Assembly (NCBI RefSeq): GCF_002968335.2
Contig: NZ_CP134398.1
Span: 372,001-436,000, forward strand
Source of the DNA: Mycobacterium sp. ITM-2016-00316
GTDB taxonomy: Bacteria; Actinomycetota; Actinomycetes; Mycobacteriales; Mycobacteriaceae
DNA length: 64,000 nucleotides
Reading direction: 5' to 3'
Position numbers and translations under genes: made by a program. The notes beneath the pieces were generated by a model, which saw only the letters and a list, made by a program, of their open reading frames with translations, did not search any database and had not been told where the DNA came from. Positions 1-64,000 of this stretch are shown here, piece after piece; position 1 is the first letter of the stretch; each line of letters begins with the position of its first letter.

Positions 1-685
1 GCAGGGCATTCTGGAAGATCGGCCCCAGGTCGGGCCGCTTCTCCCGCAACAGCGAGTGCAGCGATGCGGGCTGCATGCCGGTCTCGACCCCGGTGGGATG
101 CACGGTGTTGACCCGGACATTCACCGCCGCAAGCTCATTGGCCAGCGCCTTGCTCATCCCGACGACGCCGTGCTTGGACGCCGTGTAGGGCGTGTGCAGC
201 GGGCTGCCCTTGACGCCTGCCGCCGAGCTGATGTTGATCAGGCTGCCGCCGCGCTCGACCAGGTGCGGCAGGGCCGCGGCGCAGGTGTTCCAGGTGCCGA
301 TCAGATTGACGTCCACGACGGTGCGCCACTGTGCCGATGTGGTGGTGTCCCAGGTCCCGGCGGTCAGGACTCCGGCGTTGGCCACCGATGCGTCCAGGCC
401 GCCGAGTTCGGTGACCCCGGCATCGACCGCGGCCGCGAGGGCCTCCGCATCCCGTACATCGACGACGTGGGTGACGGCCCGCCGGCCCAGTTCTCCTACC
501 AGTCGGGCCGTTTCGGCCAGATCGTCCTGGGTGGACAGCGGGTACTCCACTTCGGGAAGCGAGGTGCAGATGTCGATCAGGATCAGGTCGGCGCCCTCCT
601 GCGCCAGCCGCACCGCGTGGCTGCGACCCATCCCGCGGGCCGCACCGGTGATCAGGACGCGCTTGCCCTCGACCCGGCCGTTCAT
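1..685 (-). CDS. Mycofactocin-type SDR oxidoreductase (3' end cut by window edge)
   Basis: Short-chain dehydrogenase/reductase acting on an alcohol or carbonyl substrate with NAD(P). About 228 residues are visible; the last 40-50 lie beyond base 1. Seen: the N-terminal Rossmann motif ITGAARGMGRSHA, the VANAGV loop, the NISS catalytic-serine strand and the YTASK catalytic Tyr/Lys pair. The GRSHA.RLA.EGADLI stretch and the longer gap before the middle of the domain are typical of the mycofactocin-coupled SDR subgroup, whose NAD(H) is thought to stay bound and be re-oxidised through mycofactocin. The start ATG overlaps the stop of the SDR gene upstream (ATGA), so the two are translationally coupled. 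Substrate unknown. Confidence 0.88.
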   Translation of the reverse strand, partial: MNGRVEGKRVLITGAARGMGRSHAVRLAQEGADLILIDICTSLPEVEYPLSTQDDLAETARLVGELGRRAVTHVVDVRDAEALAAAVDAGVTELGGLDASVANAGVLTAGTWDTTTSAQWRTVVDVNLIGTWNTCAAALPHLVERGGSLINISSAAGVKGSPLHTPYTASKHGVVGMSKALANELAAVNVRVNTVHPTGVETGMQPASLHSLLREKRPDLGPIFQNAL

Positions 686-1512
686 AGCTTGTTGCAGAAG
701 CCGGCGTCGACCGGGAACGTGACCCCGGTGACGTATTTGGCGGCGTCGGAGACCAGATAGCCGATCGCCGCGCTGATGTCTTCGGGTTCGAGCATGGACA
801 CCGGCATCGGGTTCTGCAGATGCGGCCCCGCGCCGGGATACTGCTCCAGGAAGGCGGTCATCGCCGGATTGTTCGCCATCATGGTGTTGACACCGGTCGG
901 GTGCACGGTGTTGACCCGGATGCTGTGGGGGGCAAGGGCGTTGGCCAGTGTCCGCATCAGGCCGACGACACCGTGTTTGGATGCCGCGTAACCGAGGCCA
1001 CCGCCCTGCGAGCCGCCGAAACCCTTGAGCCCGGCCGTCGAACTGGTGAACACGATGGCGCCGCCGCGCTCACCGGCGATCAGGTGCGGAATGGTGGCTT
1101 TCGCGGTGTGGAAGGAGCCGATGAGATTCACGTCGATGGCTGCGGACCACATGTCGAGGTCCTCTTCGATACTGACCTCGCGGAAAGCCGTCGGCGCGAT
1201 TCCTGCATTGGCGCAGACGATGTCGAGTCGGCCGAAGTGCGCTACCCCGGCGTCGACCGCTGCCTGGACGGCATAGAAGTCGCGGACATCGGCTACCGTA
1301 CCCAACATCTTCGCCCCGGCGTTCTCCACCAGTGCGATCGTCTCGTCCAGTTCGGCACGGCTGGCCATCGGATAGCCGTTGGCCGGGATGTCGGCGCAGA
1401 TATCGATCCCGATGATGTCGGCGCCCTCGCTTGCGAGCCTGATCGCGTGGCTGCGGCCCTGCCCGCGTGCCACGCCGGTGATGAAGGCGACCCTGCCGTC
1501 CAATGAGCCCAT
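682..1512 (-). CDS. Mycofactocin-type SDR oxidoreductase
   Basis: Complete 276-aa SDR, paralogous to the gene downstream. Seen: ITGVARGQGRSHA cofactor motif near residues 11-23, CANAGIAP loop, VFTSSTAG serine strand, YAASKHG catalytic Tyr/Lys, and VDAGFCNKL at the C-terminus. Family knowledge places such enzymes among mycofactocin-dependent alcohol dehydrogenases; the substrate cannot be read from the sequence. It is the first gene of a two-SDR operon and is divergent from a TetR gene. Two TetR-like palindromes lie in the 108-bp gap, so it is probably repressed by that TetR and induced by its substrate. Confidence 0.9.
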   Translation of the reverse strand: MGSLDGRVAFITGVARGQGRSHAIRLASEGADIIGIDICADIPANGYPMASRAELDETIALVENAGAKMLGTVADVRDFYAVQAAVDAGVAHFGRLDIVCANAGIAPTAFREVSIEEDLDMWSAAIDVNLIGSFHTAKATIPHLIAGERGGAIVFTSSTAGLKGFGGSQGGGLGYAASKHGVVGLMRTLANALAPHSIRVNTVHPTGVNTMMANNPAMTAFLEQYPGAGPHLQNPMPVSMLEPEDISAAIGYLVSDAAKYVTGVTFPVDAGFCNKL

Positions 1513-1559
1513 GAATCCTCGCTTCGTTGCGGGTGCCGCCTCTGCGTGCGGCGCTCCGG

Positions 1560-1596
1560 AGTAACCGGGTTACTGCGGGTACGGTAACCAAGTTAC
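1560..1596. promoter_or_regulatory. Two TetR-type operators between SDR pair and tetR
   Basis: Two inverted repeats sit in the divergent promoter region: AGTAACC-G-GGTTACT at 1560-1574 (perfect 7-bp arms) and GTAAC-CAA-GTTAC at 1584-1596. Both use the GTAAC half-site and their starts are 24 bp apart. The TetR gene beginning at 1621 is the obvious ligand-responsive repressor, but this is inference. Confidence 0.65.
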
Positions 1597-1620
1597 TGAC
1601 GATGGGCAAGGGGGTGCGCG

Positions 1621-2196
1621 ATGGCGGAGATCGATGACCGGCTCCTCGCCGTCGTCGTCGAGATTCTCGAGACCGAGGGCTATGACGCGGTGCAGTTACG
1701 CGAGGTGGCCCGCCGCGCGCGCTCGTCGTTGGCCACCATCTACAAGCGGTACACCACCCGTGAGGACCTGATCCTCGCGGCGCTCGAGGTATGGCTGGAC
1801 GAGAACCGATATTCCGAGGTCACGCCGCATCGGCGGGCTGAGGGGGAGACTCTGCACGAGGCGATGATGTCGCTGTTTCGCACCATCTTCGAACCGTGGG
1901 AGCGCAATCCGGGAATGCTGACGGCCTACTTCCGGGCGCGGTCATCAGCCGGTGGGCAACGCCTCTTTCGGAGGGGTTTCGATATCGTCGGGCCGGCAGG
2001 TCTTGAGCTGATGGCCGATGTCGACGACGACTTCGTCGCCGACCTGAACACGGTCCTCTCCAGCGTGGTCTACGGATTGCTGGGCCGGTTCGTGGCCGGT
2101 GAAATCGAGACCACCGATATTCTGCCCGCTCTGGACCGCACGGTCTACTGGCTCACCACGGGTTACGAATTGTCGAAAAGTGGTGCAGCAGAATAG
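1621..2196 (+). CDS. TetR/AcrR family regulator
   Basis: 191-aa one-component regulator. The N-terminal helix-turn-helix (about residues 5-50) shows VQLREVARRARSSLATIYKRYTTRE, the classic TetR recognition helix ending in the Y.R/H.F position. The C-terminal ligand-binding half is helical and unassigned; the layout resembles KstR-type lipid-responsive repressors but no ligand can be named. It diverges from the mycofactocin-type SDR pair with two GTAAC palindromes between them, so it most likely controls those genes and itself. It ends 1 bp from the end of a convergent TetR gene. Confidence 0.88.
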   Translation: MAEIDDRLLAVVVEILETEGYDAVQLREVARRARSSLATIYKRYTTREDLILAALEVWLDENRYSEVTPHRRAEGETLHEAMMSLFRTIFEPWERNPGMLTAYFRARSSAGGQRLFRRGFDIVGPAGLELMADVDDDFVADLNTVLSSVVYGLLGRFVAGEIETTDILPALDRTVYWLTTGYELSKSGAAE

Positions 2197-2197
2197 T

Positions 2198-2797
2198 TCA
2201 GCCGCCGGAAAGTCTATCGTCGAGCAGCGCGAGCGCCGCCAGCAGAGAACCCTCGGGCATCGGGGTGTTGTCTGATGCCGCCATCAGCACCCCGACGATC
2301 GCCCCGGCGATCACCCGGCGCGCGAGTACGTCCGCGGGCGCGTCGGGGCGTTCGGAGAGCGCGTCGGTGATCAGGTCGATCACCCGGATGTACTCGGTGT
2401 AGAGCAGGCCGCGCGCTTCGGGCACTTGGTACATCAACCGCTGCCCGGTCGCGGCATCTTCACGCTCCTCGGGTGTCATCGCGCCGAACACCTGGGCGAC
2501 CGCGTGCCGGTAGGCGGCGATGATGGACAGTTCCGGGGGAGCCGTGGCGAAGGCCGCCACGATCGGCGCGGTCTGATCGTCGGACAGCAGCACTGCTTCC
2601 TTGACCCCGAAATAGCGATAGAACGTGCGCGGTGAGATGTCGGCGCTCTCGGCGATCTGCTCGACGGTCGTGTCGGCGTAGCCCCGCGCGGCGAACAGTT
2701 CGAAGGCTGCCCGGCGGATGGCGATGCGCGTGCTGATCTTCTTGCGCTCCCGCAGACTCTTCTCGACTTCAGGTGTCGCCACGACCCCATTGTCCAC
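2198..2797 (-). CDS. TetR family regulator (MftR-like)
   Basis: 199-aa TetR protein. The DNA-binding domain is clear: RKKISTRIAIRRAAFELFAARGY followed by TTVEQIAESADISPRTFYRYFG at about residues 18-62. This arginine-rich lead-in and the PRTFYRYF recognition helix are typical of the MftR-like/TetR_C_17 group, which includes regulators that sense acyl-CoA in mycofactocin loci. It lies downstream of a GntR gene on the same strand (16-bp gap) and converges with the previous TetR. Target genes are not obvious; the SDR pair nearby is one possibility. Confidence 0.85.
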   Translation of the reverse strand: MDNGVVATPEVEKSLRERKKISTRIAIRRAAFELFAARGYADTTVEQIAESADISPRTFYRYFGVKEAVLLSDDQTAPIVAAFATAPPELSIIAAYRHAVAQVFGAMTPEEREDAATGQRLMYQVPEARGLLYTEYIRVIDLITDALSERPDAPADVLARRVIAGAIVGVLMAASDNTPMPEGSLLAALALLDDRLSGG

Positions 2798-2812
2798 CTA
2801 CGGCGGACGTGT

Positions 2813-3472
2813 TCAGCCGACCAGCGTGTTCGCCGCGCCCGCCATGTGTTCGGCGACGGTGGCCGCTGCCAGGGTGGCGTCTCCGGATTCGATGGCGTCG
2901 ACGATGTCGTAATGCCGCTTGGCGTTCATGTTCTTGATGGCGCGGTCGACGCCGGCGAACATGATCGACATCCGGATGCTGCCCTCCAGCGATGTCCACT
3001 GGTGCAGCAGCGTCTCGTTGCCGGTGAGTTGGCACATGGTGCGGTGGAAGCGCAGGTCGGCCTCGATCCGGTCCTCCAGGTTCGCCTCGGCCCAGCGGTC
3101 CATGTCGTCGACGGCGCCACGCAGGGTCGCGACGGTTTCGGTGCGGTCGGGCCGTGCGGCGAGTTCGTGGGCGGCCATCGACTCCAGCGCGGCGCGGACG
3201 TTGAAGATATCGCGAATCTCCTTGGCGTCCAGGTGCCGTACCGCGAGCCGCCCGCGGGCCCCCGCCGAGATGAGGCCCTCCTGCTGGAGTTGGCGCATCG
3301 CCTCGCGCAGGGTGCCCCGGCTGATCTGCAGCGCGTCGGACAGATCCGTTTCCACCAGGTGGGTGCCCGGCGTGAGCTGGCCGGTGGTGATGGCGCGGCG
3401 CAGTGCGGTCAACGCCTGTTGGCGCAGGCTGGTTTTCTCCAGGCGCAGCAGAGATGTGGAATCCACGGTCAT
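2813..3472 (-). CDS. GntR/FadR-type regulator of the polyol/transketolase locus
   Basis: 219-aa GntR-family repressor: an N-terminal winged helix (about residues 12-75, with LSDALQISRGTLREAMRQLQQEGL) followed by an all-helical FCD effector domain. I place the start at 3472 because AAGGAG lies 6 nt upstream of that ATG; the in-frame ATG 24 bp earlier falls inside an operator-like repeat (TTGACTGTCAA) and lacks a ribosome site. The gene follows the transketolase C-subunit gene after 39 bp. The same half-sites recur in the divergent promoter region 3.3 kb away, so this protein probably controls both arms of the locus and itself. Confidence 0.85.
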   Translation of the reverse strand: MTVDSTSLLRLEKTSLRQQALTALRRAITTGQLTPGTHLVETDLSDALQISRGTLREAMRQLQQEGLISAGARGRLAVRHLDAKEIRDIFNVRAALESMAAHELAARPDRTETVATLRGAVDDMDRWAEANLEDRIEADLRFHRTMCQLTGNETLLHQWTSLEGSIRMSIMFAGVDRAIKNMNAKRHYDIVDAIESGDATLAAATVAEHMAGAANTLVG

Positions 3473-3482
3473 CCTGCGCTCC

Positions 3483-3509
3483 TTGACTGTCAACATTCAG
3501 ATGTCAACA
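3483..3509. promoter_or_regulatory. GntR operator upstream of the gntR gene
   Basis: TTGAC-T-GTCAA is a perfect inverted repeat at 3483-3493. TGTCAACA occurs twice (3488-3495 and 3502-3509), giving a 14-bp period. The same half-sites form the operator array at 6748-6856, which supports a shared GntR regulator and autoregulation. Confidence 0.6.
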
Positions 3510-3511
3510 CT

Positions 3512-4495
3512 TTACAGCCGTTCGAGCACCGTGGCGACGAGACGCGCGGTCGCGAGCCCGTAACGGTCGTGCAGGGTCGGCAGCGCGCCGGCGGCCAGGA
3601 ACTCGTCCGGTAATGCGACGGGGGTGATCTGCTTGCCCAGCCCACGCTGCACGACCGCCGAGGCGACCGTCTCGAACAGACCGCCGATCACCGTGTGATT
3701 CTCACAGGTCACCACCAGGCGATCCGTATCCACCTGTGCCAGCACGGTTTCGGCGTCGAACGGCTTGATGGTCGGGGTGTGCACCACGGCCACGTCGACA
3801 TGGTGGGCGGCCAGCTGCTCGGCGGCCTGCAGGGCGCGCATCGTCATCAGGCCCGACGAGATCAACACGACGTCGGATCCGTCGCGCAACACCTTGGCCT
3901 TGCCGAGTTCGAATCGGTAGTCGTACTCGTCCAGCACGGTGGGCACGTTTCCGCGGAGCAACCGCAGGTAGGTCGGCCCGGCATGCTCGGCCAACTGCGG
4001 GACGGCCTGCTCGATATCCACCGAATCGCACGGATCGACGATGGTCAGGTTCGGCACACCCCGAAAGATGGCGATGTCCTCGGTCGCCTGGTGCGACGGG
4101 CCATAGCCGGTGGTCAGCCCGGGCAGGCCACCGATGATGTTCACGTTCAGGTTCGGCTCGGCGATGTCCAGGCAGATGAAGTCATACGCGCGCCGCGCCG
4201 CGAACACCGAATAGGTGGACGCGAACGGGATGAGGCCGGTTTCGGCCATCCCCGCGGCGGCGCCGAAGAGCAACTGCTCGGCCATGCCCATCTGGAAGAA
4301 CCGGTCCGGGAACTGGTTGGCGAAGATGTGCATATCGGTGTACTTGCCCAGATCGGCGGTCAGGCCCACGATCCGGTCATCGGCCTGGGCGGCCTTGACC
4401 AGTGCGTGCCCGAACGGGGCCGGGGTGGTCTTCTGGCCCGGATCGGCGAACGAGGCGATCATCGCCGAGGTCTTGAGCTTCGCGGGCGCGCTCAT
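3512..4495 (-). CDS. Transketolase, C-terminal subunit (split transketolase)
   Basis: 327-aa PYR plus C-terminal domain half of a split transketolase. Seen: the GMAEQLLFGAAAGMAE stretch with the catalytic glutamate that activates thiamine diphosphate, GLTTGYGPSHQATEDIA, and the C-terminal VVTCENHTVIGGLFE segment. It pairs with the N-terminal subunit just upstream; their genes overlap by ATGA, which favours equimolar synthesis. The start at 4495 follows this overlap. The enzyme moves two-carbon ketol units between sugar phosphates. In this locus it could return tetrose phosphate to central metabolism, or act as an apulose-4-phosphate transketolase (AptA/AptB are also split). Confidence 0.88.
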   Translation of the reverse strand: MSAPAKLKTSAMIASFADPGQKTTPAPFGHALVKAAQADDRIVGLTADLGKYTDMHIFANQFPDRFFQMGMAEQLLFGAAAGMAETGLIPFASTYSVFAARRAYDFICLDIAEPNLNVNIIGGLPGLTTGYGPSHQATEDIAIFRGVPNLTIVDPCDSVDIEQAVPQLAEHAGPTYLRLLRGNVPTVLDEYDYRFELGKAKVLRDGSDVVLISSGLMTMRALQAAEQLAAHHVDVAVVHTPTIKPFDAETVLAQVDTDRLVVTCENHTVIGGLFETVASAVVQRGLGKQITPVALPDEFLAAGALPTLHDRYGLATARLVATVLERL

Positions 4496-5349
4496 GCCGG
4501 TACTCCCTGGTATCCCTGGGTCAATTGGTCGCGGCAGATCTGCCACTCGTCGGAGTCGATGCGCATGAAGTGCGCCTTCTCCCGGTTCTCCAGCAGCGGC
4601 ACACCGCTACCGATCTTGGTGTCGCACAGGATGACCGACGGCACACCGGTGCTTACGGCGTCGAAGGCGCCGAGCAGCGCGCCGACATCGTTGCCGTCCA
4701 CCCGCGCCACCTGCCAGCCGCACGCGGCCCACTTGTCGGCGATCGGCTCGGTGCGCAGCACACCGGCCGTCGGTCCGTCGGCTTGCAGCGCATTGATGTC
4801 CACCATGGCGATGAGGTTGCCCAGTCCGTGGTGCGCGGCGCCCATCGCGGCCTCCCAGGTCGAGCCCTCATCGAGCTCACCGTCGGACAGGAAGTTGATG
4901 ACGCGGGCATCCGAGCCCTGGTGCCGCAATCCCAGCGCCATCCCGACCGCCACCGTCAGGCCATGCCCCAGTGAACCGCCGGAGATCTCCATACCCGGTG
5001 TGTAGCTGGCCATCCCGGACATCGGCAGCCGGGAGTCATCCGATCCGTAGGTGTCGAGTTCGTCGACGTCGATGATGCCGGCCTCGGCCAGCGCGGCGTA
5101 CAGCCCGATGGCGTAGTGGCCCGTCGAGAGCAGGAACCGGTCCCGGCCCGCCCAGTGCGGATCATCGGCGCGGTAACGCAACTGGTCGACGTACACGGCG
5201 GCAAGCATGTCGGCGGCCCCCAACGCCTGGCCCACATAACCCTGCCCCTGGGCCTCGCCCATGTTCAGGGCATGGTGTCGGATCCGGAAGGCGGCCTGTG
5301 CCACCTTCTCACTGCGCACATCGGTCGTTGCCGCGCTCACCCCGCCCAT
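4492..5349 (-). CDS. Transketolase, N-terminal subunit (split transketolase)
   Basis: 285-aa thiamine-diphosphate (PP domain) half. The TPP/Mg motif is visible as SDGELDEGSTWEA through NLIAMVDIN, together with GSLGHGLTVAVGMALG and the GHYAIGLYAAL helix. Start at 5349: the ATG overlaps the stop of the transporter gene (TGATG). A long in-frame extension upstream is a shadow of the transporter gene. Together with the C-terminal subunit it should form a complete transketolase. Split enzymes of this kind are common in sugar-catabolic operons rather than in the housekeeping pentose phosphate pathway. Confidence 0.88.
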   Translation of the reverse strand: MGGVSAATTDVRSEKVAQAAFRIRHHALNMGEAQGQGYVGQALGAADMLAAVYVDQLRYRADDPHWAGRDRFLLSTGHYAIGLYAALAEAGIIDVDELDTYGSDDSRLPMSGMASYTPGMEISGGSLGHGLTVAVGMALGLRHQGSDARVINFLSDGELDEGSTWEAAMGAAHHGLGNLIAMVDINALQADGPTAGVLRTEPIADKWAACGWQVARVDGNDVGALLGAFDAVSTGVPSVILCDTKIGSGVPLLENREKAHFMRIDSDEWQICRDQLTQGYQGVPA

Positions 5350-6692
5350 CAGACGCTCGCCCCGTGCGGCACGGGAGTGTCCATCGCGGCCTTGTCGGCC
5401 AGCATGCGCTCCCGAGGTCCCCAGGTTTCGCGGGTGAGAATCGCCGCGATCAGGCCGATGGCCATGTAGGCGCTGAAGAGCAGGGCCGGGCCGGTCCAGC
5501 CGTAGGCCTCGTACAGCAGGGTGGTGACGAAGGGAGTGAAGCCCGAGGCGATCGCCGAGATCTGGTAGGCCAGAGAGGCACCCGAGGAGCGGGTGTTCGC
5601 GTTGAACAGTTCGGGGAACCATCCGCCCTGCGAACCGGCGAGCGCGTTCTGGAACACGCCGTAGGCGATGACGAACGTCGCGACGATGAGAATGAACACA
5701 CCGGTGTTGACCAGCATGAACATCAGCACGCCGAACGGTATGCCCAACGCGCACACCCAGAGGTAGAGCGGACGGCGACCGATCTTGTCGGTGAGTTTTG
5801 CCCAGGCGAAGGTGGCGAAGATGCCGACCGCCGATGCGATGCACAGGGCGCCGATGGTCTGGGACCTGGTCGCGAGTTCGGCGTTCTTCAGGTAGGACAG
5901 CATGTAGGTGATGGACACCGCGTAGCCGGCCGTTTCGGCGATGCGAAGGCCGATGCCGCGCAGAATGTTTCGCCAGTCGGTCTTGACGACCTCGACGATC
6001 GGCGACTTGATGATGTTGCCTTCGTTCTTGACGTCCTCGAACACCGGGGATTCGGGCACCTTGGCCCGGATGATCAGGCCGACGATGACCAGGACGGCGC
6101 TTGCGAGGAACGGCACCCGCCACGCCCAATCGCCACCGAGGTGGATGCTGAAGAAGAACACGAGGTTGGCGATGAGCAGTCCGACGGGGAATCCGGCCTG
6201 CACGATGCCGGTATAGCGGCCCTTCTTCTTCCACGGAGCGTGCTCGTAGCTCATCAGGATGGCGCCACCCCACTCGGCACCGAACGCGAGACCTTGGATG
6301 ATGCGCACGGTCACCAGCAGGATCGGGGCAAGCACGCCGACGGTCTCGTAGGTCGGCAGCAATCCGATGGCGAACGTGGCCAGACCCATGAGGATCAGCG
6401 AGGCGACCAGAACCGGCTTGCGCCCTATCTTGTCACCGAGGTGGCCGCCGATGATGCCACCGAGGGGCCGGGCGACGAACCCGACGCCGAGCGTCGCGAA
6501 CGCCAGCAGAGTGCCTGTCACCGGGCTGGAGTTCGGGAAGAAGGCGGTACCGAAGTACAGCGCGGCTGCCGTGCCGAACCCGATGAAGTCGTAGGTTTCG
6601 ATGACAGCTCCGACACCGGAGCCGATCGCTACCCGCTTGGCGTCCTTGGTGCCATGCACCGGACCCCGCATCTTCAGAGCGTCGTCGCTCAT
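5349..6692 (-). CDS. MFS transporter, MHS (metabolite:H+ symporter) family
   Basis: 447-aa, 12-helix permease. Seen: the N-terminal GSGVGAVIETYDFIGFGTAAAL helix and GHLGDKIGRKPVL (the MFS loop 2-3 motif), features of the MHS/ShiA/ProP branch. I prefer the ATG at 6692 because GAAAGGA precedes it by 8 nt; the ATG at 6701 touches that ribosome site. It is the first gene of the operon transporter - tktN - tktC - gntR, so it probably imports the polyol or sugar handled here. The upstream region carries GntR operators. Confidence 0.87.
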   Translation of the reverse strand: MSDDALKMRGPVHGTKDAKRVAIGSGVGAVIETYDFIGFGTAAALYFGTAFFPNSSPVTGTLLAFATLGVGFVARPLGGIIGGHLGDKIGRKPVLVASLILMGLATFAIGLLPTYETVGVLAPILLVTVRIIQGLAFGAEWGGAILMSYEHAPWKKKGRYTGIVQAGFPVGLLIANLVFFFSIHLGGDWAWRVPFLASAVLVIVGLIIRAKVPESPVFEDVKNEGNIIKSPIVEVVKTDWRNILRGIGLRIAETAGYAVSITYMLSYLKNAELATRSQTIGALCIASAVGIFATFAWAKLTDKIGRRPLYLWVCALGIPFGVLMFMLVNTGVFILIVATFVIAYGVFQNALAGSQGGWFPELFNANTRSSGASLAYQISAIASGFTPFVTTLLYEAYGWTGPALLFSAYMAIGLIAAILTRETWGPRERMLADKAAMDTPVPHGASV

Positions 6693-6747
6693 GGTGGACA
6701 TCCTTTCAAATCCAGTTCTACCTGGTGTTCCTACTGGCCATTCCGGT

Positions 6748-6856
6748 CACTGTTGACGGTCAACAGTGCGGTGCGTCACCCAGTGTGAGCACGCCCACAG
6801 TGAATGTCAACAGTCAACATAAATGAAGTGTCGCCCGTTGACTGTTAACAGTTGAC
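6748..6856. promoter_or_regulatory. GntR operator array in divergent promoter region
   Basis: Three related elements lie between the transporter and isomerase operons. A perfect 21-bp palindrome spans 6748-6768 with arms CACTGTTGAC / GTCAACAGTG around one G. GTCAACA is repeated head to tail at 6806-6819. At 6837-6856, ACTGTTAACAGT is flanked by GTTG and TGAC. The half-site TGTTGAC matches the site next to the gntR gene. A cooperative repressor controlling both divergent transcripts is the simplest reading. Confidence 0.7.
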
Positions 6857-6901
6857 TGGGTTACTGTGTCAGTCATCACAACGCAGGAGGTGACGGGGTA
6901 A

Positions 6902-7738
6902 GTGACATCGACAGGCCGCTTCAGCACCAGGCTCGGCTGCTCGACCATCAGTTTTCGGCACCAGGATCTGGCTCGGGCGCTGGCGACGATTGCCGGCCTC
7001 GGCTTCACCGAGATCGACCTGGGCGCGCTGCCCGGCGTCTGCGACCACGTCCCGTACGTGCTCGATGAGGCCGCCCTCGAGGCGGTGTCCGAGACGGTCA
7101 CCGCGTCCGGCCTGGCGGTGCGATCCATCAACGGCGATATCGGCGACCTGAACGCGATGTTGGACACCGAGCAGCAGCGCGCCCGCCTGCGCCACCTGAC
7201 CATGCTGGTCGCCCTCGCATCGGCCACCGGTGCCCGTGCGCTGGTGCTGCCCTGCGGGGCGCTGGCCCATGCGCCGGTGTCCACGTTGGACGAAGACCTG
7301 GACCTGGTCGCCGACGAACTCACCGCCGCCGCGCATATCGCCGCCGGTGCACGGGTCGAGCTCTGGACCGAATCACTGCATTTTTACCGGCTGTGCTGCG
7401 ACATCGACCGGGCTCAGGCCTTGCATGAACGACTCGACGCCCGGGTGGGCATCGTGATGGATTTCAGCCACATCGTGGCCTCCGGCGGCGACCCGGTGGA
7501 CTACATCGGCCGGATCGGCGCGCGCATCGCGCACGTCCACATCCGCGATGCCGTGCCCGGGAACATCAACCTCTCGGTGGGCAACGGGGCCGTCGACTTC
7601 GGCCGCGGACTCAAGGCACTGGCCGACGCCGGCTACACCGGCCACTTCTCGCTGGAGCTGGAAACCCGAGATGTCACCCATGACGAACGGCCCGCGGTGA
7701 CTGTCGCTGCCGGCCAACTGATTTCCGAACTGATCTAG
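6902..7738 (+). CDS. TIM-barrel sugar/ketose isomerase (xylose isomerase-like, hydroxypyruvate isomerase family)
   Basis: 278-aa AP_endonuclease_2-type TIM barrel. Metal ligands of this fold can be placed: WTESLHF, VGIVMDFSHIV, HVHIRDA and a C-terminal LELETRD strand. GTG start with AGGAGG 11 nt upstream. It heads the operon isomerase - SDR - DhaK/DhaL kinase - RpiB. In erythritol/threitol pathways (EryH/LerI class) such an enzyme converts L-erythrulose-1-phosphate to D-erythrulose-4-phosphate; in apiose pathways a similar fold isomerises D-apiose. The sequence alone does not decide. Confidence 0.82.
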   Translation: MTSTGRFSTRLGCSTISFRHQDLARALATIAGLGFTEIDLGALPGVCDHVPYVLDEAALEAVSETVTASGLAVRSINGDIGDLNAMLDTEQQRARLRHLTMLVALASATGARALVLPCGALAHAPVSTLDEDLDLVADELTAAAHIAAGARVELWTESLHFYRLCCDIDRAQALHERLDARVGIVMDFSHIVASGGDPVDYIGRIGARIAHVHIRDAVPGNINLSVGNGAVDFGRGLKALADAGYTGHFSLELETRDVTHDERPAVTVAAGQLISELI

Positions 7739-7749
7739 AAGGAGCACCC

Positions 7750-8520
7750 ATGAGCATCGAGAAGACCGCCGTCATCACCGGCGCCACCTCCGACAAGGGC
7801 ATCGGCGTGACCGTCGCCGCCCGCTACGCGCGGGAGGGCTGGGCCATCGTCATCCTCGACCTCGATGCCGAGTTGAGCGCCAAGGTGGCCGCCGAGATCG
7901 GCAACCAGTACGCGGTCCCGGCCTTCGGTCACGGCATCGACGTCACCTCCGAGGAATCGGTCACCGCCGCGTATGACGCGGTCGCCGCCGAGGTCACCGC
8001 GGGCAACCTGCCCCCGATCGGCGCGCTGGCCAACATCGCGGGCATCACGTCCCCGGTGCCGTTCCTGGAGACCACCCTGGAGCTGTGGAACAAGGTCTTC
8101 GCCGTCAACTCCACCGGTACCTACCTTGTCACCCGCGCGTTCCTGCCGGCGATGATCGAGCAGGGCTGGGGCCGCATCGTCAACATGTCGTCGGTGTCCG
8201 CGCAGCGCGGTGGAGGCGTGTTCGGCAAGGTGCCCTACTCCTCGGCCAAGGCCGCCATCCTCGGTTTCACCAAGGCGCTGGCCCGCGAGGTCGCCGACAA
8301 GGGCGTCACCGTCAATGCCGTCACCCCGGGCGCGGTGGACACCAACATCCGCGTCGGATCCACCGACGAGCAGGAGGCCGCACTGGCCGCCGCCATCCCG
8401 GTCGGCCGCACCGCCACCACCGAGGAGATCGCCGCGGTGATCACCTTCCTGTCCAGCGAGGACGCCAGCTACCTGACCGGAACCACCGTTGACATCAACG
8501 GTGGCAGCCACATTCACTAA
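7750..8520 (+). CDS. SDR dehydrogenase (probable polyol/sugar dehydrogenase)
   Basis: 256-aa SDR. Seen: ITGATSDKGIGVTVA cofactor motif at the N-terminus, ANIAGI loop, VNMSSVSA serine strand, YSSAK catalytic pair and the GTTVDINGG C-terminal signature. AGAAGGAG lies 5 nt before the ATG. It sits between the isomerase and the ketose-type kinase, the position expected for a tetritol dehydrogenase that makes erythrulose, but the substrate is inferred from context only. Confidence 0.87.
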   Translation: MSIEKTAVITGATSDKGIGVTVAARYAREGWAIVILDLDAELSAKVAAEIGNQYAVPAFGHGIDVTSEESVTAAYDAVAAEVTAGNLPPIGALANIAGITSPVPFLETTLELWNKVFAVNSTGTYLVTRAFLPAMIEQGWGRIVNMSSVSAQRGGGVFGKVPYSSAKAAILGFTKALAREVADKGVTVNAVTPGAVDTNIRVGSTDEQEAALAAAIPVGRTATTEEIAAVITFLSSEDASYLTGTTVDINGGSHIH

Positions 8521-8549
8521 CCGACTTTCACGTAGATGAGGTCCGTGCC

Positions 8550-10268
8550 ATGACACGTCTGTTCAACGACCCGGCCACCTTCGCCGAGGACATGCTCGCC
8601 GGCTTCCTGGACGCCAACTCGCACTATGTGGTGGGTGTGCCGGGCGGCGTGGTGCGCGCCACCGAGACGCCGGCGGGCAAGGTGGCGGTCGTCGTCGGCG
8701 GCGGCTCGGGCCACTACCCCGCGTTCTGCGGGGTGGTCGGGCACGGCTTCGCCGACGGCGCGGTGGTGGGCAACATCTTCACCTCCCCGTCGGCGCAGGA
8801 GGCCGCCTCGGTGGCCCGCGCCGCGCACGGCGACGCGGGCGTGCTGCTGCTCACCGGCAACTACGCCGGCGATGTGATGAACTTCGGCCTCGCGGTCACC
8901 GCGCTGCGGGCCGAGGGCATCGACGCCCGCTATCTGGGCGTCACCGACGATATTGCCAGCGCCACAGCAGAAGACATCGGGAAGCGACGCGGGATCGCCG
9001 GAGATTTCACCGTGTTCCGTTGTGCCGGCGCGGCGGCGCAAGAGGGCACCGATCTCGACGGCGTCGAACGGGTGGCCGTCAAGGCCAATGCGGCTACTCG
9101 CACCCTGGGCGTGGCGTTCGAGGGGTGCACCCTGCCCGGTGCGGACCGGCCGCTGTTCGTCGTCGCCGAGGGCCAGATGGATCTGGGCCTGGGTATCCAC
9201 GGTGAACCCGGAGTGGCCAGCCACGCGATGCCGACGGCCGCCGAACTCGCCGACCTGCTGGTCACCGGAGTGCTGGCCGAGAAGCCGGCGGGGTCATCCG
9301 AGCGAATCGCGGTGATCCTCAACGGTTTGGGCCGCACCAAGTACGAAGAGTTGTTCGTGGTGTGGAACACGGTGGCGGCCAGGCTTGCCGAATCGGGCCA
9401 TGCCGTGGTGTCACCCGAGGTGGGCGAACTGGTCACCAGCCTCGACATGGCGGGCTGCTCACTGACCGTGATGTGGCTCGATGACGAACTGGAGCGGTTG
9501 TGGACCGCACCGGCGGATACGCCCGCCTATCGCAAGGGCGCGGTGACGGCCGGCGCCGGGACCCGGCGTGCCGATGACGTCGCCGATGCTGTTGCGCGAC
9601 AGACCATCGCGGGGGACGCGGAGTCGCAGAAGGTGGCCGCACTTGTGGCCCAGGGGCTTTCGTGTGTCGCCGCGCAGATGGTGACGGCGGAGCACGAACT
9701 CGGGCGCATCGACGCGGTCGCCGGGGACGGTGACCACGGGCGCGGCATGGTCAAGGGCACCACGGCGGCTGCCGACGCCGCCGCCGACGCCGTGAACTCG
9801 GGCGGCGGAACCGCCTCGGTGCTGACCGCGGCCGGCGAGGCGTGGGCGGCCAAGGCCGGCGGTACGTCCGGCGTGCTGTGGGGCGCGGCGCTCTGTGCGG
9901 CCGGCGCGGCGCTGGGCAACCGCGGTGTACCCGGTGGACGGGAGATTGCCTCGGCGCTGCGGGCCGGGCATGACGCGCTGGTGGCGCTGGGCCACGCCGA
10001 GCGCGGTGACAAGACCATGCTCGATGCGCTGGGCCCCTTTCTCGATTCGTTCGAAGCTGCCATCGACGCCGGAACCGGCTGGCGCACAGCGTGGCTCGAA
10101 TCCGTGGAAACTGCCCAGAAGGCGGCCGTCGAGACGGCCGACCTTCGGCCCAAGGTCGGCCGGGCCCGACCACTGGCAGAACGCAGCGTCGGCACCCCCG
10201 ACGCGGGCGCCATCTCACTGGCCATGTGTGTCCACACCGTGGCCGAACTGATCGAGGAGAATGCATGA
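8550..10268 (+). CDS. DhaK-DhaL fused dihydroxyacetone/tetrulose kinase
   Basis: 572-aa ATP-dependent ketose kinase. Residues about 1-330 form the DhaK domain ([28 protein letters not shown]); the substrate-binding histidine is in GIHGEPG. Residues about 370-570 form the DhaL ATP-binding domain with the Mg motif [11 protein letters not shown]. The single-chain arrangement is typical of ATP-dependent kinases rather than of the PEP-dependent three-subunit system. Relatives phosphorylate dihydroxyacetone, L-erythrulose (LerK in M. smegmatis) or other short ketoses. The TIM-barrel isomerase and RpiB-like neighbours favour a tetrulose. It overlaps the next gene by ATGA. Confidence 0.88.
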
Positions 10269-10726
10269 CCCTGCGCGTGGTGATCGGCTGCGATGACGCC
10301 GGACTGCAGTACAAGGATGTTCTGCGTGGCGACCTGGAGTCGGACCCGCGGGTGGACTCCGTGGTCGATGTGGGCGTCGGCCCCGATGAACACACCGCCT
10401 ACCCGCACGTGGCGGTCACCGCGGCCCGCATGGTGGCCGAGGGGCGGGCCGACCGGGCGCTGCTGATCTGCGGGACCGGCCTCGGGGTGGCCATCGCCGC
10501 CAACAAGGTGCCCGGCGTGCGGGCGGTCACCGCCCACGACAGCTTCTCGGTGGAACGCGCGGTCCTCAGCAACAACGCCCAGGTGCTGTGCTTCGGTCAG
10601 CGGGTCGTGGGTGTCGAGTTGGCCCGCCGGCTGGCGGCCGAATGGCTGGGCTACCAGTTCGATCCGGCCTCCGCCTCGGCGGAGAAGGTCGCCGCCATCT
10701 GTGGGTACGAACCGCAGAACGTGTGA
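10265..10726 (+). CDS. RpiB/LacAB-type sugar phosphate isomerase
   Basis: 153-aa aldose-ketose isomerase. The active site reads [23 protein letters not shown], with a cysteine at the position of the catalytic Cys of E. coli RpiB. The housekeeping mycobacterial RpiB instead uses a glutamate further along this loop, so this is a separate lineage, closer to the EryI/DerI type that interconverts D-erythrulose-4-phosphate and D-erythrose-4-phosphate. The start overlaps the kinase stop (ATGA). Its product would feed the split transketolase encoded on the other arm. Confidence 0.87.
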
Positions 10727-10749
10727 CGGGGTAGCGGGCATCCGGCCCC

Positions 10750-10775
10750 CACGGCACGGCTAGGGTTGTGCCGTG
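10750..10775 (+). promoter_or_regulatory. Probable leaderless promoter and hairpin at the TenA start
   Basis: TAGGGT (10761-10766) matches the mycobacterial -10 pattern and ends 6 nt before the GTG start at 10773, so transcription may begin at the start codon. The inverted repeat CACGGCAC / GTGCCGTG (10750-10757, 10768-10775) spans the same region and includes the start codon. Confidence 0.4.
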
Positions 10776-11942
10776 TCCGATGACCTCTGGACGGCTGCCA
10801 CCCGGCACCCGTTCCTCGACGCGGTGCGTGACGGCACCATCACCGATGCGGCCTTCGACAAGTGGCTACGCCAGGATGCGCTGTTCGTGGCCGACCTGCT
10901 GATCTTCCAAGCCCGGCTTCTTGCCCGGGCGCCCCGTGCCGCCCAGCAGGTGCTGGTCGGTGGATGTGCCGCGCTGGTGGCCGAGCTGGACTGGTTCGAG
11001 GAGCAGGCGGTGCGACGCGGCATCGATCTGAACGCCGAGCCGCTGCCCGCCACGCTGGCCTACCGGGAGCTGCTGCAGCGTCTCGATGACGAGCCCTATG
11101 CCGCCGCAATCACCGCCCTGTGGGTCATCGAGCGGGTCTATCTGCTCGGTTGGACCTCCGCCGCGCCCGCCGCGGCGCCACTCGATGAGTTCGTCGAACA
11201 CTGGACGACGCCCGATTTCGCCGGGTATGTCGAGGAGCTGGGCGCCCTCGCGTCGCCGGGTGAGCATGCGGAACAGGTCGATGCGGTGCTCAAGCTTCGA
11301 GGTGGCCTTCTGGGATATGGCGCTGGCATGACGCTGTCTGCTCAGTTGTGGTCGGAGAACGCCGATATCACCGCCGAGGTGTTGGCCAACCCGTTCGTCC
11401 GCGGGATCGGGGACGGAACCCTTACGCGGGAGCTGTTCGCCGGCTACATCGCCCAGGATGCGTTCTTTCTCGAATCCTTCGCCCGTGCATACGCTTTGGC
11501 GCTGGCTCGTAGCACCGACACCGAGACGCTGCTCACGTTCGCCGATCTACTGGCCGGCGTTCGGGAGGAACTGGGCCTGCATGCCAGTTACGCGGCGTCC
11601 TGGGGCATCGACATGGCCGGGGTCACGCCGGCCGCCGCAACGCTGGCCTACACCGAGTTCCTGCTGGCGACCGCGGCGACCGGAGGTCTGGGGGAGATGT
11701 GTGCGGCGATGACGCCGTGCATGCGGCTGTACGCCCACATCGGGTCCCAGCTGGACGCGGGTACCGCGGGGCCGTACGCGCAGTGGGTGCAGACCTATGC
11801 CGACCCCGGTTTCGAGGAGATCGCCGCGCTGTTGGAACGGCTCCTCGATCGGCTCGGCGACGACAGCACGACCATTCGGCGGGCGTACCGGCGCGCGATG
11901 CGGCTGGAACTGGAGTTTTTCGCCGCCGCGTACGGGGCCTGA
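10773..11942 (+). CDS. Tandem TenA/Thi-4 family protein
   Basis: 389-aa protein made of two TenA-like helical domains. Domain 1 (about 1-190) shows HPFLDAVRDGTITDAAFDKW and QDALFVADLLIFQARL. Domain 2 (about 205-389) shows NPFVRGIGDGTLTRELFAGY, QDAFFLESFARAYALAL, and MTPCMRLYAHIG with the cysteine position typical of thiaminase II-type TenA, then PYAQWVQTYADPGF. Domain 1 has no such cysteine. TenA proteins hydrolyse aminopyrimidines for thiamine salvage; single-domain members are about 220 aa, so the duplication is unusual. The neighbourhood contains a TPP-dependent transketolase, which hints at a cofactor link. Confidence 0.82.
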   Translation: MSDDLWTAATRHPFLDAVRDGTITDAAFDKWLRQDALFVADLLIFQARLLARAPRAAQQVLVGGCAALVAELDWFEEQAVRRGIDLNAEPLPATLAYRELLQRLDDEPYAAAITALWVIERVYLLGWTSAAPAAAPLDEFVEHWTTPDFAGYVEELGALASPGEHAEQVDAVLKLRGGLLGYGAGMTLSAQLWSENADITAEVLANPFVRGIGDGTLTRELFAGYIAQDAFFLESFARAYALALARSTDTETLLTFADLLAGVREELGLHASYAASWGIDMAGVTPAAATLAYTEFLLATAATGGLGEMCAAMTPCMRLYAHIGSQLDAGTAGPYAQWVQTYADPGFEEIAALLERLLDRLGDDSTTIRRAYRRAMRLELEFFAAAYGA

Positions 11943-12002
11943 CCGTGAGTGCGGGTGGACTCGCCGAAACACCTACGCCAGTTCAGCCGGGTGGCGGCCG
12001 CG

Positions 12003-12108
12003 CTCGCGAGACTGAAGCCGGGTACAGATCGGCGTGTTTTCAGCTACGTGGGTTGCAGTCTCGCGAGACCCGCACGCACGAGACTGAAATCCTGTAGAAA
12101 CCGGCGTG
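12003..12108. repeat. Intergenic inverted and direct repeats
   Basis: A 30-bp direct repeat of the form CGAGACTGAA-N13-CGGCGTG occurs at 12007-12036 and 12079-12108. Between the copies, CAGTCTCGCGAG (12056-12067) is an exact reverse complement of CTCGCGAGACTG (12003-12014). The block lies between convergent genes (TenA and DJ-1/PfpI). It looks like a small mobile-type or structured intergenic repeat; I see no ORF in it. Confidence 0.6.
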
Positions 12109-12137
12109 GCGATTAGTGCCGGATATACCTTCTCGCT

Positions 12138-12707
12138 TTAGCGTTGCGGGGCAGCGGCTTTCGTGACCGCGTTCAACAGCGCGTCGCAGAACGCCGGTAG
12201 ATCGTGGGGGGTCCGACTGGTGATCAGATTCCCGTCGACCACGACTTCCTCGTCGACGGTCTTCGCTCCGGCATTGCGCAGGTCGATACGAAGGCTGGGA
12301 TATGAGGTGACGGTGCGGCCCTCGACCACGCCGGCGTCGATCAGCACCCACGGGCCGTGGCAGATGACCGCCACCGGCCGACCGGACTCGACGAAACGGC
12401 GCACGAACGCCACCGCGGATTCGTCGGACCGTAACTTGTCGGCGTTGACGGTGCCGCCCGGAATCACCAGCGCGTCGAATTCGTCGGCGGAGGCACCTTC
12501 GACCTGGCGATCCACCCGGAACGTGCCGGCGGGCTCCAGATCGTGGTCACGTGCCTCGATTTCGCCGTCCTGTAGGGACAGCAACTCGATCGCGCCACCG
12601 GCGTTGACGATGGCATCGCGCGGTTCGGCGAGCTCACGGCGCTCAACACCGTCGGTGGCCAAAATGGCGAATTTCATGCCCTGCAGGGCTGTGGACGTAT
12701 CAGTCAT
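12138..12707 (-). CDS. DJ-1/PfpI family protein
   Basis: 189-aa PfpI-type class I glutamine amidotransferase-like protein. The nucleophile elbow AVICHGPW carries the catalytic cysteine with its adjacent histidine, and DALVIPGG carries the earlier strand/loop. Members act as glyoxalase III/deglycase, chaperone or weak protease; several are stress proteins. Start at 12707 (MTDTSTALQ); a 24-codon extension upstream is poorly supported. It is divergent from the TetR gene at 12898 and one TGACT-N2-AGTCA operator lies in the shared promoter region, so it may belong to the same regulon as the membrane-protein operon. Confidence 0.86.
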   Translation of the reverse strand: MTDTSTALQGMKFAILATDGVERRELAEPRDAIVNAGGAIELLSLQDGEIEARDHDLEPAGTFRVDRQVEGASADEFDALVIPGGTVNADKLRSDESAVAFVRRFVESGRPVAVICHGPWVLIDAGVVEGRTVTSYPSLRIDLRNAGAKTVDEEVVVDGNLITSRTPHDLPAFCDALLNAVTKAAAPQR

Positions 12708-12771
12708 GGAAAAGGGCTGCCCGGCGATGTGCGCAGCCAAACATGGCCCACCTGCACCACGTGGTTGCAGC

Positions 12772-12783
12772 TGACTCAAGTCA
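12772..12783. promoter_or_regulatory. Operator copy 1 (TGACT-N2-AGTCA)
   Basis: TGACTCAAGTCA: perfect 5-bp arms around CA, between the divergent DJ-1/PfpI and tetR genes. It is the first of three matching sites (also 13548 and 14324), all in intergenic promoter positions around this TetR gene. Confidence 0.6.
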
Positions 12784-12897
12784 TTTCACACACCGGCATC
12801 GTCGAGTCGGCCGCGGCGGGCGGGCCAGGCGATATTGTCGGTGTCGGCGGCTCCGGACCACTCGGCGCCCCAGACCGCGGACAGGGACGGAGCGAAC

Positions 12898-13500
12898 ATG
12901 GCTGTGGTGAACGGCCCTTCGGCGCGCGAGGCGAAGCGTCTGCAGACCCGCGAGCGCCTGATGGGCGCCGCAGTCGCCGAGTTCAAGCGGTCCGGGATGG
13001 CCGAGGCCGATGTCGCCGCCATCGTGGCGGCTGCCGGGGTGGCCCATGGCACCTTCTTCTTCCATTTCCCCACCAAGGAGCACGTTCTCCTGGAACTGGA
13101 GAAGCGCGAAGAAGACCGGATGGCCAAGCAGTTCGGCCGATACCTCGAAAAGGGCCACGACCTGGAATCGGCGCTGTCCGAAGCGGTGCGGTTGGTGCTG
13201 GGGCTGGAGCGCCGCCTCGGCGACGTCCTGTTCAAGGATTTCCTGGCGTTGCACTTCTCGCAGACGCGCCCGGATTCCGAGGACGGCGGTGACCACTCGC
13301 TGGTTCTGCTGCTGGCCCAGCGCATCGAGCGGGCCCGGTCCGAGGGGCAGGTGGATCCCGAGGTCCAGTCGATCAACAGTGCGGTGTTCTTCCTGCTGTG
13401 CCTCTACGCGCTGGCGATCACCACCAATGACCCGATGCGCCAGGACCTGCTCGACGATCTGGTCAAACGCACCATGCGGAGCGTCGCCGCCGCGGGATGA
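12898..13500 (+). CDS. TetR family regulator of the MP/NorQD locus
   Basis: 200-aa TetR protein. HTH at about residues 14-60: RERLMGAAVAEFKRSGMAEADVAAIVAAAGVAHGTFFFHF is split across helices 1-3, ending in the FFFHFPTKE recognition segment. Start at 12898 because GGAG lies 6-7 nt upstream; 21 further codons upstream are open but unsupported. It stands directly before MP1. TGACT-N2-AGTCA palindromes occur upstream of itself, of MP1 and of the microprotein/NorD/NorQ operon, making it the likely repressor of all three. The effector is unknown. Confidence 0.87.
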   Translation: MAVVNGPSAREAKRLQTRERLMGAAVAEFKRSGMAEADVAAIVAAAGVAHGTFFFHFPTKEHVLLELEKREEDRMAKQFGRYLEKGHDLESALSEAVRLVLGLERRLGDVLFKDFLALHFSQTRPDSEDGGDHSLVLLLAQRIERARSEGQVDPEVQSINSAVFFLLCLYALAITTNDPMRQDLLDDLVKRTMRSVAAAG

Positions 13501-13547
13501 GCCGGCGCCATCCCCGGGGGCTGATGCTTGTCCGGCGAGCATTTGCA

Positions 13548-13559
13548 TGACTAGAGTCA
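13548..13559. promoter_or_regulatory. Operator copy 2 (TGACT-N2-AGTCA)
   Basis: TGACTAGAGTCA with perfect arms, ending 6 bp before the MP1 start codon. The position leaves no room for a ribosome site, so MP1 may be leaderless with the operator covering its transcription start. Confidence 0.6.
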
Positions 13560-13565
13560 GTCAAC

Positions 13566-14258
13566 ATGCGATCGTCAGCCGCTTCGGCGACCCTGTCTCT
13601 GGACGAGCAGATGGAGGAGTCGCGACTGGCTCAGCGCCAGGCGGACCGGTGGTTGATCAGCGGCAGCATCCTGATCGGCACTGCCGCGTTGGGCATCTTC
13701 GGTCTGCCGTTGTTTCTCCGGGGTGTGTGGCTGCTGCGCCGGGCGCAGCACAACGGATTGTCGGTGCGGCCGATGATGGTCACCCTGCTCGGGTACCTGG
13801 TCATCATCGACGCGGCGATCAACACCGTCGGATGGGCGCTCGACCTGATCGGTAGCCACACGCTGCTGGCGAGGGTGTTGTTGAACGGTTGGGGCCACAT
13901 GTTCGACGCCGGATACTTCTGGCATTTCAACGAACTCTGGGTCGGTGGGGCGTCCGGGCCGGGCGAGAAGGCGATGGAAGTCGGGATGATCCTCACGGTG
14001 TTCACCATGCGGATCGCGGCCGCGATCGGGTTCCTGCAGATGAAGCGTTGGGGTCAGCAGTGGATGATCGTCACGTGCTGGATGGGCGTGGTCATCTGGG
14101 TGCTCTACGTGTTCAACATGACGATGTTCGCCGACGTGCGGTTCGCGGGAACCATCTTCCCCGTCGTGGGCTGGTGGCTCTACGACATCTTCTACATCAC
14201 CCCGTTTCTCGCGATCCCGTATCTGCATACCGTGAACCGCGAAATATTCACTGACTGA
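13566..14258 (+). CDS. Five-helix membrane protein MP1, function unknown
   Basis: 230-aa integral membrane protein that I cannot assign. About five hydrophobic segments (roughly 29-58, 68-96, 138-157, 165-188, 195-220). A polar, metal-ligand-rich loop reads GWGHMFDAGYFWHFNELW (H111, D114, H120, E123), and the chain ends HTVNREIFTD (H221, E226, D230). These residues, plus D82, D93 and H98, are identical in the paralogue MP2 at 17148, while the N-terminal part varies more. No CXXC, heme-binding CXXCH or transporter motif is visible. The presence of NorQ/NorD-type activation genes in the same locus suggests a membrane metalloenzyme. Preceded by a TGACT-N2-AGTCA operator. Confidence 0.8.
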   Translation: MRSSAASATLSLDEQMEESRLAQRQADRWLISGSILIGTAALGIFGLPLFLRGVWLLRRAQHNGLSVRPMMVTLLGYLVIIDAAINTVGWALDLIGSHTLLARVLLNGWGHMFDAGYFWHFNELWVGGASGPGEKAMEVGMILTVFTMRIAAAIGFLQMKRWGQQWMIVTCWMGVVIWVLYVFNMTMFADVRFAGTIFPVVGWWLYDIFYITPFLAIPYLHTVNREIFTD

Positions 14259-14323
14259 TGTCACCAGGCCGTCCGCAAGATCGGCTTCGAGCAGTTCATT
14301 CAGCGGCGGTCATGGATCTCTAT

Positions 14324-14335
14324 TGACCTAAGTCA
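14324..14335. promoter_or_regulatory. Operator copy 3 (TGACC-N2-AGTCA) and likely promoter
   Basis: TGACCTAAGTCA differs from the other two copies by one base in the left arm. It overlaps a -35-like TTGACC (14323-14328) upstream of the microprotein - norD - norQ operon. Confidence 0.55.
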
Positions 14336-14464
14336 GTCAGTGAAGTAGAAAAGGAACATCATGTCGCCAAAGGTGCAGCCGCCGCTGCGTCACGTGCACA
14401 GGTTTCCGGCGCCGGGGCGCACCGCCACCGACGCCGGCGGATCCCCGAAACGCCGTGCTCGACA

Positions 14465-14512
14465 GGCGGGTTTCCTCCGCGGCACGCGGTGTGCAGATCC
14501 GATGAAACCGCC
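14465..14512 (+). promoter_or_regulatory. Structured 5' leader hairpin before the microprotein gene
   Basis: GGCGGGTTTC (14465-14474) pairs with GAAACCGCC (14504-14512), leaving one bulged G. A second stem, CCGCG-GCA-CGCGG (14477-14489), is nested inside. The structure ends 3 nt before GAGGAGG, the ribosome site of the gene at 14530. This suggests translational control or an RNA element; no known riboswitch class was recognised. Confidence 0.4.
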
Positions 14513-14529
14513 AACGAGGAGGTTCGACC

Positions 14530-14634
14530 GTGGACTATCTGTGGGAGGTCTTGCGCTACGTCGCAGCCTGGGGCGGCACCGGCCTGGTCATCTGGTTCTG
14601 GTACTGGATGTTCTCCAACATCGGCACCTTCTGA
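14530..14634 (+). CDS. 34-aa single-helix membrane microprotein
   Basis: GTG start with a near-perfect GAGGAGG ribosome site 7 nt upstream. The product is 34 residues: MDYLWEVLRYVAAWGG, then a tryptophan-rich hydrophobic helix (about 11-29, TGLVIWFWYWMF), ending SNIGTF. It resembles small accessory subunits of membrane enzyme complexes. It precedes the NorD-like gene by 33 bp. Function unknown. A second microprotein (17020) lies before MP2, so each membrane-protein module may have one. Confidence 0.7.
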   Translation: MDYLWEVLRYVAAWGGTGLVIWFWYWMFSNIGTF

Positions 14635-14667
14635 ACCGAGCGCACGTGGGTCCTCCGGGAACCGTCC

Positions 14668-16200
14668 ATGGCTGACCTCGACGACACCTCGGCGATGGCG
14701 CTGGAACGCAGCTGCTCGCTCACCGCGGTCGCACTGAGCGGCGAGCAGCGCGCGGGTGTCCGCCTGGTCACCGGAGCGCACCGCGGTTTCGGCCTGAACT
14801 CGTCGCGCACCTTCATCCACGTCCCCTACCCGCAGCTCGGAGCCGACTGGACCCGGCGCTCCCTGACATGCGGTATCGCCCTGCAATGTTCGTCATCGAA
14901 GGACCGGGTCGGCGAATACCGGATCGACGAATTGTCTGCCCGCGAGCTACGCGCGCTGGCCCTCGTCGAGGCGGCTGTCGCGCTGGGCTGGATCGCTTCG
15001 CGCTGGCCCGGGCTGATGCCTGAATGCCGCCGGCTGCTGCCCGAACTGGAGCCGGCCGACCTCCAATTGGATGCCCACACGATGATCAGCCGCGCGATCG
15101 AACTCGCCCGCAGCGCCGACGGGCTCACCGTCCACCCGCTGCTGGGGCGGCTGCCCGCGATCTACACGACACCGACAGGCCTGGTCGACAAGCTACGGCG
15201 GCAGTTCGGCAGGATGCCGTGGACCACCACGCAGCAACGGATGCCGCGGCCCTACTCGGTGCCGGTGGGCGGTGACGGCGGTGTACGCAATCCCAACCTG
15301 CCGCCACCGAGCCGGCCACAGGACAACGACATGGATGTCACCCCCGAGCACCGGCCCGGGATCCCGTACCCGGAGTGGAACGCCTGGACGAAACGCTTCC
15401 TGCCCGATCATGTAGCGGTTCTGGAACTGGCCCGCGACCGCCGTGTCGACCCCGCGAAAACGGACTCGGTCGATCTACGCGCATGGTTCCAGAAGAACAC
15501 CCACCGCGCCATGACCGCTCGCCTGGAGGACGGCTCGGACCTCGATATCGACCAATACGTGCGCCATTTCATCGATCTGCGCACCGGTGAAGCGGCCGAG
15601 CCGCGCCTGTTCCGGGAACTGCTGCCCAGCAACCGCGATGTCAGCACCGCGCTGCTGCTGGACGGCAGCTCGTCGCTGGGGGTGCACGGTGGCAGGGTGT
15701 TCCGGCTGGAGCTGGCCTGCGCGGATGCGTTGTCGCGGGCGATGACCCAGGCCCGGGAACGTCACGGCATCTTCGTGTTCACCGGCAACACCCGCCATCG
15801 CGTGGAAGTGCGCTGCCTCAAGGACTTCCCGGAGGCGCGGTTCGTCCCGCCCAGCGGACTGGGACTGTCCACCGGCGGCTACACCCGCCTCGGTGCACCC
15901 ATCCGTCACCTGACCGCCCGGCTGCTCGCGCAACCCTCGGAACGGCGGCTGCTCATCATCGTCGGGGACGGGATGATCTCCGATGAGGGCTACGAGGGCC
16001 GCTACGCATGGTCGGACGCCGCGCATGCGGTCGAGGAGGCCAACGAGGCGGGCGTGAGCGTCTACTACGTCGGTGTGGGGCCGGCCCGGGTCGACCCGCT
16101 GCCCGAGGTGTTCGGACCCAAACGTTCACAACGCATCCGGCGAATCGAAGAGCTGCCCCGCGTGCTCGCACACGTACACCGGGAGCTCGTCAGCGCATGA
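14668..16200 (+). CDS. norD-like: NorD/CbbO-like VWA-domain protein
   Basis: 510-aa protein with a C-terminal von Willebrand A domain. The MIDAS motif DGSSS begins at D332 (TALLLDGSSSLG), followed by a GGYTRLG loop and LLIIVGDGMISDEGY. The N-terminal 250 residues are variable, as in NorD and CbbO. These proteins partner a MoxR-class AAA+ ATPase (NorQ, CbbQ) to insert or reactivate the metal centre or conformation of a client enzyme (NO reductase, Rubisco). No nitric oxide reductase or Rubisco gene is present here; the membrane proteins are the likely clients. The stop is 14 bp before the norQ-like start. Confidence 0.85.
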   Translation: MADLDDTSAMALERSCSLTAVALSGEQRAGVRLVTGAHRGFGLNSSRTFIHVPYPQLGADWTRRSLTCGIALQCSSSKDRVGEYRIDELSARELRALALVEAAVALGWIASRWPGLMPECRRLLPELEPADLQLDAHTMISRAIELARSADGLTVHPLLGRLPAIYTTPTGLVDKLRRQFGRMPWTTTQQRMPRPYSVPVGGDGGVRNPNLPPPSRPQDNDMDVTPEHRPGIPYPEWNAWTKRFLPDHVAVLELARDRRVDPAKTDSVDLRAWFQKNTHRAMTARLEDGSDLDIDQYVRHFIDLRTGEAAEPRLFRELLPSNRDVSTALLLDGSSSLGVHGGRVFRLELACADALSRAMTQARERHGIFVFTGNTRHRVEVRCLKDFPEARFVPPSGLGLSTGGYTRLGAPIRHLTARLLAQPSERRLLIIVGDGMISDEGYEGRYAWSDAAHAVEEANEAGVSVYYVGVGPARVDPLPEVFGPKRSQRIRRIEELPRVLAHVHRELVSA

Positions 16201-16213
16201 CATCAGGAGTCAG

Positions 16214-17005
16214 ATGAGCAGCGAGACATACTATTCCAGCGGCAACGTGGTGCAGCTCTTCGAGCAGGCATTCACCCGCAAGATCCCGGTCATGCTCACC
16301 GGGCCGACCGGGTGCGGCAAGACCCGATTCGTCGAACACATGGGATCCCTGCTCGGCCGACCCGTCGTCACCATCAGCTGCCACGATGACCTGACCAGCT
16401 CCGATCTCGTTGGCCGCTTCATGGTCACCGGCGGCGACGTGATCTGGACCGACGGGCCACTCACCAGAGCCGTCAAGACCGGGGCCATCTGCTACCTCGA
16501 CGAGGTCGTCGAGGCACGCCACGACTCGCTGGCCATCCTGCACTCATTGACCGACCACCGCCGCACCCTGTATCTGGATCGCGCGGATGAAGTCGTCACG
16601 GCGCCGGAGGAATTCATGCTGGTGTGCTCCTACAACCCCGCCTACCGCAGCTCACTGAAGCAGCTCAAGCCGTCCTTCCGGCAGCGTTTCGCCACCCTGC
16701 CGATGAACTATCTACCGCCGGAACGGGAGGCCGAAGCCGTCGTGTCCGAGGCCGGTATCGACGTGGCGGCAGCCCGGCGGCTCGTCAACTGCGCCAACGC
16801 CATCCGCACCGCCGATGAGGCCTTCCACTTCGAGCCGCCGTCGACGCGGGTGCTCGTCACCGCAGCCCAACTGATCGCCGCCGGTGCCGGCGAATTGGAA
16901 GCCGCCGAAGCGTGCATCCTCGCACCACTGAGCAGCGACGGAGCCATCAATGAGGGGCTCCGGGAGATCGCGGCGGCCGGGCTACTGGCCACCGACACAC
17001 TCTGA
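16214..17005 (+). CDS. norQ-like: NorQ/CbbQ/NirQ-like AAA+ ATPase (MoxR class)
   Basis: 263-aa AAA+ protein. Walker A GPTGCGKT at residues 30-37, Walker B AICYLDEVVEA, sensor 1 in LVCSYNPAYR, and the arginine-finger region SFRQRFATLPMNYLPPERE. The C-terminal helical part matches the CbbQ_C layout. AGGAG lies 4 nt before the ATG. Family knowledge: it forms hexamers that work with a VWA partner, here the gene just upstream, to activate a metalloenzyme. It sits in an operon with two microproteins, MP2, a further membrane protein, two dehydrogenases and a P450. Confidence 0.9.
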   Translation: MSSETYYSSGNVVQLFEQAFTRKIPVMLTGPTGCGKTRFVEHMGSLLGRPVVTISCHDDLTSSDLVGRFMVTGGDVIWTDGPLTRAVKTGAICYLDEVVEARHDSLAILHSLTDHRRTLYLDRADEVVTAPEEFMLVCSYNPAYRSSLKQLKPSFRQRFATLPMNYLPPEREAEAVVSEAGIDVAAARRLVNCANAIRTADEAFHFEPPSTRVLVTAAQLIAAGAGELEAAEACILAPLSSDGAINEGLREIAAAGLLATDTL

Positions 17006-17019
17006 GAGGGGATTTCACC

Positions 17020-17151
17020 ATGGTCGATCAGAAAGAGAAGAAGCGTAAGCGGGCGCTCATCGTGTTCCAGATCGCCATCTACGGCTACCTGCTCACGATG
17101 TTCCTCATCCAGCTCTACATGTCCTTCGAACGCGGCTGGTGGTATCTGTGA
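17020..17151 (+). CDS. 43-aa single-helix membrane microprotein
   Basis: ATG with GAGAGGGG 8 nt upstream. The 43-residue product starts with a charged stretch (MVDQKEKKRKR), then one hydrophobic helix (about 12-34, IVFQIAIYGYLLTMFLIQLY), and ends SFERGWWYL. Positive-inside charge predicts a cytoplasmic N-terminus. Its stop overlaps the MP2 start (GTGA), so it is translationally coupled to MP2 and is probably a small subunit or assembly factor for it. Confidence 0.75.
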   Translation: MVDQKEKKRKRALIVFQIAIYGYLLTMFLIQLYMSFERGWWYL

Positions 17152-17837
17152 GCCTGGCTGTCGGCGGTTCCGTCAGCCTGGAGGACCACGGCGAGGAGTC
17201 CCGGCTCGCCCAGCGACGAGCCGACAAATGGATGATCGTCGGTGCCGCGCTCATGGGCATGTGGGTACCGGGGTTGATCGGCTTCCCGATCTTCATGCGT
17301 GGCGTGTGGCTGCAACGGCAGGCGGCGCGCGCCGGACTGTCGGTGCGCCCGATGATCGTCACCCTGATCGGCTACCTGGTGCTGATCGACGGAATGCTCA
17401 ACAGCCTGGGCTGGGCGCTGGACCTGGTCGCCAATCACACCCTGATCAACCGGGTTCTGATGGTCGGCTGGGGCCACATGTTCGACGCCGGATACTTCTG
17501 GCACTACAACGAACTCTGGATCGGCGGCGCCGCGGGACCCGGCGAGAAGGCCATGGTGGCCGGCATGATCATCACGGTCTTCGCCATGCGGTGCGCCGCG
17601 GCCATCGGATTCCTGCAGATGAAGCGCTGGGGCCACCAGTGGATGATCGTCACCTGCTGGATGGGCGTGGTGATCTGGACCGTCTACGTCTTCAACATGA
17701 CGATGTTCGCCGACGTCCGGTTCGCGGGCGTCATCTTCCCGGTCATCGGTTGGTGGCTCTACGACATCTTCTACATCACCCCGTTCCTCGCGATCCCGTA
17801 CCTGCACACGGTGAATCGCGAGATCTTCACGGACTGA
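17148..17837 (+). CDS. Five-helix membrane protein MP2, paralogue of MP1
   Basis: 229-aa paralogue of MP1, with about 75% visible identity. The loop GWGHMFDAGYFWHYNELWIGG and the last stretch YITPFLAIPYLHTVNREIFTD (split here as YITPFLAIPYLHT / VNREIFTD) are essentially unchanged. The conserved His/Asp/Glu set is the same as in MP1, so both are probably active and share a cofactor site. The start is the GTG at 17148 overlapping the microprotein stop; an ATG-less extension upstream is unlikely. It lies between the NorQ-like ATPase and a 135-aa membrane protein. Function unknown. Confidence 0.8.
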   Translation: MSLAVGGSVSLEDHGEESRLAQRRADKWMIVGAALMGMWVPGLIGFPIFMRGVWLQRQAARAGLSVRPMIVTLIGYLVLIDGMLNSLGWALDLVANHTLINRVLMVGWGHMFDAGYFWHYNELWIGGAAGPGEKAMVAGMIITVFAMRCAAAIGFLQMKRWGHQWMIVTCWMGVVIWTVYVFNMTMFADVRFAGVIFPVIGWWLYDIFYITPFLAIPYLHTVNREIFTD

Positions 17838-17849
17838 AGGAGTGACACC

Positions 17850-18257
17850 GTGACAACACCGCAACCCGAAACAACCGCCGAGGATTTGCCGCCGGGCACC
17901 ACGCCCTATTACGCGCGGATGCACAGGTACATCAAGCGTGCCGTGCTGGTCTGTCTGATCGCGCTGGTCATCGAGGGGGCCTTCACGCTGCCGTTCATGG
18001 CGGTCTACTACGGCTACCCGACGCTGAGCCTCACCCAGATCTGCAGTGAACTTCTCAAGGTGCGCTACTCCGATGACGCCCTGGAGTGCAAGTTCCCCTA
18101 CCCGCCGCTGGGACCGCCGGAAGGCGCCGAGGGCAAGGACACCGCCCGGGATGTCTGGGGAATACAGCCCATCCCGCAGTACGACCGGCTCGGATTCCGG
18201 GAATTGGTCGACCGCTATGAGGCACGCCAGGCCCGGCTCGCCGAACAAGGCGGCTGA
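17850..18257 (+). CDS. Small membrane-anchored protein, function unknown
   Basis: 135-aa protein with one strong transmembrane helix (about 31-55, [19 protein letters not shown]) after a hydrophilic N-terminus, then an extracytoplasmic or soluble tail with two cysteines (QICSELLK and LECKFPYPP) and a Pro-rich segment. GTG start with AAGGAG 7 nt upstream. It follows MP2 by 12 bp and precedes a DapB-like dehydrogenase by 1 bp, so it is an integral part of this operon. The two cysteines may form a disulfide. No homologous family was recognised. Confidence 0.75.
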
Positions 18258-18258
18258 G

Positions 18259-19332
18259 ATGGGTTCAAAGCTGCGGGTGATCCAGTGGGCCACCGGCAAC
18301 GTCGGCACCCACGCGTTGGCCGCCGTGCACGACCATCCCGACCTCGAACTCGTCGGCGCCCGGGTGTACAACGAGGCGAAGGCAGGCCGCGATATCGGCG
18401 ATGTCGCCGGAATCGGCGAGACCGGCGTCCTGGCCACCACCGATGTCGACGAGATCCTCGCGCTCGACGCCGACTGCGTGCTGTACATGGCCGAGGGCGA
18501 GTGGAATCCACCCGTCGCGCTGGACGATATCTGCCGGCTGCTGGCCTCGGGGAAGAACGTGGTGTCCACCGCCGTCACCGCGTGGATCTACCCGCAGAGC
18601 GCCGGCGACGACGTGGCGCAGCGCCTGGAGACAGCCTGCCAGGAGGGCCGGAGTTCTTTCCACGCCACCGGAATTCAACCGGGCTGGGCTGCGGAGGTGC
18701 TCCCGCTGACGATGTCCGGACTGTTCCGGCACATCGACTCGCTGCTGGTGCAGGAGCTGATGGACTACTCCACCTACAACGTGCCGTTCGTATTGTTCGA
18801 GGTGATGGGCTTCGGCAAACCACCCGATGAGCGGGTGCCGATGGACGAGGCTGCGATCGGCGGACTGTCCTTCAAAGCGCCGCTCATGCTGCTGGCGGAG
18901 GGCCTGGGCGCCACCATCGACGACTACATCTGGGAGCGCGAGGTGGCGGTCACCGACACACCGATCGATGTCAAGGCCGGCCGCATCGAGGCGGGAACCG
19001 TTTCTGCGCAGCGCTTTTCCTATACCGCGGTGATCGAGGGCAGGCGGGCACTGACCGTCGAACACATCACCCGACTCGGCGCCGAGCAGGCGCCGGACTG
19101 GCCGAACGGGCGAGGCTGGAAGGTGACCGTCGAGGGGGCGCCGTCGATGGTGCTGGAATCCCGGATCGCCATCCACGACGAGGATGACACCGATCAGGGG
19201 TGCCTGGGCACCGCGATGCATGCCGTCCACGCGATCGCTCCGGTCTGCGCCGCCGCGCCGGGGATCCGCACCTTCCTGGACCTGCCCACCATCGTGGGCC
19301 GCGGTGTGCTGTCGAAAGGCTTGAGGCGATGA
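18259..19332 (+). CDS. DapB-like NAD(P)-dependent dehydrogenase 1
   Basis: 357-aa member of the dihydrodipicolinate-reductase-like / 2,4-diaminopentanoate-dehydrogenase-like group common in mycobacteria. The Rossmann start reads RVIQWATGNVGTHALAAV, followed by the LVGARVY strand. These proteins are not the lysine-pathway DapB: they are longer, with a different C-terminal domain, and they often neighbour oxygenases. It may oxidise or reduce an oxygenated product made by the operon's oxygenase(s). Overlaps the next dehydrogenase gene by ATGA. Confidence 0.82.
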   Translation: MGSKLRVIQWATGNVGTHALAAVHDHPDLELVGARVYNEAKAGRDIGDVAGIGETGVLATTDVDEILALDADCVLYMAEGEWNPPVALDDICRLLASGKNVVSTAVTAWIYPQSAGDDVAQRLETACQEGRSSFHATGIQPGWAAEVLPLTMSGLFRHIDSLLVQELMDYSTYNVPFVLFEVMGFGKPPDERVPMDEAAIGGLSFKAPLMLLAEGLGATIDDYIWEREVAVTDTPIDVKAGRIEAGTVSAQRFSYTAVIEGRRALTVEHITRLGAEQAPDWPNGRGWKVTVEGAPSMVLESRIAIHDEDDTDQGCLGTAMHAVHAIAPVCAAAPGIRTFLDLPTIVGRGVLSKGLRR

Positions 19333-20378
19333 GCTATCGGGTGATCCAGTGGATGACCGGCGATGTCGGACAGGTCGGTGTGCGGCATCTCGCCGACAAT
19401 CCGGTGTTCGATCTCGTTGGGGTGCTGGTGCATTCCCCGGAGAAGGTGGGTATGGACGCCGGCGAGATCGTCGGCATCGAGCCCACCGGAGTGATCGCCA
19501 CCGATGATGTCGACGCCGTCCTGGCCCTCGACGCCGACTGCGTGTTCTACACCCCGATCATCATGGACGTCGCCACCGTCTGCCGAATTCTGCGCTCCGG
19601 TAAGAACCTGGTCACCACCAGCGGGTTCTTCTATCCGTCACCGGATTTCGCGGATCCCGGCGAACAGATTCGCGCCGCGTGCACCGATGGCGGCACTTCG
19701 TTTCACGGCGGCGGCATCCACCCCGGGTATGCCGGAGATGTCCTTCCGCTCACCCTGGCCCGGGTGATGAGCCGGATCGACAGCATCCAGGTCTACGAGG
19801 TCGTCGACGTCCTCAAGGATGCGCCGCTGGACCATATCGACTGGATGGGGTTCGGCAAGGACAAGGACACGTTCCTCACCGAGCCGACGATTCTCGGGCT
19901 CGGACTGCCGTTCTTCGCGCAATCGATGTACATGATCGCCGACGGTCTCGGTGTCACCATCGACGAGGTGACCGCCGCCGAGATCGACGTGGCGACGGCA
20001 CGGGAACCCATTGCGCACGACGAGGGCGCGATCGCGGTCGGCACGGTGGCCGCGCAGCGACACGAATGGACGGCGTGGGTGAACGGCCGGCCACTCATCG
20101 TCTTCCACGCCATCTATGTCACCGCGGGGCCGGACAAACTGGATCCGCCGTGGGACTGGGGCGAGACCCGCTACGAGATCGTCATCGACGGGGATCCGCC
20201 GACCGAACTGACCCTCAAGGGCGTCAGCAGGCCGGACGGGACGATGAGCCATCCCGGCTATGACTGGACCGCGATGGGTGCCATCAACACCATCCCCGCG
20301 GTGTGCGATGCCGCACCCGGCTGGGTCACCCATCTGGATCTGGGACTGGTGCGGCCGCGTGGACTGGTCCGGCCGTGA
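19329..20378 (+). CDS. DapB-like NAD(P)-dependent dehydrogenase 2
   Basis: 349-aa paralogue of the preceding gene, with the same RVIQWMTGDVGQVGVRHL cofactor motif and LVGVLVHSPEKVGMDAGEI stretch; the latter matches the third copy at 55022 more closely than dehydrogenase 1 does. A tandem pair may form a heteromer or act on successive intermediates. The start overlaps the stop of dehydrogenase 1 (ATGA) and the stop overlaps the P450 start (GTGA), so all three proteins are translationally coupled. Substrate unknown. Confidence 0.82.
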   Translation: MSYRVIQWMTGDVGQVGVRHLADNPVFDLVGVLVHSPEKVGMDAGEIVGIEPTGVIATDDVDAVLALDADCVFYTPIIMDVATVCRILRSGKNLVTTSGFFYPSPDFADPGEQIRAACTDGGTSFHGGGIHPGYAGDVLPLTLARVMSRIDSIQVYEVVDVLKDAPLDHIDWMGFGKDKDTFLTEPTILGLGLPFFAQSMYMIADGLGVTIDEVTAAEIDVATAREPIAHDEGAIAVGTVAAQRHEWTAWVNGRPLIVFHAIYVTAGPDKLDPPWDWGETRYEIVIDGDPPTELTLKGVSRPDGTMSHPGYDWTAMGAINTIPAVCDAAPGWVTHLDLGLVRPRGLVRP

Positions 20379-21556
20379 CCGATACGCAGGAGTACCTGGA
20401 GCTTCCACACATCCGGTATGAAGATCTCCCGATGACGCGCGATCGCGGGGTGGGGTGGTCGGCGCTGCGCGGCCTCGGCCCCGTCGTGCGCGGTGATGGT
20501 TGGTATTACCTGACCCGGCGCGAGGATGTGCTCGGCGCCTTGCGCAGTCCGGAGGTCTTCTCGTCCGGCATCGCCTATGACGACATGATCAGCCCGGTCC
20601 CTTTGGTGCCGCTCGGTTTCGATCCCCCGGAGCACACCCGATACCGGCGCATCCTGCACGAGTACTTCAGTCCACAGACCCTCGGCCCACTCCTGCCGTC
20701 CCTGCAGGCCCAGGCCATCGAGATCATCGAGCAGATCGCCGAGCGGGATGAATGCGAGGTGATGGCCGATCTGGCGACCCCATACCCGTCACAGGTATTC
20801 CTTACGCTGTTCGGACTCCCGCTACAGGACCGGGCGAGGCTGGTCGGGTGGAAGGACGCGATCATCGCGCTCAGCCTCACCACCGACCCGTCCAGCGTCG
20901 ATCTCACCCCGGCGGTCGAGCTGTACACGTACCTGGCCGAATCCGTGGCCCAGCAACGGGATCAACCATGCGCGGGGATTCTGTCGGACCTGCTACATGC
21001 GGACGAGCCGCTCACCGACAACGAGGCGGTCGGGCTGTCCATGGTGTTTGTGCTCGCCGGGTTGGACACGGTCACCGCCACCATCGGCGCCACCATGGTC
21101 GAACTGGCGCGTCGGCCTGCGCTTCGACGCTCGCTCCGGGAAAACCCCGACGAGGTGGCGGTGTTCGTGGAGGAGATGGTCCGGCTGGAACCGGCGGCAC
21201 CCGTGCTGGGGCGGGTGACGACCCGGCCGGTGACCGTCGCGGGTGTGACCATTCCGGCTGGCGCCGACGTCCGGTTGTGTATCGCGGCGATCAACCGCGA
21301 TGGCAGCGACGGCTGTTCGGTCGACGACTTCGTGCTGGACGGAAAGCTGCACAAGCACTGGGGTTTCGGCGGCGGACCGCACCGTTGCCTCGGGTCGCAC
21401 CTGGCTCGGATGGAACTCAAGCTGGTCGTCACCGAGTGGCTGGCCCGCATTCCGGACTTCCGTCTGCCGCCCGGCTACATCCCGGAAATCACCTGGCCGT
21501 CCCCGACCTGCAGCCTGCCGCGGCTGCCGTTGTTGCTGGGGCCTGCTCAGAACTGA
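20375..21556 (+). CDS. Cytochrome P450
   Basis: 393-aa soluble bacterial P450. Heme ligand C338 lies in WGFGGGPHRCLG. The I-helix oxygen-activation motif is LAGLDTVTATIG, and the K-helix ExxR is in EEMVRLEPA. GTG start overlapping the dehydrogenase stop; an upstream extension in frame is unsupported. No ferredoxin or ferredoxin reductase gene is adjacent, so electrons must come from elsewhere. As the last gene of the MP2 operon it probably hydroxylates the same substrate class. It converges with an SDR gene, their ends overlapping by 10 bp. Confidence 0.92.
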   Translation: MTDTQEYLELPHIRYEDLPMTRDRGVGWSALRGLGPVVRGDGWYYLTRREDVLGALRSPEVFSSGIAYDDMISPVPLVPLGFDPPEHTRYRRILHEYFSPQTLGPLLPSLQAQAIEIIEQIAERDECEVMADLATPYPSQVFLTLFGLPLQDRARLVGWKDAIIALSLTTDPSSVDLTPAVELYTYLAESVAQQRDQPCAGILSDLLHADEPLTDNEAVGLSMVFVLAGLDTVTATIGATMVELARRPALRRSLRENPDEVAVFVEEMVRLEPAAPVLGRVTTRPVTVAGVTIPAGADVRLCIAAINRDGSDGCSVDDFVLDGKLHKHWGFGGGPHRCLGSHLARMELKLVVTEWLARIPDFRLPPGYIPEITWPSPTCSLPRLPLLLGPAQN

Positions 21557-22299
21557 ACGCCGCGGGTCAGGGCTCCGTCGACGAGCAGGTTCGTCCCGGT
21601 GATGAAGCTCGCCGCTCCACTGGACAGGAACACCACCGCGTTGGCGACCTCCTGTGGGGTGGCCATCCGGCCGGTCGGGTTGAGCGCCAGGGCGGCGGCG
21701 AACAGTTCCGGGTTGTTCTGTTCGATGGACGGCCACACCCCACCGGGAAAGTAGGTGTTCCCCGGGCTGACGCTGTTGGCGCGCACACCCTTTCCGGCGA
21801 GTTGATAGGCCAGCCCCTGCGTGTAGTGGATGATGGCGGCCTTCATCGTCCCGTACGGGCCCGCCGCGAAGTCCACCTCCCGGCCGGAGACACTGGAGAT
21901 GGTCACGATCGACCCGGCGCCGGAGGCCTCCAGATACGGCAGTGCGGCGTCCACGAGGCCGACGGTGCCCATCAGGTCGACTTCGAAGGTGGTGCGCCAG
22001 TTCTCCGCCGACTCCGGGATGGCGAGCGCGCTGACGTTGGCCACCACGCCGTCCAGACCGCCGAACGCGTCGGCGGTGGCATTCACCCACGCCGCCAGCG
22101 TCGCGGTGGCGCCGACGTCAACCGCCGAGCCGAGGGCGTCGCCGCCGAGTTCCTGCTGTGCCTGCGCCACATCCTCGGAGGTTCGCGCGCAGAAGGCGAC
22201 CTTGGCGCCCTCGGCGATCAACCCTTCTACCACCGCCCGTCCGATGCCGCGGGTACCGCCGGTGACCGCGAAGCGTTTGCCGGTGAGTCGGAGATCCAT
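21547..22299 (-). CDS. SDR oxidoreductase
   Basis: 250-aa SDR. TGGTRGIGRAVVEGL cofactor motif at residues 13-27, VANVSALA loop, VTISSVSG serine strand, YGTMKAA catalytic Tyr/Lys and a GTNLLVDGALTRG C-terminus. The PYGTMKAAIIHYTQGLAYQL segment resembles FabG-like catabolic SDRs. It follows the acetamidase gene by 12 bp on the same strand and is convergent to the P450. It may belong with either neighbouring pathway; substrate unknown. Confidence 0.87.
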   Translation of the reverse strand: MDLRLTGKRFAVTGGTRGIGRAVVEGLIAEGAKVAFCARTSEDVAQAQQELGGDALGSAVDVGATATLAAWVNATADAFGGLDGVVANVSALAIPESAENWRTTFEVDLMGTVGLVDAALPYLEASGAGSIVTISSVSGREVDFAAGPYGTMKAAIIHYTQGLAYQLAGKGVRANSVSPGNTYFPGGVWPSIEQNNPELFAAALALNPTGRMATPQEVANAVVFLSSGAASFITGTNLLVDGALTRGVQF

Positions 22300-22311
22300 G
22301 ATGAGCCTTCC

Positions 22312-23325
22312 CTAGTACGTGATGGTTCCGAATGACCGTGCCGCGGCGCGCAGTTCGCTATGCACGCCGCCGTAGGCGGCAGCGCTGGGCAGTAGCCGCT
22401 TGTCGATCTTGGTCACCGCGCTGTAATTGGTGTCCACCACGTTGGCGATCGGCGCCAACGAGATCTGGGTGAGCAACTGGTAGGCGTCGAGTCGGTCCAG
22501 CCCGTACAACTCGCCCAGCCACGTGATCATCTCGACCTGTCCGGCCCGCCAGGCCTCCTCCAGCGGGCGGCCGGACCCGATGCACATCAGGTGGGTGTCG
22601 GTCTCCAGCCGTGGCCAGGCGGGCCCGCCGCCCTTGATGAGTTCGACGATCGCGGTCACGTTCATCGCGCCCTCCACGGCGGTGCCGCACGACTCGCCCT
22701 CGCCCTGGCGGTAGTGCCCGTCGCCGAGGGAGAACAGCGCGCCGGGCACATTCACCCGCAGATAGCAGGTGGCGCCCACCGTCATCTCGGGGGTGTCCAT
22801 GTTGCCGCCGAATACATCGGGCACCAGCGAGGTGCGCACCTCGCGGCGAGCCGGGGCAACCCCGACGGTGCCGAGCATCGGGTTGGCGGGCAGCGCCACC
22901 TCGAAATTGCTACCCTTCGCCGAAAAGCCGACAGTCTTTGTCGCCGAGTCGTATTCGTAGATCCAGGTGCGCTCGGGCAGTGGTTCCTGCAGTGTCGGGC
23001 TCACCGGCACGCTGGTGAGCCCGCCGAAGAACGGGATCAGTGTCGAGGCACCCCAGCTGCGCGCCGGCGTTAGATCCACCAGATGCACGGCCAGTGTGTC
23101 CCCGGGTTCGGCGCCTTCGATCCAGAACGGTCCGGTCTGCGGATTGAGGTCCTCGGTGTCCAGCGCGCTGCTGGCCACATCGTCCGCACTGGTGATCCGG
23201 CCACCGTAGGCGTCCTCGGTCCACAGTGTGAGCACCGTCGGCGCCGTGATCCGCATGACCGGATCGGCGCCCCCGAAGGTGAACGCGAACTGCTCGGGTG
23301 ACGGGACGAAGGTGACGTGGTCCAT
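22312..23325 (-). CDS. Acetamidase/formamidase family protein
   Basis: 337-aa FmdA/AmdA-fold amidohydrolase. Seen: EPGDTLAVHLVDL, GTVGVAP, GGNMD and the metal-site loop LGDGHYRQGEGESCGTAVE typical of this family. These enzymes release ammonia from short amides such as formamide or acetamide. The ATG at 23325 has GAGG 8 nt upstream; a GTG one codon earlier is also possible. It is 12 bp upstream of an SDR gene and 55 bp downstream of the lldD-type gene, so read-through from the rhamnose operon is possible, though the function looks unrelated. Confidence 0.86.
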   Translation of the reverse strand: MDHVTFVPSPEQFAFTFGGADPVMRITAPTVLTLWTEDAYGGRITSADDVASSALDTEDLNPQTGPFWIEGAEPGDTLAVHLVDLTPARSWGASTLIPFFGGLTSVPVSPTLQEPLPERTWIYEYDSATKTVGFSAKGSNFEVALPANPMLGTVGVAPARREVRTSLVPDVFGGNMDTPEMTVGATCYLRVNVPGALFSLGDGHYRQGEGESCGTAVEGAMNVTAIVELIKGGGPAWPRLETDTHLMCIGSGRPLEEAWRAGQVEMITWLGELYGLDRLDAYQLLTQISLAPIANVVDTNYSAVTKIDKRLLPSAAAYGGVHSELRAAARSFGTITY

Positions 23326-23380
23326 CACGTCATCCTCGTCTCAACGCGCCGGCGTCGCCACCTCAACCCGCCAGCGTGAA

Positions 23381-24613
23381 TCAGGTCTGCCGCGGCACCA
23401 GGCGCTGCAACTGCGTCACGTGCTCGGGCACCAGCTCATCGAGTGACGTGACGCCGAGCAGTCGCATGGTGCGTGAGATCTGGTCGGACAGTATCTCGAT
23501 CATCCGGTCTACACCGGCTTCACCGCCGGCCATCAGGCCGTACAGATAGGCGCGTCCGACGAGGGTGAAGCGCGCGCCCAGGGCGATGGAGGCGACGATG
23601 TCGGCGCCGGACATGATGCCGGTGTCGAGGATGACCTCGGTGCGATCACCCACCGCCGGTGCGACCTGGGGAAGCAGGTGGAACGGGATCGGGGCCCGAT
23701 CAAGCTGGCGTCCACCATGATTGGACAGCACGATACCGTCCACGCCGAGATCAGCGACGGCCCGTGCATCGGCCACGGTCTGGATGCCCTTGACGACCAG
23801 CTTGCCCGGCCATTGTGATTTGATCCAGGCCAGATCCTCGAAGGTCACGGTCGGATCGAACATGGTGTCGAGTAGTTCGGCGACGGTGCCCGACCAGCGG
23901 TCCAGCGAGGCGAACGCCAGCGGCTCGGTGGTCAGGAAGTCGATCCACCACTGCGGACGGGGGATCGCGTTGAGCACCGTCTTCGCGGTGAGGGCGGGCG
24001 GGATCGACATACCATTGCGTTTGTCGCGCAGCCGCGCCCCGGCCACCGGGACATCGACGGTGACCAGCAGGGTGTCGTACCCGGCCGCGGCCGCGCGCTC
24101 GACCAGGGCCATCGACCGGTCCCGGTCCTTCCACATGTAGAGCTGGAACCAGTTGCGCCCGTGCGGGTTGGCGGCCTTCACATCTTCGATGGATGCCGTG
24201 CCCATGGTGGACAGCGAGAACGGGATACCGGCGCGGGCAGCGGCGTGCGCGCCCGCGTATTCGCCCTCCGTCTGCATCATCCGAGTGAACCCGGTGGGCG
24301 CGATCCCGAACGGCAACTCCGAACGGCCGCCCAGAATGGTGCAACTGGTGTCGACCTTGGACACGTCCCGCAGGATCGCCGGATGGAACTCGATGTCCTG
24401 GAACGCCTGCCGGGCCCGCGCCAGCGACAGCTCGGCCTCCGCGGAGCCGTCGGTGTAGTCGAACGCGGCCCTGGGGGTGCGGCGCTTGGCGATCGCGCGC
24501 AGATCCTCCACGGTCAGCGCCGCGGCAAGCCGGCGGGTGCGGGCATTGAGCTCGGGCTTCTTGAACTGCATCAGTGGAGCCAGATCGGCGACCTTGGGGA
24601 TGCGACGTTTCAT
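23381..24613 (-). CDS. lldD: FMN-dependent L-lactate dehydrogenase (LldD type)
   Basis: 410-aa alpha-hydroxy-acid oxidase family TIM barrel. Seen: [26 protein letters not shown], the FMN/substrate residues in [16 protein letters not shown] and the catalytic [14 protein letters not shown]. Start at 24613 with GAGG in good register and a 4-bp overlap with the kinase gene. As the last gene of the rhamnose operon it would oxidise the L-lactate formed from lactaldehyde to pyruvate, passing electrons to the membrane quinone pool. A MftD role is unlikely because no mycofactocin genes are adjacent. Confidence 0.88.
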
Positions 24614-26106
24614 GACAGGACCTCTTTCACGCCGATGCGCTTTCCTGGCCCGACCGTACGCGCGATGCGGGTGCGCCGGGTGCGCGGTGTGTACTGCTGG
24701 GGTGGGAACCTGCTGGCAACGATATGGCGCAGCGCCTCGAGATCGCCATCGACCAGGTGGTGGGCGCGCGCGCTGATCAGCACATTGCCCAGCGCGGTGG
24801 CCTCTACCGGGCCGGCCAGCACGGGCAGTCCGGCCCGATCGGCGGTCAGCTGGCACAACAGCCTGTTCTGGGATCCGCCGCCCACGATGTGCACCGTGCG
24901 CACCGGTGTACCGGACAGCTCGGCGGCACGGTGGACCCCGTCGGCGAACGCCGCGGCCAGACTTTCCACGATCGCCCGGACCACTTCGGGTCGGGTCATC
25001 GGGACCTGCAGACCCCGCTCGTCGTACCAGTCGCGGATCCGGCCGGGCATATCGCCGGGGGCGAGGAACCGCGGGTCTGCGGTATCGAAGTCGTCGAAGG
25101 TGGCGCGTACCTCACCGGCCCGAGTCAGCAGCTCGGACAGGTCGGCGCGGTAGCCCTCGCGCTGGTACTGCCGGATGGTCTCGCTGAGCAGCCAGAGTCC
25201 CATCACGTTGTGCAGGTAGCGGATCCGGCCGTCGGCGCCGACCTCGTTGGTGAAGTTCGCTTCCCGGCCGGCCTCGGTGACCACCGGAGAGACGACTTCT
25301 ACCCCGACCAATCCCCATGTGCCGCAAGAGATATAGGCAGCACCGCCGGAATCCATCGGGACGGCGACGACAGCCGAGGCGGTGTCGTGCGAGGCGACGG
25401 TGGTGACCGTGGTGGTCGGTGTCAGGCCGAGGGGCTCGGCCACCTCGCCGAGCAGCGAGCCCAGTTCGTGCCCGGGTTCGACGAGAGCGGGGAACAGATC
25501 CGGACGCAGCCCTAGCCGGGCGGCGAGGTCGTCGTCCCATTCACCGGTGGTGCGTAGCAGACCGGTCGTCGAGGCGTTCGTGCGTTCGGTGACCTGGCGG
25601 CCGGTGAGCCAGTATCCGATCAGATCGGGTATCAGCAGTGCCCGATCCGCGAGATCGAGCTGACCGCCGGCCTTTTCGGCCGCCAGCTGATAGATGGTGG
25701 TGAACGGGAGGAACTGCAGGCCGTTGCGGGCGTAGAGCTCCGCGGGGTCGATCGTGCGGTGCACTGCACGTACGCCGCCGTCGGAGCGGGCATCGCGGTA
25801 GTGGTAGGGCAACGAGGCCAGCGCCCCGCCCCGCAGCAGGCCGTAGTCGACGGCCCACGAGTCGATGCCGACGGTGACCAGGTTGTCCGACCGTCTACCC
25901 GCCTCGGCCAGTCCTGCGCAGGCTTCCCGGAACAGCCCGGGGACATCCCAGTGCAGCGCGGCGCGATGGCCGTTCCACAGCTGCACCGGATCATTCGCGA
26001 AGCGGGCGACCTGTTCCAGCTCCAGCCGGCCCGGTCCGATGTCGGCGACCATCACCCGGCCGCTGGTCGCGCCCAGGTCGATGGCGGCGACCTGACCGGA
26101 CTTCAT
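24610..26106 (-). CDS. rhaB: Rhamnulokinase (FGGY family)
   Basis: 498-aa sugar kinase. N-terminal [30 protein letters not shown], and C-terminal [19 protein letters not shown] with [10 protein letters not shown] match the rhamnulokinase subgroup of the FGGY family. It phosphorylates L-rhamnulose to L-rhamnulose-1-phosphate. The start at 26106 overlaps the stop of the aldolase/dehydrogenase gene. Its position between the aldolase and the lactate dehydrogenase completes the pathway. Confidence 0.9.
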
Positions 26107-28145
26107 CACCTGAGGAACGCTGCGGCGACGCCGGCGTCGACCGGTACGTGCAGCCCTGTGGTGTGCGAGAAGTCGCTGGTGCACAACGCGAATGCGGCGT
26201 TGGCGATGTTCTCCGGCAGCACTTCCCGTTTGAGCAGCGTGCGCTGGGCGTAGTAGGCACCGAGTTCTTCCTCGGGCACCCCGTACACCGCGGCGCGTTT
26301 GGCGCCCCAGCCGCCGGCGAAGATCCCCGAGCCGCGCACCACGCCGTCGGGGTTGATGCCGTTGACCTTCACCCCGTGCTCGCCGAGTTCGGCGGCGAGC
26401 AGCCGGACCTGATGGGCCTGGTCGGCCTTGGTGGCCGAGTAGGCGATGTTGTTCGGTCCGGCGAACACCGAGTTCTTCGAGGAGATGTAGATGATGTCAC
26501 CGCCCAGCTTCTGGTCGATCAGGGCGCGGGCGGCGGCCTTGGAGACCAGGAACGAGCCGCGGGCCATCACGTTGTGCTGTAGATCCCAGTCCGCTGCGGT
26601 GGTGTCCAGCAACGACTTCGACAGCGACAGCCCGGCGTTGTTGACCACGATGTCGATCCCGCCGAAGGCCAGTGCACTGACGTCGATGGCGGCCTGCACC
26701 GCGTCCTCGTCGGTGACGTCCGCGGCGATGCCGATGGCGATATCGGCGTTGCCGATCTCGGCCGCGGCCTCGGCAGCTTTCTCGGCGTCGAGGTCTGCGA
26801 TCACCACGCAGGCGCCCTCGGCCGCGAGTCGGGTGGCGATGGCCTTGCCGATCCCCGACGCGGCACCGGTCACCAGTGCGATGCGGGTGGCCAGGGGCTT
26901 CGGCTTGGGCATGCGGGCCAGCTTTGCCTCTTCGAGTGCCCAGTACTCGATGCGGAATTTCTCCGACTCGTCGATGGGGGCGTAGCTGGAGATCGCCTCG
27001 GCGCCGCGCATCACATTGATGGCGTTGAGGTAGAACTCGCCGGCGACCCGCGCGGTCTGCTTGTCCTTGCCGTAGCTGAACATTCCGACGCCGGGGATCA
27101 GCACGATCGCCGGATCGGCGCCGCGCATCGCGGGACTGTCGGCGGTGGCGTAGCGCTCATAGTAGGCCTGGTAGTCGGCGCGGTACTGCTCGTGCAGTTC
27201 GGTCAGCCGTGCTTTGCTTTCCTCGATGCCGGCGTCGGCGGGCAGGTCGAGCACCAGCGGCTTGACCTTGGTGCGCAGGAAGTGGTCGGGGCAGCTGGTG
27301 CCGAGCCCGGCCAGTCGGGGATGCTCGGTGGCGCCGAGGAATTCGAGTACCGGACCGACATCGGTGAAATGCCCGACCTGGGGGCGGTCCGCGGAGGCCA
27401 GACCACGGATGAACGGGGCCAGTGCGGCGGCCTTCGCGCGACGCTGCGGCTCCGGCAGTGCGGCGTACCCGTCCAGCGGCGCGCCGAAGGGCTGCTCCGC
27501 ACCGTTGGCGCGGATGTACTCCTCGGCGGCGCGGATGATCTCCAGCGAGTTGGCCTTGGCCTCGTCCGAGGTCTCGCCCCACGCGGTGATGCCGTGCCCG
27601 CCGAGGATGCAGCCTATTGCCTGCGGGTTGGCCTTCTTGATCTCGGAGATGTCCAGGCCCAGCTGGAAACCGGGACGCCGCCACGGCACCCACGCCACCC
27701 GATCACCGAAGATCTTGCTCGTCAGCGCTTCTCCGTCGGCTGCGGTGGCGATGGCGATACCGGAGTCGGGGTGCAGGTGGTCGACGTGTGCGGCATCGAC
27801 CAGCCCGTGCATGGCGGTGTCGATCGACGGTGCGGCGCCGCCCTTACCGTGCAGGCAGTAGTCGAACGCCGCGACCATCTCGTCCTCACGGTCCACGCCG
27901 GGGTAGACGTCGACGAGGGCGCGCATGCGGTCCAGCCGCAGCACGGCCAGTCCGTTCTCGGTGAGGGTGCCCAGGTCGCCACCGGACCCCTTGACCCACA
28001 ACAGGTCGACGCTCTCACCGGTCACCGGGTCGGTATCGGTGCCCTTGGCCGAGGTGTTGCCGCCCGCGTAGTTGGTGTTCTTCGGGTCCGAACCGAGCGC
28101 ATTGGAGCGTGCGATCAGTTCGGCGACGGTGGTGTTGTTGGCCAT
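26106..28145 (-). CDS. rhaD: Bifunctional rhamnulose-1-phosphate aldolase / lactaldehyde dehydrogenase (RhaD-SDR fusion)
   Basis: 679-aa two-domain enzyme. Residues about 1-400 form a class II (zinc) aldolase: LLWVKGSGGDLGTL, HVDHLHPD with the zinc ligands, and GGHGITAWG. Residues about 420-679 form an SDR: ALVTGAASGIGKAIATRL, VNNAGLS, YISSKNS, YSATKA. The pair cleaves rhamnulose-1-phosphate to DHAP and L-lactaldehyde, then oxidises the latter to L-lactate. The fusion is well known in Bacillus and actinobacteria. GGAG 7 nt upstream supports the ATG at 28145. Confidence 0.9.
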   Translation of the reverse strand: MANNTTVAELIARSNALGSDPKNTNYAGGNTSAKGTDTDPVTGESVDLLWVKGSGGDLGTLTENGLAVLRLDRMRALVDVYPGVDREDEMVAAFDYCLHGKGGAAPSIDTAMHGLVDAAHVDHLHPDSGIAIATAADGEALTSKIFGDRVAWVPWRRPGFQLGLDISEIKKANPQAIGCILGGHGITAWGETSDEAKANSLEIIRAAEEYIRANGAEQPFGAPLDGYAALPEPQRRAKAAALAPFIRGLASADRPQVGHFTDVGPVLEFLGATEHPRLAGLGTSCPDHFLRTKVKPLVLDLPADAGIEESKARLTELHEQYRADYQAYYERYATADSPAMRGADPAIVLIPGVGMFSYGKDKQTARVAGEFYLNAINVMRGAEAISSYAPIDESEKFRIEYWALEEAKLARMPKPKPLATRIALVTGAASGIGKAIATRLAAEGACVVIADLDAEKAAEAAAEIGNADIAIGIAADVTDEDAVQAAIDVSALAFGGIDIVVNNAGLSLSKSLLDTTAADWDLQHNVMARGSFLVSKAAARALIDQKLGGDIIYISSKNSVFAGPNNIAYSATKADQAHQVRLLAAELGEHGVKVNGINPDGVVRGSGIFAGGWGAKRAAVYGVPEEELGAYYAQRTLLKREVLPENIANAAFALCTSDFSHTTGLHVPVDAGVAAAFLR

Positions 28146-28147
28146 AC

Positions 28148-29296
28148 CTATGCTCCCCATGAGGATTGAGTTCCGCCGACCCGCTCGGCGTTGATGGTGT
28201 CCTGGTATCCGCTGTCGCGGAAGGCGGCCATCGGGTCCGCTGGGAGGCCTTGGGCGGCGCGGCGTTCGGCGAGCATGGGACGGACGTCGGTGTAGAACGC
28301 GTTCATGAAGATCTCGTTGGCGCCCAGTACATCTCCGTTTTCCTGGGCGGCGGTCAGTGCCTCGGTGTCCACCAGCCCGGCGCGCGCCGTCATCTCCTGG
28401 ACGTTGAGCACCGAGCGGATCTGGCCGGGGATCTTCTCTTCGACGTTGTGGCACTGATCGAGCATCAGCGCCACCGTCGAGTCGTCATCGAGCCCACCAC
28501 CGCGGATCACCTCGAACATGATCCGGAACAGCTGGAACGGATCGGCCGCCCCGACGATCAGGTCATCGTCGGCGTAGAACCGCGAGTTGAAGTCGAAGGA
28601 GCCGAGCCGTCCCAATCGCAGCAGCTGGGCGACGATGAACTCGATATTGGTGCCTGGCGCGTGGTGTCCGGTGTCCAGGCAGACCTTGGCCCGTTCGCCG
28701 AGCGCCGTGACATGCGCGTAGGAGGTGCCCCAGTCCGGGATATCGGTGGAGTACATGGCGGGTTCGAAGAACTTGTACTCCAGTACGAGGCGCTGGTTCT
28801 CGCCGATGTGCTGGTAGATGGCGGCCAGCGATTCGGCCAGCCGGTCCTGGCGGCCGCGAATGTCGCCCTGGCCGGGGTAGTTGGTGCCATCGGCCAGCCA
28901 GATCTTCAGATCGCGGGACCCGGTTTCGTTCATCACCTCGATGCAGGCCAGGTGATGGTCGATGGCTTTCTGCCGCACCGCCTTGTCGGTGTGGGTGAGG
29001 CTGCCGAACTTGTAGTCGTCGTCCTGGAAGGTGTTGGAGTTGATGGTGCCCAGCCGGACCCCGAGGTCGCCCGCGTAGCGGCCGAGTGCGGCGTAGTCAT
29101 CGACGGCGTCCCACGGAATGTGCAGGGCCACAGCCGGTGCCAACCCGGTCAGCCGGTGCACGGTGGCCGCGTCGGCGAGCTTCTCCTCGATGGTGCGCGG
29201 GGTGCCGGGGGTGCCGAACACCTTGAAGCGGGTGCCGGAGTTCCCGAATGCCCAGGAGGGCAGTTCGATGGCGAGATTGTCCAGTGCGGTGGTCAT
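28148..29296 (-). CDS. rhaI: L-rhamnose isomerase (RhaI type)
   Basis: 382-aa TIM-barrel isomerase of the Pseudomonas-type L-rhamnose isomerase group. Metal and substrate residues can be placed: LEYKFFEPAMYSTD, VCLDTGHHAPGTNIE, FDFNSRFYADDDL and MLDQCHNVEEKIP. It converts L-rhamnose to L-rhamnulose in the cytoplasm. The gene follows the transporter after 11 bp and precedes the aldolase after 2 bp. Confidence 0.9.
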   Translation of the reverse strand: MTTALDNLAIELPSWAFGNSGTRFKVFGTPGTPRTIEEKLADAATVHRLTGLAPAVALHIPWDAVDDYAALGRYAGDLGVRLGTINSNTFQDDDYKFGSLTHTDKAVRQKAIDHHLACIEVMNETGSRDLKIWLADGTNYPGQGDIRGRQDRLAESLAAIYQHIGENQRLVLEYKFFEPAMYSTDIPDWGTSYAHVTALGERAKVCLDTGHHAPGTNIEFIVAQLLRLGRLGSFDFNSRFYADDDLIVGAADPFQLFRIMFEVIRGGGLDDDSTVALMLDQCHNVEEKIPGQIRSVLNVQEMTARAGLVDTEALTAAQENGDVLGANEIFMNAFYTDVRPMLAERRAAQGLPADPMAAFRDSGYQDTINAERVGGTQSSWGA

Positions 29297-29307
29297 CTGC
29301 GGGTTCC

Positions 29308-30624
29308 TCAGACTGCGGTGTAGGGAGCTTGTGCCGGCGCGCTGACCGGTGCCCCGTAGCGCTCGGACTCGATCTGCTGCAACGACTTCCCCTGGGTCTT
29401 GGGCGCCCAGACGGCACCGATGATCAGGGCGACGGTGAGCAGTCCGACCAACAGGATGCCGACGGTGGTCAGGCCGGTCGCGGCGAGCATGGTCGGGAAG
29501 AAGTAGCTGAGCAGGCCGGTGGCGGTGCGCACCACGAAGAACATGATGCCCTGGGCGCTGGCCCGGTACGGGGTGGCGAACAGCTCGCTGGCCCACAGGC
29601 TGTAGAAGGCCTGGCAGCCGATGCCTGCCGAGACGCCCCACAGCACAGCGAAGATCAGCATGGTGGAGATGCCGCTGTCGGTGAAGGCGACCAGCACGAT
29701 CCAGCCGACGATCCCGAGTGCGGCACCGAAGATGTAGAGGGCGCGCTGGGAGACCCGGTCGGCGTAGCGCATGAAGCCGAAGTAGGTGGCGGCCACGGTG
29801 CAGCCCCACACCAGCACCTGCAGCAGGTTCTGCTGCACGGGGCTGTGCAGACCGGCGGTGTCATAGACGCGCGGCATGAAGATGCCGGCCTGGCCCGCCA
29901 CGGTGTTCCAGAACAGGTAGATGCCGCCGAGGAACAACAGAGCGGTGATGTTGACCTTCCGGGAGAACAGGCCGCGCACACCGCGTGCGCCCACCGAGGA
30001 CTGCAGCTCGCGGCTCTCGTCGACGGCTTCCTCTTTCCAGATCTGTGATTCGGCCAGGCCCTGCCGGATCCACCAGACGATCGCGGCGACCACGAACAGG
30101 TGCACGAAGATGATGCGTGACCCGAGCAGCTCCAGCGGGGCCAACGCGGCGGCGAGCGCGAAGCCGATGAACGGCCCGACCGACCAGGCCAGCTGGGCGG
30201 TGCCCACGTGTTTGGCCCGCTCGCCCGACGGCGCCTGCTCGGCGATATAGGTCCAGGAGGCGGGCACTCCGGCGCCGACGGCGATACCGGTGATGATGAA
30301 CGCCGCCAGCAGCATGGTGAAGTTCATCGCGAACGCGGCCAGCAGCACGCCCGCCATGTACACCAGCAGGTCGTAGGTGTAGATGGCCTTTCGGCCGAAG
30401 CGATCGCAGAGCGGCCCGCCGATCGCGGCACCGATGGCGGCGCCGAAAGCGTTGGCGCTCAGGGCCGCCAGCAGTCCGACGGCGAAGTTGCTGATGCCGA
30501 ACTCGGCCTGCCAGAACCCGAGGCTGGTGGCGATCGCGATGATCGATCCGGCCTCGATGTAGTTCGACATGGCGACCGAGATGGTCGCACGCCAGCCGGT
30601 GGTGGAGCGCGCTCCGATTTTCAT
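29308..30624 (-). CDS. MFS transporter (probable L-rhamnose permease)
   Basis: 438-aa major facilitator with about 12 helices. The loop CDRFGRKAIYTYD is the A-like MFS motif, and SWTYIAEQAPSGERAKHVG lies after helix 4 as in sugar porters. It is encoded between the mutarotase and isomerase genes, so the substrate is most likely L-rhamnose; the assignment rests on position. Confidence 0.85.
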   Translation of the reverse strand: MKIGARSTTGWRATISVAMSNYIEAGSIIAIATSLGFWQAEFGISNFAVGLLAALSANAFGAAIGAAIGGPLCDRFGRKAIYTYDLLVYMAGVLLAAFAMNFTMLLAAFIITGIAVGAGVPASWTYIAEQAPSGERAKHVGTAQLAWSVGPFIGFALAAALAPLELLGSRIIFVHLFVVAAIVWWIRQGLAESQIWKEEAVDESRELQSSVGARGVRGLFSRKVNITALLFLGGIYLFWNTVAGQAGIFMPRVYDTAGLHSPVQQNLLQVLVWGCTVAATYFGFMRYADRVSQRALYIFGAALGIVGWIVLVAFTDSGISTMLIFAVLWGVSAGIGCQAFYSLWASELFATPYRASAQGIMFFVVRTATGLLSYFFPTMLAATGLTTVGILLVGLLTVALIIGAVWAPKTQGKSLQQIESERYGAPVSAPAQAPYTAV

Positions 30625-30656
30625 GGGTGTCCTAGTCGTGTGCAGAGGTGGGGTGA

Positions 30657-30983
30657 TCAAGCCAGATGGAAGTACTCGGTGAGCAGCTCGAGGCTGCTGT
30701 CGGGGTGGGTCTCGGCGCGGAAGTACTGAGCCATCTGCTCCTGCCACTTGCCGTTGACTGCGGTCCTGCTCATCTCGGCGGTGGCCTGGGCGAAATCGTC
30801 GGTCTCCAGATAGCCCACCACCATGCCCTCGTCCGGGCGCAGGAACAACGAGTAGTTGCGCCAACCGGCGGTACGCAGTGCGTCGAGCATTTCGGGCCAG
30901 ACCTCGGTGTGCGCCTCGAGGTAGTCGTCGACGCGGTCGGACTTCAGGTGCATCACAAAGCACACGCGTTGGATGTCGTCCAT
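30657..30983 (-). CDS. rhaM: L-rhamnose mutarotase
   Basis: 108-aa RhaM-family dimeric alpha-beta barrel. Seen: RVCFVMHLKSDRVDDYLEAH, WPEMLDALRTAGWRNYSLFL and the MAQYF segment near the C-terminus. It interconverts the alpha and beta anomers of L-rhamnose so the isomerase can use both. It is the first gene of the operon, starting just downstream of the LacI palindrome. Confidence 0.92.
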   Translation of the reverse strand: MDDIQRVCFVMHLKSDRVDDYLEAHTEVWPEMLDALRTAGWRNYSLFLRPDEGMVVGYLETDDFAQATAEMSRTAVNGKWQEQMAQYFRAETHPDSSLELLTEYFHLA

Positions 30984-30996
30984 TCGCCACTCCCTG

Positions 30997-31012
30997 ATTG
31001 AAACGTTTCAAT
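30997..31012. promoter_or_regulatory. LacI-type operator of the rhamnose operon
   Basis: ATTGAAACGTTTCAAT is a perfect 16-bp palindrome with the central CG typical of LacI/PurR-class operators. It lies 14 bp upstream of the rhaM start and 63 bp downstream of the lacI-type gene's stop. It is the natural site for that repressor. Confidence 0.8.
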
Positions 31013-31074
31013 TTGTGATGGGGGCAACAATAGGACGTCACCGCCGAAGCGTCAAGCGCCCCGTTGTGCCTGGT

Positions 31075-32076
31075 TCACGCCCGTGTCGAGAGCCGGGTCA
31101 CCAGCTCGGGCTGGAACAGGACATGACGAGGATGACGTCCGGCGTTGTCGGTCGCCTTGATCAGCAGATCGATTGCAGTGCTGCCGATTTCGATACTCGG
31201 CTGGCGCACCGAGGTCAACGGCACCACGGCGGAGCGGGCGAACTCGATATCGTCGTAACCCACCAGCGCGATGTGTCCGGGCACCGTGACATCGCCCATC
31301 AGGGCGAGTGCCTGGAGCACGCCGATGGCCACCAGGTCGTTGGCGCAGAAGATGCCGTCGGGCCGGCTCGATGCCGGTCTGTCGCGGATCTGCTCACCCA
31401 CCGCGCGGCCGGCCAGCACCGTCAGCGCCGGTGTCGAGATGACCTCCAGTTCGGCATCCGGCACCTGCTGTAAGGCGTTTCGGGCGCCCTGCAGGCGGTC
31501 GCGGACCTGGCGCAGCTCGGGTGGCCCGCCGACGAAGGCGATCCGCCGCCGCCCTATCCCGGCCAGATGCTCCGCGGCCAGCGTGCCTCCGGCAATATCG
31601 TCGACCGCGACCGAGTCGAAATCGGTGCCCGACCCGTCACGGTCGACGAGGACGACGGGAGTGCCGCGCCGGCGCAGCGCGTCGAGGCGATCGAAGTCGT
31701 CACCGACGGGGGACACCAGCAACCCGAACACCCGCTGCTCGTCGAATGCGTCGATGTAGGAGCGCTCCCGCTGCGGGTCGTCATCGGAGGTGCCCAACAG
31801 CAGGGTCAGATTGTGTTCGGTGGCCCGGGCCCCGGCGCCGCGGGCGATATCGGTGAAGAACGGGTTGCCGACGTCCAGGACGACCAGACCGACGCAGCGG
31901 GACCGGCCGGCCTTGAGCTGGCGGGCGGCGTCGTTGCGGACGAACCCGAGTTCGTCGATGGCGGCCTGCACCCGCGCGACGGTGGCCGGGGACACCTTGT
32001 CCGGTGAATTGAGCACGTTGGAGACCGTGCCGACCGACACCGCCGCCGCCGCGGCGACCTCTCGGATGCTCACCAT
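31075..32076 (-). CDS. LacI family repressor of the rhamnose operon
   Basis: 333-aa LacI-type regulator. HTH and hinge: IREVAAAAAVSVGTVSNVLN at the N-terminus, then KVSPATVARVQAAIDELGFV. The periplasmic-binding-protein-like effector domain shows GLVVLDVGNPFFTDIARG and PDGIFCANDLVAIGVL. It lies upstream of the rhamnose genes on the same strand, with a palindromic operator between. Rhamnose or an early intermediate is the probable inducer. Confidence 0.9.
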   Translation of the reverse strand: MVSIREVAAAAAVSVGTVSNVLNSPDKVSPATVARVQAAIDELGFVRNDAARQLKAGRSRCVGLVVLDVGNPFFTDIARGAGARATEHNLTLLLGTSDDDPQRERSYIDAFDEQRVFGLLVSPVGDDFDRLDALRRRGTPVVLVDRDGSGTDFDSVAVDDIAGGTLAAEHLAGIGRRRIAFVGGPPELRQVRDRLQGARNALQQVPDAELEVISTPALTVLAGRAVGEQIRDRPASSRPDGIFCANDLVAIGVLQALALMGDVTVPGHIALVGYDDIEFARSAVVPLTSVRQPSIEIGSTAIDLLIKATDNAGRHPRHVLFQPELVTRLSTRA

Positions 32077-32681
32077 GTGCGCTCGCTCGCGTGGGCACGG
32101 ACCGCGGGGGCGATCCAGGAGTTCAGGAAGGCCCGTAGATCGCGGCCGGTGCGCGCCGGGCGGCCCGGATCGAGGATGAAGGACTGCAGGGTCCGCAGCA
32201 TGAACTCGACCAGTTCGTCGAGTGTGTCATCGATGAAACCCGCTGCGGCCCAATCGACGTCGAAGCGCTCCAGGATCGACCGGCCGAAGCCGATCGCCAG
32301 ATCCGAGGTGACCCCCGCGGTGAACGCGCTCGCCTTCCCGGGTTGCAGCACCAGGCTCAGGTACTTGTCGTGCGGAAGCTGTTCGAACGTGTAGGCCAGT
32401 CCTTCGACAACGGCCTCGGTCGGGTCGGCGATCGAGCCCAGCCGATCGGCCAGCCGGTCGAGGAAGGTCGCCACCGAGGAGACCGCCGTGGCGGCGAGCA
32501 GGGTCTCCTGGGTGGGGAAGTAGCGGTAGACGGTCTGCCGGGTGACACCGAGAGTCTGGGCCACCTCGGACACGCTCACCGTTCCGCGGGCGTCGATGGC
32601 GCCGCGGCTCGTGGCGATGATGCGGTTCACCGCTTCGTCGTCGTCGATCGGGATATCGCCCGACCAGCCGTGCCTGCGCAT
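32070..32681 (-). CDS. TetR family regulator
   Basis: 203-aa TetR protein with HTH SVSEVAQTLGVTRQTVYRYFPTQETLL at about residues 35-62. Start at 32681 (MRRHGWSGD); longer forms upstream run into the promoter of the divergent gene. Its 3' end overlaps the start of the lacI-type gene by 7 bp. It is divergent from the Rieske oxygenase gene and an imperfect palindrome lies between, so that oxygenase is its likely target. Confidence 0.87.
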   Translation of the reverse strand: MRRHGWSGDIPIDDDEAVNRIIATSRGAIDARGTVSVSEVAQTLGVTRQTVYRYFPTQETLLAATAVSSVATFLDRLADRLGSIADPTEAVVEGLAYTFEQLPHDKYLSLVLQPGKASAFTAGVTSDLAIGFGRSILERFDVDWAAAGFIDDTLDELVEFMLRTLQSFILDPGRPARTGRDLRAFLNSWIAPAVRAHASERTW

Positions 32682-32713
32682 GGGTCGATCGTCGCACGAT
32701 CTCCGTCGAAGTC

Positions 32714-32744
32714 TTGACAATACAATTGATAGTGAATGTATGGT
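32714..32744 (+). promoter_or_regulatory. Promoter and TetR-type operator of the Rieske oxygenase gene
   Basis: TTGACA (32714-32719) and TATGGT (32739-32744), 19 bp apart, are fair -35 and -10 elements. ATACA (32720-32724) and TGTAT (32737-32741) form an imperfect dyad across the spacer. The -10 ends 6 nt before the GTG at 32751, consistent with a leaderless transcript under TetR control. Confidence 0.5.
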
Positions 32745-32750
32745 CTGACT

Positions 32751-33947
32751 GTGATCACCAGCCCAGTGAAGAGCACCGACGAAGAGTTGACCCGCCGCGC
32801 GCTGCGCCACGCCCTGGACGGCACCACGGATATGGCCGACCGCGAACTCAAGGTGCCGCTGCACTACTACCGTGATCCGAAGATCACCGAGATCGAGGAA
32901 TCCCAGATCCTGCGCAGGGTGCCGCTGGCCATCGTGCCGTCCGCGCAGATCCCGGAGCGCAACGATTACGTGGTCCGCACGGTCCTCGGCGATTCACTCC
33001 TGGTCACCCGGGACCGGACCGGCAAGAGTCACGTCCTGCTGAACTACTGCCGCCACCGGGGTGCCATGCCGGCCTGTGGCGCCGGCAATGCCGCCAGATT
33101 CGTCTGTCCGTACCACGCGTGGACGTACAAGAACACCGGCGAGCTGTTCATGGTGCCGGGCAAGTCCGGCTTCGACTCGATGGATGTCAAGGACTACGGC
33201 CTGGTCGAACTGCCGTCTGAGGAACGCTACGGATTCATCTGGGCGGTGCTCACCGCGGACGCCGCCATCGATCTGGACGCGCACCTGGGACCACTGAAAG
33301 ATGAACTCGCACTGTGGGACTACCGCTCCTATGGCTATCACACCGAGCGGGAATTCTCCTCGGAGGTGTCCTGGAAGGGGGCGCTTGAGGCGTTCGCCGA
33401 GGGTTACCACTTCCCGTTCGTGCACGGCGAGAGTCTCATCGGGCAGAACACCCTGCCCAATACGGGTGTCTACGACGAGTTCGGCAAGCACCACCGCATC
33501 GGATTTCCGTTCAGCTGGATCAAGAACCTCGCCACCGGGGCAAGCGGAGCGACGGGGAATACAGTGCCTGACCCGGCCGCATCGCTCGATCCGTCGGCCA
33601 ACATGGGCGTCATCTATTGGGTGTATCCCAACCTCATCCTTGCGAACAGCCCGGTCGGCGTGGAGATCATCGACATGCTGCCCGATGGGGACCCCACCCG
33701 CTGCACCGTCCGGCACAGCTGGATGGGACGCATCCCGGCGACCGATGACGATATGCGCGCGCTCTACGACACCGTCTACGAAGGGGTGCACGCCGCGGTC
33801 CGTGATGAGGATTTCGCGATGCTGCCGCAGTGCGGACAGGGCGTCCGGCACGGCCAGCACGATCACATGATCATCGGCCGCAACGAGATTGCGGTGCAGC
33901 ACATGATCAAGGTCTTCGCCGAGGAGCTCGGCGTCGCACTGGGGTAG
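32751..33947 (+). CDS. Rieske non-heme iron oxygenase, large subunit
   Basis: 398-aa aromatic-ring-hydroxylating-dioxygenase-type alpha subunit. The Rieske [2Fe-2S] ligands are C100/H102 (YCRHRG) and C119/H122 (CPYHAW). The mononuclear iron site is in EAFAEGYHFPFVH. I start at the GTG because the ATG 15 bp earlier lies inside the promoter dyad. No small subunit, ferredoxin or reductase gene is next to it, so it is an orphan oxygenase. Substrate unknown; divergence from a TetR gene suggests a xenobiotic or plant-derived compound. Confidence 0.88.
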   Translation: MITSPVKSTDEELTRRALRHALDGTTDMADRELKVPLHYYRDPKITEIEESQILRRVPLAIVPSAQIPERNDYVVRTVLGDSLLVTRDRTGKSHVLLNYCRHRGAMPACGAGNAARFVCPYHAWTYKNTGELFMVPGKSGFDSMDVKDYGLVELPSEERYGFIWAVLTADAAIDLDAHLGPLKDELALWDYRSYGYHTEREFSSEVSWKGALEAFAEGYHFPFVHGESLIGQNTLPNTGVYDEFGKHHRIGFPFSWIKNLATGASGATGNTVPDPAASLDPSANMGVIYWVYPNLILANSPVGVEIIDMLPDGDPTRCTVRHSWMGRIPATDDDMRALYDTVYEGVHAAVRDEDFAMLPQCGQGVRHGQHDHMIIGRNEIAVQHMIKVFAEELGVALG

Positions 33948-34018
33948 CCGCGGCGGACGTCGACGGCGCCCGGATCTGAGCGGATTTTGTTGTCGTACCC
34001 CTCTGCGATAATCGTGGT

Positions 34019-35332
34019 ATGCCGCCGCCGACAACACCTTTCGCCGCACACGCACCTCGGGTGTCGCGGTTGGAGGTGTTGTTCGAGGAGATGGCGGAGT
34101 TGACCGGGCAGCGTAATGCGATCGATGGCCGGTTGGTGGAGATCGTCGCCGAGATCGACGGCAGAGGCACTGATGACGGGAACTCGTTGTGGGGTGCGAC
34201 CGGATGCCGATCGATCGAGGCGTTGGTGGCCTGGAAGGCCGGTATCTCTCCTCGCAACGCCGAAACTATGGTCGCCGTCGCCCATCGCATCGACGAACTT
34301 CCCCGCTGCACCCAAGGCTTGCGGGAGGGCCGGGTGTCACTCGATCAGATCGGGGTGATCGCCGAACAGGGTGGCCAGGGCTGCGATGAGCACTACGCGG
34401 AGTTGGTGGCGGTCGCCACCGTGAGCCAGTTGCGCACCGCGGTCAAGCAGGAACCCCGCCCTGAGCCCGAGTCCAAGCCCGAACCCAAGCGCAGGATCAC
34501 CAAGATCGAGAACGACGATTCCACCACGTGGCGGATCACCCTGCCCAAGGTGGAGGCCGCGAAATTCGAAGCCGGCCTGCAATCCCACCGCGACAAGCTG
34601 GTCGCGGACTGGAAACGCGACCACGATGCCCAGGACAGCATCGATCCCGAGGACGGCAGCGCCCGCGTCTGGGACCAGGAATCCACGATTTCTGAGCAGG
34701 CACCGCCGTTCCCGGACGGCGTGGATGCGTTCATGAGTTTGATCGAGGCCGGCTGGGACGCCGACGTGGCGCGGCGCCCGCACGGCCAGCACACCACCGT
34801 CGTCATGCACCTCGATATCGAGAAACGAGTCGCCGCCCTGCATCTGGGCACCGCCCTGTCCGACGACGACCGCCGCTACCTACTCTGCGATGCGACGTGT
34901 GAGGTGTGGTTCGAACGCCACGGCCGCCCCATCGGAGTGGGCCGGGCCACCCGCACCATCGGCCGCCGGCTCCGCCGCGCCCTGGAGCACCGCGACCAGA
35001 CGTGTGTGGTGCCGGGCTGCGGCGCCACCCGCGGCTTGCATGCCCATCATCTGGTGCACTGGGAGAACGGCGGCCCCACCGAACTGTCAAACCTGGTGCT
35101 CGTCTGCCCGTTCCACCACCGCCTGCACCACAAGGGTGTCATCACCCTGACCGGGCCCGCCGAACAACTGAAAGTCACCGACGAAGACGGTGACACCCTC
35201 ACCGACGCGTCGCTGGCCCGCCCGCCGACGACACCCCCGCCGGACGTGCCGGCCTGTCCCGGGCCACAAGGCGAACGCGCCCAATGGTGGTGGTACACCC
35301 CCTACACACCACCACCGACCACGACGAACTAG
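34019..35332 (+). CDS. DUF222 / HNH endonuclease domain protein (13E12 repeat family)
   Basis: 437-aa protein of the REP13E12 type abundant in mycobacteria. Residues about 10-300 form the DUF222 helical region (RNAIDGRLVEIVAEID, WKAGISPRNAETMV). A C-terminal HNH nuclease motif follows: CVVPGCG zinc-binding pair, LHAHHLVHWENGGPTELSNL, and CPFHHRLHH. GATAAT ends 6-7 nt before the ATG, fitting a leaderless promoter. These genes are repeated and recombine within mycobacterial genomes; their biological role is not settled. I see no flanking direct repeat or transposase. Confidence 0.9.
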   Translation: MPPPTTPFAAHAPRVSRLEVLFEEMAELTGQRNAIDGRLVEIVAEIDGRGTDDGNSLWGATGCRSIEALVAWKAGISPRNAETMVAVAHRIDELPRCTQGLREGRVSLDQIGVIAEQGGQGCDEHYAELVAVATVSQLRTAVKQEPRPEPESKPEPKRRITKIENDDSTTWRITLPKVEAAKFEAGLQSHRDKLVADWKRDHDAQDSIDPEDGSARVWDQESTISEQAPPFPDGVDAFMSLIEAGWDADVARRPHGQHTTVVMHLDIEKRVAALHLGTALSDDDRRYLLCDATCEVWFERHGRPIGVGRATRTIGRRLRRALEHRDQTCVVPGCGATRGLHAHHLVHWENGGPTELSNLVLVCPFHHRLHHKGVITLTGPAEQLKVTDEDGDTLTDASLARPPTTPPPDVPACPGPQGERAQWWWYTPYTPPPTTTN

Positions 35333-35339
35333 ACGCCGG

Positions 35340-35762
35340 CTACTCCAGCACGAAAACCGGGATCAGCCGGTCGGTCTTGGTCTGGTACTCCGCGTACGGC
35401 GGGTAGGCCTCAACAGCGAGCTTCCACCAGTGTTCGCGCTCGGCGCCCTCGATCTCGCGGGCGGTCAACTCGACGACCTTGTCGCCGTCCTGCGCGGTGA
35501 CCTGCGGATGGGCCTTGACGTTGTGGTACCAGGACGGGTGCTGCGGATCGCCACCCTTGGAGGCGACCATGGCGTACTTGCCGTTTTCCTCGACGCGCAT
35601 CAGCGGCACATAACGCTTCTTCCCGGACTTGGCGCCGGTGGTGGTGAACAGCACGATCGGGCGGTCCAGGACCTCGACCCCGTCGGTGGTGCCGTTCTCG
35701 ATGATGCGTTTGGTCTGCTCGCGTACCCAGTCGGTGGGGCTCAGCTCGGGGTTGTCAGTCAT
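35340..35762 (-). CDS. Deazaflavin-dependent oxidoreductase (DDN/nitroreductase family)
   Basis: 140-aa F420H2-dependent split-barrel protein. Seen: VLFTTTGAKSGKKRYVPLMRVEENGKYAMVAS (in two parts here: VLFTTTGAKSGKKRY, PLMRVEENGKYAMVAS), GGDPQHPSWYHNVKAHP and YPPYAEYQTKTDR, hallmarks of the Ddn family that includes the pretomanid activator. It probably reduces quinones or similar acceptors. Convergent with the HNH gene and divergent from the sulfurtransferase gene. Confidence 0.9.
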   Translation of the reverse strand: MTDNPELSPTDWVREQTKRIIENGTTDGVEVLDRPIVLFTTTGAKSGKKRYVPLMRVEENGKYAMVASKGGDPQHPSWYHNVKAHPQVTAQDGDKVVELTAREIEGAEREHWWKLAVEAYPPYAEYQTKTDRLIPVFVLE

Positions 35763-35829
35763 AGGGCCAATAACAGCACGGTCGGCGCCGGCTATTCCGC
35801 ATCTTGACCGGATCTGAGACCCTCGCCGG

Positions 35830-36672
35830 GTGACTGCACGCGGTGATGTCTTCATATCGGTGACCGAGCTCGCCCAGCGCCTCGATGCCGGCGACCCGAC
35901 GACCATCCTCGATGTCCGGTGGCAGCTGGGTGCGCCCGACGGGCGTGACGCGCACGAAGTCGGGCACCTGCCCGGGGCGGTGTACGTCGCGCTGGAGGAT
36001 GAGCTCAGCGACCACGGTGTGCCCGATCGTGGCAGGCATCCGCTGCCATCCGGCACGCATCTGCAGGAGGCCGCCCGGGGCTGGGGTGTGCGCCGCGGCG
36101 TTCCGGTGGTGGTCTACGACGACTGGAACCGAGCCGGGTCCGCCCGCGCCTGGTGGGTGCTGCGCGCCGCGGGCATCACCGATGTGCGCATCCTCGACGG
36201 CGGGCTGGCCGCGTGGCGGGCCGCCGGAGGCGCGATACAGACCGGAGCGGTGACACCACCTCCCGGCGACATCGTCGTCCAACAGCACGATCTCTATGCC
36301 GGCGCGCTGCCGACACTGACCGCTGAGGAAGCCGCCGAACACCCGAACCTGCTCGATGCCCGTGCCCCCGAACGGTTCCGCGGCGAGCTCGAGCCCGTCG
36401 ATCCGGTGGCCGGCCACATCCCCGGCGCCAAGAACCTGCCCAGCACCTCGGTGCTGACCGCCGACGGGACCCTGCTGTCCGAGGACGAGCTGTCGGCGTT
36501 GGCCTGGTCGTTCGGCGGTTCCGAGCAGGTCGGCGTGTACTGCGGGTCGGGTGTCACCGCCGCGGTGCTGGTGGCCGCGTTGTCGGCCGTCGGCGTGGAC
36601 GCGGCGCTGTTCCCCGGGTCGTGGTCGCAGTGGAGTGCGCAGGAGCGGCCGGTTCAGACCGGTGATCAGTGA
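35830..36672 (+). CDS. Sulfurtransferase (3-mercaptopyruvate/thiosulfate type)
   Basis: 280-aa two-rhodanese-domain enzyme. Domain 1 (about 1-135) has the inactive loop VVVYDDWNRAGSAR; domain 2 carries the active cysteine in VYCGSGVTAAV. The CGSGVT loop favours 3-mercaptopyruvate over thiosulfate as donor. Such enzymes transfer sulfane sulfur, including to cyanide to give thiocyanate, which may matter because a cyanide-linked Nit1C cluster lies 3 kb away. GTG start; the tail overlaps the convergent membrane-protein gene by 7 bp. Confidence 0.88.
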   Translation: MTARGDVFISVTELAQRLDAGDPTTILDVRWQLGAPDGRDAHEVGHLPGAVYVALEDELSDHGVPDRGRHPLPSGTHLQEAARGWGVRRGVPVVVYDDWNRAGSARAWWVLRAAGITDVRILDGGLAAWRAAGGAIQTGAVTPPPGDIVVQQHDLYAGALPTLTAEEAAEHPNLLDARAPERFRGELEPVDPVAGHIPGAKNLPSTSVLTADGTLLSEDELSALAWSFGGSEQVGVYCGSGVTAAVLVAALSAVGVDAALFPGSWSQWSAQERPVQTGDQ

Positions 36673-37184
36673 TGGGCAATCATCTTGACCGCCACGACGC
36701 CGGCGCCGGCGCCGGCCAGTAGTAGCACCGCCAATACCTGCTGCCACCACACCAGCCCGGCCCGGTGCACCGCGGCGAACGCGATCAGGCCCATCTCCGC
36801 GACCAGGAACCACATGGCGATCCACACCGCGGTGGGAGTGTCCAGCACGCCAAAACCGGCCAGCGCCAAGATCAACGCGGGCGCCGCCGCGGCCTGCAGA
36901 ATCTGGCCGGAGGATGCGAGCATCGCCCAGGCCGCACGGCCGCGTGGGGCCTTTCCTTCCACACTGAGCCGGGCGATGAACTCGGCCAGCAGCGCCGCCG
37001 CCCAGAGGCCGCCCGCGGCGACCGCCACGTCGACCACCCGGAACCACGCGTTCGTGTCCACGCTCGTATAGCGGGCCAGCGCCGCGAGGGTGGCCAGACA
37101 CGAGATGGCGCCGTACATCCGCTCCCGCAAAGCGGCGACCACATGTTCGACGGCCGGGCCGTCCTGCACCTCGGCTGGTTTCAT
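36666..37184 (-). CDS. Four-helix membrane protein, function unknown
   Basis: 172-aa protein with about four hydrophobic segments (roughly 50-70, 86-110, 115-135, 145-168). The N-terminus is soluble (VEHVVAALRERMYGAISCLATLAAL, given here as VEHVVAALRERMYG / AISCLATLAAL). No family recognised. The start overlaps the stop of the esterase gene (ATGA), so the pair is co-translated. Confidence 0.72.
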   Translation of the reverse strand: MKPAEVQDGPAVEHVVAALRERMYGAISCLATLAALARYTSVDTNAWFRVVDVAVAAGGLWAAALLAEFIARLSVEGKAPRGRAAWAMLASSGQILQAAAAPALILALAGFGVLDTPTAVWIAMWFLVAEMGLIAFAAVHRAGLVWWQQVLAVLLLAGAGAGVVAVKMIAHH

Positions 37185-38092
37185 GTCAGCCGCTCCAGCA
37201 GGAAGGTACCGATCTCCCGGATCGAGGTGTCCATGATCTCGCGATTTCCCTGGGTGTTGAAGGCGTGATCGACCGGATACGCGGTGTGGGTGACATCGAC
37301 GCCGCCCTCTCGCAGGCGGTCGGCGATCTCCACCATCTCGGGCCCCAGCGTGTCGAGATCACCCGTCTGGATGAGGGTGGGCGGCATCTTCTTCGGCAGC
37401 TCGGTGTCGTGATACGGCGATGCGACCGGGCTGTCGTGACTGGCCGGATCCACGAAATAGAGTCGGGCCGAAAGCTTCTGCAGCGTCGGCGAAATCGCCG
37501 CGTTGGCCTTGGGTGAGGTGCGGTCGGTGCGCGTGCAGTCGGCGACGGCATAAGACAGCACCGCCGCCCGCAGCGCGATCGCGGTGTCGTGTGCGTACTG
37601 TGCGAGGTTCATGCTGAGCTTGGCGCCGGCGCTGGCCCCGCCGACGCTGACCCGTTCGGCGTCCCAGCCCTGCTGGTCGGCATGGTCGAGTGCCCATTGC
37701 AGTACATCGATGCATTCCTCCTCTGCCACAGGGAAAGTCACCTGCGGTGCGGCGTGGTAGTCGATCGCCAGCACCACACAGCCGATATCGGAGGCCAGGA
37801 AGCGGCAGATATGGGCGTCCTCATGGGTGTTGCGCAGCACGAAGCCGCCACCGTGGATGTCGATGTGCAGTGGCGGACGGCGGGTGGCGGTGCCGCTCAG
37901 CGGCGACGCCGGATGCGGCCGGTAGACGAAGCAGCGGACCGGCCCGTGCCGGGTGGGCACCCGCACCACGGCGGGCGGGTCGAGACGGTGCGCCGGCCGG
38001 GGGATGTTGGGTGGCCGGAACACCAGCGGAGCGGCCTGCTGAGCCAGGTACGCCAGCGCGTACTCCAGCGGCGCGATCCGGGGGGTCGACAT
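37181..38092 (-). CDS. Alpha/beta-hydrolase, hormone-sensitive-lipase (LipH/esterase) family
   Basis: 303-aa esterase. The oxyanion-hole motif reads DIHGGGFVL and the nucleophile elbow is VGGASAGAKL with the catalytic serine; YPVDHAFN carries the likely catalytic His and TGDLDTLGPE the Asp. Typical of HSL-type carboxylesterases acting on short acyl esters. Coupled to a downstream membrane protein; divergent from the PPOX gene. Confidence 0.87.
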   Translation of the reverse strand: MSTPRIAPLEYALAYLAQQAAPLVFRPPNIPRPAHRLDPPAVVRVPTRHGPVRCFVYRPHPASPLSGTATRRPPLHIDIHGGGFVLRNTHEDAHICRFLASDIGCVVLAIDYHAAPQVTFPVAEEECIDVLQWALDHADQQGWDAERVSVGGASAGAKLSMNLAQYAHDTAIALRAAVLSYAVADCTRTDRTSPKANAAISPTLQKLSARLYFVDPASHDSPVASPYHDTELPKKMPPTLIQTGDLDTLGPEMVEIADRLREGGVDVTHTAYPVDHAFNTQGNREIMDTSIREIGTFLLERLT

Positions 38093-38164
38093 GGCAGATA
38101 CCGTACCGGGAGCTGTTCGCGCGGCGGCGGTATCACCGACGAGCCGCGGCCTAGACTGCCGGTT

Positions 38165-38623
38165 ATGGCCCGCAACTACGCAACCGCTGACCAGGTCTCA
38201 CTCGAGGAACTGCTGGCGTTCGTCCGTCCCCGTCACGCGATGGTGCTGACCACGTTCCGCGCCGACGGCTCGCTGCAGAGTTCCCCGGTCACCGGCGGGC
38301 TGGATGAGCAGGGACGCATCGTCGTCGCCAGCTATCCGCAGCGCGCCAAATCGGTGAACATCGGGCGCACCCCGCGGGCCAGCGTGACCGTGCTGTCCGA
38401 GGAGTTCCACGGCCCCTACGTCCAGATCGACGGTGACGCCGAACGAGTGGACCTGCCGGAGGCGGTGGAGCCGCTGGTGGACTACTTCCGTGCGGTCGCC
38501 GGGGAGCACTCGGACTGGGACGAGTATCGCCAGGCCATGGTCGATCAGGGAAAGTGCCTGCTGCGCATCACACCTCGGCGCTGGGGCCCGGTGGCCACCG
38601 GGGGCTTCCCGCCGCCACGCTAG
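38165..38623 (+). CDS. PPOX-class F420/FMN-dependent split-barrel protein
   Basis: 152-aa pyridoxamine-5'-phosphate-oxidase-like protein, probably F420-binding: MVLTTFRADGSLQSSPV, YPQRAKSVNIGRTPRASVTV, and C-terminal KCLLRITPRRWG. TAGACT ends 7 nt before the ATG, fitting a leaderless promoter. The 3' end overlaps that of the convergent thioesterase gene by 4 bp. Substrate unknown. Confidence 0.87.
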   Translation: MARNYATADQVSLEELLAFVRPRHAMVLTTFRADGSLQSSPVTGGLDEQGRIVVASYPQRAKSVNIGRTPRASVTVLSEEFHGPYVQIDGDAERVDLPEAVEPLVDYFRAVAGEHSDWDEYRQAMVDQGKCLLRITPRRWGPVATGGFPPPR

Positions 38624-39441
38624 TCCGGCCGGCGGTACTTGCCCTTCGGGTCGAAACCGGAATTGCTTATCGCGGTGGATAACCCGGTACCGATCGGTCC
38701 GAGGTGGTCGAACAGTCCGGTCGATCCGGTGGCGATCCCGTCGGCGCTGGTGTGGCTCAGTGCGGCCAGGCCGATGTACGGGCCATCGGGTAGACGGCTG
38801 AGCGCCAGGGTGTAGTCGGCGTTGATGAAGGCCAGGCCCGCGGTGCTGAAGTTGGTCATCGAACTGGTGACATCGACCGCCATCGCCGCCCGGATGAACG
38901 GTGTCGGTGCTTCGCCGGCCACCAGATCGCGGAACTCGCGGACCCAGGCATAACGCGGTCCCGCCTGCTGCCAAGGGAATTCCAGGCTGTTGGAGTCTGC
39001 TGTCGGCCCGTAGGCCCTGATGAACATCGGTACGTTGTCCCCGATATCGGTGGGTTCGGCCGGTATCGGCGGCAGGGTGAGCGCCGTGCTCCAGAACTCG
39101 CCGGCGGGCTGGGTGCCACGACGCAGGTAGAGCGCCGAGGCGCGGGCGACGAGGTGGCCGTCCTGGATCATCGCGGCGTCCACGGCACGCATCCGGCCGC
39201 CGGCACGCACGACGGTGGCACTGACCCGGACCGGTTCGGTGGCTACCCGGCGCAGGATCTCGACCGTCAACCGGGCGGGGTGCAGGTCGGGGTCATCGAC
39301 CTGGGCCTCGATGGCGCGGGCGAGCAACCCGCCGACGACCTGGCCGCCCAGGGTGGGTCCCCAGCCGCCGTGGGCGATCGGGTTGGGCACCAACTCGTCG
39401 CCACGCGGGGTGAGAAACGGCGTCGCCGTGGTGCTGGTCAT
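38620..39441 (-). CDS. Acyl-CoA thioesterase family protein
   Basis: 273-aa double-hotdog thioesterase-like protein (4HBT_3/TesB-like). Seen: HGGWGPTLGGQVVGGLLARAIEA, LTVEILRRV, and the second hotdog with NADYTLALSRLPDGPYIGL. The paralogue at 56793 has the same layout. Start at 39441 (MTSTTATPF). A 23-bp near-palindrome lies just upstream, overlapping the end of the glycosyltransferase gene, and could regulate it. Confidence 0.85.
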   Translation of the reverse strand: MTSTTATPFLTPRGDELVPNPIAHGGWGPTLGGQVVGGLLARAIEAQVDDPDLHPARLTVEILRRVATEPVRVSATVVRAGGRMRAVDAAMIQDGHLVARASALYLRRGTQPAGEFWSTALTLPPIPAEPTDIGDNVPMFIRAYGPTADSNSLEFPWQQAGPRYAWVREFRDLVAGEAPTPFIRAAMAVDVTSSMTNFSTAGLAFINADYTLALSRLPDGPYIGLAALSHTSADGIATGSTGLFDHLGPIGTGLSTAISNSGFDPKGKYRRPD

Positions 39442-39462
39442 ACCGGCGATATTACAAACACA

Positions 39463-39485
39463 GTTACCGTTGTAACAACGATAAC
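39463..39485. promoter_or_regulatory. Near-perfect palindrome upstream of the thioesterase gene
   Basis: GTTACCGTTG and CAACGATAAC flank TAA; only one base pair of the ten in the arms mismatches. An inner GTTAC-CGTT-GTAAC dyad is perfect. It overlaps the stop codon of the glycosyltransferase gene and lies 22 bp upstream of the thioesterase start. It may be an operator for the thioesterase gene or part of a terminator for the Nit1C operon. Confidence 0.45.
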
Positions 39486-40552
39486 TGTTCGCGGTAGAAG
39501 TCGAGGTGTGCACTGGCGGCGTCGTCCCAGGTCAGAGCGCTGGCGAGGGTGCGCCCCGGGTCGGTATCGCCTGGATAGGTGAGCAGTTGCCCCATCGCGG
39601 CGGCGAACCCCGCGGGGTCATCCGCGTACCGCACGGTGTCGCCGAACACCTCACGTAGCACCGGAAGATTCCGGGCGACCACCGGGCGGCCCGCCGCCAG
39701 TGCCTCCAGCGCGGCCAGGCCGAAGCCCTCCTTCGTCGACGGGAACGCGAACACCTCGCAGGCCGCGACCAGGCTGGGCAGCGCATCGTCGGCGATGGCA
39801 CCGAGGATCACCGGAGTGATGTCCAGGGCCGCACAGCGAGAATCGAATTCGGCGCGGTAGTCGCGGTAGTCGAAGAGCGTCTCGCCGCCGGCGATGACCA
39901 GCTGCAGATCCGGGTGATCCCGGCGGAGCAGGTGAAAGGCCTCGACGAGATGCACGGTGCCCTTGCGGGGCTCGATACCGCCGACGGTCAGCACATAGCG
40001 TCCCAGCTCGTGGCGCCAGCGCCGAAGGCCCTGCGTATCCGAGGCGGCATCGATGAATCGTTGTGCATCAACACCATTGGGAATCACCGTGGGATCGAGG
40101 CCCCACCCGGACCGCACCTCGGCCGCCACCGCGGCCGACACGCAGATGCGGGCATATGGTTGCACGATCGCCTTTTCGTGGCACTCGGCCAGAATCGGGG
40201 TGGTGAACTCGTCGAGATGGTGGATGGTGCGGATGCAGTCGCCGACGGCGTTGGCGCTGATGCAGTCCTGCGCGTGCACGATGTCATAGTCGTCCGGGGT
40301 GAAGGCCCTGGCCAGCACCTCGATCGAGCGCACGATCCGGTCGGTTACGGTGTCCCCGGGCAGGTCGGCGAACTCGACCAGCCGGATGCCGACCGCGGGG
40401 TCCACGGCCCGGAAGAAGCCCCGATCGCCGGCCCTGGCCAGCGACCACACGGTGACATCGGCACCCCGGCGGGCCAGCGCCTCGGCCAGGTTCACGGTGT
40501 GCACCACACCGCCGCGGGGCTTGGTCGAATAGGTCAGCAGCGCGATCCGCAT
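39464..40552 (-). CDS. MSMEG_0565-family glycosyltransferase (Nit1C cluster)
   Basis: 362-aa GT4-type glycosyltransferase. N-terminal KPRGGVVHTVNLAEALARRG acceptor side; C-terminal nucleotide-sugar site with GGIEPRKGTVHLVEAF, and STKEGFGLAALEALAAGRPVV containing the E-x7-E motif. Its regular presence at the end of mycobacterial Nit1C clusters suggests that the pathway product, or a carrier, is glycosylated. Last gene of the operon, 1 bp after the nitrilase-like gene. Confidence 0.88.
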   Translation of the reverse strand: MRIALLTYSTKPRGGVVHTVNLAEALARRGADVTVWSLARAGDRGFFRAVDPAVGIRLVEFADLPGDTVTDRIVRSIEVLARAFTPDDYDIVHAQDCISANAVGDCIRTIHHLDEFTTPILAECHEKAIVQPYARICVSAAVAAEVRSGWGLDPTVIPNGVDAQRFIDAASDTQGLRRWRHELGRYVLTVGGIEPRKGTVHLVEAFHLLRRDHPDLQLVIAGGETLFDYRDYRAEFDSRCAALDITPVILGAIADDALPSLVAACEVFAFPSTKEGFGLAALEALAAGRPVVARNLPVLREVFGDTVRYADDPAGFAAAMGQLLTYPGDTDPGRTLASALTWDDAASAHLDFYREQLSLLQR

Positions 40553-40553
40553 C

Positions 40554-41396
40554 TCAGCCCTGCGATCCGGCGTGATAGATGTCCGGGCGCAGCTCGGAAA
40601 GGTGATTCAACACCCTTCGGGCCCGGCTGATTTCGGCCTCCACGTCGATCTCGGCCTTGGCCAGCCCACCCTTGGAGCGGGTGTTGGCCAGGACGTCCCC
40701 ACCGGGCCCGACGATCTTCGCCTGGCCGAGGAACCGCAGGTTCCCCATCACGCCGGTCTGGTTCGACGACACCAGCACCACCTGGTTCTCGGCGGCGCGC
40801 GCACAGTCGTACAGATCGAACAGCCGCGACTGGCGGTCCGCGGGCAGCCGGGATGCGCGGTCGGTGATGCTCGCGGGCCAGGCGGACAACGCCGCGATGA
40901 TGTGCGCACCGTCCAGGGCCAGCGCACGGGCGGACTCGGGGAAGGTCTTGTCGTAATCGATCAGCATGCCGACCGGCCCGACCGGGGTGTCGAACGTGCT
41001 GAACCGGTCACCGGCCAGATACGTCAACGCCTCGCCGGCCGGCTGATGCACCTTGCGGTAACTACCGAGAACACCGTCGCCGGACACACAGATCGCGGCG
41101 TTGTACCGGCTGCCACCGGCGGCGGCCTCCGCGTACCCGACACATACCGTCATCGACCCCGCCGCGGCGATGACCGCGCTGATCTCGGGGCCGTCCGGGT
41201 CGAGCGCGGGCGGCGGATCGTTGGGGTCGGGGGCCCGGAAGTCCCCGATGTACCCGCCCAGGCTGGCGTCGGGCAGCACCAGGAAGTCGACGCCCTCACG
41301 GGCCGCGGATTCCACGATGCCGACCACCTTGGACACGCCACGGTCCACGTCGCGGCCGAAATGCGCCGCCACCGCGCCCAGGGTCACCGGTGCCAT
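40554..41396 (-). CDS. Nitrilase-fold protein with substituted catalytic residues (Nit1C cluster)
   Basis: 280-aa carbon-nitrogen hydrolase-fold protein, clearly paralogous to the nitrilase at 46895. The usual Glu-Lys-Cys triad is broken: LPEAAVGGY of the paralogue is LPDASLGGY here (D43), the lysine is kept (YRKVHQP, K115), and GLQICYDKAFPE becomes GMLIDYDKTFPE, with aspartate (GAT codon at 40956-40958, D147) in place of the nucleophilic cysteine. Ordinary nitrilase or amidase chemistry through a thioester is therefore not possible. It may be a regulatory or scaffolding partner of the active paralogue, or have a new activity. The intact frame and motifs argue against decay. Confidence 0.85.
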   Translation of the reverse strand: MAPVTLGAVAAHFGRDVDRGVSKVVGIVESAAREGVDFLVLPDASLGGYIGDFRAPDPNDPPPALDPDGPEISAVIAAAGSMTVCVGYAEAAAGGSRYNAAICVSGDGVLGSYRKVHQPAGEALTYLAGDRFSTFDTPVGPVGMLIDYDKTFPESARALALDGAHIIAALSAWPASITDRASRLPADRQSRLFDLYDCARAAENQVVLVSSNQTGVMGNLRFLGQAKIVGPGGDVLANTRSKGGLAKAEIDVEAEISRARRVLNHLSELRPDIYHAGSQG

Positions 41397-41405
41397 GCGC
41401 TCCCC

Positions 41406-42827
41406 TCAGGCCGGGCCGATGCCGGTGACCGGCGACGCCAAAGCGGTCGTCGTCACCCCGTCCGGCCAGCGTAGGCGTACACCTGGCGCTGCAGTCAGCG
41501 ACCCGCAGTCCGCGGCCACCACACCGTCGGGCAGTTCGGCCGGGCTGCGGTGCTCACCCGCGGTCAGCATGGCGAAACCCGGAAAGCAGGTCAGCCAGGG
41601 GCCCATGTTCGCGGCGGGCGGACGCGGCACCGCGGACATGTCGAGCTCGGCGCCGGTGCCCCCGGCCTCGGCCAGCATGCCCAGCGTGCCGACGACGCCG
41701 GCCATGCTCACGTCCTTGGCGGCGCGGGGCCGCGTCGCCGCCACCAGACCGGCCATTGCGGCCAGGTCGGCGGAGCTGCGCGCGCTGGTCGAATCCCATT
41801 GTTTGCCGGTGTAACCCGGCCGCCATCCGCCGTTCAGGTCGGCGGTGAGTCGGATCCGGTCACCGGCGGTCGCACCGCCGGCCGGGACCGGATCGGTCGT
41901 GCGTCCCAGCGCCGTCACCGCCAGCGCCGCGGGTACCCCGAGTTGGGTGTGCCCGCCGAGCACCGGAACCTGCCAGGCCACCGACGCCGCGGTGATACCG
42001 CGAATCACCCGGTCCAGTACCGAACGGGTCGGCGCACCGACGGCGTCGAGCAGACCGGTCGGGCGGGCACCCATCGCCGACAGGTCGTTGATGTTCACCA
42101 GGACCGCGCACCAGCCGGCCCACTCCGGGTCGCGTTCCACCATCGACGGAATGATGGCATCGCAGGCGGCGACGAGGTCGGTCCCGGGAACCGGCGCACC
42201 GTCGTCGCCGACGAACCCGGCCGGGCCGAGTCCGCCGCGCACGGCCCGCAGCGGGGCCAGCGTGGCACCGAGAAACGATTTCGTGGCCTGGGCCAGGCCG
42301 TGAAAGGGATTGAGCGGCCAACGCATCCGCTCATGGGGCTGCCCGGCGACCACGGTCTGGCCCAGACTCGCCCAGCCCAGGGCGGTGAATCGGGACCGGT
42401 ACCGGCGTTGCACGGTGGCCTCGAACCGCAACACTCCGGCCGACTCGACGTAGGCGCACGCGGCCCTGATCAGTGCGGGTCCCACCCCGGCCGAACGGAT
42501 CTCGGCGGCGGTGACCAACCGGCTGCCGGTCCACCAGCCCAGATCGACCGAACCGACCGGTGCCAGCCGCACCCCGCCCACCACCGTGCCCTCGGTGTCG
42601 GTGGCCACCAGCACCACGGTGCGGGGATCGTCGTCGGTGTCATCGCGGTCGCTGCCGGTGAACAACCCCTGTTCGTCGACGAACTCCTCCTTGCGCAGCC
42701 TTCGGTAGCCGTCCAGGTCGGTCACGCTCTCGGCGCGCCGGATGAGAAACGCTGCGGGCCGCCGTGATCCGGCCAGGATGGACAGGTCTGCCGGGAATCC
42801 ATGGGCACTGCTGTCGAACTTGATCAT
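41406..42827 (-). CDS. GNAT acetyltransferase - AIR synthase-like fusion (MSMEG_0567/sll0787 family)
   Basis: 473-aa two-domain protein of the Nit1C cluster. Residues about 20-165 form a GNAT domain (RLRKEEFVDEQGLF, VVGGVRLAPVG, SAGVGPALIRAACAYV). Residues about 170-473 form an AIR-synthase/PurM-like ATP-binding domain (DDGAPVPGTDLVAACDAIIP, LVNINDLSAMGARP, AKDVSMAGVVGTLGMLAEA). In other bacteria these are separate nit1C genes. The start at 42827 overlaps the radical SAM stop (TGATG); a 177-codon extension upstream is a shadow. Confidence 0.9.
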   Translation of the reverse strand: MIKFDSSAHGFPADLSILAGSRRPAAFLIRRAESVTDLDGYRRLRKEEFVDEQGLFTGSDRDDTDDDPRTVVLVATDTEGTVVGGVRLAPVGSVDLGWWTGSRLVTAAEIRSAGVGPALIRAACAYVESAGVLRFEATVQRRYRSRFTALGWASLGQTVVAGQPHERMRWPLNPFHGLAQATKSFLGATLAPLRAVRGGLGPAGFVGDDGAPVPGTDLVAACDAIIPSMVERDPEWAGWCAVLVNINDLSAMGARPTGLLDAVGAPTRSVLDRVIRGITAASVAWQVPVLGGHTQLGVPAALAVTALGRTTDPVPAGGATAGDRIRLTADLNGGWRPGYTGKQWDSTSARSSADLAAMAGLVAATRPRAAKDVSMAGVVGTLGMLAEAGGTGAELDMSAVPRPPAANMGPWLTCFPGFAMLTAGEHRSPAELPDGVVAADCGSLTAAPGVRLRWPDGVTTTALASPVTGIGPA

Positions 42828-43882
42828 CAGGCCCCCAGCCCCTGCAGCACCGAGCAGGCCCCGCAGGACGCACACCCGGCGCGCTGGTCGGCGCCCGCCA
42901 TCCCGGCAAGGGTGAGCAGCGCGGCGACCTCGCGGGACACCTTTTCGACGACGGCGGCGTCGGGTGCGCCGGCCCGGTCGATATCGACGGCCAGCGAACC
43001 CGGCTGGGGACGGAACGGCACCACGAACGGGTACACGCCCATCTCGATGAGTTCGGCTGCACCGTCGATGAGTTCGTCGGGATCCTCGCCGAGACCGACC
43101 AGCAGATAGGTCGAGACCTGATTGCGTCCGAACACCCGCACCGCCTCGCGCCAGGCCAGGTGATACTGCTGGACCGGCACCGTCGCCTTGCCCGGCATCC
43201 AGCGCCTGCGGACCTCCTCGTCGAGGGATTCGATGTGGATGCCGATGGCGTCGGCGCCCGCGTCCCGCAGTTCGGTGAGGACGGCGAGGTCGGCGGGAGG
43301 CTCGCACTGCACCTGGATTGGCAGCGCAGGCACCGCAGCCTTCACCGCCCGCACACACCGGGCCAGATGACGGGCGCCGCGGTCGGTGCCGGCCGAGGTC
43401 CCGGTGGTCATCACCATCTGTGTGATGCCGTCCAGACGCACCGCGGCCTCGGCGACCTCGGCGAGTTCGGCCGGCCGCTTGACCGCTGTGGTGGCGCCCG
43501 CGCGCAACGACTCCTCGATGGTGCAGAACCGGCAGCGCTGATCCTCGGTGTACCGGATGCAGGTCTGAACCACCGTGGTGGCGAGCACGTTTCGACCGTG
43601 CAGGCGGGCCAGCTTCTCGTACGGCACACCGTCGGCGGTGCGTAGGTCATAGAACCTGGGTCGTTCGATGACCTCGACGTCGAGTCCGGTGTCCTGACCG
43701 TCCAGCAGCACCCGGGTGCCGTCGAACACGAACGGGCTGTCCGCATTGCGGGGGATCGCGGCATTGAGACCGTCGATGACGAGGTGTCCGTCGGCGCTCG
43801 GGCCGGCACCGGCGGAGCGGCTGACGGGTGGTCGGCCACGGAAGCCGAGCAGGGCCAGGTCGACTCTGGTGGAAACCGACAT
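42827..43882 (-). CDS. Alternative product: stand-alone radical SAM protein from internal start
   Basis: Internal ATG at 43882 (MSVSTRVDLALLG) gives a 351-aa protein of the length expected for the MSMEG_0568 family. AGGAG lies 6 nt upstream (43889-43893). Clusters: C108, C117, C120 (CX8CX2C) and C337, C340, C343. It may be made in addition to the fused form. Cell extracts would show whether one, the other or both exist. Confidence 0.5.
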   Translation of the reverse strand: MSVSTRVDLALLGFRGRPPVSRSAGAGPSADGHLVIDGLNAAIPRNADSPFVFDGTRVLLDGQDTGLDVEVIERPRFYDLRTADGVPYEKLARLHGRNVLATTVVQTCIRYTEDQRCRFCTIEESLRAGATTAVKRPAELAEVAEAAVRLDGITQMVMTTGTSAGTDRGARHLARCVRAVKAAVPALPIQVQCEPPADLAVLTELRDAGADAIGIHIESLDEEVRRRWMPGKATVPVQQYHLAWREAVRVFGRNQVSTYLLVGLGEDPDELIDGAAELIEMGVYPFVVPFRPQPGSLAVDIDRAGAPDAAVVEKVSREVAALLTLAGMAGADQRAGCASCGACSVLQGLGA

Positions 43883-45322
43883 AGGTGACTCCTGGGTGAC
43901 GGGTGCTGCGGTGGATTGGAAGGCGCTCCGGCACACCTTGCCTGCCTGATTGCGCAGTCGACTGCGCCTGATGTGGACGACGGCGGGAATCTCGGGCGCG
44001 GAGAGCCGGCTCCGGCTGAACTCGATGAGTGCCGAGGACTCGACCTCTGCGGCGCCGATGTCGACGGTCGCGGTGAGCCCGGTCGCGGCATCCCCGGTCA
44101 CCACCGCCTCCCGGACCGCAGGATGCTGGGTGAGCGCGTGTTCGACACGGGTCGGGTACACCGGGGTGCCACCGGCGTCGATGACGTCGGAAGCGCGTTC
44201 GGCGACGGTCAGGTAGCCGTCGGCGTCCAGGCAGCCCAGATCACCGAGGCTGTCCCAGCCGTCGGGGGTGCGTCGGGACTGCCCGCCCAGGTACCGGTAG
44301 GTGGGTTCGGCTCCCCGGCGCATCCAGATATGGCCGACCCCACCGGTGGGGACGGGCCTACCGTCGGCGGTCGAGATACGAACTTCGGTGCCGCCGATGG
44401 GTTTTCCGACGCTCCCCGGCCGCTGCAGCCATTCGGTGCCGGAGATCATGGTGAGCCCGTTGGATTCGCTGCCCGCGTAGACCTCGATGACGCGGTCTGC
44501 GCCGAGCCAGTCGATGAGGGCGTGCTTGTCCGCGGGTGCGCACGGTGCGCCGAGGTGCAGCACCGATGCCAATGACGGCAGATCCGCCGAGGGACGCAGG
44601 CGCACCAGCTGGTGGATATCGTGGGGGGAGAGCAGTGTCCAGCTGATGTCGTGCCGGTCGATCAGCGTGCAGAACCGGTGCTCGTCGAACGTGTCGGTGA
44701 GGACCAGCCGATGCCCGGTCAACAGGCCGCGGAACGCGTAGGTGAACTGGGCGGAGTGCCACAGCGGAGCGCTCACCAGCTGAGTGGACGCGCGCGGCAG
44801 GAACGGCGCCACCTCGCGATCCGGATCGATCAGCGCCGGCGCGGCCGCCAGGACGAGCTTCGGCCGACCGGTGCTTCCGGAGGACGCGGGCGCCTTCCAG
44901 CTGGAGGCCCAGGTGTCCGGTAGCGGCCCGGCTGCGTGAGCGCTGCGATGATCGCCCGGCAGCCAGGGGATGGAGGGATCTTCCGGCGGCGAACCCACTG
45001 CGAGTGCCGGTCGGGCCAGCCCCTCCAGGTGACGGCGTTCGTCTGCCTCCACTGCCGGCGCCCATGGGCTCGGGGTGGCGCCGGCCTTCCAGATCGCGAC
45101 ACACACCACGATGAACTCGATGCTGTTCGGCATGGCCACGGTGACCAGGTCGTCGCGGGCCACGCCGTGGGCCAGATACTCTCGGGCCAACCGGTTGCTC
45201 GCCGCATCGAGCTCGGCCGCGGTGACGCTGCGCCCCTCATGGTCACTGATCACCACGACCTGATCGGGGTCGGAGGCCGCGCGTGCCGCGATGACCCGGC
45301 CGAACGACTGTCGTCCCTGCAT
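42827..45322 (-). CDS. Acyl-adenylating enzyme fused to MSMEG_0568-family radical SAM protein
   Basis: Single 831-codon frame. Residues about 1-475 form an ANL-superfamily adenylating domain: P-loop SSGSTGRPKLV, YAGSESNG, GWDSLGDLG, and the catalytic lysine in NQAGKVCR. Residues 481-831 form the radical SAM protein of Nit1C: the cluster motif CIRYTEDQRCRFC has CX8CX2C spacing instead of CX3CX2C, and GCASCGACS near the C-terminus (CX2CX2C) could bind a second cluster. No stop separates the halves. An AGGAG and ATG at the junction could also give a free radical SAM protein. The adenylating domain is not part of the Nit1C core I know. Confidence 0.85.
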   Translation of the reverse strand: MQGRQSFGRVIAARAASDPDQVVVISDHEGRSVTAAELDAASNRLAREYLAHGVARDDLVTVAMPNSIEFIVVCVAIWKAGATPSPWAPAVEADERRHLEGLARPALAVGSPPEDPSIPWLPGDHRSAHAAGPLPDTWASSWKAPASSGSTGRPKLVLAAAPALIDPDREVAPFLPRASTQLVSAPLWHSAQFTYAFRGLLTGHRLVLTDTFDEHRFCTLIDRHDISWTLLSPHDIHQLVRLRPSADLPSLASVLHLGAPCAPADKHALIDWLGADRVIEVYAGSESNGLTMISGTEWLQRPGSVGKPIGGTEVRISTADGRPVPTGGVGHIWMRRGAEPTYRYLGGQSRRTPDGWDSLGDLGCLDADGYLTVAERASDVIDAGGTPVYPTRVEHALTQHPAVREAVVTGDAATGLTATVDIGAAEVESSALIEFSRSRLSAPEIPAVVHIRRSRLRNQAGKVCRSAFQSTAAPVTQESPMSVSTRVDLALLGFRGRPPVSRSAGAGPSADGHLVIDGLNAAIPRNADSPFVFDGTRVLLDGQDTGLDVEVIERPRFYDLRTADGVPYEKLARLHGRNVLATTVVQTCIRYTEDQRCRFCTIEESLRAGATTAVKRPAELAEVAEAAVRLDGITQMVMTTGTSAGTDRGARHLARCVRAVKAAVPALPIQVQCEPPADLAVLTELRDAGADAIGIHIESLDEEVRRRWMPGKATVPVQQYHLAWREAVRVFGRNQVSTYLLVGLGEDPDELIDGAAELIEMGVYPFVVPFRPQPGSLAVDIDRAGAPDAAVVEKVSREVAALLTLAGMAGADQRAGCASCGACSVLQGLGA
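43889..43893 (-). promoter_or_regulatory. Internal ribosome binding site at the ligase/radical SAM junction
   Basis: AGGAG on the minus strand, 6 nt before the internal ATG at 43882, inside the fused reading frame. Its optimal spacing suggests that the two genes were separate until the ligase stop codon was lost, or that both forms are translated. Confidence 0.55.
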
Positions 45323-45334
45323 CGGTGGCCGGCC

Positions 45335-46609
45335 TCAGTGCCCGACCGCGAGCCGCAGCACCGACTCGTGGTAGGTGCTGATGATGGTGGCGGCGATGTG
45401 CTGGGCGTCGCGGTCGATGCCGAGAAAGCGGCCCGATCCCCAGGTGTGCATCCACGGCAGGCCCACGAAGCTCAACCCGGGTACGCCGGTGACGCCGCGG
45501 GTCTGCATGGGGCGGCCACCACCGTCGAACGCGCTGGCCTCGATCCACCGGTAGTCGGGCCGGTAGCCGATGGCCCAGATGATGGCCGCCACGTTCTCGG
45601 TGCCGAGATCCAAGGTGGTGGTTTCGGTTTCGGGGACCCAGACCGGCTCATACCGGGTGGCCGGGGGTGCGTCGATGCCGTGAGTGTCGATGTGGCGGTC
45701 GATATCGGCGCAGATCGAGTTGTAGACCGCATCGGCATGGTCGAGGGCTGCAGACAGCGTCGGGTCGAAGCGCAGGATGGCGCCGGCGCCGTCGGCCAGC
45801 GCGCCGTAGAGCTTCATGCCCTCGGTGGCGAACTGTCGCAGGTCCACATCGCGGCCGCCATCGCGGCCGGTGACGTAATGGTTGGTCTTCTCGATGGCAG
45901 CCTTCCCGCCGGGATACTGGGCGGCGGGCCTGTCATAGAGTCCCATATCCGACAGCCACGTCATGCAGTCGCGTCCGCGGTAGGTCCGGGCCACCCGCGG
46001 TGCGCTGCCCACCGCGAGGTGTACCTGCCGCCCGGCCAGGTGCAGGTCCTCGGCGATCTGGGCACCGGATTGTCCGGTGCCGACCACCAGCACCGCGCCC
46101 TCGGGCAGCTGCCCGGCATTGCGGTACTGCTCCGAATGTAGCTGCATCACCGAGTCTTTCAGCGAGTCCGCGTACGACGGGATGACCGGCAGTGGGTATC
46201 CACCCGTCGCGATGACGGCGTGGTCGCAGGTGATGGTCTCCTCACCACTCCCGGAACGGATCGTCAGTTCGAATCCACCGGCGGCAGCGTTGGCCAGTCT
46301 GGTCACCCGGGTGTGCGTGCGCACCGGCGGGTCGAATGTGTCCAGCCACCCAGAGAGCCAGGTGACGACCTGGTCGCGGGTCATGAAGCCGTCCGGGTCG
46401 GGCCCGTCGTAGTGGTATCCGGGCAGTCGGCAGTGCCAGTTGGGGGTGACCAGAGTGAAGTTGTCCCAGCGGGTATCGGCCCAGGCATGTACCGGGGTGG
46501 AGGCCTCCAGCACGACGTGCTCGATCCCGGCCCGGCCCAGATACCAGCTGACCGACAGTCCGGCCTGTCCGGCGCCGATGACGACGACGGGGACGTGCAT
46601 GGTGGTCAT
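45335..46609 (-). CDS. MSMEG_0569-family flavin-dependent oxidoreductase (Nit1C cluster)
   Basis: 424-aa FAD/NAD(P)H monooxygenase-like protein. FAD site VVIGAGQAGLSVSWYLG at the N-terminus; second dinucleotide site VLVVGTGQSGAQIAEDL at about residue 165; AIIWAIGYRPDYRW near the C-terminus as in flavin-containing monooxygenases. In Nit1C clusters it is one of the constant members. It overlaps the small gene upstream by 4 bp, and the ligase start follows 12 bp after its stop. Confidence 0.9.
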   Translation of the reverse strand: MTTMHVPVVVIGAGQAGLSVSWYLGRAGIEHVVLEASTPVHAWADTRWDNFTLVTPNWHCRLPGYHYDGPDPDGFMTRDQVVTWLSGWLDTFDPPVRTHTRVTRLANAAAGGFELTIRSGSGEETITCDHAVIATGGYPLPVIPSYADSLKDSVMQLHSEQYRNAGQLPEGAVLVVGTGQSGAQIAEDLHLAGRQVHLAVGSAPRVARTYRGRDCMTWLSDMGLYDRPAAQYPGGKAAIEKTNHYVTGRDGGRDVDLRQFATEGMKLYGALADGAGAILRFDPTLSAALDHADAVYNSICADIDRHIDTHGIDAPPATRYEPVWVPETETTTLDLGTENVAAIIWAIGYRPDYRWIEASAFDGGGRPMQTRGVTGVPGLSFVGLPWMHTWGSGRFLGIDRDAQHIAATIISTYHESVLRLAVGH

Positions 46610-46902
46610 GATTGCTCCAGTGGAGGGTGCATCGCGGTGATCTCGATGAGCGCGTCGGTCGGGAATCCGGCTGCCGCACTGGTGATCCGGTGGTTGGTCT
46701 CTGCCGCCGAGGTGCAGGCGAAGCCGAACTTGGCGCGGACCCGGTCACTGGCCTCGGTCAGTGCCCGTCCGGACAGGTCGACGAACTCGCCCACGGTGTA
46801 GCGCCCGCCGGTGTTCAGGTAGTCGTGGATGACGAGGCTGGGGGAGTAGCAGCGCTGGGTGCTGCCGTCCGGCCAGCGGACCTCGAAGGTCATCTCAGGC
46901 AT
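46606..46902 (-). CDS. MSMEG_0570-family nitrogen starvation response protein (Nit1C cluster)
   Basis: 98-aa small protein: MPEMTFEVRWPDGSTQRCYS, LNTGGRYTVGEFVDLSGRAL, FACTSAAETNHRI. No catalytic motif is known. It belongs to a family named from nitrogen-starvation responses of cyanobacterial homologues (sll0783 neighbourhood) and is constant in Nit1C clusters. Overlaps both neighbours (8 bp with the nitrilase gene, 4 bp with the flavoprotein gene). Confidence 0.88.
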   Translation of the reverse strand: MPEMTFEVRWPDGSTQRCYSPSLVIHDYLNTGGRYTVGEFVDLSGRALTEASDRVRAKFGFACTSAAETNHRITSAAAGFPTDALIEITAMHPPLEQS

Positions 46903-47794
46903 GGGCGAGTTCCTGCCACTTCGCGGTGTGCGTGGCGTCGGTCGCGGTCAGCGGGCCGTACACATCGGGCCTGCGGTCGCGCAGGTGGAACATGCCGGCG
47001 CGCATCGTGCGGAACGTGGTGTCGAGGTCGACTTCTGCGACCGCCATACCGCTGTCCAGAAGCGTTGTGGCGAGGACGTTTCCTCCGGGGTCGACGACCT
47101 TGGCGTTGCCCACGTAGCGCAGCGACCCGAAGGTGCCGCTCTGATTCGACGCGATCCAGAACACCTGGTTGTCCAGGGCGCGTGCCATATCGAACAGGTT
47201 GAACCGGTAGGTCCAGCGGTCGTCCTGCAGATTCTCCGCGGTCGCGGTGCGGGCCGCCGGCCATGCCGACAGGCTGGCGATGATCTGTGCGCCGTCGAGC
47301 GCCATCATGCGGGCCGCCTCCGGAAAGGCTTTGTCGTAGCAGATCTGCAATCCGACACGGCCGATCGGTGTATCGAATACGCCGTAGCCGGAGCCCGCCG
47401 AGTAGGACATGCCCTCCCCGAGGGGTTGGTGCACCTTCCGGTAGGTGCCGTAGATCCGATCGCCGTCCAGGACGGCCGCGGTGTTGTAGCGGGTCTGTCC
47501 GTCCTCGGCGAGTTCGCAGAACCCGATCGCGATGACGAGGTCCCCGATGATCTGCTGAATCCGCGCGATTTCGGGCCCGTCGAGCCGGATGGCCGGGGGC
47601 AGTGAGCGTTTGGTTGTCTTGACGGTGTCACCGTGATTGCCGAGCGAGGACAGGTAGCCGCCCACCGCCGCCTCCGGCAGCACCATGAAGTCGACGCCCC
47701 GTTCGCGGGCCTGCGCGGTCAGCGCGGCGATGAGCGCGTAGTTCTGCTCCAGATCTCGGGTGAAGTTGGCCGAGACGGCGGCGAGTGTGGTCAT
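46895..47794 (-). CDS. Nit1-type nitrilase (Nit1C cluster, MSMEG_0571-like)
   Basis: 299-aa carbon-nitrogen hydrolase with an intact triad: E41 (VLPEAAVGGY), K120 (YRKVHQP) and C152 (LQICYDKAFPE). This is the Nit6803-like branch-1 nitrilase around which the conserved cluster is defined. Its hydrolytic product would be a carboxylate and ammonia, or an amide. It is followed by the small MSMEG_0570-family gene and preceded by the MSMEG_0572-family gene (11-bp gap). The active enzyme here contrasts with the substituted paralogue at 40554. Confidence 0.92.
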   Translation of the reverse strand: MTTLAAVSANFTRDLEQNYALIAALTAQARERGVDFMVLPEAAVGGYLSSLGNHGDTVKTTKRSLPPAIRLDGPEIARIQQIIGDLVIAIGFCELAEDGQTRYNTAAVLDGDRIYGTYRKVHQPLGEGMSYSAGSGYGVFDTPIGRVGLQICYDKAFPEAARMMALDGAQIIASLSAWPAARTATAENLQDDRWTYRFNLFDMARALDNQVFWIASNQSGTFGSLRYVGNAKVVDPGGNVLATTLLDSGMAVAEVDLDTTFRTMRAGMFHLRDRRPDVYGPLTATDATHTAKWQELAHA

Positions 47795-47805
47795 GGCCGT
47801 CGGGC

Positions 47806-48327
47806 CTAAACCATGTAGGTGGAGTTGATGATCGCGCCCTTGCGGGCGTAGTAGATCAGCGCGTCCTGCACGTCGAGGGGGTGCGCCGGGATGACTCCCT
47901 CGATGAGGTCCTCTTCGCGCCCACCGTGCAGTCCCAGACCGAATCGGCAGCAGAACACGGTGCCGCCCTCCTTGATGAAGGTGCCCAGGGCATCGTTGAT
48001 GTTCTGTTCGCCGGGGAAACCGGAGTCGCCCGTCTTCGGGAAACCGCGGGTGGCCAGGCAGTTGATGGCCCCGGGTCCGTAGAAGTACAGCGCCGACTCG
48101 AAGCCCTTACGCAGCGCCCTGGTGGCCTGCAGCACCGCGACGAAGGCGACGGAGGATTCGTGGGCGATGCCGTGCACCAGCGTGAAGTAGCTCTCCCCCG
48201 CCTCGGCCTGGTAGTCGGGGAAGATCTTGGTGCTGCCGTAGATGTTGGATCCCTTGGGCAGGGACGGGTGCGGGATCTCGGCCAGCGAGGTGGCGATGTT
48301 CTCGGCGATGGAGGAATCAAAAGACAT
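47806..48327 (-). CDS. MSMEG_0572/Sll0783-family nitrogen starvation response protein (Nit1C cluster)
   Basis: 173-aa DsrE/DsrF-like-fold protein: SLPKGSNIYGSTKIFPDYQ (part), VAVLQATRALRKGFESALYF, FCCRFGLGLHGG, and IPAHPLDVQDALIYYARKG. First gene of the Nit1C operon. Homologues in Synechocystis respond to nitrogen starvation. The strong conservation and the FCC pair hint at a sulfur- or persulfide-related role, which remains unproven. Transcription starts in the 331-bp intergenic region shared with the LysR gene. Confidence 0.9.
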   Translation of the reverse strand: MSFDSSIAENIATSLAEIPHPSLPKGSNIYGSTKIFPDYQAEAGESYFTLVHGIAHESSVAFVAVLQATRALRKGFESALYFYGPGAINCLATRGFPKTGDSGFPGEQNINDALGTFIKEGGTVFCCRFGLGLHGGREEDLIEGVIPAHPLDVQDALIYYARKGAIINSTYMV

Positions 48328-48658
48328 GGGGGTCTCCGTGTTTCACGTGTCTGTCGGTCGGCGACGGTGCCGGATGCCGGGGAGGTCGGCTGGTTCCATT
48401 ACAGGCGCTGCCCATTGCCGGGTGGTTAGGGATGGAATACGTCTGCGTTGCGTGCGGCTCACACCGGAAACGCCCGTGAAACATTGAATAGTGTTGTGCA
48501 GAAACAAAATTAGGACCCGGGCGGAAATCGCCGAGGTCCTGCAGCTGCCGCTGCGCCGGCGGCAATTTAGATACTACACTAATAATTAGGAGGCTATCTA
48601 ACTGAGGGTTCGGTGCTGAAAATCGGTGAAGATTTTCCGATTCGATTAGCCTGATTAC
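48328..48658. promoter_or_regulatory. Divergent promoter region of Nit1C and the LysR gene
   Basis: 331-bp AT-richer gap without a convincing gene. GAAAC occurs at 48467-48471 and 48478-48482 with 6-bp spacing and again at 48501-48505; GlnR boxes use alternating half-sites with this spacing, so nitrogen control by GlnR is possible but the match is imperfect (the third half-site is one base out of register). GAAAATC-N6-GATTTTC at 48618-48637 overlaps AATCGG/CCGATT arms (48621-48642) and lies 23 bp before the LysR start, a usual place for LysR autoregulation. Confidence 0.5.
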
Positions 48659-49525
48659 ATGAAGCTGGACGGTCAGCAGCTGGCCGCGTTCGCCGCGGTG
48701 ATCGAGCTCGGCAGCTTCGATGCCGCCGCCAAGCGGCTGCATGTCACCCCGTCCGCCGTCAGTCAGCGGATCAAGGGGCTCGAGCAGCGGGTCGGCCAGG
48801 TTCTGGTGGTCCGCGAAAAACCCTGTCGGGCAACCGCAGCCGGGGTCCCACTGCTGCGGCTGGCCGCGCAGACCGCGATCCTGGAGGCCGAGGCGCTGGC
48901 CGAGACCGCGGGTGGCTCGACCGAACGTACCCGGATCGCGCTCGCGGTCAACGCCGATTCCATGGCTACCTGGTTCAGCGCGGTGTTCGCCCGGCTGCCC
49001 GGCGTGCTGTTCGATATCCGGATCGAGGATCAGGACCATTCGGCGAAGCTGCTGCGGGAGGGCGCGGTGATGGGCGCGGTGACCACCGAACGCACTGCGG
49101 TGCCGGGGTGCCGCGTGCAGTCGCTCGGTGTGATGCGCTACGTACCGGTGGCTGTCGAGGAGTATGTCCGTGAGTACCTGCCCGGTGGATTCACCGCCGC
49201 CGCGGCTGCCGCGGCTCCGTCACTCGCGTGGAATCGAGATGATGCTCTGCAGGATAATCTGATTCGCAAGGTCTTCCACAAACCCATCGGCCGCCCGGTG
49301 CACCTCGTGCCGACCGCCGAGGGTTTCGGGGAGGCGGTGCGGGCCGGACTGGGTTGGGGCATGTACCCCGAGCAGCTCGTCAACACCGACTTCGTCCAGA
49401 TCGCCGACGTGCACCTGGACGTGCCGCTGTACTGGCAGAGCTGGAAGATGGACAGCGTGCTGGTCGGCACCGTCGGCGCTGCCGTGCTGAGCGCCGCCGC
49501 TGCGCTGCGGCAGCGTGCGGGTTAG
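48659..49525 (+). CDS. LysR family regulator, ArgP/LysG type
   Basis: 288-aa LysR protein. HTH at about residues 1-60: QLAAFAAVIELGSFDAAAKR, LHVTPSAVSQRIKGLEQRVG, typical of ArgP/LysG (amino-acid-responsive). The C-terminal effector domain is complete. LysG normally diverges from the lysine exporter lysE; no lysE is visible here and the gene instead diverges from the Nit1C operon, which it may control. Its tail overlaps the desaturase gene's 3' end by 4 bp. Confidence 0.87.
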   Translation: MKLDGQQLAAFAAVIELGSFDAAAKRLHVTPSAVSQRIKGLEQRVGQVLVVREKPCRATAAGVPLLRLAAQTAILEAEALAETAGGSTERTRIALAVNADSMATWFSAVFARLPGVLFDIRIEDQDHSAKLLREGAVMGAVTTERTAVPGCRVQSLGVMRYVPVAVEEYVREYLPGGFTAAAAAAAPSLAWNRDDALQDNLIRKVFHKPIGRPVHLVPTAEGFGEAVRAGLGWGMYPEQLVNTDFVQIADVHLDVPLYWQSWKMDSVLVGTVGAAVLSAAAALRQRAG

Positions 49526-50438
49526 GCCGGCGCGCCGACCGTGCGGCGGGCGGCCTTCTCCTCGTAATAGCGGGCCCGTTCATCGACGGCGTCCAGGAAC
49601 TGGGCGAGTTCGGTGCGGGCCTGTTCGCCGGCCGGGCCGAAATCGCTGCGCTCGAAGACTCGCCAGAAGCGCAACACTGGTTGCAGCACCTCGTCGTGGT
49701 GGATGCGCAGGTCGTAGATGCCGGCCTTGGCGATGAGGATCGAATTCTCGTGGAAGTCGGTCATGCCGGCACCGGGCATCGTGAACCCGACGACCTCATC
49801 GCGGATGGCTGCCATGGCGGCGTCCGGTGCGATGTCGAGGGCGGCCGCCATCAGGTTCCGGTAAAAGACCATGTGCAGGTTCTCGTCGGCCGCGATCCGG
49901 GCGAGCAGCTGATCGGCGATCGGGCAGCCCGAGGCCCGCCCCGTGTTGCGGTGTGACACGCGGGTGGCGAGTTCCTGGAATGACACGTAGGCCAGCGCCG
50001 CCAGCGGTGTCTTGTCGCCCGAGTCGTACCCGGCGATGGTGTGCTCCATGCGGAGTGCCTCGAGTTTGGCGGGGTCCACGCCGCGGGTCACCACCAGATA
50101 GTCGCGCAGCGCGATGCTGTGGCGTCCCTCCTCGGCGGTCCACTGACCGACCCAGGTCCCCCAGGCGCCGTCGCGCCCGAACCGGGTGGCGATCTCCCGG
50201 TGATATGAGGGCAGGTTGTCCTCGGTCAGCAGGTTGACCGTCAGCGCCGCCTTGGCCACCGGGTCCAGCGGGGAGTCCTCGGGAGCCCAGTCCTCGCCGC
50301 CGAGAAAGGCGAAATCGCGTCCCCGACTCCACGGGACGTAGTCGTGCGGGTCCCACGGCTTGACCGTGCTGAGGTGGCGCTGAGGTTCTGCTCGACGATC
50401 GGTTCCAACTCGTGCAAGACGCTGGTCTGATCCGTCAT
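49522..50438 (-). pseudogene. Acyl-ACP desaturase (DesA type) with an apparent one-base frameshift
   Basis: The downstream frame encodes a DesA-like di-iron desaturase: HDYVPWSRGRDFAFLGG, WTAEEGRHSIALRDYLVVTR and ADENLHMVFYRNL supply the E/EXXH ligands. The natural N-terminus, MTDQTSVLHELEPIVEQNL (start 50438, GGAG 8 nt upstream), lies in a different frame and matches the DesA pattern ELEPVVE-N. The two join if one base is added near 50384-50388, in the run encoding NL then QRHLSTVKPWDPHDYVPW. In the second frame only a TTG precedes this point. Either the gene is broken, or the sequence has an error, or a frameshift is programmed. Confidence 0.75.
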
Positions 50439-50468
50439 GGCCGACTCCGTTCCCTCCACACAACGAAA

Positions 50469-50499
50469 CCTACGGTACCGTAACTTACGGTACCGTAGG
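50469..50499. promoter_or_regulatory. 31-bp perfect palindrome upstream of the desaturase gene
   Basis: CCTACGGTACCGTAA and TTACGGTACCGTAGG flank one C: 15-bp perfect arms. Each arm itself contains TACGGTACCGTA, a perfect dyad, so two adjacent dimer sites are present. It starts 31 bp upstream of the desaturase ATG. This is very probably a TetR-type operator, perhaps sensing acyl-CoA as in other desaturase systems. Confidence 0.75.
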
Positions 50500-50537
50500 T
50501 CATCGCGGAGCGAAATGGATCACACGATCCGGTTCTG

Positions 50538-51494
50538 CTAGCTGATGCCGACAATCTCCTGGGCGATGGCGCTCAGTCGTGACTGGGCTGCCGACACCAC
50601 CCGCTGGCGGTTCTTGTGGAACTCCTCGTAGGCGATGACCACGCGGATGTCGGCCGGCTCGTCCAGTTCCTTGACCGCTGCGACGGCATCGTTGACGTTG
50701 AGCTCGTCATAGCCGGCGATGGGAAGTTCGGCCGCCTCCAGGACGCCGGTGTTGCCGCGCAGGGTGTGCAGCGCATCGGCGACCTCGTCGGCGCCCTCAC
50801 GCCGGCTCACCTTCTCCGCCGCCGACAGGGCGGCGTCACGAGATGCGGACAGCGTCTTGGCCGCGATGTCGCCGGCCTGGCTGCCGCGGGCCAGTACCTC
50901 GTCGACGGCCGGGCGGGTGGAACGGACCGTGGTCAGAACCCGGTCGAAGGCGCGGGTGGCCAGCTGTCCCGGCAGGTTGGCCAGTTTGACCGCAGCACCG
51001 GCCGCGGCCTGAATCGGGGTGCGACGCAGCGCCGCAGGGCCGCCGAGGGCGTCCTCGGCGAGCACGGTGCTGAGCCAGATGACGGTTGCGCTGTGCGCCT
51101 CGATGAGCGAATCGGCGAGTTCCTGAACCTGCGTGTTACCGGCCGCGACGGCGAGCGACTTGAGGTAGCGCGCGCGGTCCACGAGGAGGTGCTCCAGGGC
51201 GAGATCGCCCAGCAGGGCCTCGGCGAACGGTTCGGCCTGCTCGGTCAATGCCTTCACCATAGCGGCGGCGCGTCCGAGGAAGGGGCCGAAGAAGGTGGGC
51301 GAACCGCCGAGTTCGCGGATGGTCGCCTCGATCAGTGCGGCGCGGGTACGGGCGTTCTCGGCGTTCTTCGTCAGTTCCTGGTGCACCGCATCGGTGCGCG
51401 CCTGGCTGGTGCGGAACTCGGCGATCTGAATCTCGGTGCTGGTCAGTTCCAGCACGGTGCGCAAGTTGGTGATGAGAGTGGTGGTGTCTGTCAT
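50538..51494 (-). CDS. Ferritin-like helical protein, function unknown
   Basis: 318-aa, almost wholly helical. Residues about 1-135 resemble a ferritin-like four-helix bundle (LELTSTEIQIAEFRTSQART, LALEHLLVDRARYLKSLA). After a helical linker rich in Ala/Arg, the last 50 residues form the actinobacterial IAGYDELNVNDAVAAVKELD / RVVIAYEEFHKNRQRVV domain, often found on membrane- or lipid-associated proteins. Metal ligands are not certain. It lies upstream of the desaturase gene with the palindrome between. Confidence 0.7.
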   Translation of the reverse strand: MTDTTTLITNLRTVLELTSTEIQIAEFRTSQARTDAVHQELTKNAENARTRAALIEATIRELGGSPTFFGPFLGRAAAMVKALTEQAEPFAEALLGDLALEHLLVDRARYLKSLAVAAGNTQVQELADSLIEAHSATVIWLSTVLAEDALGGPAALRRTPIQAAAGAAVKLANLPGQLATRAFDRVLTTVRSTRPAVDEVLARGSQAGDIAAKTLSASRDAALSAAEKVSRREGADEVADALHTLRGNTGVLEAAELPIAGYDELNVNDAVAAVKELDEPADIRVVIAYEEFHKNRQRVVSAAQSRLSAIAQEIVGIS

Positions 51495-51724
51495 GACGGG
51501 CCCCCTGAAAAGAGTTGGTGGTCATCGGCCTTGTCGGCCGTGCGGCGCGGATGCGCCCTGTGCATGGGGGCTACCCGGACCCTCGGCGCTTGACACGGAA
51601 AGCCCGGGGTATGTGGCCCAGGTCTCCTTCCCGTCCCCGCGAAAGTCCCCATTCCTTCTATGTCGGGCGTAATAATCGCTGTTCCAGGTGTAATATGACG
51701 TCTGTTATAGACAGGGTGGTCGTC

Positions 51725-52306
51725 ATGATGGGATCCGAGCACGATGCGCGCAACCGGATGGTGACCGGTGCCGCCGACATGCTGGGGCGGCGCGGTCTGG
51801 GCGCGATGACCGTGCGGGAACTGGCCAGGCATGCCGGCGCACCGCTGGGGTCGACCTATCACTATTTTCCCGGCGGCAAGGCCCAGCTGGCCGCCGAGGC
51901 GGTCCGCTGGGCCGATGCGCACACGATGGCCGAACTGCAACGCGCCGCAGCAGCAGGTCCGGCCGCGATGCTGGATGCGTTGCTGCAATCATGGCGGGAG
52001 TCTCTGGTGGAGAGCGACTTTCAGCGTGGTTGCACCGTGCTCGCGGTTGCGGTGCAGAACTCGACTGATGACGATGACGCCGCCCCGCGGGATGCGGCGG
52101 TATTCGCGTTCAGCAATTGGACGACCATCTTGGTCAGGTCACTGCGCAACACGGGTGTGACCCACCCGGAGGCCGCCGATACGGCGACCCTGATCGTGGC
52201 CGCCGTCGAGGGGGCGGTGGCCATGAGCCGCGCCGAACGCAGCACCGACCCGCTGGCCGCGGTCGGCCGCCGGTTGCACGCGATGCTGGCCGCGCTCAGA
52301 TCTTGA
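51725..52306 (+). CDS. TetR family regulator
   Basis: 193-aa TetR protein. HTH MTVRELARHAGAPLGSTYHYFPGGKAQLA at about residues 26-55, the LmrA/YxaF-like subgroup by the STYHYFPGGK motif. The ATG at 51725 is my start; GTG codons just upstream are possible. CTGT-TATAG-ACAG at 51702-51714 could be its autoregulatory site. It is divergent from the ferritin-like gene and its 3' end overlaps the nitroreductase gene by 11 bp. Confidence 0.85.
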   Translation: MMGSEHDARNRMVTGAADMLGRRGLGAMTVRELARHAGAPLGSTYHYFPGGKAQLAAEAVRWADAHTMAELQRAAAAGPAAMLDALLQSWRESLVESDFQRGCTVLAVAVQNSTDDDDAAPRDAAVFAFSNWTTILVRSLRNTGVTHPEAADTATLIVAAVEGAVAMSRAERSTDPLAAVGRRLHAMLAALRS

Positions 52307-53279
52307 CCCGCAGCACGTCCTGAAGCGGTCGCCTCGGCGTGGGCGGCGGCACCTCGTCGAGTTCGGGAATTCGTCCGAGTCGCACCACCACTTGCGGGTA
52401 TGGCCGACCGACCAGTGCGCTGAGGATGTCGCGGCTGATGGGCACCTCGGTCAGATGACTCAGGGTGCACGAAGCGAGCCCCGCCATGGTGGCGTCGAGC
52501 AGCAGAGCGGACAGCGCCTCACCGCAGCGCAGCAGGTCGGCTCGGGTGTCGTCGAGCGCGGAGATCACCACCAGTTGAGCGGTGTCCTCGGCGACGTTCT
52601 GGCGGCGTTCGCTGTTGTGCGTGACAGGAAAGGATCGCCCGACATCGACGCGATCGGCCTCGGCGGCCGACACCAGCGAGCTGTGCGGGATCCCGTCGTT
52701 CACCTCGAAGGGTGATGTCCACCAGTCGATCTCGTGGTGATATGCCGAATCGTAGAGGCGCAGTGCGTCGGTGAGTTGCGAGGCGTCCGCGACGGCGGGC
52801 CGATCGGCGGGTGCAATGACGTCCAAGGCCACCTCGGGACCGGCGGACTCGCGCAACAGCAGCTCGAAGGACTCCCAATCGGTGGGTGCCGCCATGGGCA
52901 GGCGGTCGGTGCGCCGCCGCAGGATGGCATCGGCGCGGCGGCGATGACCATCGGTGACGGTGGGCAGCTTGCCGAAGGTGATGGTGGCCAGGTGATGGTG
53001 ATCGTTCGGATTGGGGTAGCGCTCCACCCGGGCGTCCAATCCGGCCGCAGCCGTCGCGACCCGGAAGTGGTCAAGCGCTGCACCACAACTGATCACGGCC
53101 TGCCGGCCGCTGCTATCGGTGGCCACCAACCGGTCGGTGTCGACGAACAGCTGCACGCCCTCGGCCGAGATGACCCATTGCCAGGGCTGGCTGTTGTGAT
53201 AGGAGGGCGCGCGGCACGCGAGGTGGACGGCGTCCTCGATGATTTTCACAGTGCCGAGCGGCGGCGATGTCGTTGCCAT
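52296..53279 (-). CDS. Acg-type nitroreductase (Rv2032 family)
   Basis: 327-aa FMN-binding double nitroreductase-fold protein. Seen: CRAPSYHNSQPWQWVIS, RQAVISCGAALDHFRVA, RRRTDRLPM, and LLRCGEALSALLLDATMAGL in the second lobe. Acg proteins are induced in hypoxia and dormancy through DosR; they may sequester flavin rather than reduce nitro compounds. A DosR-like box lies 33 bp upstream, so the same regulation is likely here. Confidence 0.88.
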   Translation of the reverse strand: MATTSPPLGTVKIIEDAVHLACRAPSYHNSQPWQWVISAEGVQLFVDTDRLVATDSSGRQAVISCGAALDHFRVATAAAGLDARVERYPNPNDHHHLATITFGKLPTVTDGHRRRADAILRRRTDRLPMAAPTDWESFELLLRESAGPEVALDVIAPADRPAVADASQLTDALRLYDSAYHHEIDWWTSPFEVNDGIPHSSLVSAAEADRVDVGRSFPVTHNSERRQNVAEDTAQLVVISALDDTRADLLRCGEALSALLLDATMAGLASCTLSHLTEVPISRDILSALVGRPYPQVVVRLGRIPELDEVPPPTPRRPLQDVLRVKI

Positions 53280-53311
53280 GGAACAAGTCTGCGGCGCTGC
53301 GGTGCCCGCGG

Positions 53312-53331
53312 GTAGGGCCGGAAGTCCCTAA
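53312..53331 (-). promoter_or_regulatory. DosR-like box
   Basis: On the minus strand it reads TTAGGGACTTCCGGCCCTAC, with the core GGGACTT...G.CCC; 14 of 20 positions match the DosR consensus by eye. It lies 33-52 bp upstream of the Acg-type gene, the usual distance, and overlaps the stop region of the upstream TetR gene. Confidence 0.65.
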
Positions 53332-53939
53332 CCCTTGAGGTAGGCGACGATCGCCTTGGACAGGCCGCGCCGTGCCTCGTCGAGATCGATATAGGAACCG
53401 AGTTGACGCTCGGAGGTGATGCCACGCATCGCTCCGGGGATGAACAGCGCGACCTCGCGCACCCGTGCCGGATCCACATCCAGATCGGAGAAAGCGTGCT
53501 GGCAGTCGGTGATCCAGGTCTTCTGCCACGAGGCCAGCTCGGCCGCGGTCTGCGGATAGTGGTGTTCCAGCTCGGCCCGATCGCGCGGGAGCGCGGCGCG
53601 CAGGTTCTCGATGGCCCGGGAATCGGTGGCGCTGAGCCCGTCGTAGAGGATGTCCAGGATGCCGGTGACGCGCTGGGCCAGCGAACCGTGCGGCGCCGCG
53701 TGCGCCGGGATGGTGCCGCGGCGTTCGGCGGTGTGGCGCAGCACCGCGGCCCAGAGCCCGTCGATATCGCCGAATTGGTACTTGACCGTGCCCCAGGTGG
53801 CGCCGGCGTCCTTGGCGATGCGATTTCCCGACACCGAGCCGGGAGCCCCGGAGGCCAGCGCCTCCAGCGCGGCATCGAGCATGCTCTCGCGACTGGCCTG
53901 CCCCCGCCGGTTGGTGCGGCGCTCGGCGGCTTCGGTCAC
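53328..53939 (-). CDS. TetR family regulator
   Basis: 203-aa TetR protein: SRESMLDAALEALASGAP, then NRIAKDAGATWGTVKYQFGD as the HTH (about residues 38-58). Divergent from the KshA-like oxygenase with a 57-bp gap containing TTGACTTTAATAGA, so it is the probable repressor of the oxygenase - dehydrogenase operon. Confidence 0.86.
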   Translation of the reverse strand: MTEAAERRTNRRGQASRESMLDAALEALASGAPGSVSGNRIAKDAGATWGTVKYQFGDIDGLWAAVLRHTAERRGTIPAHAAPHGSLAQRVTGILDILYDGLSATDSRAIENLRAALPRDRAELEHHYPQTAAELASWQKTWITDCQHAFSDLDVDPARVREVALFIPGAMRGITSERQLGSYIDLDEARRGLSKAIVAYLKG

Positions 53940-53996
53940 CGGATGGATGCTACGCGACTCTTGACTTTAATAGAACCCTCTGTGATTCTTGGCCGC

Positions 53997-55025
53997 ATGG
54001 CAAAACCACCACTGTCGATGAAGCCGACGGGTTGGTTCCAGGTGGCTTGGTCGGACGAGATCGGCATCGGTGACGTACACCGGATGACCTACTTCGACCA
54101 GGAGATGATCGCCTGGCGCGCGGAGTCCGGCCGGCTGACGGTGATGCACGCCTACTGCGAACACCTCGGCGCCCACCTCGGCTACGGCGGGCAGGTGAAA
54201 GGCAAAGTGCTGCAATGCCCTTTCCATGGCTGGCAGTGGAACGACGAGGGCCGTAACGTCTGCATCCCCTACCAGGAGCGGCCCAACCGGGGCAGACGGA
54301 TACGGACCTATCCGGTGGTCGAGCGCAATGCGTCGGTCTACATCTGGCATGACGTCGAGGGCCGGGAACCGTTCTTCGATGCGCCGGACATCTTTGCCGA
54401 CTTCGGCGATCGCACCGAGGCTGACTACTACCCGCAGCAGCGGCTGTTCCGGCAGGGCCTGGAACTGCACCCGCAGTACGTCCTGGAGAACGGGGTGGAC
54501 TTCGCCCACTTCAAGTACGTGCACCAGACGCCCATCGTGCCGGTGTTCACCCGCCACGACTTCGCCGAGCCGGTGTCCTACGTCGATTTCACCATCACTT
54601 TCGAAGGTGACGACGGACAGCAGATCGAGGACGTCAACAGCGGAGTCGAGGCCATCAACGGTGGGCTCGGTATCGCCGTCACCAAGAGCTGGGGGATGGT
54701 CGACAACCGGACCATCTCGGCGGTCACCCCGGTCGATGAGCGCACCTCCGATGTCCGTTTCATGGTCTACATCGGGCGCACGCCGGGGCGCGACGACCAA
54801 CGCGCCGAGGACAAGGCCCGAGCCTTCGGCGAGGAAGTCATCCGCCAGTTCACCCAGGACATCCACATCTGGTCGCACCAGCGCTATTCGGATCCGCCCG
54901 CGCTGGCCACCGCCGAGTACGAGGGTTTCACCGCAATTCGCAAGTGGGCCATGCAGTTCTATCCAGACGGTCTCGGCGGATCTGCCGCAGACCTCGCTCG
55001 CGTACGGAAAGTAGACACACTATGA
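53997..55025 (+). CDS. Rieske oxygenase, KshA-like
   Basis: 342-aa Rieske non-heme iron oxygenase of the 3-ketosteroid 9-alpha-hydroxylase (KshA)-like group. Rieske ligands C54/H56 (YCEHLG) and C74/H77 (CPFHGW). Iron-site motif NGVDFAHFKYVHQT with the two His and Asp. The start at 53997 is followed by MAKPPLSMKPTGWFQVAWSD. The next gene overlaps by ATGA and encodes a DapB-like dehydrogenase. The substrate could be a steroid or terpenoid; no reductase (KshB) is adjacent. Confidence 0.88.
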   Translation: MAKPPLSMKPTGWFQVAWSDEIGIGDVHRMTYFDQEMIAWRAESGRLTVMHAYCEHLGAHLGYGGQVKGKVLQCPFHGWQWNDEGRNVCIPYQERPNRGRRIRTYPVVERNASVYIWHDVEGREPFFDAPDIFADFGDRTEADYYPQQRLFRQGLELHPQYVLENGVDFAHFKYVHQTPIVPVFTRHDFAEPVSYVDFTITFEGDDGQQIEDVNSGVEAINGGLGIAVTKSWGMVDNRTISAVTPVDERTSDVRFMVYIGRTPGRDDQRAEDKARAFGEEVIRQFTQDIHIWSHQRYSDPPALATAEYEGFTAIRKWAMQFYPDGLGGSAADLARVRKVDTL

Positions 55026-56098
55026 CCGAGCAGATCCGCGTCTTCCAGGTCGCCACCGGCAATGTGGGTACCGAGATGATCAAACGGATTGCCGCGCATC
55101 CCGATCTGTTGCTCATCGGTCTGCACTGCTACACACCGGAGAAGGTCGGTCGCGACGCCGGTGAGATCGCCGGCCTGGCGCCCAACGGCGTGATTGCCAC
55201 CGGCTCGGTCGAGGAGATCATCGCCGCCAAACCCGATGTGGTGACCTTCCACGGGGTGTTTCCCGACGAAGACCTGTATGTGCAGGTGCTCGAAGCCGGG
55301 ATCAACATCGTGACCACCGCCGACTGGATCACCGGATGGCACCGGGACACCAACCATCCGCATCCGTCCGGGCGCCCGGTCAGTGAGATGCTGGCCGCGG
55401 CCGCCGCCAAGGGCGGCGCGACGTTCTACGGCACCGGGATGAATCCCGGTCTCAATCAGATTCTGGGTGTGGTGTGTTCGGCCGATGTCGCCGAGATCGA
55501 GAACGTGACCACCATCGAATCCGTGGATGTCTCGTGCCACCATTCGGCCGATACCTGGAAAGAGGTCGGCTACGGACTTCCGGTCGACGATCCGCGACTG
55601 CCCGGCATGCTGGAGAAGTACACCCGTGTCTTCGCCGACAGCGTGCTGCTGATGGCCGACTGCTTCGACGTGCAACTCGACGAGGTGAAGTTCAGCTACG
55701 AGCTCGGAGCCTGTACCAAGGATGTCGATCTGGGCTGGTACCAGTTGCCGAAGGGATCGCTGGGTGGCAACTACATCAAGTATCAGGGCCTGGTCGGCGG
55801 CGTGCCGAAGATCGAGACCCATCTGGAATGGCAGATGACCCCGCACACCGATCCGAGCTGGGATATCAAGGGCTGCTACATCACTCAGATCATGGGCGAT
55901 CCCTGTGTCTACAACAAGCACATGATCTTCCCCAAGCCGGGCGTCGACCTCTCCGACCCGACCAGCTTCGCGTCGATCGGGATGACCGTGACCGGACTGC
56001 CCGCGCTCAATGCCATCGGGTCGGTGGTCGCGGCGGCCCCCGGCCTGCTCACCAGCGCGGATCTGCCCTTGCGCGGTTTCGCCGGACGGTTCACGTAG
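55022..56098 (+). CDS. DapB-like NAD(P)-dependent dehydrogenase 3
   Basis: 358-aa third member of the family seen at 18259 and 19329: RVFQVATGNVGTEMIKRIAA, YTPEKVGRDAGEIAGLAPNG. Its start overlaps the Rieske oxygenase stop. The repeated link of this family to oxygenases (P450 in one operon, Rieske in this one) suggests that it processes hydroxylated products. Substrate unknown. A TetR gene follows 80 bp downstream. Confidence 0.83.
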   Translation: MTEQIRVFQVATGNVGTEMIKRIAAHPDLLLIGLHCYTPEKVGRDAGEIAGLAPNGVIATGSVEEIIAAKPDVVTFHGVFPDEDLYVQVLEAGINIVTTADWITGWHRDTNHPHPSGRPVSEMLAAAAAKGGATFYGTGMNPGLNQILGVVCSADVAEIENVTTIESVDVSCHHSADTWKEVGYGLPVDDPRLPGMLEKYTRVFADSVLLMADCFDVQLDEVKFSYELGACTKDVDLGWYQLPKGSLGGNYIKYQGLVGGVPKIETHLEWQMTPHTDPSWDIKGCYITQIMGDPCVYNKHMIFPKPGVDLSDPTSFASIGMTVTGLPALNAIGSVVAAAPGLLTSADLPLRGFAGRFT

Positions 56099-56140
56099 CG
56101 CGGATTCGAACCACCATCGACGGGTGAGCCCGTCGTGTAA

Positions 56141-56170
56141 CTTTACATTCGTTTATTTACGTGCGTAAAG
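56141..56170. promoter_or_regulatory. TetR-type operator at the start of the tetR gene
   Basis: CTTTAC (56141-56146) and GTAAAG (56165-56170) are inverted repeats; nested between them is TTTAC-GTGC-GTAAA (56156-56169). The position, at and just before the tetR start, suggests autoregulation. Confidence 0.5.
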
Positions 56171-56178
56171 TGCGACGG

Positions 56179-56796
56179 GTGTCGACGCAGGTCCGCAAAC
56201 GCAACGCCCGGGGTTCCGGCGCGTTGTTGCGCGACGAGATCCTGGCTGCGGCTCGCCGACTACTGGACGACGCCGAACATGAAGCTGACCTCACCCTGCG
56301 CAAGATCGCTGCTGCCGCAGGTATTTCCGCACCCGCGATCTATTCGCACTTCCGCCATCGGGACGCCATTCTGGCTGCCATCGTGGAACAGAGTTGGCAA
56401 CAGGTGGTCGCCGACATCCGTGCTGCGGCCGACTCGCTGACAGAGCCACGCGACCGCCTCTTTCTGGGGTGCCAGGTCTATGTGGCGTACGCGCAGCGGT
56501 ACCCGATGCGCTATGAGCTGATGACCCGAACTGCGGGTCCGTCTCCGGCGGCCAAGGAGGCGCTGGGAGTTCTCACCCACGCCCTCGCTTCGTGCCAGCA
56601 GCGGCCGGGACCGCACCCGGAGGCGATCCGCATTGCCGCGGCGTTGTCCACCGCCTTGCACGGTGTGGCGATGCTCAACCGCACCGGCGTCCCAGCCATG
56701 TGGCTCAGCGACGTCAGTCCCGACGACGTGCTCCGCACGCTCGTCGACGGCGCCATCGACCAGCAGAGCCGAACGACAGTGAAGGAAACCCGATGA
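56179..56796 (+). CDS. TetR family regulator
   Basis: 205-aa TetR protein starting at the GTG of 56179 (MSTQVRKRNARG); a GTG at 56161 is possible but lies within the palindrome. HTH: TLRKIAAAAGISAPAIYSHFRHRDAIL at about residues 40-66, with the IYSHF recognition helix, followed by a TetR_C_13-like domain (YAQRYPMRYELM). It overlaps the thioesterase gene by ATGA and so is probably its regulator. Confidence 0.84.
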   Translation: MSTQVRKRNARGSGALLRDEILAAARRLLDDAEHEADLTLRKIAAAAGISAPAIYSHFRHRDAILAAIVEQSWQQVVADIRAAADSLTEPRDRLFLGCQVYVAYAQRYPMRYELMTRTAGPSPAAKEALGVLTHALASCQQRPGPHPEAIRIAAALSTALHGVAMLNRTGVPAMWLSDVSPDDVLRTLVDGAIDQQSRTTVKETR

Positions 56797-57590
56797 CGGC
56801 GTTCGACAATGGCATCGCCCTGCGCCCCGCCGGTGACGGGCTACTGCGCGGTCGCACCGTGCCGGAATGGGCGAACATGGTCGGCCCGTTCGGTGGCGTC
56901 ACCGCTGCGGCGCTGCTGCGGGCCATCGAACTTCAACCCGATGTGCATGGCCATCCGGTGGCCCTGACGGTGAATTACCTGGCCCCGATCGTCGACGGCG
57001 ACTTCGAGATCAGTGCCCGTGCGGTGCGCACCAACCGGTCCAATCAGCACTGGCTCGTCGAGCTCAGCCAGGGCGGTGAGGTGAAGACCACCGCCACCGC
57101 GGTTTTCGGAATCCGGCGGGACACCTGGAGTGACACCGAACCGGCCAGGCCGGCCGTGCCGGCACCCGAAGAGGTACCCGTCGGGCCGGACAAGGGGCCG
57201 ACCTGGATGCGCAACTACGACATGCGGTACGTCACCGGCGCCATCCCGGACGCCGCCGATGGTGAATCCGGCTCCTCGGAGACCACCCTGTGGGTTCGCG
57301 ACAACCCGCCCCGGCCATGGGATTTCGCCGCACTGACCGCCGTCTGCGACATCTTCTACCCACGTATCTACCTGCGGCTCGGACGTCTGCTGCCCGCGGG
57401 CACCGTGTCGATCACGGTGTACTTCCACGCCGACAACGACACCTTGGCCGCCCAGGGCGATGACCATGTGCTGGCAACCGCACGTGCACAACAGTATTCG
57501 TCCGGTCATTTCGACCAGGCCGCCCAGATCTGGGGGACCGGTGGCAGGCTGCTGGCCACCAGCCACCAGATCGTCTACTTCAAGGGATGA
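56793..57590 (+). CDS. Acyl-CoA thioesterase family protein
   Basis: 265-aa double-hotdog protein related to the gene at 38620: NMVGPFGGVTAAALLRAIEL, VALTVNYLAPIVDGDFEIS, and VSITVYFHADNDTLAAQG in the second half. Probably hydrolyses an acyl-CoA. Start overlaps the TetR stop. Transcription should end at the hairpin 123 bp downstream. Confidence 0.85.
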   Translation: MTAFDNGIALRPAGDGLLRGRTVPEWANMVGPFGGVTAAALLRAIELQPDVHGHPVALTVNYLAPIVDGDFEISARAVRTNRSNQHWLVELSQGGEVKTTATAVFGIRRDTWSDTEPARPAVPAPEEVPVGPDKGPTWMRNYDMRYVTGAIPDAADGESGSSETTLWVRDNPPRPWDFAALTAVCDIFYPRIYLRLGRLLPAGTVSITVYFHADNDTLAAQGDDHVLATARAQQYSSGHFDQAAQIWGTGGRLLATSHQIVYFKG

Positions 57591-57712
57591 GCGCTGGACT
57601 GCAGTAGCCAGTCCTCGAACCGGATTCCGAACAGGGTTGCGCCGGCACCGGGAACCAGGGTGTCGTCCTGCAGTTCGGCCGCAGCCTAGAAAACCCGGCG
57701 CAGTCCTGAACG

Positions 57713-57750
57713 AGATGTGCCCTCCCACCTGGCGGTGGGAGGGCACATCT
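57713..57750. terminator. Strong bidirectional intrinsic hairpin
   Basis: Perfect 17-bp stem: AGATGTGCCCTCCCACC and its reverse complement, separated by a TGGC tetraloop. It has no U-tract, which is common in mycobacteria. It lies between the convergent thioesterase and STAS genes and can serve both. Confidence 0.85.
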
Positions 57751-57764
57751 GGAGAAGTAGGGAC

Positions 57765-57827
57765 CTAGCGGGCAGGCTTGCGGTGACGGCCCATCAGAGC
57801 GGTCAGCCAGCGAACATCGATCAACAC
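57765..57827 (-). CDS. Possible 20-aa small protein
   Basis: GTG start, with AAAGGCGG about 8 nt upstream, encodes MLIDVRWLTALMGRHRKPAR and stops 15 bp before the terminator hairpin, 20 bp after the STAS gene. The position after a gene and just before a terminator is suggestive, but the evidence is thin. Confidence 0.2.
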   Translation of the reverse strand: MLIDVRWLTALMGRHRKPAR

Positions 57828-57846
57828 GTGTGTTCCGCCTTTCTGG

Positions 57847-58269
57847 TTATGCGGTCTTGTGCAGGAGTGGGAGCAACCGGCGCCGAGCGAGCGTGCCCTC
57901 GGCGAAGTGGTGCAGCGCCTCCGGGACGGAGACCGTGATGGGGAATGCGTCGTCGAGCATCCGCAGGACGTCCAGAACGGCGGGGCTCGCGATGAGCGCC
58001 CACTCGACTCCGGCGAGGTCGCACTCATCATCGAGGGCGTAGAGGAGAGACACACCGCGCGCGGAAAGGAACGTCACGTCACTCAGGTCGAGTGCGAACG
58101 GCTTTTCTGCGAGGACCAGTCGGCGGACCTTGTGGGTGAGTCGATCGACGTTGTCGTCATCGATGACACCTGAGACGGTCACCACCATCGCGAGGTGGCG
58201 GCACTGCGCTCGCATTTCGGCGCCGTCACACTTGACTGCCGGGTTCCCGTAACGGAATGCGATCGTCAT
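57847..58269 (-). CDS. STAS-domain (anti-sigma factor antagonist-like) protein
   Basis: 140-aa STAS protein: VVTVSGVIDDDNVDRLTHKV, FALDLSDVTFLSARGVSLLY with the serine in the position phosphorylated in anti-anti-sigma factors (S in FLSARG), and ALIASPAVLDVLRML. Start at 58269 with AAGGGAGG 6 nt upstream. Probably part of a partner-switching system; no anti-sigma kinase is adjacent. Confidence 0.86.
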   Translation of the reverse strand: MTIAFRYGNPAVKCDGAEMRAQCRHLAMVVTVSGVIDDDNVDRLTHKVRRLVLAEKPFALDLSDVTFLSARGVSLLYALDDECDLAGVEWALIASPAVLDVLRMLDDAFPITVSVPEALHHFAEGTLARRRLLPLLHKTA

Positions 58270-58452
58270 GTTCTGCCTCCCTTCTGGTTCTGACCTGTCG
58301 TTCTCGATATCTCCGAAGTTATCGGCGGAATTTAAGGTACCGGGGAGTAGTGATTGAGACTTTGCTAAGAAGATAGTCTGAGAGCCGGGTAAGGGTTCGC
58401 TGAGCGAAATGTAAGCTGTTGTGCTGCAACATGTTTCGCTGGCGATTTTGAT

Positions 58453-58470
58453 TACCCAAAATGTTGGGTA
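58453..58470. repeat. Inverted repeat between STAS and PolDom genes
   Basis: TACCCAA-AATG-TTGGGTA, perfect 7-bp arms. It lies downstream of the PolDom stop (58503) on the minus strand and 184 bp upstream of the STAS start, so it may be a terminator stem or an operator. The rest of 58270-58502 is AT-rich promoter-like sequence with no gene that I can support. Confidence 0.45.
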
Positions 58471-58502
58471 GTCCTTACTGCCGGGTAGCCTAAATTTCGG
58501 GG

Positions 58503-59756
58503 TCAGCGTGTGGACTGTTTCCCCGAATATCCGTCCCATGGTGAATAGTCCGCGATCAACGGCTCCTGGGGTGGCCGGATCCCCTCCGGCACGTGCTGCA
58601 AATTGATCCGCACGCGGTACCAGATCGAACTCGGACCCCGCATCCCGTCGACGAGAACGTCGACCGGCTCCAGCCGCGCGGCCGCCTCGGTGTGGCGGCC
58701 CCGCCACACCTCCAGTGCCGCCATCGCCTCATCGTGGGTCTTGGTCCGGGCGACCTCGATCAGGGGCATCTGCGAGACCCGGCGCCCGTCCGCACCCTTC
58801 TTGCCCGGCGGTTTCTCCGCGGGCCCCAGCCGATCGGCGAGTTCCAGCAGTTCGGACAGATCCCCCGGGTGAGCATCCATCTCCGCCCAGGGATCGCCGA
58901 TCTCGGCGAAGCGGGCCGGCACGGTGGCCACGGTGAACACCTCGGGCCGGCAATCGGCGACCTCGTCCCAATACAGCGGCGTGGACACCCGGGCGTCGGC
59001 CTTGGCGCGGACCGAATAGGCCGAGGCCACGGTGCGGTCCTTGGCGTTCTGGTTGAAGTCGACGAACACCCGCGCGCCGCGTTCTTCCTTCCACCACCTG
59101 GCCGTGGCCAGCTCGGGGGCCCGCCGTTCGACCTCGCGGGCCACCGTCTCGGCGGCCAGGCGGACCTGCTTGAACGGCCAGTTCGGATGGATGCGCGCAT
59201 AGATGTGGAACCCGCGGGAGCCGGAGGTCTTGGGCCACGGGGTCAGGCCGTGCTCCTGCAGCACATCGCGTGCCACGGCGGCGACCGCCAGGATCTGCGC
59301 CCACTCGACCCCGGGCATCGGGTCCAGGTCGACCCTCAACTCGTCCGGATGTTCCAAATCCTCTGCCTGCACCGGGTGCGGGTTGAAGTCGATGCAGCCG
59401 AGACCGACCGCCCAGACCAGGCCGGCGGCCTCGGTGATCACCGCTTCCTTGGCCGATGTCCCGGACGCGTACCTCAACTCGGCCACGTCGATGTAGTCCG
59501 GGCGCTTCTCGGGCGCCCGCTTCTGGAAGATCGCCTCTTCGTCGATGCCCTTGACGAAACGTTTCAGGATCATCGGCCGGTTGTGCACCCCGCGCAGCGC
59601 GCCGTCGGCAACGGCCAGGTAGTAGTCGACGAGGTCGCTCTTGGTGATGGCGGCCCGCCCGCCGGCGCCGGGAAAGATCACCTTGCCGGGATTGCTGACG
59701 GAGACCTCGCGCCCACCGACCTCCAGCGTCCTGCGACTGCCGGCCGAAGCGCCCAT
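58503..59756 (-). CDS. LigD-type DNA polymerase/primase domain protein (PolD2-like)
   Basis: 417-aa AEP-superfamily polymerase (PolDom) without a ligase domain, like M. tuberculosis Rv0269c and mycobacterial PolD paralogues. Seen: NPGKVIFPGAGGRAAITKSD, VDLDPMPGVEW with the catalytic aspartates, KTSGSRGFHIYARI, RVFVDFNQNAKDRTVASAYS. Start at 59756 (MGASAGSRR); extension upstream overlaps the fadD2 promoter. Likely role: DNA repair synthesis. Order with fadD2 and fadE6 is conserved in mycobacteria. Confidence 0.88.
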   Translation of the reverse strand: MGASAGSRRTLEVGGREVSVSNPGKVIFPGAGGRAAITKSDLVDYYLAVADGALRGVHNRPMILKRFVKGIDEEAIFQKRAPEKRPDYIDVAELRYASGTSAKEAVITEAAGLVWAVGLGCIDFNPHPVQAEDLEHPDELRVDLDPMPGVEWAQILAVAAVARDVLQEHGLTPWPKTSGSRGFHIYARIHPNWPFKQVRLAAETVAREVERRAPELATARWWKEERGARVFVDFNQNAKDRTVASAYSVRAKADARVSTPLYWDEVADCRPEVFTVATVPARFAEIGDPWAEMDAHPGDLSELLELADRLGPAEKPPGKKGADGRRVSQMPLIEVARTKTHDEAMAALEVWRGRHTEAAARLEPVDVLVDGMRGPSSIWYRVRINLQHVPEGIRPPQEPLIADYSPWDGYSGKQSTR

Positions 59757-59802
59757 ACGGCCATGGTAGTTATCTGCCGCGACTCGACACGCGTCACATA
59801 TT

Positions 59803-61491
59803 GTGGCGTTCATGCCCAGTCTCACAGACCTGCCCGCTCAGGCGGCGGCCAAGGCCCAGCAATACTTCAGCCGCGGCGCCGCAGAGTTGCATTACGCGCG
59901 CAAGATGTTCGAGGCGGGAGCCCTGCGGCTCGAGTCGCCGCAGGCGATGGCCGCCATGCTCGCCGATATCCGCCGCTGGGGCGAGTTCGGGATGATCCCG
60001 GCGCTCAACGCCCGCCGCCATCCCGACCGCGTCGCCATCATCGACGACGACGGCGAGATGACATTCGGGGAACTGGACCGCGCGGCGCACGCGGTGGCCA
60101 ATGGGCTGCGCGCCAAGGGCGTCAAGGGTGGCGACGGTGTCGCTCTGCTGATCCGCAACCACCGCTGGTTCCTGGTCGGCGTGTACGGCGCCGCCCGGGT
60201 GGGCGCCCGCATCATCCTGCTCAACAGCGAGTTCTCCGGACCGCAGATCAAAGAGGTCTCCGAGCGCGAGGGCGCGCAGGTCATCATCTACGACGACGAA
60301 TACACCGCCGCGGTGTCGCAGGCCGAGCCGGCGCTGGGCAAATTCCGGGCCCTGGCGACCAACCCGGACTCCGAAGAGCCCTCGGGTTCCACCGACGACA
60401 CGCTGGCCGACCTGATCGCGCGCAGCAGCAAGCAGCCCGCCCCGAAGGTGACCAAGCATTCGTCGGTCATCATCCTGACCAGCGGCACCACCGGCACACC
60501 CAAGGGCGCCAACCGCAGCACGCCACCGTCGCTCGCGCCCATCGGCGGCGTACTGTCCCACGTCCCGTTCAAGGGCGGTGAGGTCACCTCCCTGCCCGCA
60601 CCGATGTTCCATGCACTGGGGTTTCTGCACGCCACCATCGCGATGATGCTGGGGACCACTCTGGTCCTGCGCCGACGTTTCAAACCGGCCACCGTGTTCG
60701 CCGATATCGAGAAGCACAAGGTGACCGCCATCGTGGTTGTCCCGGTGATGCTGTCGCGCATGCTCGACGAGCTCGACAAGATGGCGCCCAAGCCGAACCT
60801 GTCGAGCCTGCGGATCGTCTTCGTCTCCGGGTCGCAGCTCGGCGCCGAACTCGCCGGCCGGGCCCTGCGCGAGCTGGGGCCGATCATCTACAACCTGTAC
60901 GGCTCCACCGAGATCGCGTTCGCGACCATTGCCCGGCCCAAGGATCTTTCCATCAACCCGGCGACCGTCGGCCCGCCGGTCAAGGGCATCACGGTGAAAA
61001 TCCTCGACGACAACGGCGGCGAAGTCGCCCAAGGTGACGTCGGGCGCATCTTCGTGCGCAACACGTTCCCCTTCCAGGGCTACACCGGCGGCGGCGGTAA
61101 GCAGATCATCGACGGGATGCTGTCCTCCGGCGACGTGGGCTACTTCGACGAGCACGGGTTGCTCTACGTCTCCGGCCGCGATGACGAGATGATCGTGTGC
61201 GGTGGCGAGAACGTCTTCCCCGCCGAGGTCGAGGATCTCATCAGCGGCCATCCGGAGGTCATCGAGGCCACCGCCCTGGGGGTCGAGGACAAGGAGTGGG
61301 GTCACCGGCTGCGTGCCTTCGTCGTCAAGGTGGAGGGCGCCAGTGTCGACGAGGACGTCATCAAGGCCTACGTGAAGGACAACCTGGCCCGTTACAAGGT
61401 GCCGCGGGAAGTGATCTTCCTCGATGAGCTGCCGCGCAACCCGACCGGCAAGATCCTCAAGCGCGAGTTGCGCGAGATCGACGTCGATTAG
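59803..61491 (+). CDS. fadD2: Fatty-acid-CoA/AMP ligase FadD2
   Basis: 562-aa adenylate-forming enzyme. ATP motif ILTSGTTGTPKGANRS, NLYGSTEIAFA, SSGDVGYFDEHGLLYVSGRDDEMIVCGGENVFP and the catalytic lysine in NPTGKILKREL are visible (given in pieces). Activates fatty acids to acyl-AMP/acyl-CoA. GTG start at 59803 (an ATG follows three codons later) without an obvious ribosome site, perhaps leaderless. Divergent from PolDom as in M. tuberculosis. Confidence 0.88.
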   Translation: MAFMPSLTDLPAQAAAKAQQYFSRGAAELHYARKMFEAGALRLESPQAMAAMLADIRRWGEFGMIPALNARRHPDRVAIIDDDGEMTFGELDRAAHAVANGLRAKGVKGGDGVALLIRNHRWFLVGVYGAARVGARIILLNSEFSGPQIKEVSEREGAQVIIYDDEYTAAVSQAEPALGKFRALATNPDSEEPSGSTDDTLADLIARSSKQPAPKVTKHSSVIILTSGTTGTPKGANRSTPPSLAPIGGVLSHVPFKGGEVTSLPAPMFHALGFLHATIAMMLGTTLVLRRRFKPATVFADIEKHKVTAIVVVPVMLSRMLDELDKMAPKPNLSSLRIVFVSGSQLGAELAGRALRELGPIIYNLYGSTEIAFATIARPKDLSINPATVGPPVKGITVKILDDNGGEVAQGDVGRIFVRNTFPFQGYTGGGGKQIIDGMLSSGDVGYFDEHGLLYVSGRDDEMIVCGGENVFPAEVEDLISGHPEVIEATALGVEDKEWGHRLRAFVVKVEGASVDEDVIKAYVKDNLARYKVPREVIFLDELPRNPTGKILKRELREIDVD

Positions 61492-61537
61492 CCCGGCTTC
61501 CGGAATACTGCGCCCGTCACGGGGGTAGTACTTCGGC

Positions 61538-62317
61538 GTGAACATCGATCTCTCTGGCAAGACCGCACTCGTCACCGGCTCCACCCAGGGCATCGGCCTG
61601 GCCATCGCACACGGGCTGGCGTCGGCCGGCGCGCGGGTCATCGTCAACGGCCGCACCCAGGCGCGGGTCGATGAGGCGGTGGCCACCATCGGTGGCGGTG
61701 CCGTCGGGATTGCCGCTGACGTGGCCGACGCCGCCGGCGCGGACGCCGTCGTCGAGGAGTTCCCGGACGTCGATGTGCTGGTGAACAATCTCGGCATCTT
61801 CGAGGCGGTCCCGGCCCGCGAGGTCAGCGACGAGCAGTGGCGGCGCTACTTCGACGTCAACGTGCTCTCGGCGGTCCGGTTGATTCGCGCCTACCTGCCT
61901 TCGATGACCGAAAAAGGTTGGGGCAGAGCCATTCAGATCGCCAGCGATTCGGCGATTGTCACCCCGGCCGAGATGATCCACTACGGCGTGTCCAAGACCG
62001 CACTGCTCGCGGTGACGCGCGGGTTCGCCAAGGATGCCGCCGGTACCGGCGTGACGGTCAACTCGGTGATCGCCGGGCCCACCCACACCGCTGGTGTGGA
62101 GGACTTCGTCTATCAGTTGGTGGACAAGGATCTGCCGTGGGAGCAGGCCCAGCGCGAGTTCATGATCAAGCACCGGCCCCAGTCGCTGATCCAGCGGCTG
62201 ATCGAACCGGAGGAGATCGCCAACATGGTCACCTATCTGGCGTCGCCGCTGGCCTCGGCGACCACCGGCGGGGCGCTGCGCGTCGACGGCGGGTACGTGG
62301 ACGCAATCCTGCCCTGA
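61538..62317 (+). CDS. SDR oxidoreductase
   Basis: 259-aa FabG-like SDR: ALVTGSTQGIGLAIAHGLAS, VNNLGIF loop, IQIASDSA serine strand, YGVSKTALLAVTRGFAKDAA with the catalytic Tyr/Lys, and GGALRVDGGYVDAILP. GTG start. It follows fadD2 by 46 bp and is probably co-transcribed. Substrate unknown. A strong hairpin follows the stop. Confidence 0.87.
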   Translation: MNIDLSGKTALVTGSTQGIGLAIAHGLASAGARVIVNGRTQARVDEAVATIGGGAVGIAADVADAAGADAVVEEFPDVDVLVNNLGIFEAVPAREVSDEQWRRYFDVNVLSAVRLIRAYLPSMTEKGWGRAIQIASDSAIVTPAEMIHYGVSKTALLAVTRGFAKDAAGTGVTVNSVIAGPTHTAGVEDFVYQLVDKDLPWEQAQREFMIKHRPQSLIQRLIEPEEIANMVTYLASPLASATTGGALRVDGGYVDAILP

Positions 62318-62333
62318 CCGCTCCGATACGCAG

Positions 62334-62365
62334 ATGGCCGCCACATCATGCGATGTGGCGGCCAT
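62334..62365. terminator. Intrinsic hairpin between convergent SDR and fadE6 genes
   Basis: ATGGCCGCCACATC and GATGTGGCGGCCAT form a perfect 14-bp stem with an ATGC loop, 16 bp after the SDR stop and 14 bp after the end of fadE6 on the other strand. It serves both directions. Confidence 0.85.
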
Positions 62366-62379
62366 GTGCGGTACACGGC

Positions 62380-64000
62380 TTACGGGTCGCGGGGCAGGCC
62401 CAACAGACGCTCGGCGATGATGTTGAGCTGCACCTCGGTGGTGCCGCCGTAGATCGTGGTGGCCCGGCTGAACAGCAGCCGCTCCGCCCACTTGCCCGGA
62501 TCCTGCTCCTTGTCGCCGATCGCGCCGTCGGTGCCGAACGAGGACACCCCGAACTCGGCGTAGCCCTGGCCGGTCTTCATGGACAGCAGCTTGGAGATCG
62601 CCGCGGCAGGCATCGGATCGCCGCCGGCCAGCGTGAGCAGCGTCGAGCGCAGGTTGAGCACCTTGGCCGCGTACCCCTCGGCGATCAGCTTGCCCGCATG
62701 GTTCTGCTCGATCTGATCGAACTGACCGTCGCGCACGAACTCCACGAACTGCTCCAGGCTGGCCAGGAACGGCGGCTCGGCGCTGCCGATCGACACCCGC
62801 TCGTTGGTCAGGGTGTTGCGGCTGACCTCCCAGCCACGGTCCACCTCGCCGAGCACCATCGAGTCCGGCACGAAGACATCGTCGATGAACACCGTGTTGA
62901 ACATGGCGTCACCGGTGAGCTCACGCAGCGGCTTCACCTCGACTCCGGGCGATTTCATGTCGATCAGAAAATAGGTGATGCCATTGTGTTTCGGTGCGGA
63001 CGGGTCGGTGCGGGCCAGCAGCGCACCCCACTGGGAGAACTGCGCGCCGGTGGTCCAGATCTTCTGGCCGGTGATGCGCCATCCGCCGTCGACCTTGGTG
63101 GCCTTGGTGGTCAGGCTGGCCAGGTCGGAGCCGGCGCCGGGCTCGGAAAACAGCTGGCACCAGATCATCTCACCGCGGAAGGTCGGCGGCAGGAACTGCT
63201 GCTGCTGCTCTTCGGTGCCGTAGGCGACGATGGACGGGATGATCCAGGCCGCGATACCCATCTGTGGCCGGGCCACCCGCCCGCTGGAGAACTCCTGCGA
63301 GATGATGATCTGCTCGATCGGTGCGGCATTGCGGCCCCACGGCTTGGGCAGGTGCGGCTGCACCCAGCCGCCCTCGGCGATGGCCGCGTTGCGCTCTTCG
63401 CGCGCAATCGCTTTCAGACCGGCCACCTCGGCGCGGATCTCTTCGCGGACCTTCTCGGTGTCGGGGTCCAGGTCGATGTCCAGCTTGCGCAGACCGTTGG
63501 CGGTCGAGGTGTCGACGACTCGCTGCGGGTAATCGGCGGCCCGCCCGAACGAGGCGGCCAGCACCAGGGCCCGCCGGTAGTAGACGTTCGTGTCGTGCTC
63601 CCAGGTGAAGCCGATACCGCCGTGTACCTGGATGCATTCCTGGGCGGTGTGCTGAGCGGCAACCGGGGCCAGCGTGCCGGCCACCGCGGCGGCGAATGCG
63701 TACTTGGAATCCTGATTGCCGCCAGCCGAACCAGAGTGGAATTCGTCGATCGCGCGGCTGGCATCCCAGACCGCGGCGGTGGCCCGCTCGGTCTCGGCGA
63801 TCATGCCGGCGCACTTGTGCTTGATGGCCTGGAACTGCCCGATGGGTCGGCCGAACTGCTCGCGGATCTTGGCGTACTCGGTCGCGGTGTCGGTGGCCCA
63901 GCGGGCGACGCCGACGCATTCGGCCGACAGCAGCGTGCTGATGAGCGCCTTGGCGTGGTCGCGGCTCAGGTTGGACAGCACCCGGTCGGCGGCGACCTCG
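62380..64000 (-). CDS. fadE6: Acyl-CoA dehydrogenase FadE6 (5' part beyond window)
   Basis: Minus-strand gene whose N-terminus lies beyond base 64000; 539 codons are visible, including the stop, and the frame is open to the edge. The visible part holds the C-terminal half of one acyl-CoA dehydrogenase domain (FGRPIGQFQAIKHKCAGMIA, ECIQVHGGIGFTWEHD) and a complete second one (WCQLFSEPGAGSDLASL, WRITGQKIWTTGAQ, RATTIYGGTTEVQLNIIAERLLGLPR). This tandem arrangement matches M. tuberculosis FadE6 (about 730 aa). Catalyses alpha-beta dehydrogenation of acyl-CoAs with FAD. The GTG near 63981 is not a likely start. Confidence 0.88.
   Translation of the reverse strand, partial: EVAADRVLSNLSRDHAKALISTLLSAECVGVARWATDTATEYAKIREQFGRPIGQFQAIKHKCAGMIAETERATAAVWDASRAIDEFHSGSAGGNQDSKYAFAAAVAGTLAPVAAQHTAQECIQVHGGIGFTWEHDTNVYYRRALVLAASFGRAADYPQRVVDTSTANGLRKLDIDLDPDTEKVREEIRAEVAGLKAIAREERNAAIAEGGWVQPHLPKPWGRNAAPIEQIIISQEFSSGRVARPQMGIAAWIIPSIVAYGTEEQQQQFLPPTFRGEMIWCQLFSEPGAGSDLASLTTKATKVDGGWRITGQKIWTTGAQFSQWGALLARTDPSAPKHNGITYFLIDMKSPGVEVKPLRELTGDAMFNTVFIDDVFVPDSMVLGEVDRGWEVSRNTLTNERVSIGSAEPPFLASLEQFVEFVRDGQFDQIEQNHAGKLIAEGYAAKVLNLRSTLLTLAGGDPMPAAAISKLLSMKTGQGYAEFGVSSFGTDGAIGDKEQDPGKWAERLLFSRATTIYGGTTEVQLNIIAERLLGLPRDP

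Follow-up and report, generated by a model that had tools for sequence, protein, structure and literature searches.

Two known systems introduce the locus described here. NorQD is required for insertion of FeB into cNOR (PMC9976466, PMC13036017), and CbbQ/CbbO, a pair related to it, has a part in activating Rubisco (PMC9976466). Across the literature searched, a handful of clients are named for such MoxR/VWA pairs. The window, a stretch of 64,000 nucleotides within a 5.99-Mb single-contig genome, harbors a pair of this type in a cassette with two polytopic membrane proteins (MP1 and MP2, 74% identical), two microproteins (mic1 and mic2) and a further membrane protein (M135), with dehydrogenase and P450 genes beyond (Table 1). 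MP2 is 100% identical to its counterpart in the nearest named record, Mycolicibacterium frederiksbergense LB 501T. No Pfam match to norB/norC or to Rubisco was obtained in the ten cassette proteins scanned, and a literature search found no study of this cassette.

All cassette genes are open frames at the positions in Table 1, as the preliminary description had placed them. That description had called the series largely overlapping; overlaps occur at mic2/MP2, DapB1/DapB2 and DapB2/P450, but gaps flank MP1. Elsewhere in the window, at ~24.6–31 kb, genes unrelated to the cassette resemble, by eye, those for the use of a (rhamnose-type) sugar.

Table 1 Genes and operator-like sites of the cassette (positions within the window)
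Feature	Position	Strand	Basis
Operator-like site TGACTCAAGTCA before TetR	12772..12783	.	motif search
TetR-family regulator, 200 aa	12898..13500	+	Pfam TetR_N E 9e-11
Operator-like site TGACTAGAGTCA before MP1	13548..13559	.	motif search
MP1, 230-aa polytopic membrane protein, MP2 paralogue	13566..14258	+	sequence; without Pfam match
Operator-like site TGACCTAAGTCA before mic1	14324..14335	+	motif search
mic1, 34-aa microprotein, conserved Trp residues, C-terminal GTF; helix plausible	14530..14634	+	alignment, hydropathy
NorD-like VWA protein, 510 aa, MIDAS motifs	14668..16200	+	PDB NorD E 2e-33, C-terminal part
NorQ-type AAA+ ATPase, 263 aa	16214..17005	+	Pfam, PDB, motifs
mic2, 43-aa one-helix microprotein	17020..17151	+	alignment, hydropathy
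MP2, 229-aa membrane protein, EXPERA-like predicted fold	17148..17837	+	model, fold match
M135, one-helix membrane protein, two conserved Cys, C-x-x-PYP tail	17850..18257	+	alignment, hydropathy
DapB-like dehydrogenase 1 (DapB_N + DAP_DH_C), variable accessory gene	18259..19332	+	Pfam
DapB-like dehydrogenase 2 (DAP_DH_C), variable accessory gene	19329..20378	+	Pfam
Cytochrome P450, variable accessory gene, closest solved structure CYP143	20375..21556	+	PDB 8amo E 5e-151

Components and gene order of the cassette

The ATPase carries the Pfam domains AAA_5 and CbbQ_C together with Walker A (GPTGCGKT) and Walker B (LDE) motifs, the combination that defines NorQ/CbbQ (MoxR) ATPases; it matches PDB NorQ (9qh4, E 7e-77) and also the CbbQ entries 6l1q and 5c3c, which bears out the NorQ-type identity first given to it. 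Its VWA partner matches PDB NorD over residues 223–510, with no NorD match before residue 217 (phmmer), and scores 22.3 bits against Pfam VWA, slightly below the cut-off of 23.8. A MIDAS-like DxSxS at 332, together with T406 and D434, was identified by motif inspection. The NorD match and these motifs make the protein NorD-type in its C-terminal VWA part, in line with the MIDAS noted earlier.

MP1, MP2, mic1, mic2 and M135 have no Pfam match (E up to 1), and MP1, MP2, mic2 and M135 have no NCBIfam match above cut-off. At the level of sequence, both microproteins are confirmed to behave as genes: mic1 aligns without gaps in 79 of 80 loci and mic2 in all 80, internal stops are absent, and differences are fewest at codon position 2 and most frequent at position 3. 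Hydropathy analysis finds one segment each in mic2 and M135, the latter in keeping with its earlier description as a 135-aa membrane protein, and none above the cut in mic1; because of this, the one-helix character previously ascribed to both microproteins holds for mic2, and for mic1 a helix is plausible.

A profile search of genome contigs with MP yielded 321 relatives, the best 80 of which were kept as near relatives. The order MP1-mic1-VWA-NorQ-mic2-MP2-M135 is found in 79 of these 80; the exception (L026) begins at a contig end and reads NorQ-mic2-MP2-M135. One of the 79, from Aldersonia (L051), has a second VWA-NorQ pair further downstream. A locus with a single MP from another genus of the same family (L092) is arranged TetR-mic1-VWA-NorQ-mic2-MP-M135, and a distant version from another class of the phylum (L007/L091), whose MP is 40% identical, is arranged M135-mic1-mic2-MP-VWA-NorQ. 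It is preceded by a divergent P450 and followed by a kinase-like gene; mic1, MP, VWA, NorQ and P450 were located by tblastn, and the kinase and the counterparts of mic2 and M135 were recognized by eye. The L091 cassette is also flanked, at some distance, by two polytopic membrane proteins that look alike (6455–7219 and 17850–18662). In another genome the cassette NorQ appears as two overlapping pieces in different frames, with MP places nearby (G444:C1:366109-366872).

Linkage to NorQ/NorD holds for the near homologues (79 of 80). Of ~18 extra MP places, nine were fetched; seven (L108–L112, L114 and L115) show mic1-mic2-MP-M135 with no linked NorQ/VWA, one (L113) has NorQ/VWA, and one (L116) has a 36%-identical MP with none of the other cassette genes found. 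All seven genomes with unlinked modules have a cassette-type NorQ elsewhere that is 81–83% identical to that of the window. On plasmid pJCM12687 of Mycobacterium branderi (L100, 11606–12681), a 34%-identical MP lies in a lipid-catabolism neighborhood. Ahead of this MP come a TetR gene, a short frame with one helix and a protein of 82 aa, and nothing nearby matches NorQ or VWA. By eye, the 82-aa protein looks like a fusion of mic1-like and mic2-like helices. MP was found in 6 of 296 genomes sampled across the phylum and in 63 of 118 sampled from the genus; in 61 of the latter the MP is a close relative, and the other two have no more than a distant or partial copy.

The region after M135 varies among loci, with P450s, DapB-like genes and SDRs. 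In a rough census of 81 loci, made with our own gene caller and with families named by resemblance, the counts were 58 and 54 loci for two DapB-like families, 44 for an SDR family, and 41, 28 and 21 for P450 families. The P450 and DapB-like genes, previously listed in the same gene series, are frequent neighbors but lie outside the fixed core.

Three sites in the window carry the motif TGACYNNAGTCA, two of them on both strands, giving five strand matches against 0.11 expected; the motif is also found in 79 of 80 loci (L011–L090). Genome-wide there are seven places and ten strand matches, against eight for a reversed control pattern; since the control is nearly as frequent, the clustering carries the weight. 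A wider regulon was considered and set aside: the other four sites fall inside, or at the start of, genes that look unrelated, and appear to be chance matches.

Residues and predicted fold of the MPs

Across 46 MPs, Asp81, Asp92, Asp113 and Glu133 are invariant, as are Asn85 and Asn121, but no histidine is: His97 is present in 41 of 46 and, among 25 distant members, His119 in one, His220 in four and His163 in none. An invariant histidine would be expected of a metal-dependent membrane oxygenase. The acidic part of the His/Asp/Glu set described earlier is therefore real, with asparagines in addition, but none of its histidines is invariant, and a metalloenzyme defined by conserved histidines is not supported.

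Comparison of the MP sequence with solved structures gave nothing useful, and comparison with predicted viral structures nothing significant. The predicted model of MP2 has six long helices, five of them (the number first proposed) within the range that matches EBP. Its best fold match, although below threshold, is to EXPERA proteins, namely the human sterol isomerase EBP and the sigma-2 receptor, the latter in ranks 3–5 of the search. The EXPERA family PF05241 is matched by 16 of the 46 MPs (E up to 5; best E 0.0015), with a best score of 17.9 bits against a cut-off of 25.7, so that the family cut-off is not reached; the Pfam scan gave no PF05241 match for the window's own MP1 and MP2, and comparison of MP with two bacterial EXPERA proteins gave a probability of 0.1. 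A genome search with PF05241 did not report the MPs, which led us to lower our estimate slightly. On balance we lean, with moderate confidence, towards an EXPERA-like MP. The MPs therefore resemble a known enzyme family without a metal in part only, because the EXPERA evidence is sub-threshold; the word ‘metal’ is absent from the text of the EBP structure paper. In a tentative register, EBP position 80 seems to correspond to Asn85 and position 108 perhaps to Glu133. Clear bacterial EXPERA proteins, with PF05241 above cut-off, exist in two actinobacterial genomes (L093 and L094), that of L094 matching the sigma-2 receptor with E 4e-7.

NorQ neighbors in the genus and beyond

The window's genome contains three further NorQ genes (near 5.756, 2.929 and 4.752 Mb; L117, L118 and L119), each with an adjoining VWA-like gene (by eye) and a nearby match to PF17198, the AveC-like ‘spirocyclase’ family; no NorQ lies near a fourth PF17198 match. 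In all, 73 NorQ genes (E ≤ 1e-40) were found in 41 genomes surveyed from the genus, 25 beside an MP, 47 within 2.7 kb of an AveC-like gene and one beside neither (G443:C22, L143, ~9700–11400). The gene next to this lone NorQ resembles, by eye, cytochrome oxidase subunit III/NorE, and P450-like and kinase-like genes precede it. NorQ and AveC-like genes are present in exactly the same 31 genomes, and for 51 of the 101 AveC-like genes a NorQ is found no more than 4 kb away. Phylum-wide, AveC-like genes occur in 7 of 246 genomes, all seven among the 26 with NorQ. Around NorQ genes outside the near family (20 of 23 places fetched, tblastn), an AveC-like gene was found at L125 only and an MP at none. 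The open-access literature searched gave no paper that connects AveC or EXPERA proteins with NorQ/MoxR.

The NorQ tree tracks the client. With 36 rows, the MP-type NorQs and the distant L091 lie on one side of a branch (100/100), which recurs in a 19-row set (99/100). The second NorQ of L091's genome groups elsewhere, and holding both together is rejected (p-AU 0.0065); holding L091 with AveC-type and similar rows is not (p-AU 0.072). Because L091 is a long branch flagged by the program, we regard the tree as supportive, not final.

A candidate mechanism, its alternatives and known systems

Conserved order, the distant version, stand-alone modules and the NorQ tree all support MP1/MP2, together with mic1, mic2 and M135, as the client that had been proposed by exclusion, and NorQ/NorD are likely to serve this MP complex. 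We suggest that the core cassette is one dedicated system, in which MP, mic1, mic2 and M135 would form a membrane-embedded enzyme complex that a NorQ ring and its NorD-type VWA partner remodel and activate using ATP, by analogy with NorQD on NO reductase and CbbQO on Rubisco. MP would be the catalytic core, an EXPERA-like helix bundle with a cavity presumably lined by Asp81, Asn85, Asp92, Asp113, Asn121 and Glu133. The most likely chemistry would be of the acid/base (carbocation-type) kind, isomerizing, cyclizing or hydrating a lipophilic substrate that resembles a terpenoid or steroid, on which the neighboring P450s, DapB-like dehydrogenases and SDRs may also act; a metal-free isomerization or cyclization is a tentative lead, and the indications of reaction class and substrate are weak. 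TetR would repress the transcription units through the TGACYNNAGTCA sites until relieved by substrate or product. Taken whole, a dedicated NorQ/NorD-activated MP complex with an EXPERA-like core, acid/base chemistry and TetR control is the best explanation we can offer, at somewhat less than an even chance.

An oxidizing metalloenzyme, stripped of its histidine argument, is one alternative. It would bind a metal through the conserved carboxylates (in the near clade with His97, His119 and His220), inserted by NorQ/NorD as FeB is, and would oxidize an organic substrate with the P450. The need of cNOR for NorQD and the invariant acidic residues, with His97 in most MPs, are consistent with this, but the scarcity of the other histidines in distant members and the EXPERA fold match argue against it, and since CbbQ/CbbO serves in activating Rubisco, a NorQ/NorD-type machine alone does not imply a metal; we consider it rather unlikely. 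MP might instead be a non-enzymatic sterol- or lipid-binding protein or transporter subunit, like the sigma-2 receptor/TMEM97, that NorQ/NorD assemble, as the rank of the sigma-2 receptor rows could suggest; its numerous invariant charged residues and frequent P450, DapB-like and SDR neighbors make this improbable. That NorQ/NorD sit in the operon by chance and serve another client elsewhere would accommodate the seven unlinked modules, but with gene order conserved in 79 of 80 loci and a NorQ tree that follows the client it is very improbable.

A further alternative is that the MP complex and the AveC-like proteins, the two usual NorQ neighbors in the genus, are two versions of a single family of membrane enzymes that depend on NorQ/NorD, with MP corresponding to AveC helices 2–6 and M135 to the last helix and Cys-Pro tail. 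By eye, the helix order is alike in the two predicted models, in both a D-x3-N helix is followed by one that starts with an acid, and the C-x-x-PYP of M135 recalls the CPWPYP of AveC. Tests for homology between MP and AveC, and between M135 and the AveC tail, were not significant by hhalign, PF17198 is absent among the 16 Pfam families matched by 46 MPs, and the AveC-like model has no significant match in the PDB (Foldseek); we hold the split to be distinctly unlikely. The wider idea that mycobacterial NorQ/NorD are dedicated ATP-driven activators of a membrane-embedded, metal-free isomerase/cyclase class, of which the four-subunit MP complex and single-chain AveC-like proteins are branches of common origin, is likewise doubtful; if true, MoxR/VWA pairs would here activate intramembrane enzymes by changing their conformation instead of inserting a metal. 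The near-perfect NorQ/AveC-like link and the MP cassette point to ATP-dependent activation of EXPERA-like and AveC-like bacterial proteins, and the cassette would offer a second membrane client for testing metal insertion against remodeling by MoxR/VWA pairs.

Among known systems, CYP143 of M. tuberculosis is matched by the terminal P450, which differs in sitting at the operon end as a variable accessory gene; a search of PMC9868604 found no passage on CYP143 function. The AveC-like proteins are single chains, unlike the proposed multi-part MP complex. With EBP and the sigma-2 receptor/TMEM97, MP seems to share a predicted EBP-like helix order and presumably buried acidic residues, but it lies below the Pfam cut-off, would have small extra subunits and ATPase activators, and seems to carry Asp81 and Asn85 in place of EBP His76 and Glu80. 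CbbQ/CbbO shares the CbbQ_C domain and a VWA partner with the cassette, which differs in having no Rubisco among its Pfam matches. With the norCBQDEF operon of Paracoccus denitrificans, the cassette shares the NorQ family, a NorD-type C-terminal VWA part with MIDAS motifs and a (here putative) membrane client in the same operon; it differs in the unmatched N-terminal part of its NorD and in its client, which in place of NorB/NorC would comprise an EXPERA-like protein, both microproteins and M135.
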